Positions 1 to 37,457 of a stretch of DNA of 37,457 nt are shown in pieces; position 1 is the stretch's first letter; every line of letters starts with the position of its first letter. This DNA is from a bacterium (GTDB taxonomy: Bacteria > Bdellovibrionota_C > UBA2361 > OMII01), in NCBI GenBank assembly GCA_017853605.1, contig JAFMJG010000009.1:1-37457 (forward strand), given 5' to 3'. The position numbers were made by a program, and so were the translations under genes. Below the pieces are notes generated by a model. The model was not told the DNA's origin and ran no database searches. It saw only the letters and a list, made by a program, of their open reading frames with translations.

Positions 1-2
1 AG

Positions 3-1553
3 ACGGCAGAGGACTACCTGGGCGAGAAGGTCACCGACGCGGTGATCACCGTGCCGGCGTACTTCGACGACGCGCAGCGCCAGGCTACCAAGGATGCCGG
101 CAAGATCGCTGGGCTCAACGTCTTGCGCATTATCAACGAGCCGACGGCGGCTGCGCTTGCGTACGGCCTCGACAAGAAGCACGAGAAGACGATCGCGGTG
201 TTCGACCTCGGCGGAGGCACGTTCGATATCTCCATCCTCGAGCTCGGGGACGGGGTGTTCGAGGTGAAGTCCACCAACGGCGACACGTTTCTCGGCGGAG
301 AGGATTTCGACCTGATACTCGTCGACTACCTCGCCGACGAGTTCAAGAAGGAGCAGGGCATCGACCTCCGCAAGGACACGATGGCGCTGCAGCGCCTGAA
401 GGAGGCGGCTGAGAAGGCCAAGCACGAGCTGTCGTCGTCGATGGAGACGGACATTAACCTTCCGTTCATCACGGCCGACGCCTCAGGCCCAAAGCACCTC
501 AACATCAAGATAACCCGCGCAAAGTTCGAGCAGCTTTGCGCGCCGCTCCTCAAGCGGCTTGACGAGCCCTGCAAGACCGCGCTCAAGGACGCGGGAGTGA
601 AGGCCAGCGACATCGGCGAGGTGATCCTCGTCGGGGGCATGACCCGCATGCCGGCAGTTCAGGCTCGCGTGAAGGAGATCTTCGGCAAGGAGCCCTCCAA
701 GAGCGTCAATCCGGACGAGGCGGTCGCCATCGGCGCCGCGGTCCAGGCCGGCGTGCTCCAGGGGGACGTGAAGGACGTGCTTCTGCTCGACGTAACTCCG
801 CTTAGCCTCGGCATCGAGACGTACGGAGGGGTGTTCACCAAGCTTATCGACAAGAATACGACCATTCCCGCGAGGAAGTCGCAGGTCTTCTCGACGGCGG
901 CGGACAACCAGCCGGCAGTGTCGATTCACGTGCTGCAGGGCGAGCGAGAGATGGCTGGCGACAACAAGACGCTGGCGCGCTTTGATCTCGACAAGATTCC
1001 GCCGGCTCCGCGCGGAGTCCCCCAGATCGAGGTCACGTTCGACATTGACGCAAACGGCATCGTGTCGGTGTCTGCCAAGGATCTCGGCACCCAGAAGGAG
1101 CAGTCGATTAAGATCACCGCGAGCTCAGGCCTCTCCAAGGATGAGATCGAGCGCATGGTCAACGACGCCAAGGCTCATGCCGATGACGACCGCAAGCGGC
1201 GCGAGCTGGTTGAGGAGCGAAACAAGCTCGACAACATGGTCTACGCCACCGAGAAGACCATGACTGAGCTTGGCGACAAGGTCAGCGCGGATGCGAAGGG
1301 CGCAGTCAACTCGGCGCTTGAGGGCGCCAAGAAGGCTCTTGAGCAGAACGAGAAGGAAGCCATCGTGGCAGCGTTCGGGGCGCTCGAGAAGGCGAGCCAC
1401 AAGCTGTCTGAGGAGGCCTACAAGGCTGCTGCAGCGTCGCAGCAGGGTGCGGCGGCCGGAGGCAGCGAGGGGGCTCAGGCAAACGAGGCTGGGTCCGCAG
1501 GCAAGGATGACGTCGTTGACGCGGATTACGAGGAGGTTAGCGACAGCAAGTAG
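3..1553 (+). CDS. dnaK: Chaperone protein DnaK (Hsp70), 5' end cut off by the window
   Basis: DnaK is the ATP-driven cytosolic Hsp70 chaperone that works with DnaJ and GrpE. The ORF track starts at residue M of an internal GTG, but the frame is open from base 3 and reads [20 protein letters not shown], a core ATPase-domain segment. About 125-135 N-terminal residues therefore lie outside the window. Visible ATPase motifs are the phosphate-2 loop [11 protein letters not shown], the adenosine segment VGGMTRMP and the linker-proximal [14 protein letters not shown]. The substrate-binding domain follows ([19 protein letters not shown]) and then the helical lid. The tail [13 protein letters not shown] is the usual conserved acidic DnaK ending, preceded by an Ala/Gly-rich stretch. 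A strong terminator follows and dnaJ lies 152 bases downstream on the same strand, the common dnaK-dnaJ arrangement. Identity is certain; the start is simply not in view. Confidence 0.98.
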
Positions 1554-1584
1554 CTGCTGTGGCTGAACCGTGGCTCCCGCGCTC

Positions 1585-1622
1585 AAGACGGGGCTCCCGG
1601 ATCTCCGGGGGCTCCGTCTTTT
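1585..1622 (+). terminator. Rho-independent terminator after dnaK
   Basis: The arms AAGACGG and CCGTCTT enclose GGCT/GGCT (two G-C plus two G-T pairs) and CCCGG/CCGGG around an ATCT loop, giving a stem of about 16 base pairs. It runs directly into TTTT. It starts 31 bases after the dnaK stop and separates dnaK from dnaJ, so dnaJ is probably expressed by readthrough or from its own promoter. Confidence 0.9.
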
Positions 1623-1705
1623 GCCGTGTGGGCTGGCAGCCCGTGGAGGGCGCCCATTGGGGCCGCGCTCTGGGGTTTTGTCGAGAGACGTTGTAAGGTG
1701 CGCCC

Positions 1706-2833
1706 ATGGCGAAGCGTGATTATTACGAGGTGCTCGAGGTCTCCCGGACCGCCACGGTAGAGGAGATCAAGAAGGCGTACCGCAAGAAGGCAGTCCAGTT
1801 TCACCCGGACAAGAATCCCGGCAACCAAGAGGCGGAGGAGAAGTTCAAGGAGGCGACCGAGGCCTACTCTGCTCTCAGCGACGCGGACAATCGCGCCAAG
1901 TATGATCGCTTCGGGCACGCCGCGTTCTCCAGCGGCGGTGGCGGCGGCTTTCAGGGCGCCGACTTCAGCGGATTCGAGGACATCTTTGGCGACATCTTCG
2001 GCTCATTCTTCGGGGGCCAGGGGGGCGGCGACCCGCGCCGGGGGCGCGGGCGGTCGGGGAGCGATCTCCGCTACGATCTCGACATTACATTCGAGGAGGC
2101 GGCCTTCGGCTGCGAGAAGGAGGTCACAATAGGGCGCCGGGCCAAGTGCGAGAGCTGCTCCGGCAGCGGCGCGGCGAAAGGCACCTCTCGGGAGCGATGC
2201 CCGCAGTGCGAAGGAGCGGGACAGATTCGCATCCAGCAGGGGTTCTTCACCCTCGCGCGCACCTGCCACGCATGCAACGGCGTTGGCGAGGTGGTGCGCA
2301 ATCCCTGCAAGAGCTGCTCAGGGAGCGGCCTCAAGGTCAAGGAGTCAAAGCTCAAGATAAAGGTGCCTGCCGGAGTGGACAACGGCCAGCGCCTCAAGAT
2401 GCGAGGTGAGGGGGAGCCGGGCTCCAGCGGAGGTGCCAGTGGCGACCTGTACGTTCAGCTCCAGGTTGCGCCGCACGAGCTTTTCCAGCGCCAGGAGAGT
2501 GAGCTCGTTTGCGAGGTGCCGATCACGTACGCGGCGGCAGCTCTAGGAACCGAGATAGAGGTGCCCTCGCTTGAGGGCAAGGTCAAGCTCAAGATCCCCT
2601 CCGGCACCCAGTCGGGCAAGGTCTTTCGAATCAAGGGCAAGGGCATACCGGTTCTGGGCAGCAGCCCGCAGCGGCGGGGTGACCAGCACGTGCGGGTGTT
2701 TGTGCATGTGCCCAAGAAGCTCTCCGACGAGGAGCGGACGCTTCTCGAGAAGCTTGCCGATCTCCAGGGCACCGCTGTTGAGGAGGCTGGAAGCAAGGGC
2801 TTCTTCGACAAGATGAAGGATATCTTCTCATAA
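1706..2833 (+). CDS. dnaJ: Chaperone protein DnaJ (Hsp40)
   Basis: DnaJ is the J-domain co-chaperone that delivers clients to DnaK and stimulates its ATPase. The 375-residue length is normal for a type I DnaJ. Domains in order: J domain at residues 1-70 with HPD at 33-35; a Gly/Phe-rich linker at about 73-115; a zinc domain with four CxxCxGxG repeats ([32 protein letters not shown]); and the two C-terminal client-binding beta domains ([26 protein letters not shown]). The start is ATG at 1706, preceded by AAGGTG five bases upstream. It follows dnaK across a terminator, so the two levels can be set separately. No σ32-like or CIRCE element was recognised in the 152-base gap. Confidence 0.98.
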
Positions 2834-2869
2834 CCCTCCCGTGAGGCTGCCCTGCGCCATATTTCTCAG

Positions 2870-2899
2870 TTGGCGGCGCCAGGGTGCGGCGACTATAGT
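2870..2899 (+). promoter_or_regulatory. Possible σ70-type promoter for the 2961 lipoprotein gene
   Basis: TTGGCG and TATAGT are separated by 18 bases, about 60 bases before the ATG at 2961. The heptamer CTATAGT recurs upstream of lon. This is hexamer matching only. Confidence 0.4.
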
Positions 2900-2960
2900 A
2901 CGGGGCTAGCGGGGGCGCTGGCAGCCCGGCCGCCCAGCGCGCGTTCCCCTGTAGGACACT

Positions 2961-4865
2961 ATGCAGACACCGAAGCTCCGGCTCCTAATCCTTCCCCTCC
3001 TCCTTGTGGCAGCGGCAGGCTGCTCCCTCGTAAGCAACGGCAAGCGGCCCGAGCCGGCCCCCGCCGAGCCCCAAGAGGAGGCGTCCCCCGCAGCAGCGAG
3101 GCCCATGCCGTGGGAGGTCTGGCCCCGTTTTAAGTCGCTCTCTGGGCAGCCGCTCCTGAACCGAGAGATCCTGTACGGAGATGAGCTGCGCGAGAGCGGG
3201 CGCAATAATACGGCGCTCGACGCCTACCTTAAGGCCAGCCGCATGAGCCTCTCCCCGGAGGAGGCAGAGGCAGCCGCGCTGCGCGTGGCGGGGCAGTACC
3301 TGATCCTCAACAAGCCGACGAAAGCCCTCTCAGTCGTGGGCTCCTTCTACCGCAAGCGCGGGGAGGATGAGTCGAAGGTTAGCCCGGAGTTCGGGCTGCT
3401 CCTGGCGTATGGATTTGGGGGGGAAGGGGACACAAGCCAGTCGCTAGCGTGGTTTGGGCGCGTCAACTCGCAGTCGCTCGCGCAGGGAGGGGGATCCGCG
3501 CCCGCGCGGCAGGGGACGATGCTCCTGCTCCGCTCGCTTCAAACAGACGAGCTCGAAAAGGCAGCCACGAAGTGGCATGCGGACGAGTTCATCAATGGGC
3601 TGATCGGCCAGGAGCGCGCCCTCCGCGCCGCTCCTGGGTGGGTTGAGCCCGCAAAGCAGGCGGGCGTGCCGTTCTGGGCATCGTACGACCCCTCCCTAAG
3701 CGTTGCCCCGGAGAGGTCCTCGGCCCCGGTGACCGACGATCAGGTCAAGGTTGGAGCCATTTTGAGCCTGGCTGCCAAGTATGGGCCGGTGGGCCCCGAC
3801 ATGAAGCGCGGCATCGAGCTGGCGGCAGCGGCGCAAGCGCAGCTTCCGAAAGTTTCGCTCGAGGTTCGCGACGTGAGCGCCGATGCCGCAGACTCGTCTG
3901 CTGTCGTGCGCCAGCTGGCGTCTGGGCAGCAGGTCTCGGTGATCATCGGCCCCCTCGGGTCGGCGGCAGCGAACACGGCCCGGGAGATCGGAGTGCCGCT
4001 CCTCTCGCTCTCAAAGACCGAGCCGTTTGGCGTGGGAGGCGGAGTGTTTCGCCTCGGCATGACGCCCTCTAGCCAGGTAGAGGCGCTTGTGAACACCGCC
4101 TATGGCGAGCTGAAGCTCACAAAGTTTGCCATCGTTCACCCGCAAACCCCGGCAGGCACGGAGTTCCTTGAGGCCTTCCGCAGCCGGCTCGGGGAGCTCA
4201 ACCTGCCGCTCGTGCTCGAAGTCGGGTACTCCACGGGGGATGAGGTCTCGATGCTCGAAGCGGCCCAGCGGCTTGAGGCCTCGGGCGCTGAGGCAGTGCT
4301 TGTTCCGGACTCAGTTGAGGTCAGCTCAAGGCTCCTGACGGGTCTTTCGCCAGAGTTCCGCAAGGGAGTGCGGGTCCTCGGCACCTCCGCATGGGACAGC
4401 GTAGACAAGATTGCGCGCTCCCAGGCGCTCTTCAGCCGCGCGATCTTTGTGGCGCCATTCTTCAAGAACAGCACGCGGCCCGAGGTGCAGGACTTCATCA
4501 GCTCGTACCGGGCGAAGTTCAACGCCGCGCCGAGTGTGCACTCAGCGCAGGGCTTCGATGCCCAGACGGTAGTCAACGCTGCGCTCGTGGTGGCCCGCGA
4601 GAAGAGGCTGCCGGTGCAAGATGCCCTGCAGCGGCTGCCCCAGTACAACGGCGTGACTGGCGTCATTCTGCCGGGCTCAACTGGCGAGCTGCACCGCATC
4701 CTGTACGTTGTTGAGGTCGGTGCCACGATGTTCCAGGAGAAGCTGCCGCCGCAGCAGGTGCAGCGCTACGACGAGGTGATCGCCATGCGGGGCAACGAAC
4801 CGGTGGCTGCCGACGGCGAATCAGCGCCTCTTGAGGCGGACCAGAAGGTGTCGAGCGGGTACTAG
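2961..4865 (+). CDS. Lipoprotein with TPR-like region and periplasmic-binding (Peripla_BP_6 / LpoA-like) domain
   Basis: This is a 634-residue predicted lipoprotein. The signal sequence MQTPKLRLLILPLLLVAAAG ends at a lipobox Cys21. A Pro/Glu/Ala-rich tether follows. Residues about 70-210 are alanine-rich helices resembling TPR-type repeats (YLKASRMSLSPEEAEAAALR). From about residue 262 (VKVGAILSLAAKYGPVG) there is a type I periplasmic-binding fold like that of branched-chain amino-acid receptors, with VSVIIGPLGSAAANTARE and ASGAEAVLVPDSVEV. The combination of lipid anchor, TPR-like repeats and this fold is that of the penicillin-binding-protein activator family (LpoA-type). A role in stimulating peptidoglycan synthesis is therefore inferred, not shown. 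A solute-receptor role is less likely because no ABC permease genes are adjacent. It lies between dnaJ and lon with its own possible promoter. Confidence 0.8.
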   Translation: MQTPKLRLLILPLLLVAAAGCSLVSNGKRPEPAPAEPQEEASPAAARPMPWEVWPRFKSLSGQPLLNREILYGDELRESGRNNTALDAYLKASRMSLSPEEAEAAALRVAGQYLILNKPTKALSVVGSFYRKRGEDESKVSPEFGLLLAYGFGGEGDTSQSLAWFGRVNSQSLAQGGGSAPARQGTMLLLRSLQTDELEKAATKWHADEFINGLIGQERALRAAPGWVEPAKQAGVPFWASYDPSLSVAPERSSAPVTDDQVKVGAILSLAAKYGPVGPDMKRGIELAAAAQAQLPKVSLEVRDVSADAADSSAVVRQLASGQQVSVIIGPLGSAAANTAREIGVPLLSLSKTEPFGVGGGVFRLGMTPSSQVEALVNTAYGELKLTKFAIVHPQTPAGTEFLEAFRSRLGELNLPLVLEVGYSTGDEVSMLEAAQRLEASGAEAVLVPDSVEVSSRLLTGLSPEFRKGVRVLGTSAWDSVDKIARSQALFSRAIFVAPFFKNSTRPEVQDFISSYRAKFNAAPSVHSAQGFDAQTVVNAALVVAREKRLPVQDALQRLPQYNGVTGVILPGSTGELHRILYVVEVGATMFQEKLPPQQVQRYDEVIAMRGNEPVAADGESAPLEADQKVSSGY

Positions 4866-5010
4866 CTTCGCTGCGTCCCAGGCTTCCTTTGGGGGCAGCG
4901 GCAGGCTGTTCTGTTAGGCAGGCGGGCTTTCAGCTCTCGGCGGCCCCTCTTCGAGCCACGGTTTGAACTAGGGGTTCCCCTGGCCTGGATCGCCAAAACG
5001 CTGATCTACT

Positions 5011-5052
5011 TGGGTAAAAAGCCCTGAGGGGCCACTTTTACGGTGTTACCCA
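5011..5052. repeat. Nested inverted repeat between the lipoprotein gene and lon
   Basis: TGGGTAA (5011-5017) and TTACCCA (5046-5052) are perfect inverted arms. Nested inside are GTAAAA/TTTTAC and GCCC-TGAG-GGGC, the latter followed by CACTTTTA. It may terminate transcription from upstream, or act as an operator: the right arm falls where the -35 of the CTATAGT-type lon promoter would be. The sequence does not decide between these. Confidence 0.45.
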
Positions 5053-5066
5053 GCCACCCCGGAGTC

Positions 5067-5072
5067 TATAGT
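5067..5072 (+). promoter_or_regulatory. Possible -10 element of the lon promoter
   Basis: TATAGT lies 77 bases before the first lon ATG and repeats the CTATAGT found upstream of the preceding gene. No good -35 hexamer is present at 16-18 bases, which would suit activator-dependent or alternative-sigma control. The predicted leader also contains the inverted repeat CGTAAG/CTTACG at 5106-5128. Confidence 0.3.
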
Positions 5073-5143
5073 CGAAGGATAGGGGCGGAGGCGCGATGCA
5101 TCCTACGTAAGAGGAAGTAACCCTTACGCAACTCAGACGGGGA

Positions 5144-7591
5144 ATGATGGCAACAAAGAAAGCTACAAAAGCGCCGCGCAAGACAAAGAGCCGCCAGGCT
5201 GCAGACCCAGAGCCCATTCCGGTGCCGGACACCCTCCCGGTGCTCGCCGCGAAGGACATGGTGCCCTTTCCCGGGGTCATGATGTCGCTGTACCTCAGCC
5301 GCCCAGCGAGCATCCGTGCCATGGAGGCAGCTATGGCGGGCGACCGGCTCGCCTTTATCGTGGCGCAGTCAAACGCGGACGCCGAGGATCCTAAGCCCCG
5401 AGATCTCTACAAAGTTGGTGTCGTCGCCCACGTGGTGCGGACCCTTCAGGTGTCTGATGGCCGGCACAAGGTGCTGCTGCAGGGTCTCGTGCGGGCCAAG
5501 GCGCGCAAGTACGAGACGAAGCACCGCTTCCCAGTGACCAAGATCTCTCCCCTTCCTGCGCCGCCGCTCCGCAAGCTCTCGGCCGAGAACCAGGCGATTA
5601 TGAACCGCATCCGGGAGAACCTGCAGGTGCTGGTCGAGTATGAGCACCTGCCCGAGGAGATGCTGATCGTTACCGAGGAGGTGCATGATCCCGGCGTCCT
5701 CTCGGACGTCGTCCTCGCGCACTACAAGATAGAGCTTCAGGACGCGCAGGCGGCGCTGGAGGAGCTTGATCCCCTCAAGCGGCTGCGGATGACCGATACG
5801 GCCATTACTGATGACCTAAACAAGTTCATCCTCACCGAGAAGATCAAGGACAAGGCCCGCGACGAGATGAGCAAGGGGCAGCGCGAGTACTACCTGCGCG
5901 AGCAGATAAAGCAGATCCAGCGCGAGCTCGGGGATGTTGACGTTGCCTCTGATGATCTCGTGGCGCTGCGCGATCGGCTGACAGCGCTTAACCTGCCCCC
6001 GCAGGCGAAAGAGGAGTCGTTTAAGCAGCTCAAGCGGCTTGAGCACATGAGCCCTGAGTCGAGCGAGTACGCGCTGCTTCGCACATACCTTGAGTGGGTG
6101 ACCGACCTTCCGTGGTCAACTCGGACCAAGGACCAGCTCGATCTGGTGAAGGCCAAAAAGGTGCTCGACGAGGATCACTTTGGGCTCGACAAGGTCAAGG
6201 ACCGCATCCTGGAGTACCTGAGCGTAAGGACGCTCAATCCAGGCTCCAAGGGCCCGATCCTCTGCTTCGTTGGGCCGCCGGGAGTCGGAAAAACGTCGCT
6301 TGGGAAGTCGATCGCCCGCGCCCTCGGCAGGAACTTCACCCGCATGTCGCTCGGCGGCATGCGAGATGAAGCCGAGATCCGCGGCCACCGGCGCACGTAC
6401 GTAGGGGCCCTTCCAGGCCGCATCCTGCAGGGGCTCAAGCAGGCAGGCTCCCGTAATCCTGTATTTGTGCTCGATGAGCTCGACAAGATCGGCGCTGACT
6501 TCCGCGGGGATCCAGCCTCGGCGCTCCTGGAGGTTCTCGATCCGCACCAAAACTCTGACTTTCGGGACCACTACCTAAACGTGCCGTACGACCTCTCGGA
6601 CGTGCTCTTTTTGGCCACGGCGAACACCGTCGACACGATCCCCGAGCCGCTCATCGACAGGCTCGAGATCCTCTTCATTCCGGGCTACACCGCTGCGGAG
6701 AAGCAGAAGATCGCAACGACGTACATCATCCCAAGGCAGCTTGCAGAGGCAGGCCTATCGGCGCAGAAGGTGCAGTTCACCGACGGGGCGATTGCGCTCG
6801 TCATTGAGCGCTACACCCGTGAGGCAGGGGTGCGGGGACTTGAGCGCGAAATAGGGGCGCTGTGCCGCAAGCTCGCCCGTGAGGTGGCAGAGTCCAAGAA
6901 GCTCACCAAAGTTATTGACGCGGACCGTGTGACACAGCTCCTCGGCCCCACCAAGTACGATCCCGAGATGACAGAGCAGCGCGAAGCCGTTGGGCTTGTG
7001 CGCGGCTTGGCGTGGACCTCCCTTGGCGGTGAGGTCATGCCGGTTGAGGTCTCGACCGCCAAGGGCACAGGCGGGCTTACCCTCACCGGGCAGCTCGGCA
7101 GTGTCATGCAGGAGTCCGCACAGGCGGCGCTGTTCTACGCGCGCGCAAACGCTGAGGTGCTTGGGCTTGAGCCCGACTTTCACTCCAAGCACGATATCCA
7201 CGTCCACGTGCCGGGCGGAGCGACGCCAAAGGACGGCCCCTCGGCCGGAATTACGATCGCCACCGCGCTTGTGTCAGCGCTCTCGGGGCGCAAAGTGTCG
7301 AAGGACATCGCCATGACGGGCGAGATGACGCTGCGCGGAAACATCCTTGCTGTGGGAGGCCTGCGCGAGAAGGCGCTGGCAGCGCTGCAGTACGGCATCC
7401 GCAAGGTGATCATCCCCTTTGAGAACATAAAAGATCTGGAGGAGATCCCAGAGGAGCAGCGCAAACAGATTCAGTTCATCCCCGTCAAGCACGTGAGCGA
7501 GGTCCTTGAGCTCGCCCTGCTTGGCCGGCGCAAAAAGCTGTCGGGCACCCGAAAGCGTGGCAAAGGTGGCGAGATCTCGGTCGGCCAGTAG
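5144..7591 (+). CDS. lon: ATP-dependent protease Lon
   Basis: Lon is the cytosolic hexameric AAA+ protease that degrades misfolded and regulatory proteins. The 815-residue length is typical of LonA. Residues about 25-215 form the N-terminal substrate-recognition domain (LPVLAAKDMVPFPGVMMSLY), followed by a coiled helical region (REYYLREQIKQIQRELGD). The AAA+ module has Walker A GPPGVGKT at 377-384 and Walker B VFVLDELDK. The protease domain has the catalytic dyad Ser700 (in PKDGPSAG) and Lys743 (in GGLREKAL); their 43-residue spacing matches E. coli S679/K722. A basic N-terminal tail (MMATKKATKAPRKTKS) is lineage-specific. Two ATG codons lie in tandem at 5144 and 5147; CGGGGA sits closer to ideal spacing for the second. 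The next gene begins four bases after the stop, suggesting co-transcription. Confidence 0.98.
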   Translation: MMATKKATKAPRKTKSRQAADPEPIPVPDTLPVLAAKDMVPFPGVMMSLYLSRPASIRAMEAAMAGDRLAFIVAQSNADAEDPKPRDLYKVGVVAHVVRTLQVSDGRHKVLLQGLVRAKARKYETKHRFPVTKISPLPAPPLRKLSAENQAIMNRIRENLQVLVEYEHLPEEMLIVTEEVHDPGVLSDVVLAHYKIELQDAQAALEELDPLKRLRMTDTAITDDLNKFILTEKIKDKARDEMSKGQREYYLREQIKQIQRELGDVDVASDDLVALRDRLTALNLPPQAKEESFKQLKRLEHMSPESSEYALLRTYLEWVTDLPWSTRTKDQLDLVKAKKVLDEDHFGLDKVKDRILEYLSVRTLNPGSKGPILCFVGPPGVGKTSLGKSIARALGRNFTRMSLGGMRDEAEIRGHRRTYVGALPGRILQGLKQAGSRNPVFVLDELDKIGADFRGDPASALLEVLDPHQNSDFRDHYLNVPYDLSDVLFLATANTVDTIPEPLIDRLEILFIPGYTAAEKQKIATTYIIPRQLAEAGLSAQKVQFTDGAIALVIERYTREAGVRGLEREIGALCRKLAREVAESKKLTKVIDADRVTQLLGPTKYDPEMTEQREAVGLVRGLAWTSLGGEVMPVEVSTAKGTGGLTLTGQLGSVMQESAQAALFYARANAEVLGLEPDFHSKHDIHVHVPGGATPKDGPSAGITIATALVSALSGRKVSKDIAMTGEMTLRGNILAVGGLREKALAALQYGIRKVIIPFENIKDLEEIPEEQRKQIQFIPVKHVSEVLELALLGRRKKLSGTRKRGKGGEISVGQ

Positions 7592-7595
7592 CGCG

Positions 7596-8576
7596 ATGCG
7601 CGGGGCGTTCCTTGCCCCCCTGGCCGCTCTCGCGCTGGCGGCGTCGGGAGTCGCGCAGGATCGTGGGTCCTGCCTCTACTTCGACGAGACCGGGTTTATT
7701 CGGCAGGCGCCCCGGCTGCAGGAGGTTCCGAGCCAGCACCGGGCCAAGGCGAAGTGCAGCTCCGGCGAGCCAGGCCAGATCCCTGAGCCGAGGAGCGTCG
7801 ATCTTGACGGTCCCGTCCGCTCGACATCCTTCCTGACCGACCTCGGCCGGATGCAGGTGCGGTGGCAGCGAAAGGTCGAGGAGTGCTTCGGCAAGAGCCC
7901 CTCGAAGGCGGTCCATGAGGCTGCGCGAGCATCCAACCGGGCCATCAAGAATGCGCGTTTCGCTCCCGAGGCGAGGCAGGAGAAGCGGGACTGGCAGCTC
8001 GTCTTCGTTGACAAGGCAACTGCCCTGGCGGAGTTTCCGGCCTTTATAGCGCTCGGCAGCCATCCAGGGTTCATGGTTCCGCCCAGCCAGATCTACATCG
8101 TGACAGACTTTATCCCAGGCAGCTGCGCCGGCTCGCAGGTTGCAGATGCGGTGCTGACGCAGGTGCTGCTCCATGAGATGGGGCACGTGGTGGAGCATAT
8201 GCTGCTCGGGGACGCCAGCTTTTCGCAGGATAGGCCCCGCAGCGAGGGGTTCGCCTCGTGGTTTGAGCAGTACAGCGCCGACTATGCGGGGGACATTCCG
8301 CGAGGTGAGGTGGTCCGGTACTACGATGGCCTTGCCCGAGAGGGCCTCGGCACCGAGTCGGTTGCGGCCTTCGATGGCTCTCCGCAGGCCTATGCAGTTT
8401 CAGCGCTGCGCTTCCGGGCGATCGTAGACCGCAAGGGTATCTCCGGCCTGATGCGGGTGTATGGGGCGATGCGTGGTACGGGGATTCCCTTCAGCCAGGC
8501 GGTTCATCAGGAGCTCGGATGGAGCGACGGGGCGCTCCACCGTGAGATGGCGAGGCTGCTCAAGCAGGGGCATTAA
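7596..8576 (+). CDS. Secreted zinc metallopeptidase-like protein (HExxH)
   Basis: The 326-residue product begins with a clear signal peptide (MRGAFLAPLAALALAASGVAQ). The key motif is LLHEMGHVVEH, giving HEMGH at residues 193-197. It is followed by SEGFASWFEQY with Glu217, 20 residues after the HExxH, the spacing of a gluzincin-type zinc site (HExxH plus downstream Glu). A metallopeptidase role outside the cytoplasm is therefore inferred; the substrate is unknown. The ORF track starts this frame at 7506, inside lon. I prefer ATG 7596 because it directly precedes the signal peptide and lies four bases past the lon stop, implying translational coupling. No strong Shine-Dalgarno is visible. No exact family is recognised. 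Confidence 0.75.
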   Translation: MRGAFLAPLAALALAASGVAQDRGSCLYFDETGFIRQAPRLQEVPSQHRAKAKCSSGEPGQIPEPRSVDLDGPVRSTSFLTDLGRMQVRWQRKVEECFGKSPSKAVHEAARASNRAIKNARFAPEARQEKRDWQLVFVDKATALAEFPAFIALGSHPGFMVPPSQIYIVTDFIPGSCAGSQVADAVLTQVLLHEMGHVVEHMLLGDASFSQDRPRSEGFASWFEQYSADYAGDIPRGEVVRYYDGLAREGLGTESVAAFDGSPQAYAVSALRFRAIVDRKGISGLMRVYGAMRGTGIPFSQAVHQELGWSDGALHREMARLLKQGH

Positions 8577-8654
8577 GCAACTTTTTTGGGCTACGGGCCG
8601 GGCCTGCCGTAACGCTGTGGGGAGCGCAAGTTAGCCCTTCGCAGAAGAAAGAGA

Positions 8655-8684
8655 TTGTTACGCCAGGTGGCAGGGCCGTATCCT
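8655..8684 (+). promoter_or_regulatory. Possible promoter for the cysteine-rich protein gene
   Basis: TTGTTA and TATCCT are separated by 18 bases and lie 46 bases upstream of the ATG at 8730. The 153-base gap also holds a hairpin with TACGG/CCGTA arms (8592-8611) just after a T6 run, so it is not a normal terminator for the upstream gene. Confidence 0.4.
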
Positions 8685-8717
8685 AGTGGTGAGTGTGCGC
8701 GCTCAAAGCATGCGCGC

Positions 8718-8724
8718 AAAGGAG
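8718..8724 (+). promoter_or_regulatory. Ribosome binding site deciding the start at 8730
   Basis: AAAGGAG lies five bases before ATG 8730. It rejects the longer ORF-track start at 8655 and places the signal peptide at the N-terminus. Confidence 0.7.
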
Positions 8725-8729
8725 CTGTG

Positions 8730-9551
8730 ATGGTGTTCTTCTCCAGAGCGGAGGGCTTGGTCCTGGGCGTTTGCTCAGCGCTCTTGATGCTTAGCTGTCC
8801 AGCGCTCGCCCAGAGCGGCCCAACGGTGCACTCGCCCGAGGCGATGATCGACTGCAAGGGGATAGAGAACGGAGCGAACCGCAAGGACAGCTACGGCGAC
8901 TGCTGCCTCCCGGGAGAGATGATTTACTGCGGGGCGTGCAAGGATCACCGGAGCTACTGCGAGAAGCAGACTAAGGTGTGCGGAACCACCACGACCGCCG
9001 ACAGAGCAGGCACGTGCTGTAACGACCATCCCAGCCCCTGCAACGACTGCGGAAGGCCCTCCTCTTCCATCAACTACTGCGAGAGGCAGACGGGGGTGTG
9101 CAACACCTCCGCTACGGCTGATAGCCGTGGCACCTGCTGCAGCAGCCATCCGAGCCCCTGCAACGACTGCAGTAGGCCGTCGCCGACGCAGTGTGAAACT
9201 GCACTCGGGGTGTGCGGAGCGCCAGCCCCGGATTCTGAAGGCAAATGCTGCCCCGACAGCCAAAAGCAGTGCGGCCGCTGCAGCGGATGTAGGGGGTGCA
9301 GGCTCAACTCGCATTGCCAGAACCCTGCCGGGGATCCGAAGTGCAACCCGGGCTACAGCGATCCGAACGCCTCCTGCCCTTACTCTTTCACTATCCCGCA
9401 CGGAAGCACGTTGTCGCGAATCCAGCACCTAGACCATGTGCAGGGCACAGGGTACCTGTGGTCATCAAACGTGGGCGGCGAGCTGCTCTCATGCTTCGGG
9501 CACTCGGTGTCCACGTGGCGGTGTAACGACGGCACGATGGTGCCCAATTAA
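8730..9551 (+). CDS. Secreted cysteine-rich repeat protein of unknown function
   Basis: The 273-residue product has a signal peptide (MVFFSRAEGLVLGVCSALLM...ALAQ). The mature part has about 30 cysteines, most in CC, CxxC and CxC patterns. Residues 76-115 and 115-154 are near-identical repeats of the form YCExQTxVC...GTCCxxHPSPCNDCxRPS. A degenerate third copy (CETALGVC...GKCC) follows, and a partial copy (YGDCCLPGEMIYCGAC) precedes them. The C-terminal 60 residues (YSFTIPHGSTLSRIQH...) are cysteine-poorer. Right after the signal peptide is PTVHSPEAMIDCKGI, which recurs in the next gene. A disulfide-rich extracellular protein, or a metal-binding one, is plausible. I recognise no family and assign no function. 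Confidence 0.75.
   Translation: MVFFSRAEGLVLGVCSALLMLSCPALAQSGPTVHSPEAMIDCKGIENGANRKDSYGDCCLPGEMIYCGACKDHRSYCEKQTKVCGTTTTADRAGTCCNDHPSPCNDCGRPSSSINYCERQTGVCNTSATADSRGTCCSSHPSPCNDCSRPSPTQCETALGVCGAPAPDSEGKCCPDSQKQCGRCSGCRGCRLNSHCQNPAGDPKCNPGYSDPNASCPYSFTIPHGSTLSRIQHLDHVQGTGYLWSSNVGGELLSCFGHSVSTWRCNDGTMVPN
8955..9281 (+). repeat. In-frame tandem repeats (about 40 codons) encoding Cys modules
   Basis: Units start at 8955, 9075 and 9192. The 18-base core AGCCCCTGCAACGACTGC occurs identically at 9033-9050 and 9153-9170, exactly 120 bases apart. The third unit has diverged. Identity between the first two units points to recent internal duplication. Confidence 0.8.
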
Positions 9552-9689
9552 GACAGGTTGGCGACCGGGCAGCGGCGTGGGCACTAAGAGCTCTCCGTAG
9601 GCTGATTTGCCCTTGTTTCGCCCCTTTGCGAGAATTCCTTGGATGTTAGGCCAGTGCCAAGAGCAGGGATGGTGCGCTTTTTTTGTAAT

Positions 9690-9716
9690 TTGAAGATCTC
9701 TCGCCTGTGCTAAAAT
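9690..9716 (+). promoter_or_regulatory. Possible extended -10 promoter for the 9764 gene
   Basis: TGCTAAAAT (9708-9716) is an extended -10 element; TTGAAG lies 15 bases upstream of the hexamer. A T7 run at 9678-9684 lies just before it, and its upstream sequence forms only a weak hairpin, so termination of the previous gene there is uncertain. Nothing else was seen in the 212-base gap. Confidence 0.45.
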
Positions 9717-9763
9717 GAAGAAAGCTGTTTGTCGTGCTTAGGTTGTACAGGCGGTAGGAAAGG

Positions 9764-11074
9764 ATGAAACTCAGAGCGGTCTTTGTAGCCCTCTACCCGG
9801 TTGGGCTCTCCCTTGCGCTTATTTGCCTAGTGCTCCTCCCTTCAATAGGGGCCTCCCAGGGCTCCGACGAGCCAAGCGTTGGCAGCCCAGAGTCGATGAT
9901 AGGGTGCGATGGCATCCACGATAGCGGGGCGGTTGACGAGGGGTGTGGATGTGGCGAGCCGCCTCCGCACTTCCCCTTCGTGTGCGACCCTTGCATTCCG
10001 GACGAGGACTGCCCAAACATTGAGCCCTCGGTCACACCCACGCCTCCTCCGCCGGCGACCGCCACTGCAACCCCCGTCGACACGCCGATCCCCACTGCAA
10101 CCCCTGTGAATACGCCGACCCAAACGAGCACCCCCATCTTCACAGGCACGCCGACCTTGACGGCGACCGTTACCAATTCGCCAACCGGTACCCTGCCGGC
10201 TACCGGCACTGCAACGGCCACGCCGGTTAGCACCTCCACCAGCACCGCAACGGCTCCGCCGACAAAGACCCCAACGCCTGGACCCCTGAAAGCGATCCTC
10301 ACGGTGCGGGGCACCTACCGCAGGCTAGTGACTTCGGGCCTCGTGGTGGGGAGTCACTACACGTTAGGAAATAATCCGAACGACATCGCTGCCCGCATAG
10401 ACGATCCCGCGCTTGGATTCGCGAGGACTCAGGTTGATGTTGTTGGCAGCGGGGGCAGGGGTGCGGCATCTCCGGCACCGCAACCGGTGCGCGCGGTTCC
10501 GAATAGCTGCTCGTTCAGCAACCTGACCGTTACGTGGTCTTCCGAGGCGGCGGAGTCGTGCACGCTCGTCACTTCGCCGGCTATCAGGGGGCTGCACAAT
10601 ACCGTCGCCACTTCAGGTTCAGTGACGCTGCCCGGGCCGTTTTCGAGGGGCTATACATTTGCGCTGCACTGCGGTCGTGGGAGCGAAAGAGCTCGAGCGA
10701 GGGTAGATGTGCAGGTACAAGACACCACGTTTGAGACCAACGACCGCCCTATGATGAGCGCGGCCTTCGGCACGAACTCTCAGGGGGGAATCGGCATTAC
10801 GGCAAACAACGACACAGAGATCTCAAGACACCTCGCGCGTGCCTGCCGGAACCTGGGCTACGATCGGGCAGTGGGGTATGGGCTCTACAACGAGGGCTTT
10901 ACGAGCCCGGGCAACAACACAAACTGCTGGATCGCAGACAGGGCGCCGCGCACTGGAGCCATCGTGGTGCCGGCGGGAGCCTACCACGTGGCGGGCACCG
11001 ACATCGTGTGCAAGAACGCGAAGGCTAACGGCAATCCTCGCTACATCGGCAACTTCAAGTGCGCGTGCAACTAA
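9764..11074 (+). CDS. Secreted Thr/Pro-linker protein with an Ig-like segment, unknown function
   Basis: The 436-residue product starts at ATG 9764 behind AGGAAAGG and has a signal peptide ending near GASQG. Residues 37-48 (PSVGSPESMIGC) repeat the post-signal motif of the preceding cysteine-rich protein. A short Cys segment (CGCGEPPPHFPFVCDPCIP) follows. Then comes an about 85-residue linker of TATPVNTPTQT type, an extended spacer common in surface proteins. Residues about 235-330 (TVTWSSEAAESCTLV...YTFALHCGRGSERARARVDVQV) resemble a bacterial Ig-like domain with one disulfide. The C-terminal 110 residues, with several Cys and ending NFKCACN, are not recognised. A surface or matrix role is inferred from architecture only. 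It is tandem with the cysteine-rich gene but has its own likely promoter. Confidence 0.75.
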   Translation: MKLRAVFVALYPVGLSLALICLVLLPSIGASQGSDEPSVGSPESMIGCDGIHDSGAVDEGCGCGEPPPHFPFVCDPCIPDEDCPNIEPSVTPTPPPPATATATPVDTPIPTATPVNTPTQTSTPIFTGTPTLTATVTNSPTGTLPATGTATATPVSTSTSTATAPPTKTPTPGPLKAILTVRGTYRRLVTSGLVVGSHYTLGNNPNDIAARIDDPALGFARTQVDVVGSGGRGAASPAPQPVRAVPNSCSFSNLTVTWSSEAAESCTLVTSPAIRGLHNTVATSGSVTLPGPFSRGYTFALHCGRGSERARARVDVQVQDTTFETNDRPMMSAAFGTNSQGGIGITANNDTEISRHLARACRNLGYDRAVGYGLYNEGFTSPGNNTNCWIADRAPRTGAIVVPAGAYHVAGTDIVCKNAKANGNPRYIGNFKCACN

Positions 11075-11117
11075 GGGGAGCTGCTGTTGGGGGGGTGGCG
11101 TGACTGCCGCTAGCCTT

Positions 11118-11141
11118 CCAGGCTGAACCCAGAGAGCCTGG
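11118..11141 (+). terminator. Hairpin between the 9764 gene and trpS
   Basis: CCAGGCT and AGCCTGG are perfect 7-base arms around a 10-base loop, 43 bases after the stop. Only TCTT follows, so it is either a weak terminator or a regulatory hairpin in the trpS leader. Confidence 0.45.
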
Positions 11142-11176
11142 TCTTGGGGCTCCCGGCGTGGTATCTCCTCGACGGT

Positions 11177-12205
11177 ATGTCACCAACGAGCACATTCCCT
11201 GCTAAGCGGCGCGTTCTCAGCGGCATTCAGCCCACGGCTGGTATCCACCTCGGCAACTACCTGGGGGCCATCCGGCGCTGGGTTGAGAGGCAGCATGAGA
11301 AGGAGAACCTCTTCTGCGTTGTAGATCTCCACGCCCTGACGATGCCCCAGGACCCAGCAGCCCTGCGGGCCAACACACAAGAGCTGATAGCGCTCTACAT
11401 CGCGTGTGGCCTTGACCCTGAAGTGTGCACACTCTTTGTTCAGAGCCACGTTCGGGCGCACGTGGAGGCGGGATGGCTCCTCACGTGCGAGACCCCCCTT
11501 GGATGGCTCAACAAGATGACGCAGTTCAAGGACAAGTCGCAGAAGCAGGAGTCGGTCGGCACCGGGCTGCTCGTGTACCCGGTCCTTATGGCGGCTGACA
11601 TCCTGATCTACAGCGCCGATGAGGTTCCGGTCGGCGAGGACCAGAAGCAGCACGTCGAGCTCACCCGCAACATCGCCGAGAAGTTTAACCGCCGCTTCGG
11701 CGAGGTGCTCAAGGTGCCGCAGCCTGTCATTCCAGAGGTTGGAGCGCGCATTATGGGGCTCGACAATCCGCTTGCGAAGATGTCGAAGAGCAGCGCCTCA
11801 AGCCCGGGCCACGCGATCCTCCTCACCGATACGCCGGACACGATCATGAAGTCCTTCAAGCGAGCGGTGACCGACTCCGGGGGCGAGATTCGCTTCTCTG
11901 ACGATCCCGCCAAGGCGGGGGTCGACAACCTGCTCTCGATCTACAAGGCGATCACCGGCAAGGCGAAGGAGGAGTGCGAGCGCGACTTCGCTGGCGCGCG
12001 TGGCTATGGCGACCTAAAGGTCGGCGTTGCCGAGGTGGTGATCGCGGCCCTGGCTCCAATTCGGGAGCGATTTGCCCAGATCATGGGGGACCGGGGCGCC
12101 CTTGACGCGGTGATGCAACGGGGAGCGGAGAAGGCCTCGGCGATTGCTGACCGCACAGTGGGCGCCATGAAGGACGCCATGGGGCTCTACCGGCTTCCGC
12201 TCTGA
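11177..12205 (+). CDS. trpS: Tryptophanyl-tRNA synthetase
   Basis: This class I synthetase charges tRNA-Trp with tryptophan in the cytosol. The 342-residue length is normal. The N-terminal SGIQPTAGIHLGNYLGAI contains the HIGH-type signature HLGN at 24-27, and the KMSKSS loop lies at 201-206 (LAKMSKSSAS). Other conserved stretches are YPVLMAADILIYSADEVPVG, which lines the active site, and EDQKQHVELTRNIAEKFN. The ORF track begins at TTG 11144. I prefer ATG 11177, which gives a normal N-terminus, though no clear Shine-Dalgarno is present. A hairpin lies just upstream. It is not in a trp operon; neighbours are a secreted protein gene and the large PIN-domain gene. Confidence 0.97.
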   Translation: MSPTSTFPAKRRVLSGIQPTAGIHLGNYLGAIRRWVERQHEKENLFCVVDLHALTMPQDPAALRANTQELIALYIACGLDPEVCTLFVQSHVRAHVEAGWLLTCETPLGWLNKMTQFKDKSQKQESVGTGLLVYPVLMAADILIYSADEVPVGEDQKQHVELTRNIAEKFNRRFGEVLKVPQPVIPEVGARIMGLDNPLAKMSKSSASSPGHAILLTDTPDTIMKSFKRAVTDSGGEIRFSDDPAKAGVDNLLSIYKAITGKAKEECERDFAGARGYGDLKVGVAEVVIAALAPIRERFAQIMGDRGALDAVMQRGAEKASAIADRTVGAMKDAMGLYRLPL

Positions 12206-12271
12206 GGGCCAAAGGGGCATAAGGGTAGGCAAACGGCAGCCCTGCCTCATTTTTAGTGGATTGGCCGCCGT

Positions 12272-12292
12272 GCCGAACGCCCCCCGTTCGGC
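12272..12292. repeat. Inverted repeat between trpS and the PIN-domain gene
   Basis: GCCGAAC and GTTCGGC are perfect 7-base arms with a C-rich 7-base loop, 67 bases after the trpS stop and 52 bases before the next ATG. It is followed by GATTTGCC, not a T run, so a terminator or operator are both possible. Confidence 0.45.
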
Positions 12293-12343
12293 GATTTGCC
12301 TAGCGCCTTTTTCTGGTGCTACCTTTTGGGGTCGAACACAGTT

Positions 12344-15300
12344 ATGGCCGCGCATCCGAAACCATTCTCTTTTTCTCAGCTGTTAGGGGGGTCTGCTAAG
12401 TCCCTGGCAGGGGTGCAGGAGGGGGCCGGTGGGAGCAGAGAACCCAGCCTTTACCCGTTCCTCACTCGGGAGGAGAGGGGATTCATCTCCCTGCTGGACG
12501 CATGCATGCGATCAGTCATCGTGTCGAGCTTTTCTCGGACAGGCTGCGATCTGCCTGAGCTGCCGCCTTTCGGCTTTGCGCTGGGCTGCTCTTTTATCCT
12601 CAAAAACCCGGCCTTTGCGCTTGAGGTGCAGGTCCTGCGGCTCCTTCCCCTGTCGCTCGTGGAGAGGAGGGCAGGGGTTTCTGCCATGGCTTCGTTCGTC
12701 GGCTCCTGCATACACTTCCGCGACCGGTTCCTTAATAAGCGGTCAGACTGGAAAATTCCCGCTTTGGACCGTGCCAAGATGGGCCTTGTGCTCGACAGCG
12801 GGTCGATGCGTGAAGAGGCGTTGTTGAGCGCAGCGGCCGCACTAGGACTGCCGATGAATCCCGGGCTGATCACCAACTCAAGTGGCTTTCGGTTCGGGGT
12901 TGGCGGAGAGTTCGGCAGGATCGCTGCGGCGAAAAGTTCGGTCGACTTGTCAGGGGAGCTGCCGGCGCTCGTGCAGCGGACGTTCAGCCTCGCCTCCCAG
13001 CTGCGGGGGATCGATGACGAAAGGCTCCTCAATGACTGGGCGATGAGGGGGACATTTTGGGGGGCATCGCGCAGCGACGAGTCGCTGGATCGGCACAAGC
13101 GCGCGCTCGCAGCTCTGGGGGTCCTGCTAAGTGATATGGCCGGGCTTCTGGAGTCCTCGCACGACGTGGAGAAGGCCGTCCTTGAGGCCGGCTGCGGCAA
13201 CGTTGCGGAGGTGATTGAAAGGGGGTTGAGTGCGGGCCACGCCAGGATGGAGAGGTGTAGGGCCGAGTTCGCGGAGGGCGAGAAGCTCGAGTCGGTCCGG
13301 CTTGAGAGGTCGCTCGCCCAGAGGGCTGAAGAGGAGCGCCGCGAGGCGGAGAGCGTCGCGGCTGCTGAGCGCGTTCGCCAGCAGCGCGACGAGGCTGCCC
13401 AGCGGGCCGCTCTCGCCAGGTTCCATGGGCGATTTCAGGAGGTGCCGCTCAGCCCAGAGAGCGAGAGGGTGCTCGAGATGCTTGAAGGGGGAGATGCCCT
13501 GCCGGTGGCGGTGCGCGCCCGCGCAAGGCTTGTGGGCCGGGTGGTGCAGCCCCTCCGCAGGATGCTTTTCGACTGGCGGGGTGATGAGCCGCGCTCGGCG
13601 GGAGACCCCGCGATTGAGAGGCTCTCGCAAACAGTCTTCTCGCCGGCCAATATCGGCATGGCGGCGCGGGCGCTCGGCATCGACGTCGAGAAGTGCCTGC
13701 AACTGAAGCTGCCAGCGAGGTCGCCTGTCGAAGGGGCCGTTCGTGAGGTGTCTGGGCTCTTTGCGTCCTCGCGGGCGGCTCGGCGCATCATCATGACGAT
13801 GCTTGACCAGTCAGACGGGGTGCTGCTCCTCGCCACGATCGTGCTGCCTGCAGCCGAGCCGCTTAAGTACGCGTCCGAGCGCGACTGGAACGCCCACGGC
13901 GTTGATCGGCTCGGCCGCAACCTCCTTGCCCCCCTGGCTGCCCGCATACGGCGCGTGCTCGAAGACGGGATAGTGCTCAAGGCGGCGCGTGAGCGGCTCG
14001 GTCCGCTAGAGCCGAGGAAGCCAACCGAGAGGGAGGTCATCGAGATCCCGGAATGGGTCAAAAATACCGTCAATCGTGGCGAGTTTGCCTGCTCCCTTGA
14101 GGACGGGCAGCTCCTTGTTGCCCTGCGCGAAGCGCCCTCGCTCGCCATCTACCTTCCGGCGAAGAGCCTCAGGTCCGAGGAGGTGTTTCGCAAGGAGTTC
14201 AAGCTAAAGCTCGATGAGCTCCTCTCAAGCCTTGAAGTGGAGCGGGCGCTTGGCCGGCTTCAGGAGCAGGCGGGATTTGAGGTAAAGAGGATCCAGGGGG
14301 AAGGCGAGCCGGAAGTTGAGCTGTCACATCCAGAATACGGGATCTCGTGCCGCCTCACGGGTCTCTGCAAGCGGTGGCTGCCGCAGCTCGAGCTGATAGA
14401 GCAGCAGCACCAGCAGCACGAGCAGAGCTGGCGGGTGCTGCTGCGGCGGGCAGAGGGGAACGGGTTTACTGTCGAGCGCGGCCCTGAGGGCGTCACGTGC
14501 CGCCACGAGCTGGTGGGAGAGAGGCGGCTCTCAACCACGGCGTTCATCCCGCTCCGTCAGCTGGCGGTGGTTTCGCAGCTTATCGAGGATGCCCGTGCGG
14601 CGGGAGCGAGGCGCGAGCAGGGAGTGCGGCGTGAGCGCAACCAGCAGCGGCGAATTGGCAGGGTGCTGCAAGCCGAGGTGCTGCCTGGCTTGGGTGATGA
14701 GATCGTGGTTGTTGACGCCAACGTGTTCATGCTGCTCGCTGCCCCGCGGCCGGGGGGCAGCACGTGGCTCGACCTTCTTTCAGCAACAGCCGAGCTCAAC
14801 AACGTGCGCATGGTGGTGCCGGCGATCGTCGCGGATTTTGAGATCACAGGGCGGCTCCAGCCCTTCGACGGGAGCGACAGCGGCCTTTTGGGGCGCTCGC
14901 TCTTAGGCTGGGCCTCTACGGACTGGCACCACATGACGCGCTTCCTCGATGATGCGACGCGCATCAAGGTTGGCGCGGGTGAGGATGGGCGCCCGGCCGT
15001 GATCGGCGCCCGCTTGGGCGCCAATCGGAGGCTGTGCCTCGTTGAGAGCCCCGGCGATGAGGATCTCTTTAATCGCGTGAAGGCGGTCGTGCGACAGGCA
15101 GGTAGTGATCACCAGCTGCTGCGGCAGCTGCTCTCCGAGAGGCTCTACGGCCGAGGCGAGGGTGACTTGGCGATCTCACGCTTTTTGGCAGCATGCCCCT
15201 TTGTAAACAGGGTCTCGGTTATCACCTCCGACATTCGCTACGCAAAGCACCAGATGCCGCGCTCGACCGGCTTGGGGTGTCCGGTGTCATCGTTCAGCGC

Positions 15301-15532
15301 CGGCTCGTACATCGCGGCGGAGTGCGCCAATCGTGCTGAGGAGCTCGGCGAGCTCCTGAACGCCGGCGGCCCTGTGGAGTTCTACGCCGTGGCGGATGAC
15401 ATACAGCGCCACTGGCTCATGACGCGGGGAGAGGAGTTCTCGCTCTTTCCATTTCGGCAGCTCGGCGTCGCGGGTCCCGGAATGGGTCTTGCGCCAGCGG
15501 ACCTGGACGAGGTGCTCCGGCAGCCTGAGTAG
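12344..15532 (+). CDS. Very large protein with C-terminal PIN-type nuclease domain
   Basis: The 1062-residue product (from ATG 12344) has no signal peptide. The first 300 residues are unrecognised. Residues about 300-365 are highly charged Arg/Glu/Ala (AQRAEEERREAESVAAAERV), a likely coiled coil. Residues about 580-770 contain at least two similar alpha/beta units (GFEVKRIQGEG...YGISC; GFTVERGPEGVTC). From about residue 785 there is a PIN-like domain: EIVVVDANVFMLL with Asp791, GEGDLAISRFLAA with Glu939, and VSVITSDIRYAKH with Asp963. This is the order of acidic metal ligands in PIN ribonucleases, but the spacing between the first two is wide, suggesting an insert. RNase activity is inferred. 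Most PIN proteins are about 130-150 residues toxins, so the size and N-terminus are unusual. The stop lies one base from that of the convergent DUF177 gene. Confidence 0.8.
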   Translation: MAAHPKPFSFSQLLGGSAKSLAGVQEGAGGSREPSLYPFLTREERGFISLLDACMRSVIVSSFSRTGCDLPELPPFGFALGCSFILKNPAFALEVQVLRLLPLSLVERRAGVSAMASFVGSCIHFRDRFLNKRSDWKIPALDRAKMGLVLDSGSMREEALLSAAAALGLPMNPGLITNSSGFRFGVGGEFGRIAAAKSSVDLSGELPALVQRTFSLASQLRGIDDERLLNDWAMRGTFWGASRSDESLDRHKRALAALGVLLSDMAGLLESSHDVEKAVLEAGCGNVAEVIERGLSAGHARMERCRAEFAEGEKLESVRLERSLAQRAEEERREAESVAAAERVRQQRDEAAQRAALARFHGRFQEVPLSPESERVLEMLEGGDALPVAVRARARLVGRVVQPLRRMLFDWRGDEPRSAGDPAIERLSQTVFSPANIGMAARALGIDVEKCLQLKLPARSPVEGAVREVSGLFASSRAARRIIMTMLDQSDGVLLLATIVLPAAEPLKYASERDWNAHGVDRLGRNLLAPLAARIRRVLEDGIVLKAARERLGPLEPRKPTEREVIEIPEWVKNTVNRGEFACSLEDGQLLVALREAPSLAIYLPAKSLRSEEVFRKEFKLKLDELLSSLEVERALGRLQEQAGFEVKRIQGEGEPEVELSHPEYGISCRLTGLCKRWLPQLELIEQQHQQHEQSWRVLLRRAEGNGFTVERGPEGVTCRHELVGERRLSTTAFIPLRQLAVVSQLIEDARAAGARREQGVRRERNQQRRIGRVLQAEVLPGLGDEIVVVDANVFMLLAAPRPGGSTWLDLLSATAELNNVRMVVPAIVADFEITGRLQPFDGSDSGLLGRSLLGWASTDWHHMTRFLDDATRIKVGAGEDGRPAVIGARLGANRRLCLVESPGDEDLFNRVKAVVRQAGSDHQLLRQLLSERLYGRGEGDLAISRFLAACPFVNRVSVITSDIRYAKHQMPRSTGLGCPVSSFSAGSYIAAECANRAEELGELLNAGGPVEFYAVADDIQRHWLMTRGEEFSLFPFRQLGVAGPGMGLAPADLDEVLRQPE

Positions 15533-15533
15533 G

Positions 15534-16100
15534 CTACCCTTTGCGCTTTGTCCCGCCGAGCGCGCCCTTGAGCAGGTCGCCCAGGGAGGCACCGCCAGGG
15601 GGTTTTTCAGCGGGGCCGCTCACGTTGCCCGAGCGCCACGAGCGTCCCGAGCAGTCCCGCTTGCACACGGTGCAGCGGTCTTGGGCGTCTCGCGCAGGGT
15701 GCCAGAAAGGCGATAGGGTGAGGATCAACGCTTCCTGAAGATGCTCCTCAAGGTCTAGGTGCTCCCCCTCGTAGACGATGACCCCCGGATCATCGAGATC
15801 ATCGTCAGAGCCGGCCCGGTCACTGGTGGTTTGCAGTATCCAGTCGATTGGGGCGAGCACTTCATGCGCAACGGGATCCCCGCATGTGGAGCATCCCTGC
15901 CGGCAGGTGCCTGAAATAACCCCTTTTACCAGCACCCCACCGTGAGTCCTGGTGAGGGTAATGTCTGCTATCGGGTCATCCGTAAAGGCCAGTGTCTCCC
16001 CTTGAGAGCCCTCCTGGAGGCGCACATTTAGGGGGTCTTTGGGGATAGGGGCGTCGATCGTCATCCCCGAAAAGGGGATAGTCGTAACGAGGATTCTCAT
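15534..16100 (-). CDS. DUF177 (YceD) family protein
   Basis: The 188-residue product matches the DUF177/YceD family. GTCRQGCSTCGDPVAHEV and the segment LEEHLQEALILTLSPFWHPA lead to a second Cys pair, CTVCKRDC; four such cysteines probably bind a metal. In many bacteria this gene sits immediately upstream of rpmF (ribosomal protein L32) and is linked to 23S rRNA accumulation and ribosome assembly. Here the downstream neighbour is a convergent PIN-domain gene, so the usual partner is absent. The C-terminal tail is Gly/Lys-rich (GDLLKGALGGTKRKG). The start is ATG at 16100, divergent from ssb, with an inverted repeat directly in front of it and no good Shine-Dalgarno. Confidence 0.85.
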   Translation of the reverse strand: MRILVTTIPFSGMTIDAPIPKDPLNVRLQEGSQGETLAFTDDPIADITLTRTHGGVLVKGVISGTCRQGCSTCGDPVAHEVLAPIDWILQTTSDRAGSDDDLDDPGVIVYEGEHLDLEEHLQEALILTLSPFWHPARDAQDRCTVCKRDCSGRSWRSGNVSGPAEKPPGGASLGDLLKGALGGTKRKG

Positions 16101-16120
16101 AGCTAGCGGACACTCTAGCT
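16101..16120. repeat. Inverted repeat abutting the DUF177 start codon
   Basis: AGCTAG and CTAGCT arms flank an 8-base spacer, directly adjacent to the DUF177 ATG (minus strand). In the transcript this would fold over the normal ribosome binding position, so it may limit translation; a protein-binding site is also possible. Confidence 0.4.
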
Positions 16121-16160
16121 GATTATTTTTTGAAGCTCAAAGTTCGTCCCAAACAGCTAT

Positions 16161-16188
16161 TTGAGACGGGACGGAGATGGGCTATAAA
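16161..16188 (+). promoter_or_regulatory. σ70-type promoter for ssb
   Basis: TTGAGA (5 of 6 to consensus) and TATAAA (5 of 6) are separated by 16 bases, about 78 bases before the ssb ATG. This is one of the best hexamer matches in the window. Confidence 0.6.
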
Positions 16189-16266
16189 CCGCTCTCACGC
16201 AACCTTGTGAGGTGCTGTGGCGATAATGCCTGGGTGTATTGATTCAGGCTAGTTTGGAGGCGTTCT

Positions 16267-16764
16267 ATGGGTATCAATAAGGTCATTTTATTGGGAAATC
16301 TCGGCAAAGATCCTGAGGTGCGCTACACCCCGCAGCAGATGGCGATCTGCAGGTTCTCGCTGGCTACCGGCGAGCGCAAGAAGGACCAGAGCGGCCAGTG
16401 GGTGGACCACACTGAGTGGCACAATGTCGTCACGTTCGGCCGCACGGCTGAGAACTGCGCAAAGTTTCTCAAGAAGGGGCGGCAGGCGTTCATCGAGGGG
16501 CGTATTCGCACCAACAAGTGGCAGGACAAGGAGGGCAAGGATCGCTATACGACCGAGGTCATCGCGGACAACGTGCAGTTCGTGGGCGGCGGCAAGGGCG
16601 ATATGGGCGGCGATGCTGACTTCGGCGCTGAGCCTGCCAACGATAACGTCCTGGCAGGCATTCCAACGGCCGATGCGCTTCCTAAGGCTGCCAACGGCGG
16701 CGCGCGCAGCGCGGCCGTCTCTGAGGAGCCGGTTACCTTCGACGACGACGATATTCCGTTCTAG
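16267..16764 (+). CDS. ssb: Single-stranded DNA-binding protein
   Basis: SSB coats single-stranded DNA during replication, recombination and repair, and recruits partners through its acidic tip. The 165-residue product has the N-terminal OB fold (MGINKVILLGNLGKDPEVRY...WHNVVTFGRTAENC...GRIRTNKWQDKEGKDRYTTEVIA) over residues 1-105, a Gly/Ala-rich linker, and the diagnostic tail DDDDIPF. The start ATG 16267 follows TTGGAGG at a spacing of six bases. A good promoter lies upstream, in the region divergent from DUF177. No dnaB, rpsF or rpsR is adjacent, so this is a stand-alone ssb. The DUF445 gene starts 69 bases later without an intervening terminator. Confidence 0.98.
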   Translation: MGINKVILLGNLGKDPEVRYTPQQMAICRFSLATGERKKDQSGQWVDHTEWHNVVTFGRTAENCAKFLKKGRQAFIEGRIRTNKWQDKEGKDRYTTEVIADNVQFVGGGKGDMGGDADFGAEPANDNVLAGIPTADALPKAANGGARSAAVSEEPVTFDDDDIPF

Positions 16765-16833
16765 GGAGCGCAGAGCGGGCGCGGCTGATGGCGCATTGAA
16801 CCAGCAGCGCGCCTGTTCTGGCACCTCCGTTGT

Positions 16834-17472
16834 ATGAGCGAGCTTTTCGGCCCTGACCCCATTGAGGCTAGGGGGCTTTTCCTTCTCCTTTCCATTCCGG
16901 TCGTTTCGGCCCTAATCGGCTACATCACCAACTACGTGGCGGTGCGGATGCTCTTCCGCCCGCATGCCCCCCGTCGCGTTCTTGGCCTAACGATTCAGGG
17001 CTTGGTCCCGCGGCGGCAGCGAGAGATAGCGACCTCGCTTGGCACCATGATCGAGAGGGATCTCTTCTCGCACGACGACATCCAGGAGGCGTTGCAGGGG
17101 GCGGACACTGCCCAGGAGGCGGCGGCATTTCTCAACGAGCAGGTCGATCTCTTTGTGCAGCGGCTAGCGGGGCAGAACCCCATGGTGTCTATGTTCCTCC
17201 AGGGGCCCCTGCTTGAGCAGGTAAAGGGGATGCTCCTGGAGCAGATGGAGCAGAAGTTCCCCACGCTCATTGAGCGGGTCATTGAGCGCGCTGAGCACAA
17301 GCTTGACGTCAGCGCGATAGTTTCGGCCAAGGTCGAGAAGTTCGATCTTTCAAAGCTTGAGGCGATCATCCATGAGGTCTCTGCGCGGGAGCTCAAGACC
17401 ATCGAGCTCCTCGGGGGAGTGCTCGGCTTCCTGGTAGGCGTGGCTCAGGCCGGGTGCATGCTGCTTCTTTAA
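16834..17472 (+). CDS. DUF445 family membrane protein
   Basis: The 212-residue product matches the DUF445 family. An N-terminal membrane segment (FLLLSIPVVSALIGYITNYVAVRMLF) is followed by the family signature RPHAPRRVLGLTIQGLVPRRQREIA. A long amphipathic helical region comes next (ERDLFSHDDIQEAL), and a C-terminal hydrophobic segment (LLGGVLGFLVGVAQAGCMLLL) closes the protein. Function in this family is not established. The ATG at 16834 has no good Shine-Dalgarno; the gene may be coupled to ssb. A strong terminator starts three bases after the stop, so this ends an ssb-DUF445 unit. Confidence 0.85.
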   Translation: MSELFGPDPIEARGLFLLLSIPVVSALIGYITNYVAVRMLFRPHAPRRVLGLTIQGLVPRRQREIATSLGTMIERDLFSHDDIQEALQGADTAQEAAAFLNEQVDLFVQRLAGQNPMVSMFLQGPLLEQVKGMLLEQMEQKFPTLIERVIERAEHKLDVSAIVSAKVEKFDLSKLEAIIHEVSARELKTIELLGGVLGFLVGVAQAGCMLLL

Positions 17473-17474
17473 AT

Positions 17475-17515
17475 GGCTGCGCGAGCCGCTCTTCGCTAGT
17501 GGCGCGGCCCTTTTT
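17475..17515 (+). terminator. Rho-independent terminator after the DUF445 gene
   Basis: GGCTGCGC pairs with GCGCGGCC (one G-T), with an inner CCGCT/AGTGG stem, then CTTTTT. It starts three bases after the stop. It ends against the GTG at 17516, which argues against that codon as the start of the next gene. Confidence 0.85.
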
Positions 17516-17536
17516 GTGGCGCTATACCTCCCTCGT

Positions 17537-18331
17537 ATGAAGAACCTACTGACACGCTACGGGCCAGTTGCGCTGGTGACTGGAGCAAGCTCCGGCATCG
17601 GGGAGGCCTTCTCGCGGCACCTGGCGGCTGCTGGGCTTACTGTTTTCGCGGTAGCGCGCCGGGGAGACCGGCTGCAGGACTTGCGCGACGGCGTGGCGGC
17701 GTCCGGGGTTGGGGAGGTGATCCCTATCGTTGCCGACCTCAGGGATTCCGGAGCTGCGGATGAAGTCATGCGGGCCGTGACCGCACGGGATCTTGAGGTC
17801 GGGCTGCTGGTGAACAACGCGGGGTACGGAAGGCTTGGCCTGCTTGAGCAGGTTCCGCTAACCGAGAGCCTCGGCATGGTAGACCTAAACTGCAGGGCGG
17901 TTGTCGACCTGACGTGGCGGATCGTCCCAGGCATGAAAAGGCGCGCGCGCGGGGGTGTTATCATCCTCTCGAGCGTCGTGGGCACAATTCCCGCTCCATG
18001 GTTCGCCGTGTACAGCGCCACGAAGGCCTTTGATCTCTACTTCGGGGAGGCTCTTTACGGCGAGTGCAAGGGCTCAGGGGTTGATGTTGTAACGGTCCTT
18101 CCAGGGCTGACGCGCACAGAGTTTCAGGCGGGCTCGGGGCTTCGTGACTACCACTCGCCGTACCGCTCAGCAGAGCAGGTTGTCGCCTCCGCGCTTGCCG
18201 CCCTTGGGCGAAAGCCGATTGTGGTTGACGGGCCATTCAACAAGCTGCTCTCGCACGGAGCCCGGTTCCTGCCGCGCAGCGTCGTGGCTGCGCTTAGCCG
18301 GCTCGTCATGCGCAGGGAGCTCCGCCTCTAG
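17537..18331 (+). CDS. Short-chain dehydrogenase/reductase
   Basis: The 264-residue product is a classical SDR, an NAD(P)-dependent oxidoreductase with a Rossmann fold. The cofactor loop TGASSGIG is at 15-22, and the NNAG motif is present (LLVNNAGYGRLG). The catalytic triad is Ser146 (ILSSVVG), Tyr159 and Lys163 (YSATK). An Arg after the second strand (VARRGDR) suggests NADP(H) preference. The hydrophobic middle and basic C-terminus (RRELRL) recall SDRs acting on lipid substrates, but the substrate cannot be named. The ORF-track start at GTG 17516 abuts a terminator, so I use ATG 17537; no Shine-Dalgarno is visible. Its stop codon shares CTAG with the stop of the convergent small gene. Confidence 0.9.
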   Translation: MKNLLTRYGPVALVTGASSGIGEAFSRHLAAAGLTVFAVARRGDRLQDLRDGVAASGVGEVIPIVADLRDSGAADEVMRAVTARDLEVGLLVNNAGYGRLGLLEQVPLTESLGMVDLNCRAVVDLTWRIVPGMKRRARGGVIILSSVVGTIPAPWFAVYSATKAFDLYFGEALYGECKGSGVDVVTVLPGLTRTEFQAGSGLRDYHSPYRSAEQVVASALAALGRKPIVVDGPFNKLLSHGARFLPRSVVAALSRLVMRRELRL

Positions 18332-18642
18332 CGCGCCTCAAGCGCAGGGCTGCCAAGGCTGAGAAACTCACGAACCAGCACCTCCCATTCCGTCTTGAGC
18401 GGCCCCTCAAAGGGCTTGCGGCCAGCGGTCTTGTACCAGTGCCGGGCGTTCCAAAGGTCGCCCTCCTTGCGGTGCAGGTATGCGTGGACGAGAGCGCTGC
18501 CGATATCGCTCTCCTCCTGGATAGCCTCATGGGCCGATTCCCAGTCGCCGACGCCGTCGAGCCACAGGGCTTTAAGCGGAGCAGGGAGCCCCCGCAGCTG
18601 CTGCTTGGACTGAATAGAGTCAATGAAGAGGTCAAAAGTCAT
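18328..18642 (-). CDS. Small conserved helical protein of unknown function
   Basis: The 104-residue product (from ATG 18642) is rich in Trp, His and acidic residues. It contains the pattern GDWESAHEAIQEE followed by LVHAYLHRKEGDLWNARHWYKTAGRKPF, which I recognise as a conserved signature of small uncharacterised bacterial proteins; I know no assigned function. The pattern of paired helices looks TPR-like. The ORF track starts at TTG 18669, but ATG 18642 is preferred because conserved-looking sequence begins after it. The gene overlaps the SDR stop tail-to-tail by four bases. The 102 bases between its start and the Nudix stop contain no clear terminator. Confidence 0.7.
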   Translation of the reverse strand: MTFDLFIDSIQSKQQLRGLPAPLKALWLDGVGDWESAHEAIQEESDIGSALVHAYLHRKEGDLWNARHWYKTAGRKPFEGPLKTEWEVLVREFLSLGSPALEAR

Positions 18643-18744
18643 AACGGACCAGATATCAGCAAGGGGCAAGCGAGTCTAGGAGACGTGTCACCCCCCATAA
18701 AATTCCGGCGCACTGAAAATTTTTGCGTGCCCGCCAAGCCGGCC

Positions 18745-19194
18745 TCAGCGCCTCGCAGGAGCAAAAAGCTCCAGGAATGACGGGTGGTTAGTGAATTCAC
18801 GGTCTACTTCGAGGATCCTCCGCGAAGCGAGCTGGTCGAGCCGCGTCCAGCGCACGGCAACCACATCATCGTTGTTCCCAGCATCCGTGACGTCTCCGGA
18901 AACGCGGCGCACCCTGTAGTAGATGTGCATGAGCTGCTCATGCGGGTACTCCGGGTTCTGCTGAAACCTCTGCGAGCAGAAAAGCAGCTCCCCGACCTGA
19001 ACCTCAATCCTGGTTTCTTCCCGAAACTCGCGAGCGAGGGCCTCAAGGGGCGCTTCGCCAAGCTCGAGCCCTCCGCCGGGGAAGTTGGTGATTACGCCTG
19101 ACGGGACGGCGGTGTCCGTGAGCAGCACCGAGCCGCCCTCGATCAGCACCCCGTACAGCGCGATCCGAAATTTTAAGACCTGACCTTTCGGCAT
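18745..19194 (-). CDS. Nudix hydrolase
   Basis: Nudix enzymes hydrolyse nucleoside diphosphates linked to another moiety. The full Nudix box is present: GGGLELGEAPLEALAREFREET continues into RIEV, fitting GX5EX7REUXEEXGU with Thr-Arg in the last positions. Flanking strands (KFRIALYGVLIEGGSVLLTD; HIYYRVRRVSGDV) complete the fold. The substrate cannot be deduced. I use ATG 19194 (149 residues). The ORF track begins at ATG 19284, adding 30 Arg/Ala-rich residues that look non-conserved. Both starts lack a strong Shine-Dalgarno. The gene is divergent from the FabH-type gene and upstream of the small helical gene on the same strand. Confidence 0.9.
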   Translation of the reverse strand: MPKGQVLKFRIALYGVLIEGGSVLLTDTAVPSGVITNFPGGGLELGEAPLEALAREFREETRIEVQVGELLFCSQRFQQNPEYPHEQLMHIYYRVRRVSGDVTDAGNNDDVVAVRWTRLDQLASRRILEVDREFTNHPSFLELFAPARR

Positions 19195-19327
19195 CCGCAG
19201 GTGAAGGTATCCTTGCGCGTTTGCGGCGGCAAGCGGTGAACAACGACGAGGCAGCCGTGTTGTGTTTGCCCTGGCTCCCCCCATCGACTAGACTCAACGA
19301 GTATTATCACCCAGGGAGGATGCAGGC

Positions 19328-20347
19328 ATGGCCCTTCGCGCAGTTGTCCGTTCGGTAAGCCACTACGTTCCCGGACGCCGGGTGACTAACGATGACCTCT
19401 CGGCGCTGATGGACACCAGTGATGCCTGGATCACAGAGCGCACTGGAATCAAGGAGAGGCGATTCATCGACAGTGAGGGGGTCACTACCTCCCAGCTCGG
19501 GGAAGCTGCCGCGCGCCAAGCTCTCGACAGGGCTGGGTGGGCAGCGCAGGACGTTGACCTGATCGTTGCGGCTACGCTCTCCCCGGATCTCTACTTTCCA
19601 GGTATCGGCGTCATCCTTCAGCAGCGCCTGGGCTGCCGCGCCATCCCAGCGCTCGACATTCGGGCGCAGTGCAGCGGGCTCGTGTACGGCCTCTCCTGCG
19701 TCGATGGGTATGTGAAGAGCCGGCAAGCCAAGAAGATCCTGCTCGTATGCGCCGAGGTTCAGTCCCCGGTGCTCGACCTCACGACCCGGGGCAGGGACAT
19801 GGCGGTGCTGTTTGGTGACGGGGCTGGGGCCCTGGCGATTGAGGCATGCGAGGCCGAAGAGGGGGATCCTCTGGTGCAGCGGGGGATTATCGATTCACAC
19901 CTCGGAAGCGACGGCAGCGGCGCGGAGGTGCTGTGCATGAAGCTGCCCGGCACTGCCCGGCCGGGCTTCATCAAAGAGTCTGATATCCAGGAGGGCCTTG
20001 TTCACCCGAAGATGGAGGGCAAGGTCGTGTTCAAGAATGCAGTTGGGCGCCTCCTGGAGACGGCGCAGACGCTCCTTAAGCGCAACGGGCTGCAGCCAGG
20101 CCAGATTGACCTCATCGTTCCGCACCAGGCTAACCTCCGCATCAATGAGATGGTGCGCGAGGAGCTGAAGCTCCCGCCGGAGCGGGTTTTTAACAACATT
20201 GAGCGCTATGGCAACACCACAGCGGCCACAATACCGATCTGCCTCTCAGAGGCCGTTGCTGAGGGGCGGCTTAGGGAGGGCTCGCTCGTTCTTACCCTCG
20301 CCTTCGGCGCAGGGTTCACCTGGGGGGGCAACCTCGTTCGCTGGTAG
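19328..20347 (+). CDS. fabH: 3-oxoacyl-ACP synthase III (FabH-type ketosynthase)
   Basis: KAS III condenses an acyl-CoA with malonyl-ACP, classically to start fatty acid synthesis. The Cys-His-Asn triad is complete: Cys115 (RAQCSGLVYGL), His266 (VPHQANLRIN) and Asn296 (YGNTTAATI). The N-terminal fold is typical (TSDAWITERTGIKERRF). At 339 residues it is about 20 longer than E. coli FabH; the extra residues lie around CMKLPGTARPGFIKESDIQEG, before the second half. Such longer forms exist among FabH homologues, and some use other acyl substrates, so fatty-acid initiation is likely but not certain. The start ATG follows AGGGAGGA at seven bases, with a -10-like TATTAT at 19302-19307. It is not next to plsX or fabD; a polytopic membrane gene follows 44 bases later. 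Confidence 0.9.
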   Translation: MALRAVVRSVSHYVPGRRVTNDDLSALMDTSDAWITERTGIKERRFIDSEGVTTSQLGEAAARQALDRAGWAAQDVDLIVAATLSPDLYFPGIGVILQQRLGCRAIPALDIRAQCSGLVYGLSCVDGYVKSRQAKKILLVCAEVQSPVLDLTTRGRDMAVLFGDGAGALAIEACEAEEGDPLVQRGIIDSHLGSDGSGAEVLCMKLPGTARPGFIKESDIQEGLVHPKMEGKVVFKNAVGRLLETAQTLLKRNGLQPGQIDLIVPHQANLRINEMVREELKLPPERVFNNIERYGNTTAATIPICLSEAVAEGRLREGSLVLTLAFGAGFTWGGNLVRW

Positions 20348-20391
20348 CGTTCTCCCTGTCGGGACGGCAAAAAACCGTGTACCAAGGGGGG

Positions 20392-21414
20392 ATGAATGGT
20401 GCGCTCCTCCGATATGCATGGCTCACCGGCACCCTCCTGGCCGCGGCAGCGTTTGTGTCGCTGCGAATGTCGATGTCATCCGTGTATATCGGCGCAGATC
20501 TCTCTGCTCTTATGATGGGCGATGCCCATATCCCATACCAGTACCGAGTTCTTGTGCCGATCGCTGTCCGAGGCGTCACTGCCTTGGGGCTCGGAGCGCC
20601 GCTGGCTTGGCTCTTGGCGCCCCTCGGAATTGCAGGCCTAAGCGACTCGTTTGCGGTGCCGCCAGACGTGATCGCCACGTACCTTGCGGTCGAGATCCTG
20701 TCGGTGTGGGGCATACTGGTCTCGTTTCGGGCGCTCGCGGCGCTCTTCGTGCCGCGATTTGCCGTGCAGGCAGGAGCAGCGCTGGTGCTCCTGGCCGCCC
20801 TCGGCGTGCTGCCGCTATGCAGCCCTGGGTCGCGCCTTTGGTATCCATCTGACATGCCGGCGGTCCTGGTTGTGGTGGTTTCGTACCTGCTTCTCTTCTC
20901 CGGGCGGGTGGGGCTCTTCTGCGCGCTCTTTCCGGCCGCAACGCTCAATCGTGAAACAACGCTCTTTCTCCTCCCTTTGCTCTTCCTGCTCCCTCAGGCC
21001 GTTTTGCGCGCCCCTCATGCGAAGGCGTGTGGCGTGGCGCTCGCCCTCTGCTGGATGCTTGAAAAAGCGGCGCTGTACCTTGCGTTCCGGGGCAACCACG
21101 GGTTCCCGCTGCACCCAAACGTTGTGGTCAACCTTGAGTCCGTAAGGGAGATCTCCCTGTTGGCCACCGTGGCCCTCATTGCCCTGGGCAGCGCCCTCCT
21201 CTACTGGGCAAGCGCGGTGCGCCGCCACGACGCGCGGCTTCTTGCGGCCTGGAGGGCTGCGCTCATCTTCGTGGCGGCGCTCTTTTTGGCAGGCAAGATG
21301 GATGAGATGCGGATATACCTGGAGCTCCTGCCGCTGGCAGCCCTCGCGCTCCTGGTTGCTGTGGCGCCGACCGGCCCTTCTACTGCTGCTGCTGAGTCTT
21401 CTGTTGCGTCTTAG
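20392..21414 (+). CDS. Polytopic membrane protein, possibly GT-C-type glycosyltransferase
   Basis: The 340-residue product has roughly nine hydrophobic segments (TLLAAAAFVSL, GILVSFRALAALFV, ALVLLAALGVL, VVVVSYLLLF, TLFLLPLLFLL and others). Features such as YQYRVLVPIAVR, LNRETTLFLLPLLF and DEMRIYLELLPL resemble uncharacterised membrane proteins related to polyprenol-sugar-dependent (GT-C) glycosyltransferases, but no catalytic motif is certain. A role in the envelope is inferred. The start ATG 20392 has AAGGGGGG immediately upstream, rather close; GTG 20377 is the alternative. It probably belongs to the fabH transcript. Its last 35 bases overlap the 3' end of lptA on the opposite strand. Confidence 0.7.
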   Translation: MNGALLRYAWLTGTLLAAAAFVSLRMSMSSVYIGADLSALMMGDAHIPYQYRVLVPIAVRGVTALGLGAPLAWLLAPLGIAGLSDSFAVPPDVIATYLAVEILSVWGILVSFRALAALFVPRFAVQAGAALVLLAALGVLPLCSPGSRLWYPSDMPAVLVVVVSYLLLFSGRVGLFCALFPAATLNRETTLFLLPLLFLLPQAVLRAPHAKACGVALALCWMLEKAALYLAFRGNHGFPLHPNVVVNLESVREISLLATVALIALGSALLYWASAVRRHDARLLAAWRAALIFVAALFLAGKMDEMRIYLELLPLAALALLVAVAPTGPSTAAAESSVAS

Positions 21415-22204
21415 CGACAGCCTTCTTCGCCTTCTTTACCGCCTTTTTTGCCTCCTTCTTTTTTGCCGGCGCTTTCGTTGGGGCTGCCTTTGGGGTCGGC
21501 GCTGCAGTGACTGCAGTCTCTGGCGAAGGCAGAGGCCCTGGAGTTGGGCTTTGTGAGGCAACAGCAGCTGCTGCCGGCGGAGGAGAGTGCTCGTCGCCGG
21601 CCGCGACTCCGGGCTTATGGGCCTTCGGTGTCGGCGCAGGGGTGCCCGGGCCTCCCTCTGACTTCACGACGGTCACCCGCACGTCGCCCTCGGCTTGGCT
21701 GCGGTTTTCGTTCAGGAAGATCTTGATGCGATCCGCGGTGAGTATGCTTTGCTGCTGCTGAAGCTGCGGATTGTCGGTGAGGGTCACTATGGCTGCAGGC
21801 GCGTCGTAGAGGGCTTGCTGGGCTGTGGCCTTGATGTCCTGCTTCGTAATGATGACGTTCCCCTTCGCGGTTAGCTTCTGTATCTGGTTCCCCTCGCTGT
21901 ACAGGCCCTCGATGGTCTTGGCGAGCAGGGTCATGTCTCCCTGCACAACCTTGACGTTGCCCCGGTACACAAAGATGCGGTCCTTGGCGTTGATGGAGAG
22001 GGAGTCTGACTTAATAGTTGTCGGCGCCTTGCCGAAGCTGCCGTCGTCGAGCTTCTGGCCGAACAGCGAGCCGGTGGACGAGAGGGAGTCAAAGGTGTTG
22101 CCCTGGGAGGAGGGCTTCGGGGTGGGCTCATCCTGCGCACGCGAGGGGTGAGCGATCAGGAGGGACGCAAGCAGCGCAATGAGAAGGGGGATTGTTCGTG
22201 CCAT
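21380..22204 (-). CDS. lptA: LPS transport periplasmic protein LptA (OstA-like)
   Basis: LptA forms the periplasmic bridge that carries LPS from LptBFGC to the outer-membrane LptDE. The 274-residue product has a signal peptide (MARTIPLLIALLASLLIAHPSRAQ). The OstA beta-jellyroll follows at about 45-165 (IKSDSLSINAKDRIFVYRGN; GDMTLLAKTIEGLYSEGNQI; LTAKGNVIITKQDIKATAQQ; EGDVRVTVV). Residues about 175-274 form a long extension: Pro/Ala-rich, then strongly Lys/Ala-rich (KKKEAKKAVKKAKKAVAK), ending in QQQQ. Usual LptA proteins are about 170-190 residues, so the tail is extra. The start is three bases after the lptC stop. The 3' end overlaps the convergent membrane-protein gene. lptB, often next, is absent. 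Confidence 0.88.
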   Translation of the reverse strand: MARTIPLLIALLASLLIAHPSRAQDEPTPKPSSQGNTFDSLSSTGSLFGQKLDDGSFGKAPTTIKSDSLSINAKDRIFVYRGNVKVVQGDMTLLAKTIEGLYSEGNQIQKLTAKGNVIITKQDIKATAQQALYDAPAAIVTLTDNPQLQQQQSILTADRIKIFLNENRSQAEGDVRVTVVKSEGGPGTPAPTPKAHKPGVAAGDEHSPPPAAAAVASQSPTPGPLPSPETAVTAAPTPKAAPTKAPAKKKEAKKAVKKAKKAVAKTQQKTQQQQ

Positions 22205-22207
22205 AGC

Positions 22208-22834
22208 CTATTTTTTTGTCCTGGGTTGGATAACGGTCTCGACACCCCCGCTTATGGTCACCTGCTGAGGGCCGATGAGGCCTACCGCCTGCTTGCCCCT
22301 AACCGTCACCATCGGGCTAGAGAGAACGAGCGGCTCAGGGACAACGACGGTGTCTTCGGCTTCACTGTAGGTGGCCTGCGAGGTCTTGAGCGTTGTTTCG
22401 CCCTTGAAGGTCACCACCACGTCGTCATGCAGCACTGCCTGCGAGAGCCTCGTGCCTGACAGGGCGAGATCAGCCTGCCTCGCCGTCAGCGTAACCTGGT
22501 CTCCGTTCTCCTGCACCACGAGCAGCCTGGGCTCGTCGATGTGGGCGGTGTTTGCGAGGGCGTTGTACTGGCCGCGCTTGCCGACGATGTCCCACACGAG
22601 CTTGCCGTCGCGTTCGAGGCTGCGGTGAAAATCGTTCAGGACGAACCCGATCCCGCCGGGATGGGAGCCAGCTGGCTGGTCCCCCTCGATACTGGCTTTT
22701 GACAGGGCGTCAGGGGATGCGGGAATGCGCGCTGATGTGCGCACGTACACGATCGTTCCGCTGATGATGAAGAACGATGCCAGGAGCCCGAGGCCCAGGC
22801 GCATGCTCTGTTTGCGTGTGAGGATAATCGGCAC
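22208..22834 (-). CDS. lptC: LPS export ABC transporter periplasmic protein LptC
   Basis: LptC is the single-pass inner-membrane component passing LPS from the LptBFG transporter to LptA. The 208-residue product has one N-terminal membrane helix (LGLGLLASFFIISGTIVYV). A beta-jellyroll of the LptC type follows (GKLVWDIVGKRGQYNALAN; VTLTARQADLALSG; VVVTFKGETTLKTSQATYSE; GKQAVGLIGPQQVTISGGV). Similarity between LptC proteins is low, so the call rests on topology, fold pattern and position between kdsA and lptA. It starts 10 bases after the kdsA stop and ends three bases before lptA, so all are surely one transcript. Confidence 0.87.
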   Translation of the reverse strand: MPIILTRKQSMRLGLGLLASFFIISGTIVYVRTSARIPASPDALSKASIEGDQPAGSHPGGIGFVLNDFHRSLERDGKLVWDIVGKRGQYNALANTAHIDEPRLLVVQENGDQVTLTARQADLALSGTRLSQAVLHDDVVVTFKGETTLKTSQATYSEAEDTVVVPEPLVLSSPMVTVRGKQAVGLIGPQQVTISGGVETVIQPRTKK

Positions 22835-22844
22835 GGAGATCCCT

Positions 22845-25420
<2,576 letters not shown>

Positions 25421-25444
25421 TCACGCGGCTACACACTGCCCTTC

Positions 25445-25473
25445 AGTATGGCGTTTATGGAGCCTCAACACAA
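25445..25473 (-). promoter_or_regulatory. Weak candidate promoter for the pyrG-kdsA-lptC-lptA operon
   Basis: Read on the minus strand, TTGTGT and CATACT are 17 bases apart and would start transcription about 35 bases before the pyrG ATG. Match quality is modest. Confidence 0.3.
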
Positions 25474-25581
25474 TTAAGGAGGGGAGGAAAATAGGTGCGG
25501 ATTCAGCCAGAGATCTCAGGTAGATGAAGCTGCGCGAGCCCAGCCAGGATGGGCGCCGTGGCCACCCGGCACAGTTGCTCG

Positions 25582-26190
25582 CTACGGCAGCGCTTTTAGG
25601 GCGTTATGGAGCTCCTTGTTTAGCCACGCCAGCGCCTCAGCCAGCAGCGGGCTTATGTTTTGCTCGGCGGCCAGGGGCCTCAGCGCTTGTACCTCCGTGT
25701 GTCCGCATCGCTTGGGTCCCATGATCAAAACTGCAAGCGCTTTTGCCTCAGGGCTGAGGTCCTCGCGCTGCAGCAGCCTGAGAAGTGTTGGCGTTGGCGG
25801 GAGGTTGTACAGGTTTGACTCGCGCATCCTGGTGCTGCTGTTCATCCCCTCGAAGCACAGCATGGAGGCGACGAGCGCTGCCTTAATCATCTCGGGTGAT
25901 GAGCGCTCAATCTGCTGCCAAAACCGCTCCCTGGCGCCCGCAGTAATCACGCTCGATTGCGAGGCTTGAAGCTTCTCGCGGTCGATGAGGGCGAGGGCCC
26001 GGTGCCTGTCGGGTTGCGTTATAGCTTCTCTAATGGCCGGCACTGGGGCGCACCAAGGCTTAAGGCGCTCCTCAACGTCCTGGTGCACGGCCCCGGGCTG
26101 CTGGCTTGCTGAGCGAGTCGGAAGAGACACCGACTGTAGTGAGTCACGCTGAGCCACAGAATTTTGCCCCGTTCCGACCGCAACACCCAT
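25582..26190 (-). CDS. Hypothetical helical protein
   Basis: This 202-residue ORF has no signal peptide and no recognised family. The first 50 residues are polar and Gln/Ser-rich. The rest is mostly helical with Leu-rich repeats-like spacing (MIKAALVASMLCFEGMN; PTLLRLLQREDLSPEAKALAVLIM; LLAEALAWLNKELHNALKAL). The composition is balanced, unlike the Arg/Pro/Ala-rich shadow ORFs around it, which supports it being real. The ATG at 26190 lacks a strong Shine-Dalgarno. A terminator-like hairpin and a short in-frame leader ORF lie just upstream on the same strand. It is tandem with pyrG but separated by 179 bases. Confidence 0.5.
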   Translation of the reverse strand: MGVAVGTGQNSVAQRDSLQSVSLPTRSASQQPGAVHQDVEERLKPWCAPVPAIREAITQPDRHRALALIDREKLQASQSSVITAGARERFWQQIERSSPEMIKAALVASMLCFEGMNSSTRMRESNLYNLPPTPTLLRLLQREDLSPEAKALAVLIMGPKRCGHTEVQALRPLAAEQNISPLLAEALAWLNKELHNALKALP

Positions 26191-26209
26191 ACGAACCCTG
26201 CCATCACCG

Positions 26210-26235
26210 AAAAAACCCGCCGGAGCGCCGCCGGC
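26210..26235 (-). terminator. Terminator-like hairpin 20 bases upstream of the 25582 gene
   Basis: On the minus strand GCCGG-CGGCGCT-CCGGC is followed by GGG and TTTTTT. No full gene ends just before it on this strand, so it may act as a leader attenuator for the gene starting at 26190, or end a short leader transcript. Confidence 0.5.
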
Positions 26236-26286
26236 ACCCCGTTGCCTACGAATCCCCGTGTACTGGAGCCCACTTGGGGGGTAGTC

Positions 26287-26322
26287 TTATCGGGCGGCGG
26301 ACTGTGGGGGATGCCCGCGCAT
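26287..26322 (-). CDS. Possible 11-codon leader ORF
   Basis: On the minus strand GAGGAGG lies four bases before ATG, giving MRGHPPQSAAR and a TAA stop. The terminator-like hairpin begins 51 bases after the stop. The frame is the same as the 202-residue gene at 26190. It is too short to judge coding by composition; the call rests on the Shine-Dalgarno and the layout. Confidence 0.25.
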   Translation of the reverse strand: MRGHPPQSAAR

Positions 26323-26397
26323 CCGGCCTCCTCTTCAGTTATGGTTTTTTTAGCGTTTGCCGTGACTTAGCTTTACTAGCACCAGACAAAACTGCCT

Positions 26398-27612
26398 ATG
26401 GCTCCCAAAAGCTCTATCCCCGTTGTGGTCTTGCGCCAAGGGCGTGAGCTTTCGCTAAAGCGCCGGCACCCTTGGGTTTTCTCGGGAGCCATCGCAGACA
26501 GGCAGGGTACCGTATCGCGCGGATGCCTGGTGGAAGTGCGCTCAAAAGATGGCGCGCTGCTCGGGTGCGGACACTGGGGCACGAAAGGGATCGCTGTTCG
26601 GATGCTCTCGTTCAACCCGGTTGAGGATGAGGCCCTGCTCATCAAGCAGCGCATATCCTCGGCAACGGGGTTCCGTCGGGCGCTGGGGCTCGTTGGAAAC
26701 CCCCAGACAACTGGATACCGGCTGGTTCACGGAGAAGGGGATGAGCTGCCGGGCCTTGTGGTTGACGTCTACGGCGAGACAGCGGTGGTTCAGAGCCACT
26801 CGCACGGCATGTGGCGGCTGAGGGAGGCTATAGAGGCGATCCTGCGTGGAGAGCCCCAGCTCGGGCTCAAGCACGTCGTATTTCGCCGGGTTGAGTCGCA
26901 GCTTGACGAGGACGAGCCGCAGCCTGAAAAGCCCGAGGCCAGAGAGTCTGAGGCGCTTGTGCCGGAGCCCTCCCAGGTCGTGTCGTTCTCAGAGAGTGGG
27001 CTGCGCTTCCTGGCAGATGTCACCGGTGGGCAAAAGACCGGGTTCTTTCTTGACCAGCGCGTCAACCGGATGAAGGTGCGCGAGTACGCGGCCGGGAAAA
27101 CGGTGCTCAATGCGTTCTGCTACACCGGCGCCTTTTCGGTGTACGCGTTTGCGGGTGGCGCCGGCTCGGTGGTGTCCGTCGACGCGTCCAAGCCGGCGAT
27201 CGATCTCTGCCGACAGAACGTTGTGGCCAATTTTGCTGCCGTGCAGCACCACTCAGAGGTGGCGGACTGCTTTAGCTACCTAACCCAGATTCCGGACACC
27301 TTCGACCTGATCGTTCTCGACCCGCCAGCCTTTGCAAAGCACCAGCGAGCGGTGCAGCGCGCTTTGAGAGGATACGAGACGATAAATTCCCTGGCGCTCA
27401 AGCGCATCAAGCCGGGAGGGTTCCTTGCGACCTTTTCCTGCTCGCAGCTCGTCACCAGGGAGCTCTTCAGGGATGCAATCATGCGCGCAGCGGCGCAAGC
27501 GGGGCGCGGGGTGCGGATCGTTGACATGCTGCACCAGGCGCCGTGCCACCCAACCAATATCTACCATCCGGAAGGGGACTACCTAAAGGGGTTCATCCTC
27601 TACGTCGAGTAG
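26398..27612 (+). CDS. rlmI: Class I SAM-dependent rRNA methyltransferase (RlmI family)
   Basis: RlmI methylates a cytosine of 23S rRNA at carbon 5 using S-adenosylmethionine. The 404-residue product has an N-terminal PUA-like domain (LSLKRRHPWVFSGAI; GCLVEVRSKDGALLGCG), a linking RNA-binding region (YRLVHGEGDELPGLVVDVYG), and the catalytic domain. SAM motifs are NAFCYTGAFSVYAF and VVSVDASKPAI; the catalytic motif is LDPPAFAK, and FSCSQLV provides the family's C-terminal Cys. An acidic insert of about 25 residues (QLDEDEPQPEKPEARESEAL) sits before the strand VVSFSESGLRF. The start ATG 26398 lacks a good Shine-Dalgarno. It converges on the phosphoesterase gene with a gap of 12 bases. The exact target base is inferred from the family. 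Confidence 0.9.
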   Translation: MAPKSSIPVVVLRQGRELSLKRRHPWVFSGAIADRQGTVSRGCLVEVRSKDGALLGCGHWGTKGIAVRMLSFNPVEDEALLIKQRISSATGFRRALGLVGNPQTTGYRLVHGEGDELPGLVVDVYGETAVVQSHSHGMWRLREAIEAILRGEPQLGLKHVVFRRVESQLDEDEPQPEKPEARESEALVPEPSQVVSFSESGLRFLADVTGGQKTGFFLDQRVNRMKVREYAAGKTVLNAFCYTGAFSVYAFAGGAGSVVSVDASKPAIDLCRQNVVANFAAVQHHSEVADCFSYLTQIPDTFDLIVLDPPAFAKHQRAVQRALRGYETINSLALKRIKPGGFLATFSCSQLVTRELFRDAIMRAAAQAGRGVRIVDMLHQAPCHPTNIYHPEGDYLKGFILYVE

Positions 27613-27624
27613 GCCCAAAGCCCC

Positions 27625-28344
27625 TCATGGCAGCGGAAACTCGAGCGGAGCGAACGTGAGCCCGCGGACTGCGGAGCCTGTATTGAAGAACAGGAAGCCT
27701 CGGTGGTGAAAGTCGCGAAACGGGACGTGCGTGTGCCCGAAGTAGATCCGCTCTGTTGATGACAGCTCTGACGGATGTGCCGCCTCGAGGTACGAAAGCA
27801 GCTTGTCGCACAGCCTGCGGCGGGAGTGACGGATGTGCTCTACCGCATTAAGCCGCAGCCGTGTCACCACCTGGGCAAACGCGATGCTTGCGAGGCTCCG
27901 CTCAAGCCTTCCATAGCGCTCACGCAGCGCGGCAAGGCTTCTGTCGCCTGCCGGCAGGTCGCATGCGTCCCCGTGAATGAAGAGGCAAGCCCCGATCTTC
28001 AGCGTGTCGGCTGAGACCCGCAGGTTGCTCGCGCGCTTCTCCACGAGGAGCAGCTGCTCAAGAAAAGAAGGGTTGCAGTCGTGGTTGCCAACCACGTAGT
28101 GAAAGCTCGTTTCCGGGTGGCGCAGCAGCAGGCCCGAGATCCACTCGATCGCATGACGGCTCGTCTCGGCGTTGTTCGCGAAGCGAGATCGCTTGAAGTC
28201 AAACGAGTCGCCGTTCAGCACGATGACACGGTGAGAGGCGGCGGCTTGTTCCAGCACGGGCAGGGCGTGCTGGTATCGCGACCCGAGCGAGAAGATATGG
28301 AGGTCAGAGAGGACAAAGCCGGCTTCACCGGCAAGCGTGGACAT
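27625..28344 (-). CDS. Metallophosphoesterase, LpxH-like (UDP-2,3-diacylglucosamine hydrolase candidate)
   Basis: The 239-residue product has all calcineurin-type metal motifs in order: SDLHI, NGDSFDF, VGNHDCN, IHGDACD and FGHTHVPF. The order and the SDLH...NGDxxD pattern resemble LpxH, which removes UMP from UDP-2,3-diacylglucosamine in lipid A synthesis, and LpxH-like relatives. A basic helical region (ERYGRLERSLASIAF...RHSRRRLCDKL) lies where LpxH has its lipid-binding cap. No other lpx gene is adjacent, so the substrate remains inferred. ATG 28344 gives a normal N-terminus (MSTLAGEAGFVLSDLH). The longer ORF-track start at 28437, preceded by a CCAGG-type site, cannot be excluded. Confidence 0.8.
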   Translation of the reverse strand: MSTLAGEAGFVLSDLHIFSLGSRYQHALPVLEQAAASHRVIVLNGDSFDFKRSRFANNAETSRHAIEWISGLLLRHPETSFHYVVGNHDCNPSFLEQLLLVEKRASNLRVSADTLKIGACLFIHGDACDLPAGDRSLAALRERYGRLERSLASIAFAQVVTRLRLNAVEHIRHSRRRLCDKLLSYLEAAHPSELSSTERIYFGHTHVPFRDFHHRGFLFFNTGSAVRGLTFAPLEFPLP

Positions 28345-28649
28345 GAATACAGAGCCTATGAGGGGACGGCGCGTCTTGGCTGTAGGCGCCGGCAGCGCAC
28401 GGCGACATGCCTGCGATAGGCCGAGGTTATACTGCATGACCTGGAGCTCCGGCTAGGGAGGATGCCCTGGCGCCATCGGAAACGGAGTCATCGCAAGATC
28501 TTACCATTGGGCGCCAAAGCCCCGGGGCGGTTCGGCTCTTTACTCCTGCGGCGCCCCTGTCCAAAATGCGGCAGGCGCGGTGTCGCGCAGAGCCTCAATG
28601 TGGGGCGCTTTTGGGGCCGGTGTTTTTAATCGTCGGTGGTGTGCTCCCT

Positions 28650-29360
28650 ATGCAGGCTGCTTCTTTGCGTTCCTCCCATCTGGCAGGGCTTTCAAGGTGG
28701 GCTCTGGCAGCGCTTTTGGCCCTGGTCTTCGTTGCCTGTGGCGGCGGTGGAGGCGGTGGAGGCGGTGGAGGCGGCGGAGGGAGTGACTTTGGCGTTCGGG
28801 TGCTCCACGGCTCGATAGACTCAGCGCCCCTGGACCTCATCTCCAGCGCCACGAGCTCTGTTGTGGTGTCACAGGCGGTCTTCGCCTCATCCGGCCCGTA
28901 CCGCGCGCTCAAGGCGGGGCAGCAGATCGTCTCTCTCACCAAGGCGTTCAATTCTTCTGATGTCTTAGCGTCATTTCCCCTCAACTACCAGGAGGGCGCG
29001 CGCTACTCGGTGCTGTTCTTCGGCGATCACGCGTCGGTCGGGATCAGTTCAGCGCTGATCGTTGACGAGGTCCCGGCTGGCGAGGCGGGCTCATACGTTC
29101 GCGTGGTGAACGGAATGACGGGCGCGGCTGCGCTAGACGTCACGGCGGGAGCGTCGAGCGTGGAAACTGTTGGTTTCGGCGCGGCAGGGGCGTACCTCCC
29201 TGTGCAGCCGGGCCAGGTGTCGATCACTGCCCGACGTGCGAGCGATGGGAGGCTTGCCACCTCGACCGTCGTGTCGGCGCAGGAAGGGCGGTCGTATACG
29301 CTGCTCGTCGCGGGCGAGCTGGGCTACTACGTCAAGGGCGTGGTGTTCACGGACAACTAA
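28650..29360 (+). CDS. DUF4397-type lipoprotein with poly-glycine tether
   Basis: From ATG 28650 the product is 236 residues with a signal peptide and a lipobox-like LVFVAC at Cys30 (the -3 Phe is unusual). Fourteen consecutive glycines follow the cysteine. The mature part matches DUF4397 style: VRVLHGSIDSAPLDLI, then a second half beginning YVRVVNGMTGAAALDVTAG, each followed by strands ending in a repeated pattern (GARYSVLFFGD; GRSYTLLVAGE). The family is surface-associated with unknown function. The ORF-track start at 28566 adds 28 residues before the signal peptide and is not favoured. There is no strong Shine-Dalgarno. The gene is divergent from the phosphoesterase gene. Confidence 0.75.
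   Translation: MQAASLRSSHLAGLSRWALAALLALVFVACGGGGGGGGGGGGGGSDFGVRVLHGSIDSAPLDLISSATSSVVVSQAVFASSGPYRALKAGQQIVSLTKAFNSSDVLASFPLNYQEGARYSVLFFGDHASVGISSALIVDEVPAGEAGSYVRVVNGMTGAAALDVTAGASSVETVGFGAAGAYLPVQPGQVSITARRASDGRLATSTVVSAQEGRSYTLLVAGELGYYVKGVVFTDN
28740..28781 (+). repeat. 9-base tandem repeat encoding Gly14
   Basis: The unit GGCGGTGGA repeats about four times, encoding 14 glycines directly after the lipobox cysteine. Length changes by slippage in multiples of nine bases would stay in frame and alter the tether. Confidence 0.85.
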
Positions 29361-29464
29361 GGGGCGTTGCGCGCCTGCCGTGGCCCCAGGGGCACAATTC
29401 GCCTGCAGGCGTCATTTTGGTAGTTGCCAAACTGTGCAGGCGCCATCACCATCAAAGAGTCAGC

Positions 29465-29486
29465 GGCTGTCTCGTTCGAGACGGCC
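29465..29486. repeat. Strong hairpin in the 29.4-29.8 kb intergenic region
   Basis: GGCTGTCTC and GAGACGGCC pair over nine bases (one G-T) around a GTTC tetraloop. The nine bases CTCGTTCGA within it recur at 29539-29547, just before the strong Shine-Dalgarno. There is no T run on either side. Confidence 0.6.
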
Positions 29487-29546
29487 AAATTTGGAACGCC
29501 TAAGAAGGGCGACTCGTCTCTCCTATAGGGATGAGGCCCTCGTTCG

Positions 29547-29560
29547 AAAGGAGGTGATCC
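29547..29560 (+). promoter_or_regulatory. Near-perfect Shine-Dalgarno, AAAGGAGGTGATCC
   Basis: AAAGGAGGTGATCC is complementary to essentially the whole single-stranded 3' tail of typical bacterial 16S rRNA (GGATCACCTCCTTT). AGGAGG is six bases from the ATG at 29561. No other gene in the window has anything close to this strength. Confidence 0.7.
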
Positions 29561-29617
29561 ATGTCGGCTATAGGAAAGCAATCTGCCAACGTGGTTAAGG
29601 GAGCTCTCACGCGCTGA
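29561..29617 (+). CDS. Possible 18-codon small ORF behind the strong Shine-Dalgarno
   Basis: The frame reads MSAIGKQSANVVKGALTR and stops at TGA. It is too short for compositional judgement; the residues are polar and weakly basic, with no membrane segment. The evidence is the ideal ribosome binding site and spacing, plus a terminator-like hairpin beginning 11 bases after the stop. It could encode a small protein, be a leader peptide, or merely accompany an RNA whose job is to bind ribosomes. No partner gene follows on this strand until phoB, beyond the antisense ridA gene. Confidence 0.4.
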   Translation: MSAIGKQSANVVKGALTR

Positions 29618-29627
29618 GACGTATCTA

Positions 29628-29650
29628 CCCTTGGCCCATGGGCAGGTTTT
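29628..29650 (+). terminator. Terminator-like hairpin after the 18-codon ORF
   Basis: CCT plus GCC pair with GGC plus AGG around CATG, with a two-base bulge, then TTTT. The stem is short, but the centre is the perfect palindrome GCCCATGGGC. Confidence 0.4.
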
Positions 29651-29707
29651 AGGCAGTTGGTTTCGGGCCTGTTATGCGGGCCCAAGCGCAGTGGTTTGCT
29701 TCCTCGT

Positions 29708-29737
29708 GGCGGGGCGGGCTGTAGAGGCCGCCCCGCT
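29708..29737. repeat. GC-rich 10-bp hairpin
   Basis: GGCGGGGCGG pairs with CCGCCCCGCT (one G-T) around a 10-base loop. It is not followed by T on either strand. Together with the hairpins at 29465, 29771 and 29805 (CGGGCG-CTTA-CGCCCG over the ridA stop) it makes this 450-base gap unusually structured; no long credible gene is seen there. Confidence 0.6.
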
Positions 29738-29770
29738 AACGACTTCCCTCAACAGCAGCGCGGCTCTCGC

Positions 29771-29799
29771 GTGAGCAGCTGGCGCGTTAGCCAGCTCAC
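29771..29799. repeat. Hairpin downstream of ridA
   Basis: GCTGGC and GCCAGC pair around GCGTTA, with a flanking GTGA/TCAC that can extend the stem. It lies 13 bases past the ridA stop (minus strand) and may help end that transcript, but no T run is present. Confidence 0.45.
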
Positions 29800-29811
29800 T
29801 GCCTCGGGCGC

Positions 29812-30207
29812 TTACGCCCGGTCGAGAGCTATCATTTCAATCTCGACAATAGCCCCGAGCGGAAGGGCGCTCACTTGGAAGGTAGAGCGTGCCGGCTTGT
29901 GCCCGCCCAGCGCCTCGCCGTAGATCGCGTTGACCGCCTGAAAGTTCTTCAGGTCAGTGAGAAAAATCGTCGCTTTTGCCACGTCCTTGAATGAGAGGCC
30001 GAGCCCTGACAGCACTGCAGCCAGGTTCTTTAGCACCTGTTTCGTCTGCTCCTCGATCCCCGGCCCAACGAGCTGCATCGTCTCGGGGTCAAGCCCGACC
30101 TGCCCCGAGAGGAACGCCATGCCTCCAGCCCGCACGGCAGGAGAGTAGGGGCCTACCGCCTTCGGGGCGCCAGGGAGGGACTCATAGAGGGCAATCGACT
30201 TGGTCAT
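29812..30207 (-). CDS. ridA: RidA family reactive enamine/imine deaminase
   Basis: RidA hydrolyses reactive enamine and imine intermediates made by PLP enzymes such as threonine dehydratase, releasing 2-oxoacids and ammonia. The 131-residue product starts at ATG 30207 (MTKSIALYESLPGAPKAVGPYSPAV). It carries the family signatures GPYSPAVRAGGMAFLSGQ, DVAKATIFLTDLKNF and the C-terminal KPARSTFQVSALPLGAIVEIE with the catalytic Arg. The ORF-track start at 30333 adds 42 residues unlike RidA and is rejected. The gene is divergent from phoB, and its promoter must lie in the shared 159-base gap. Confidence 0.95.
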   Translation of the reverse strand: MTKSIALYESLPGAPKAVGPYSPAVRAGGMAFLSGQVGLDPETMQLVGPGIEEQTKQVLKNLAAVLSGLGLSFKDVAKATIFLTDLKNFQAVNAIYGEALGGHKPARSTFQVSALPLGAIVEIEMIALDRA

Positions 30208-30265
30208 AGGGGCCTCGCTCGGTGGCACAATTGGTTTGCCCAGACAATAGTAGCTAGGGGGAAGC

Positions 30266-30313
30266 TTGAGAAGAGCCAATTCTCGGATTAAAAATCGGTG
30301 AGTGAGGCTCTTC
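30266..30313 (+). promoter_or_regulatory. Candidate phoB promoter overlapped by an 8-bp dyad
   Basis: TTGAGA and TAAAAA are 17 bases apart (30266-30294). Perfect arms GAAGAGCC (30270-30277) and GGCTCTTC (30306-30313) bracket the -10 region. The dyad could be an operator for the divergent ridA/phoB pair. It does not resemble the E. coli Pho box. phoB itself has TGAGGG six bases before its ATG. Confidence 0.4.
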
Positions 30314-30366
30314 GCGGGGACAACACGGAGCAAAAGGGATATGGTAGCCGCAGCTGAGGGCTTCGT

Positions 30367-31065
30367 ATGAGTGCGCTTGAGACAAAAGAGTCCATCCTCG
30401 TGGTTGATGACGAGGACGACATCCGGGAGCTAATTCGCTACAACCTGTCGAAGGATGGCTACCTCGTGACCTGTGCGGCGTCAGGGGAGGAGGGGCTCGG
30501 GCTGGTGCAGTCGGTCAAGCCAGACCTGATCGTGCTCGACCTCATGCTGCCAGGAATCGATGGCCTGGAGGTGTGCCGGCGCCTTAAGGGCGACGCCGCA
30601 TACAAGAGCATACCGATCGTGATGGTAAGCGCCCGCGGAGAGGAGCCTGACGTCGTGTCTGGGCTTGAGCTGGGCGCCGATGACTACATCGCCAAGCCCT
30701 TCAGCCCCCGGCTGCTGCTCGCCAGGATCAAGAGCGTGCTGAGGCGCGGCAAGAGCGGTCCGGTAGACCAGCAGGCCCTCGTGCGAGTGGAGGGTCTCGT
30801 GCTTAACCCGGTGCGCAGGGAGGTTCACGTCGAGAACGTGCTCACGGAGCTTACCAACACTGAGTTCAAGCTGCTGCACTTTCTGATGCGCCAGCCGGGG
30901 GTGGTCTTTACCCGAGACCAGATTGTTGAAGGTGTCCACGGGGATGACTATCCGGTGACGGATCGCTCCGTCGATGTGCAGGTGGTGGGCCTGCGCAAGA
31001 AGCTTGGGGACTACGGCCTGTACGTGGAGACGGTCCGGGGGGTTGGCTACCGTTTCAAGGGCTAG
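30367..31065 (+). CDS. phoB: PhoB-type response regulator (OmpR family)
   Basis: The 232-residue product has a receiver domain at 8-125: acidic pocket Asp14-Asp15 (ILVVDDEDD), phospho-acceptor Asp58 (LIVLDLMLPGIDG), and the switch Lys in GADDYIAKPF. A winged-helix DNA-binding domain follows (LTNTEFKLLHFLM; DRSVDVQVVGLRKKLG; VETVRGVGYRFKG). The order and the adjacent PAS-containing kinase identify it as PhoB-like, the activator used in phosphate limitation. No pst or phoU genes are in the window, so the phosphate role is inferred from family only. It probably forms an operon with the kinase, 82 bases downstream. Confidence 0.88.
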   Translation: MSALETKESILVVDDEDDIRELIRYNLSKDGYLVTCAASGEEGLGLVQSVKPDLIVLDLMLPGIDGLEVCRRLKGDAAYKSIPIVMVSARGEEPDVVSGLELGADDYIAKPFSPRLLLARIKSVLRRGKSGPVDQQALVRVEGLVLNPVRREVHVENVLTELTNTEFKLLHFLMRQPGVVFTRDQIVEGVHGDDYPVTDRSVDVQVVGLRKKLGDYGLYVETVRGVGYRFKG

Positions 31066-31147
31066 GACGGCTTCGCTGGAGCGCGGTGGCAGCCTCCCGA
31101 ACAAGGGTGTAAGCTGCCAGGGCAATTGTCGTGTTCAGGGCGCCCGC

Positions 31148-32518
31148 ATGTTTCGCTCTCCGATCTCTGGCATAACGTCCCGCGTCGTCCTCATCGTCCT
31201 CGTGAGTGTCACGCCGATCCTTCTCTACCTGACGGCGTTGGGAGAGATCAGCGCGGGCTTGCTGCTCGTGACAAGCATCGGCATCGTCGTGTGCCTCGCC
31301 GGAAGCGTCCTGGTGGCAAGCAGAATTTCCCGCACCCTTGATCGCTTTAGCCGGGCTGCTTCGCGCTTCGCCGAGGGGGATCTTGGCGCGCGCATCTATC
31401 CCCCCCGGATAGCCGAGCTGGTTGAGTTCTCCCAGTCCTTCAACGAGATGGCATCCCAGGTGCAGCACCGCCTTGAGGCGCTTCGGCGGCTCAGCACGGA
31501 GCAGGAGGCGATCTTGCGCAGCATGAGCGAGGGCGTCATGACGGTTGATGGCGAGGGAAAGATCGGCAGGATCAATGGAGCCGCAAGGGTGCTGCTTGGG
31601 CTCCCCGTGGGCTCGGGCGAGGGCCGGCCATTTGCGGAGCTTATAGGCAACCCCGACCTGCGGCAGTTTGTGGCTGAATCGCTCTCGTCGAGCACGCCGC
31701 GCTCACAGGTGTTTTCGCTCACGGGGCCCGAGGAGAGGATTCTTGAGGCGTACTGCTCGCGGCTTCAGCAGGAGACCCTTTCGCCCGGCATGCTCCTGGT
31801 TCTTCGGGACACCACTCGGGTATCGCGGCTCGAGAACGTGCGGAGGGATTTTGTCGCCAATGTCTCTCACGAGCTGCGGACGCCGATCACCTCCATCAAG
31901 GGCTTTGTCGAGACCTTGATGGATGGCGCGATGCATGAGCCCGAGTCTCTCCGGAGGTTCCTCGAGATCATCGCCAAGCACGCCGATCGCCTCAATGCTA
32001 TCTTTTCTGATCTCCTGACGCTCGCGCAGCTCGAGTCTCGCGGCGACAACGAGGGGATAGGGCTGGAGCAGTGCGCTGCCTCGCTGGTGGCCCGTGCGGC
32101 GGTCGAAGCGTGCTCCCTTCGGGCTGCCGAAAGGCTCGCTGAGATCGTGGTTGAGGTGCCGGACTCGCTCTCGGTGCTGGCGAATCCGACGCTGCTTGAG
32201 CAGGCGCTCGTGAACCTTATCGACAATGCGATTAAGCACTCCGAGGCTCGCGTGTCTGTGCGCGTGTGCGCGCGGCTGGAGGGCGGTTCCGTCGTCATGG
32301 CGGTGTCCGACACTGGGCCGGGGATCGAAAAGAGCCACCTCAGCCGCCTCTTTGAGCGGTTCTACCGGATCGACCAGGGCCGCAGCCGCCAGATGGGGGG
32401 GACCGGCTTGGGGCTCGCGATCGTCAAGCACGTCGCGCAGGCCCACGGCGGGAGGGTTGATGTCGAGAGCGTGGTGGGCCAAGGCTCAACGTTCTCGCTC
32501 TTTCTCAAGCCCGCGTGA
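31148..32518 (+). CDS. phoR: PhoR-type membrane sensor histidine kinase
   Basis: The 456-residue product has two membrane helices (SRVVLIVLVSVTPILLYL; AGLLLVTSIGIVVCLAGSVLV) with almost no periplasmic loop, then HAMP (ISRTLDRFSRAASRFAEGDL). A PAS-like domain follows (EAILRSMSEGVMTVDGEGKIGRING). HisKA has the phospho-acceptor His241 in NVSHELRTPITSIKGF. The ATPase has the N box NLIDNAIKHSE, DTGPGIEKSHLSRLFERFYR and GGTGLGLAIVKHV. The lack of a sensory loop fits PhoR, which senses through the Pst/PhoU complex. The ORF track begins at 30974 inside phoB; ATG 31148 directly precedes the first membrane helix and is preferred. Confidence 0.88.
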   Translation: MFRSPISGITSRVVLIVLVSVTPILLYLTALGEISAGLLLVTSIGIVVCLAGSVLVASRISRTLDRFSRAASRFAEGDLGARIYPPRIAELVEFSQSFNEMASQVQHRLEALRRLSTEQEAILRSMSEGVMTVDGEGKIGRINGAARVLLGLPVGSGEGRPFAELIGNPDLRQFVAESLSSSTPRSQVFSLTGPEERILEAYCSRLQQETLSPGMLLVLRDTTRVSRLENVRRDFVANVSHELRTPITSIKGFVETLMDGAMHEPESLRRFLEIIAKHADRLNAIFSDLLTLAQLESRGDNEGIGLEQCAASLVARAAVEACSLRAAERLAEIVVEVPDSLSVLANPTLLEQALVNLIDNAIKHSEARVSVRVCARLEGGSVVMAVSDTGPGIEKSHLSRLFERFYRIDQGRSRQMGGTGLGLAIVKHVAQAHGGRVDVESVVGQGSTFSLFLKPA

Positions 32519-32618
32519 GGGGTGAGGGGCCGCATAGGTAGCCCTGCTGGCGTTGTGCGGCGGTTCGCCCGGGTATACGATTTTACGGGTCAGCTATTCT
32601 GGGAGCAGCAGGGGCGCA

Positions 32619-33770
32619 GTGAGAAAGGAGTCTGTCGTTGTTGTTGGCGCATCTCTGGCAGGATGCGCTGCCGCCATCACGCTCGCCGATGGCGGGGTGC
32701 CGGTCATGCTGGTGGACAGGGCGGAATTTCCGCGCAGAAAGCCGTGTGGAGAGGGGCTCTCAATGCGCGGGCAGTCGGAGCTGGAAGAGCTGGGCCTTGA
32801 GCTACGCGAGGCGTGTCCGGAAAGCCCCCAGCTTGCCGGGTACCGCATCTGCCTCGGTTCGCGCATTCGGGACCTGCCGGCAGGCAGCGGCGGGGTCCTG
32901 GGCATCAAGCGCGCCGTTTTGGATGACAAGCTCCTGGCTATCACGCGGCAGCGCTCGCGGGTGTCGTTTCGGGGCGAGTCTCCGCTGCGGGCGGTTGAGC
33001 GAGTGGGCAGCTCATTCAGGCTGGTGATTGGCGGGGATACGGTGGTCGCTGAGCACCTGATCGTGGCGGATGGGGCGAATTCCGGCACGCTGGCGCGCCT
33101 TGCCAATGCCCGGAGGCGGCTTCGTCGTGGGCTGCGCGTGGGGTGCAGCTCAGCGTGGCGTGTTGTGGAGGGGACGCTGCCGCGTGTGGTGCTGGTGTTT
33201 CCTGAGCCGGGCGGTGAGGTGTACCTCACGCCGACCGGCAGCTCATCCGTCAACATCTCAGTCCTTGGAACGGCGGAGTACGTGGCTTCGATGTCGAACT
33301 GTGGCCGGCTTTCGCGCTGGCTCTCCTTGCGCGAGGAGAGCCTTGCAGCGGCGCTGGAGCTTGAGGCACCGGCGCTTGGGGCGGGCCCGCTTCAGTCAGC
33401 CCGCCGGGGAGCCGCGGTGTGTGGCGCCTATGTGGCGGGAGATGCGTGCGAGACCTTTGATCCGATAGGAGGAATGGGGATGGCCCACGCCCTCATGAGC
33501 GGAAGGAGCGCGGGACGGGCCGTTGCGCGGGCGCTGGCCTCAGGAGAGCGTGAGGCTGCTCTCGCATCTCATGTCGAGGAGCAGGAGTCTGCCGCCCGGC
33601 TCATGCGTGGCTTTACCAGAGTGACCTCCTGGATGCTGGGAACGAGGGCCGGCAGGGCGGTGATTCCGGTAGCTGTGTCTTCAGGCCTAGCAAGCTGCGT
33701 TTCTCACGCCGCCCACAGCGGGGCAGGCGCCTCCGGGTGGTCGGCGCTCCTTGGCGTAGTCGGAAGGTAG
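32619..33770 (+). CDS. FAD-dependent oxidoreductase (geranylgeranyl reductase/monooxygenase-like)
   Basis: The 383-residue product (from GTG 32619, with AGGGG about five bases upstream) begins with a dinucleotide-binding fold, SVVVVGASLAGCAAAITLADGG. It has RRKPCGEGLSMRGQSELEELGL, typical of the geranylgeranyl-reductase and aromatic-monooxygenase group, a middle DG-type motif (LIVADGANS) and the FAD-ribityl motif VAGDACETFDPIGGMGMAHAL. The substrate cannot be told from sequence; such enzymes act on isoprenoids, quinones or polyketide products. The C-terminal part includes hydrophobic stretches (AGRAVIPVAVSSGLASCV). It follows phoR by 100 bases on the same strand, with no terminator seen. Confidence 0.8.
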   Translation: MRKESVVVVGASLAGCAAAITLADGGVPVMLVDRAEFPRRKPCGEGLSMRGQSELEELGLELREACPESPQLAGYRICLGSRIRDLPAGSGGVLGIKRAVLDDKLLAITRQRSRVSFRGESPLRAVERVGSSFRLVIGGDTVVAEHLIVADGANSGTLARLANARRRLRRGLRVGCSSAWRVVEGTLPRVVLVFPEPGGEVYLTPTGSSSVNISVLGTAEYVASMSNCGRLSRWLSLREESLAAALELEAPALGAGPLQSARRGAAVCGAYVAGDACETFDPIGGMGMAHALMSGRSAGRAVARALASGEREAALASHVEEQESAARLMRGFTRVTSWMLGTRAGRAVIPVAVSSGLASCVSHAAHSGAGASGWSALLGVVGR

Positions 33771-33896
33771 GCGCCCTTTACCCTTTCCGGGCGGGGTTGG
33801 CGTGTGGTACTCGTGTTATGAAGTTTTGCCGGCTCGCGTTCGTCCGCGGGCTGCTGGCAGGTGCGGGGACTGCGCATCTGCGTGCCAAAAGCAACC

Positions 33897-33904
33897 AGGA
33901 GGGT
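33897..33904 (+). promoter_or_regulatory. Ribosome binding site deciding a GTG start at 33911
   Basis: AGGAGGGT lies six bases before GTG 33911, which begins a signal peptide. It outweighs the upstream ATG codons at 33737 and 33818 in the same frame. Confidence 0.65.
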
Positions 33905-33910
33905 GCCCCC

Positions 33911-34414
33911 GTGTTTCGAGCCCTAAGGAGTATAGCAATCCTTGTTCTGCCCGTAATCGCAGCATCTCAGGCGCATGCGACCAATACGGCGATCGACGTC
34001 CCCGCGGGAGCGACCCTCCCGGAGGTGCTCGCGCTGTGGGGAGAGCCGGCAGAGAAAATAGATCGAGCCGTCCTGCACCAAACTGTCTGGAGGTACTCAG
34101 ATGGCGCGTTTGTTGTTTTCAAGGAAGGGCGCGTCATCAACTGGAAGTCGAGCCGGAATCGCGGGCCCTCCAAGGCCCCCACGACAGCGGAAGCTCCCAG
34201 GGGCCTCCCCGAAGTGAAGCCGACCAGCGAAATGGGGGACCTCGTGCGGGACATCGCGCGGGAAGTTCCAGGGGGGCCCGACGTTCCGTACTCTGAGCCG
34301 CCTCCCGCCGCAAATCCTCCACAGCTTAACCTTCGGGCAAATCCCGTTCCCGGCCAGCCGGGAGGGCCAGGGGGGGCGGCGGATGGTGATGCCGATCTGG
34401 AGGAGGTCGACTAG
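33911..34414 (+). CDS. Small secreted protein with BamE/SmpA-like segment
   Basis: The 167-residue product has a signal peptide (MFRALRSIAILVLPVIAASQAHA). Residues 26-75 (VPAGATLPEVLALWGEPAEKI...QTVWRYSDGAFVVFKEGRVI) follow the pattern of BamE/SmpA-type or DUF2845-like domains: a helix with GEP, then a strand with a Trp-x-Tyr and a Phe-x-x-Gly turn. This fold often occurs in envelope proteins, so a periplasmic role is inferred. The C-terminal half is Pro/Gly-rich and acidic at the end (DADLEEVD), likely disordered. No lipobox is present. It converges on mltA, 40 bases away. Confidence 0.65.
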   Translation: MFRALRSIAILVLPVIAASQAHATNTAIDVPAGATLPEVLALWGEPAEKIDRAVLHQTVWRYSDGAFVVFKEGRVINWKSSRNRGPSKAPTTAEAPRGLPEVKPTSEMGDLVRDIAREVPGGPDVPYSEPPPAANPPQLNLRANPVPGQPGGPGGAADGDADLEEVD

Positions 34415-34454
34415 CAGCTGGTGGCACGGCCCTCGCCGCTTTTCGGTCCCATTC

Positions 34455-35780
34455 TCAGCGCGCCTTTGGGACCAGGTACCATACTCTCGCCGGCTCTTGG
34501 AGCCTTCCGGCGAACATCTTCGCCTCATCGCCCCGCCCCCAAAAGAGGTCAACCCTTCCCGTGCCGGTGATAGCGCCTCCAGAGTCCTGGTCCAGCACGA
34601 AGCGCGACACCTCGGTGCGCGAGACGGGCTCGCGCTCGACATCTGATCCTGGCGGAAAGACAGGCTTGGCGAATGAGATAAAGGCGAGCGCGCCTTTCGG
34701 CGCAAACGCTGGATCCGCCGCGATCGTGCGTCCCGGAGTGGCCGGGATCCCAGAGGAGGTTACGGCCCGCTGGGCTGAGCGCCTGAAGAAGACGTAGCTG
34801 GGGTTCTCAAAAAGGAGGGCATCCCGCTCGTGCGGCGCCATCTGGCGAAGGGATTTGACAATAGATTGCATCGTGACCGGCTGCGGCGACAGCCTCTCCT
34901 TGAGAAACTTGCCGATCGGGACGTAGGCGTGGCCGTTCTTGTCTGCGTACGTCAGGTGCAGCGAAGAGCCGCCAGTGAGCATTACCGTCCCAGAGCCCTG
35001 GATCTGCAGAAAGAAGGCGTCAACCGGATCGGTCCAGCACAGCTCAAGCTTGCGGCCGCGCAGGGCGTGGCCCCCATCGATCTCCCGTCGTGAGTAGTAC
35101 GGCACGACCTGGTCCTGCTCGATCCGGCCCTTGAGTTGCGGCTCTCCCTTAAGCCGGGAGGCAAACGGCGCGAGCCGAACCGTCAGAAGGTCGCTTGGCT
35201 TGGCGTAGAGTGGCTGGGTGAAGCGGCTGGTCCGCTTGAGGCTGCCCTCAATGACGGGCTCGAAGTAGCCGGTGAGGAGCACGGTGCCCCACTCCTCGCC
35301 CCCGTAGATCTCCATAAAATCGAACGAGTCAGAGATATACCGCAGCTTCTCTGCAGTGCTCCTCGCCGGCGAGCGCAGCTCCGCCGCCAGAAGCTCGAGT
35401 GCTGAGGCATACTCTCTCTGCGAAATGGTGCGCGGGCCGAATCGCATCACGGCCGCGGGCTTCCTATTGAGAGCTGCCCGTTGTGACTCAAGCGCGGATG
35501 CGAGCTCTTCCAGGGCGAGGTCATCCGACAGGCTGGGGGCCTCAGCAAGACGAAACGCAGTCTCCGCAGTTGGCGTGGCGTGGCGAGCGCATCCTGAGAG
35601 CCCAAGAGCAACAGCGAGCAGGATTTCGCAGGCTGTCGCGGCTGCCCGTCGCGAGCACAGCCGGGCGGCACGCAGTGCGCCTCCAGTGGATGTTTGGGAG
35701 TCGGCGGTGATGGGGGCGATGGGTGGCACAGTATCGTTGTAAGCGGGGCGGGGTGGCGAGGCAAGTGGCTCAAAAAGCAT
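34455..35780 (-). CDS. mltA: Membrane-bound lytic transglycosylase A (MltA)
   Basis: MltA cleaves peptidoglycan glycan strands between MurNAc and GlcNAc, forming 1,6-anhydro ends. The MltA domain is clear (LLTGYFEPVIEGSLKRTSRF; TQPLYAKPSDLL; DPVDAFFLQIQGSGTVML; YADKNGHAYVPIGKFL). The C-terminal 3D domain has its Asp residues in FVLDQDSGGAITGTGRVDLFWG. A lipoprotein signal is visible (ATACEILLAVALGLSGC), but about 55 residues precede it from ATG 35780. A later start such as GTG 35729 would shorten this but lacks a Shine-Dalgarno, so the start is uncertain. The ORF-track start at 35813 is less likely. The gene is divergent from the M12 protease gene. Confidence 0.93.
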   Translation of the reverse strand: MLFEPLASPPRPAYNDTVPPIAPITADSQTSTGGALRAARLCSRRAAATACEILLAVALGLSGCARHATPTAETAFRLAEAPSLSDDLALEELASALESQRAALNRKPAAVMRFGPRTISQREYASALELLAAELRSPARSTAEKLRYISDSFDFMEIYGGEEWGTVLLTGYFEPVIEGSLKRTSRFTQPLYAKPSDLLTVRLAPFASRLKGEPQLKGRIEQDQVVPYYSRREIDGGHALRGRKLELCWTDPVDAFFLQIQGSGTVMLTGGSSLHLTYADKNGHAYVPIGKFLKERLSPQPVTMQSIVKSLRQMAPHERDALLFENPSYVFFRRSAQRAVTSSGIPATPGRTIAADPAFAPKGALAFISFAKPVFPPGSDVEREPVSRTEVSRFVLDQDSGGAITGTGRVDLFWGRGDEAKMFAGRLQEPARVWYLVPKAR

Positions 35781-35850
35781 TATGAAAAAGGGCCGAACCC
35801 TATCCCCTGGCACTGCATCGTAAGAGGGACCGATCTAGGTTTAACGGTTT

Positions 35851-35866
35851 GAGGGAGTAATCCCTC
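35851..35866. repeat. Inverted repeat between mltA and the M12 protease gene
   Basis: GAGGGA and TCCCTC are perfect arms around GTAA, 20 bases before the protease ATG and about 70 bases upstream of mltA. Its place in a divergent promoter region suits an operator; in the protease mRNA it would be a leader hairpin near the ribosome binding site. Confidence 0.4.
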
Positions 35867-35885
35867 GCGGTTTTGGGGGTGAAGT

Positions 35886-37457
35886 ATGGGGGAGTTGCCA
35901 GCGGTTGTCCGCGCATTCCTTGCCTTCGCGTGCTTGTCCTGTTTCGGCGCAGCGGCCCATGCAGACAGCGTAAGCCCCTACCGGGCTCCTCTGTCGACAC
36001 GTGGAATAGAGGCGGCGCTCCGCACGCACTCGCGCTCACCTGAATCTGAGGCAATTTCTCCCGTCCGCATCCATGGCAGGGTCTTTGGCGCGGGCAACAT
36101 TGATGTTCGCTTCTCGCGGCGGCAGGGCAGGGCATGGCCAGCGGTCATCACTCGAAACGGCAAGCAGGTGCCCGATCCGATCTCGCCAGTCCTGCTGCGC
36201 GGCGGCGTGGCTTTCGGCGGGAGCCTCCGCATGGCCGGCAGGCGCACAATGCCTTCCGCCGGCTACATTGTTGGCAACACGCTCAGGATAACTTTCGCGG
36301 GCCGGGCGCGAGGCTCACGCAAGAACCGGCAGCGCATTTACACTATTACGATGCGGCTGGACGGCTCGATCGTTATCGAGGCGAAGGTTGCCAGCATTCC
36401 GCGCTCTGCCGTGCGCCGCGGTGCATGCGGCGCGCCCACGGCGAGGGCTTCTTCCCCGATCCATGCCTTTGGGGATGCAGAGATCGTCAAGCCGCTGGGG
36501 GATGATCCTGGCGCCGCGGACACCGAGAGCGCCCGAGTGGTCACGCTAAGCACCGACGCGGATCCAGAGTGGTACGCCCGGTACGGAGAGGAGAGCAACG
36601 CCGTCATTGCGGGGCTGGTGAACGCGGGAGAGGCGATTTACGCCCGCCAGCTCGGCATGCGCTTTCGGATCGTCAAGCAGCACGCGTATGCGGACGGGTC
36701 CCCGTACACCTCGACCGACGCGCTAAAGATCCTGAGCGCCTTCACCTCGAACCCGGAGAACGCCGCCAACCTCTCCGATGCCCCACGCAGCTTCAACCAG
36801 GACGTGGACATCAAGCACCTGTTCACGGGCAAGGACATAGACGGCACAATCATCGGAATCGCGTACATCGGCGTGGTGTGCTCGTCGCCCACCCTGGCGT
36901 ACGGAGTCACGTCGCACTACGTTGATGCGGCTGACTTTGCGATCTTTGCCCATGAGGTGGGGCACAACTTTGGCGCGAACCATGACTCCACGACCGCCGG
37001 GACGCTGATGTATCCCAGCATCTCGATCCCTCCCGCAGAGAGGCTGTCCGACATTAGCCTCAAGGAGATGAATGAGCACTTCATCGACTACGGCTCGTGC
37101 GTCTCAGTTGAGCAGGTGGCACCGCGCCCGGACTTGACGCCAGGCTACCCGACCCCGACGCCTCCTCCAGATGGCCCAGACCTGAACACCGTGATCATCC
37201 GCATCAAAAAGACACGAGTTGGGGACCCACGGGATCCGGTTGTGCGTGTTTCAGGGCGCGTGCTTTCCGCAGCCGGCGCGCCCTTGCCGGGGGTGTCGAT
37301 TCGGCTCTACGCGGCTGGCGAGACCGTGGATGACATCGTGAGCGACAGCGCGGGGAGCTTCCGTTACTTCGTCAGGCTCTCGATGCCGCAGAAGCGCCAG
37401 ATCTACCTGTGGGCTGAGACCATGGGAGGGGAGGTGTACTCAAACTTCATCTGGCTC
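35886..37457 (+). CDS. Secreted M12-type (metzincin) zinc metalloprotease, 3' end beyond the window
   Basis: The ORF track misses this because the frame runs off the end; it is open for 524 codons from ATG 35886, behind GGGGGTGAAG. A signal peptide is likely (VRAFLAFACLSCFGAAAHA). A propeptide-like region of about 200 residues follows. The catalytic domain contains HEVGHNFGANHD at 356-367, the metzincin zinc site, and TLMYPSIS as the Met-turn. Together they match adamalysin/reprolysin-like M12B peptidases. After a Pro/Thr linker (GYPTPTPPPDGPD) comes a start of a carboxypeptidase-regulatory or Cna-B-like beta domain (VRVSGRVLSAAGAPLPGVSI). The substrate is unknown. No Cys-switch can be assigned with confidence, though a Cys lies in RRGACGAPT of the pro-region. 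Confidence 0.88.
   Translation, partial: MGELPAVVRAFLAFACLSCFGAAAHADSVSPYRAPLSTRGIEAALRTHSRSPESEAISPVRIHGRVFGAGNIDVRFSRRQGRAWPAVITRNGKQVPDPISPVLLRGGVAFGGSLRMAGRRTMPSAGYIVGNTLRITFAGRARGSRKNRQRIYTITMRLDGSIVIEAKVASIPRSAVRRGACGAPTARASSPIHAFGDAEIVKPLGDDPGAADTESARVVTLSTDADPEWYARYGEESNAVIAGLVNAGEAIYARQLGMRFRIVKQHAYADGSPYTSTDALKILSAFTSNPENAANLSDAPRSFNQDVDIKHLFTGKDIDGTIIGIAYIGVVCSSPTLAYGVTSHYVDAADFAIFAHEVGHNFGANHDSTTAGTLMYPSISIPPAERLSDISLKEMNEHFIDYGSCVSVEQVAPRPDLTPGYPTPTPPPDGPDLNTVIIRIKKTRVGDPRDPVVRVSGRVLSAAGAPLPGVSIRLYAAGETVDDIVSDSAGSFRYFVRLSMPQKRQIYLWAETMGGEVYSNFIWL

What the first reader, a model, noticed from the sequence alone, without database searches (positions are those of the whole stretch)
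8820..9920. Two neighbouring secreted proteins share a motif immediately after the signal peptide
The cysteine-rich protein has PTVHSPEAMIDCKGI right after its signal peptide, and the next gene has PSVGSPESMIGCDGI at the same place. The consensus is P[ST]VxSPE[AS]MIxCxGI. Outside this the two proteins look unrelated (Cys repeats against a Thr/Pro linker plus Ig-like segment), and the codons differ. Conservation only at the mature N-terminus suggests a sorting, processing or anchoring signal, perhaps using the single Cys, for a family of surface proteins in this lineage.
Basis: partly seen in the sequence, partly recalled or inferred. Interest (0 to 1): 0.65.

Follow-up and report, generated by a model that had tools for sequence, protein, structure and literature searches.

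The report
Mature-N-terminal tag on mosaic secreted proteins
Otherwise different secreted proteins in a group of uncultured bacteria carry the same three-residue tag (Ser-Pro-Glu) just behind the signal peptide, and one sub-clade has replaced it in all 13 of its sampled proteins with another tag, which points to a shared docking or export signal, possibly for pilus tips.

Summary
Its core is [S/G]PE, usually followed by x-hydrophobic, 5-13 residues after signal-peptide cleavage. About 33 secreted proteins of the class carry it, six in the window's own genome.

The two window proteins are not wholly unrelated: a short Cys-rich module follows the motif in both, and domains are shuffled among relatives. 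But homology of that module does not explain the motif. In proteins recruited only through C-terminal domains, 19 of 27 from the SPE-bearing species of the genus have [S/G]PE near the mature N-terminus (shuffled mean 1.04, 0/20,000). The rest of all 60 sampled proteins holds 4 copies in 25,947 residues. The motif persists ahead of unrelated sequence and without Cys. A well-supported sub-clade has none; 13 of 13 of its proteins start QxxxE instead.

I read this as a docking/secretion tag tuned to a clade-specific partner. The best candidate partner is the Tad (Flp) pilus tip: TadG-like genes lie directly upstream of family genes in three genomes, one family protein has a TadE-like N-terminus, and the window's genome encodes a Flp pilin and RcpC. 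TcpF/CofJ of type IVb pili work this way. No function was shown here.

The parts
8730..8810 (+). ORF1 signal peptide (27 aa, ...SCPALA|Q)
   Evidence: sequence; type I-like signal peptide by a hand-made rule; no SignalP available
8820..8864 (+). ORF1 motif PTVHSPEAMIDCKGI; SPE core at 8832-8840
   Evidence: codons
8853..9290 (+). ORF1 Cys-rich modules (approximate end)
   Evidence: paralogue in own genome C218 is 88% identical over the 40 residues after SPE
9345..9548 (+). ORF1 C-terminal 'type A' domain
   Evidence: profile A5: 13 hits in 6 genomes of this genus only; no Pfam or convincing PDB match
9764..9856 (+). ORF2 signal peptide (cleavage about SIGAS|Q)
   Evidence: sequence; helix 4-23 in the model
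9872..9916 (+). ORF2 motif PSVGSPESMIGCDGI; SPE core at 9884-9892
   Evidence: codons
9899..10012 (+). ORF2 short Cys-rich module (C.GI..GCGCG.PPP..C..C)
   Evidence: profile A1 and alignment
10019..10280 (+). ORF2 Thr/Pro-rich linker
   Evidence: sequence
10511..10729 (+). ORF2 beta-rich, possibly Ig-like segment
   Evidence: five strands in a low-confidence model (pLDDT about 55-60)
10733..11071 (+). ORF2 C-terminal 'type B' domain
   Evidence: profile A6: 10 hits in 6 genomes of this genus only; no PDB relative

Best explanation
The shared motif is the core of a short N-terminal docking/secretion tag ([S/G]PE, usually followed by x-hydrophobic; QxxxE in one sub-clade). It sits in the flexible first 5-13 residues of the mature protein, after Sec export and signal-peptidase cleavage. 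A common partner outside the inner membrane recognises it and then exports or displays the client, whose variable C-terminal part does the binding. The most likely partner is the tip complex (TadE/F/G minor pilins) of a Tad/Flp pilus, in the way type IVb pili secrete TcpF and CofJ by binding their mature N-terminus. Shown here: motif, position, enrichment, unrelated clients, clade-wide switch, Tad gene linkage in other families of the class, Flp pilin and RcpC in the own genome. Inferred: that a partner exists (about 0.7) and that it is Tad (about 0.4).
For: Six motif genes in the own genome, only two of them in the window, and more in seven other genomes of the genus and in three other families of the class. 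N-termini of proteins recruited by C-terminal domain alone: 19/27 with [S/G]PE, shuffled mean 1.04, 0/20,000; beyond mature residue 40 of all 60 sampled proteins only 4 in 25,947 residues. The motif is kept ahead of unrelated sequences (L006, L101, L189, L193, L199, L292). Spacing from SPE to the first Cys repeat varies from 3 to 12 residues while the distance to the signal peptide stays short. Clade G001+G008+G009 (Lon tree, 100/99 support): 0/13 SPE, 13/13 QxxxE, E5 shuffled mean 0.87, 0/20,000. Hint-domain proteins follow the host's code: SPE in G010 and G033, QxxxE in G008. A QxxxE profile matches nothing in the own genome. Tad: TadG-like gene directly upstream of a type C gene in G042:C83 (gap about 24 bp), G033:C306 and G036:C62; TadE/TadG-like genes beside SPE genes on G033 C170, C67 and C300; a TadE-like N-terminus on the G016 type C protein; Flp pilin (E 1.4e-10) and RcpC/CpaB (E 2.1e-20) in the own genome. 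Precedent: TcpF and CofJ (PMC9565799).
Against: No partner was identified and no experiment done. No Tad gene lies beside SPE genes in the own genus. Most tagged proteins also carry Cys-rich modules, so a structural role of SPE as a helix N-cap is not excluded. Paralogues are not independent. Cleavage sites were assigned by hand. G001 and G008 carry Cys repeats and type C domains without SPE. Outside the genus only 4/20 type C proteins have the exact motif (shuffled mean 0.85; 147/20,000).
Confidence: 0.5

Rival explanations
1. Ordinary homology: the proteins are paralogues that kept the start of a small Cys-rich module while C-terminal domains were exchanged. SPE is the N-cap of the module's first helix and has no recognition role.
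For: Most SPE proteins continue with C-x-G-[VI] and GCGCG repeats; ORF1 and C218 align over the whole N-terminal half; SPE is a favourable helix N-cap sequence (general knowledge).
Against: SPE is kept where the module is missing or replaced (L189, L101, L193, L199, G006_C172, G017_C1, G035_C67). No SPE precedes the second and third module copies of C170_G033. Serine is encoded by both TCN and AGC codons in the own genome and signal peptides share only 17-47% identity. It does not explain the clade-wide switch to QxxxE.
Confidence: 0.25
2. The motif is a processing or anchoring site: a dedicated protease or transpeptidase cuts or modifies at SPE, as plasmepsin V does at PEXEL or exosortases do at PEP-CTERM.
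For: Short near-invariant motif, shared by otherwise different secreted proteins, clade-specific spelling.
Against: No hydrophobic or charged tail of the PEP-CTERM or LPXTG type and no candidate enzyme found. A cut there would remove only the first few mature residues.
Confidence: 0.12
3. Gene conversion or 5'-end shuffling spreads one leader sequence among secreted genes, so the motif is a passenger.
For: Several members per genome; type A and type B genes lie next to or near each other (window, G002:C97, G007:C164).
Against: No DNA similarity upstream of the motif between the six own-genome genes: best local scores 8-14, i.e. noise; SPE codons differ.
Confidence: 0.05
4. The single Cys after the motif is the functional residue (lipid or disulphide anchor).
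For: A Cys follows in most members, including both window proteins.
Against: No lipobox at the cleavage site by inspection; G006_C172, G017_C1 and G035_C67 have the motif with no nearby Cys.
Confidence: 0.03

Closest known systems
[quoted passage not shown]
   Same: First ~15 residues after signal-peptide cleavage of soluble secreted proteins; key residue at about +5 to +10; motif differs between clades and is not cross-recognised; the client gene is linked to the pilus operon; client globular domains differ.
   Different: Known cases have one client per system and depend on an aromatic residue. Here there are many clients per genome, the core is SPE or QxxxE, and the candidate machine is a Tad (type IVc) pilus. 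Binding not shown.
Tad pili with interchangeable TadEFG 'Tips' (PMC12075869)
   Same: TadE/F/G-type genes linked to variable, Cys-rich surface proteins; a TadE-like helix on one type C protein (G016).
   Different: Kil tips are themselves minor pilins with class III leaders; the SPE proteins have ordinary signal peptides and a separate tag.
Lipoprotein export signal (LES) of Bacteroidetes (PMC5080379)
   Same: Short acidic N-terminal motif right after cleavage, shared by unrelated surface proteins.
   Different: LES proteins are lipoproteins and the motif adjoins the lipidated Cys; these are not lipoproteins and the motif is SPE.
PEXEL of Plasmodium (PMC4077696)
   Same: N-terminal export motif downstream of a signal sequence on many unrelated proteins; includes an acidic residue.
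   Different: Eukaryotic, RxLxE/Q/D, cleaved by plasmepsin V; no cleavage shown here.
PEP-CTERM/EpsH and GlyGly-CTERM sorting systems (PMC1569441, PMC3237569)
   Same: Short terminal homology region shared by otherwise unrelated secreted proteins, several per genome.
   Different: C-terminal, with a transmembrane helix and basic tail; here N-terminal without either.
FrpC self-processing module (PDB 6sjx, PMC7078468)
   Same: The type C domain of many family members matches it (E 7.6e-16).
   Different: The scissile Asp is Ser or Thr in 46 of 47 readable copies, Cys in one, so the Asp-anhydride reaction is not expected; found in relatives, not in ORF1 or ORF2.

Membership tests
Type IVb/c pilus N-terminal secretion signal | motif in first ~15 residues of a signal-peptide-cleaved, non-pilin secreted protein | tested here: met
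Type IVb/c pilus N-terminal secretion signal | clade-specific motif | tested here: met
   SPE against QxxxE
Type IVb/c pilus N-terminal secretion signal | client gene in or next to the pilus minor-pilin operon | tested here: inconclusive
   met in G033, G042, G036 but not seen in the window's genus
Type IVb/c pilus N-terminal secretion signal | mature N-terminus binds the minor pilin and is needed for secretion | not testable with these tools
   needs biochemistry
Type IVb/c pilus N-terminal secretion signal | conserved aromatic key residue (Tyr5/Phe10) | tested here: not met
   position after SPE-x is F/W/Y in some members only; QxxxE clade has none
Lipoprotein export signal (LES) | lipobox Cys at +1 followed by K-(D/E)2 or Q-A-(D/E)2 | tested here: not met
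   mature residue +1 is Q, E, G, A, S or D, no lipobox by inspection
PEP-CTERM/exosortase | C-terminal PEP, transmembrane helix, basic tail | tested here: not met
   C-termini read in full, none
Type IV pilin / class III leader | prepilin site followed by hydrophobic helix with Glu5 | tested here: not met
   hydrophobic stretch precedes cleavage; nothing hydrophobic follows E
FrpC self-processing module (type C relatives only) | sequence similarity to SPM | tested here: met
   6sjx E 7.6e-16
FrpC self-processing module (type C relatives only) | scissile Asp-Pro | tested here: not met
   S/T/C-Pro in all 47 readable copies

The most novel reading that the evidence does not exclude
A Tad (type IVc) pilus secretion/docking signal that serves a whole repertoire of interchangeable, unrelated client proteins per cell, with a tag code that one clade has rewritten across the sampled repertoire together with its receptor.
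Probability: 0.35. Interest if true: 0.85.

Novelty: new variant of a known kind. Interest (0 to 1): 0.68.

Why it matters
It would extend N-terminal, post-signal-peptide secretion signals from single type IVb clients to a many-client system. It would also give a sequence handle for listing surface or pilus-tip proteins in an uncultured lineage whose domains Pfam and NCBIfam do not recognise. The clade-wide change of code makes receptor-tag co-evolution directly testable by comparing TadE/F/G (or any rival partner) between the two code groups.

Tried and rejected
Degenerate scan of GTDB genomes for SPE-x3-DC-x-G-[VIM]-x2-G: 24 stretches, only five hits on four stretches follow a signal peptide, all from two MAGs of the same genus; the rest are unrelated genes or wrong frames. 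The search for related loci with ORF1 found nothing. No phage match for ORF1, no plasmid match for ORF2. No Pfam or NCBIfam family for ORF1 or ORF2. AlphaFold of ORF2 alone is poor (mean pLDDT 39), so no fold search was run. The window locus is not syntenic across the genus; only G002 has an ORF2 orthologue downstream of Lon.

Full report
Observation. The SPE codons differ, TCG CCC GAG against AGC CCA GAG. The proteins are not wholly unrelated: the ~28 residues after the motif are 36% identical and belong to a small Cys-rich module, although BLASTP reports only signal peptide plus motif (E 8e-4).

Extent. A 30-residue query found a third gene in the own genome. Profiles then gave six in all: the two in the window, C218 (a close paralogue of ORF1), C185, C128 and C219 (frameshifted). 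G002, G003, G004, G006, G007, G010 and G011 of the same genus have more, as do G017, G033 and G035 in other families of the class. The aligned core is [S/G]PE, mostly followed by x-hydrophobic, usually 5-13 residues after the inferred cleavage site; L193 has it at +23. Mature proteins of the family often start with Gln, against 2 of 35 signal-peptide-like ORFs in samples of two genomes (the sampler is crude).

Not simply a module start. Relatives mix at least three C-terminal domains behind these N-termini: type A (ORF1), type B (ORF2) and type C. Type C matches the FrpC self-processing module (6sjx, E 7.6e-16) but with Ser, Thr or Cys in place of the scissile Asp. Others carry Hint-like domains (weak Pfam matches), CCG repeats (L101) or giant Cys-rich regions (L193, 3089-codon frame). 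A protein from G011 combines an ORF1-like N-terminus with an ORF2-like C-terminus (L005). SPE persists where the Cys module is gone (L189, an ORF2 orthologue in G002) or where a Thr/Pro-type linker follows directly (G006_C172, G017_C1, G035_C67).

Test without selection on the motif. I collected proteins by their C-terminal domains only (types A, B, C) and read their N-termini. In the SPE-bearing species of the genus 19 of 27 have [S/G]PE within 30 residues of cleavage (within-segment shuffles: mean 1.04, none of 20,000 reach 19). Seven of the eight exceptions have the type A or B domain directly behind the signal peptide; the eighth is G004_C329. Beyond residue 40 the 60 sampled mature proteins contain 4 [S/G]PE in 25,947 residues. 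Limits: paralogues are not independent and cleavage sites were set by hand.

Clade-wide switch. A Lon tree puts G009, G008 and G001 in one clade (100/99) nested among SPE species. Their 13 sampled proteins have no SPE, and all 13 begin Q-x-x-x-E (E5 shuffled mean 0.87, 0/20,000). This covers a type A protein and type C proteins. A profile of this N-terminus also found a Hint-domain protein and two further different proteins in the clade, and nothing in the own genome. Hint proteins carry SPE in G010 and G033 but QxxxE in G008. G021 (3 proteins, QGG[GS][TV]EG) and G038 (7 proteins, SE without Pro) look like further variants, noticed after the fact and untested. A coordinated change across unrelated proteins is hard to explain by module structure and is expected if one partner reads the tag.

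Candidate partner. In other families of the class, TadG-like genes lie directly upstream of type C genes (G042:C83, gap about 24 bp; G033:C306; G036:C62), TadE/TadG-like genes lie beside SPE genes on three G033 contigs, and the G016 type C protein starts with a TadE-like helix. The Pfam match is clear for G042:C83; C306 and C62 were called by BLAST similarity to the G033 TadG-like proteins. The own genome has a Flp pilin and RcpC/CpaB on C177, but no Tad gene was seen beside its SPE genes. Type IVb pili secrete TcpF and CofJ by binding their mature N-terminal residues to a tip minor pilin, with clade-specific motifs (PMC9565799), and Tad pili can carry exchangeable tips (PMC12075869). I therefore rate a Tad docking/secretion signal as the most likely reading (about 0.4), inside a broader claim of a recognised N-terminal tag (about 0.7).

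Lineage. G007 and G002 correspond to the MAGs AM_0240 and ZE-3nov15-121, labelled Proteobacteria and Deltaproteobacteria. Class and phylum searches return the same 46 genomes.

Noticed in passing
L077 (G000:C219, - strand, about 5188-5358): Own-genome SPE gene is interrupted by a frameshift after the motif; the Cys-rich part continues in another frame (sequencing error or pseudogene).
   Followed up: partly
L090, L199, L387: Hint-like domains at the C-terminus of tagged secreted proteins; the proteins in L090 and L199 share a neighbouring gene of unknown function.
   Followed up: partly
type C proteins, 52 matches in 16 genomes: FrpC-SPM-like Ca-binding domain, abundant in this class, with the scissile Asp replaced by Ser or Thr (Cys once).
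   Followed up: yes
L344 15859-19701 - (G000:C105): 1281-codon frame with multihaem cytochrome and LVIVD-repeat matches and GSPEVMR near its mature N-terminus; chance or another tagged protein.
   Followed up: no
window 35886-37457 +: Secreted M12B reprolysin-like metallopeptidase cut by the window end, with RSPES about 26 residues after the signal peptide; probably chance.
   Followed up: no
window 7596-8573 +: Secreted protein with HEMGH (weak SprT-like match), conserved directly downstream of Lon in ten of the twelve genomes of the genus (own included).
   Followed up: partly
L190, L191, L195, L196, L197: Type A or B domain directly after the signal peptide, followed by CxDGxDNDGDGxxDL repeats and no SPE: a second architecture.
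   Followed up: partly
L086 2-1044 and L081 1168-5636: Type A and type B genes lie side by side in G002 and about 3 kb apart in G007, at loci other than the window's.
   Followed up: partly
G021 and G038 type C proteins: Other candidate tag spellings: QGG[GS][TV]EG (3 of 3) and SE without Pro (7 of 7).
   Followed up: no
L267, L271 (G035): SPED/GPED inside proteins between an upstream beta-rich part and a Ser/Pro linker, not at the N-terminus.
   Followed up: no
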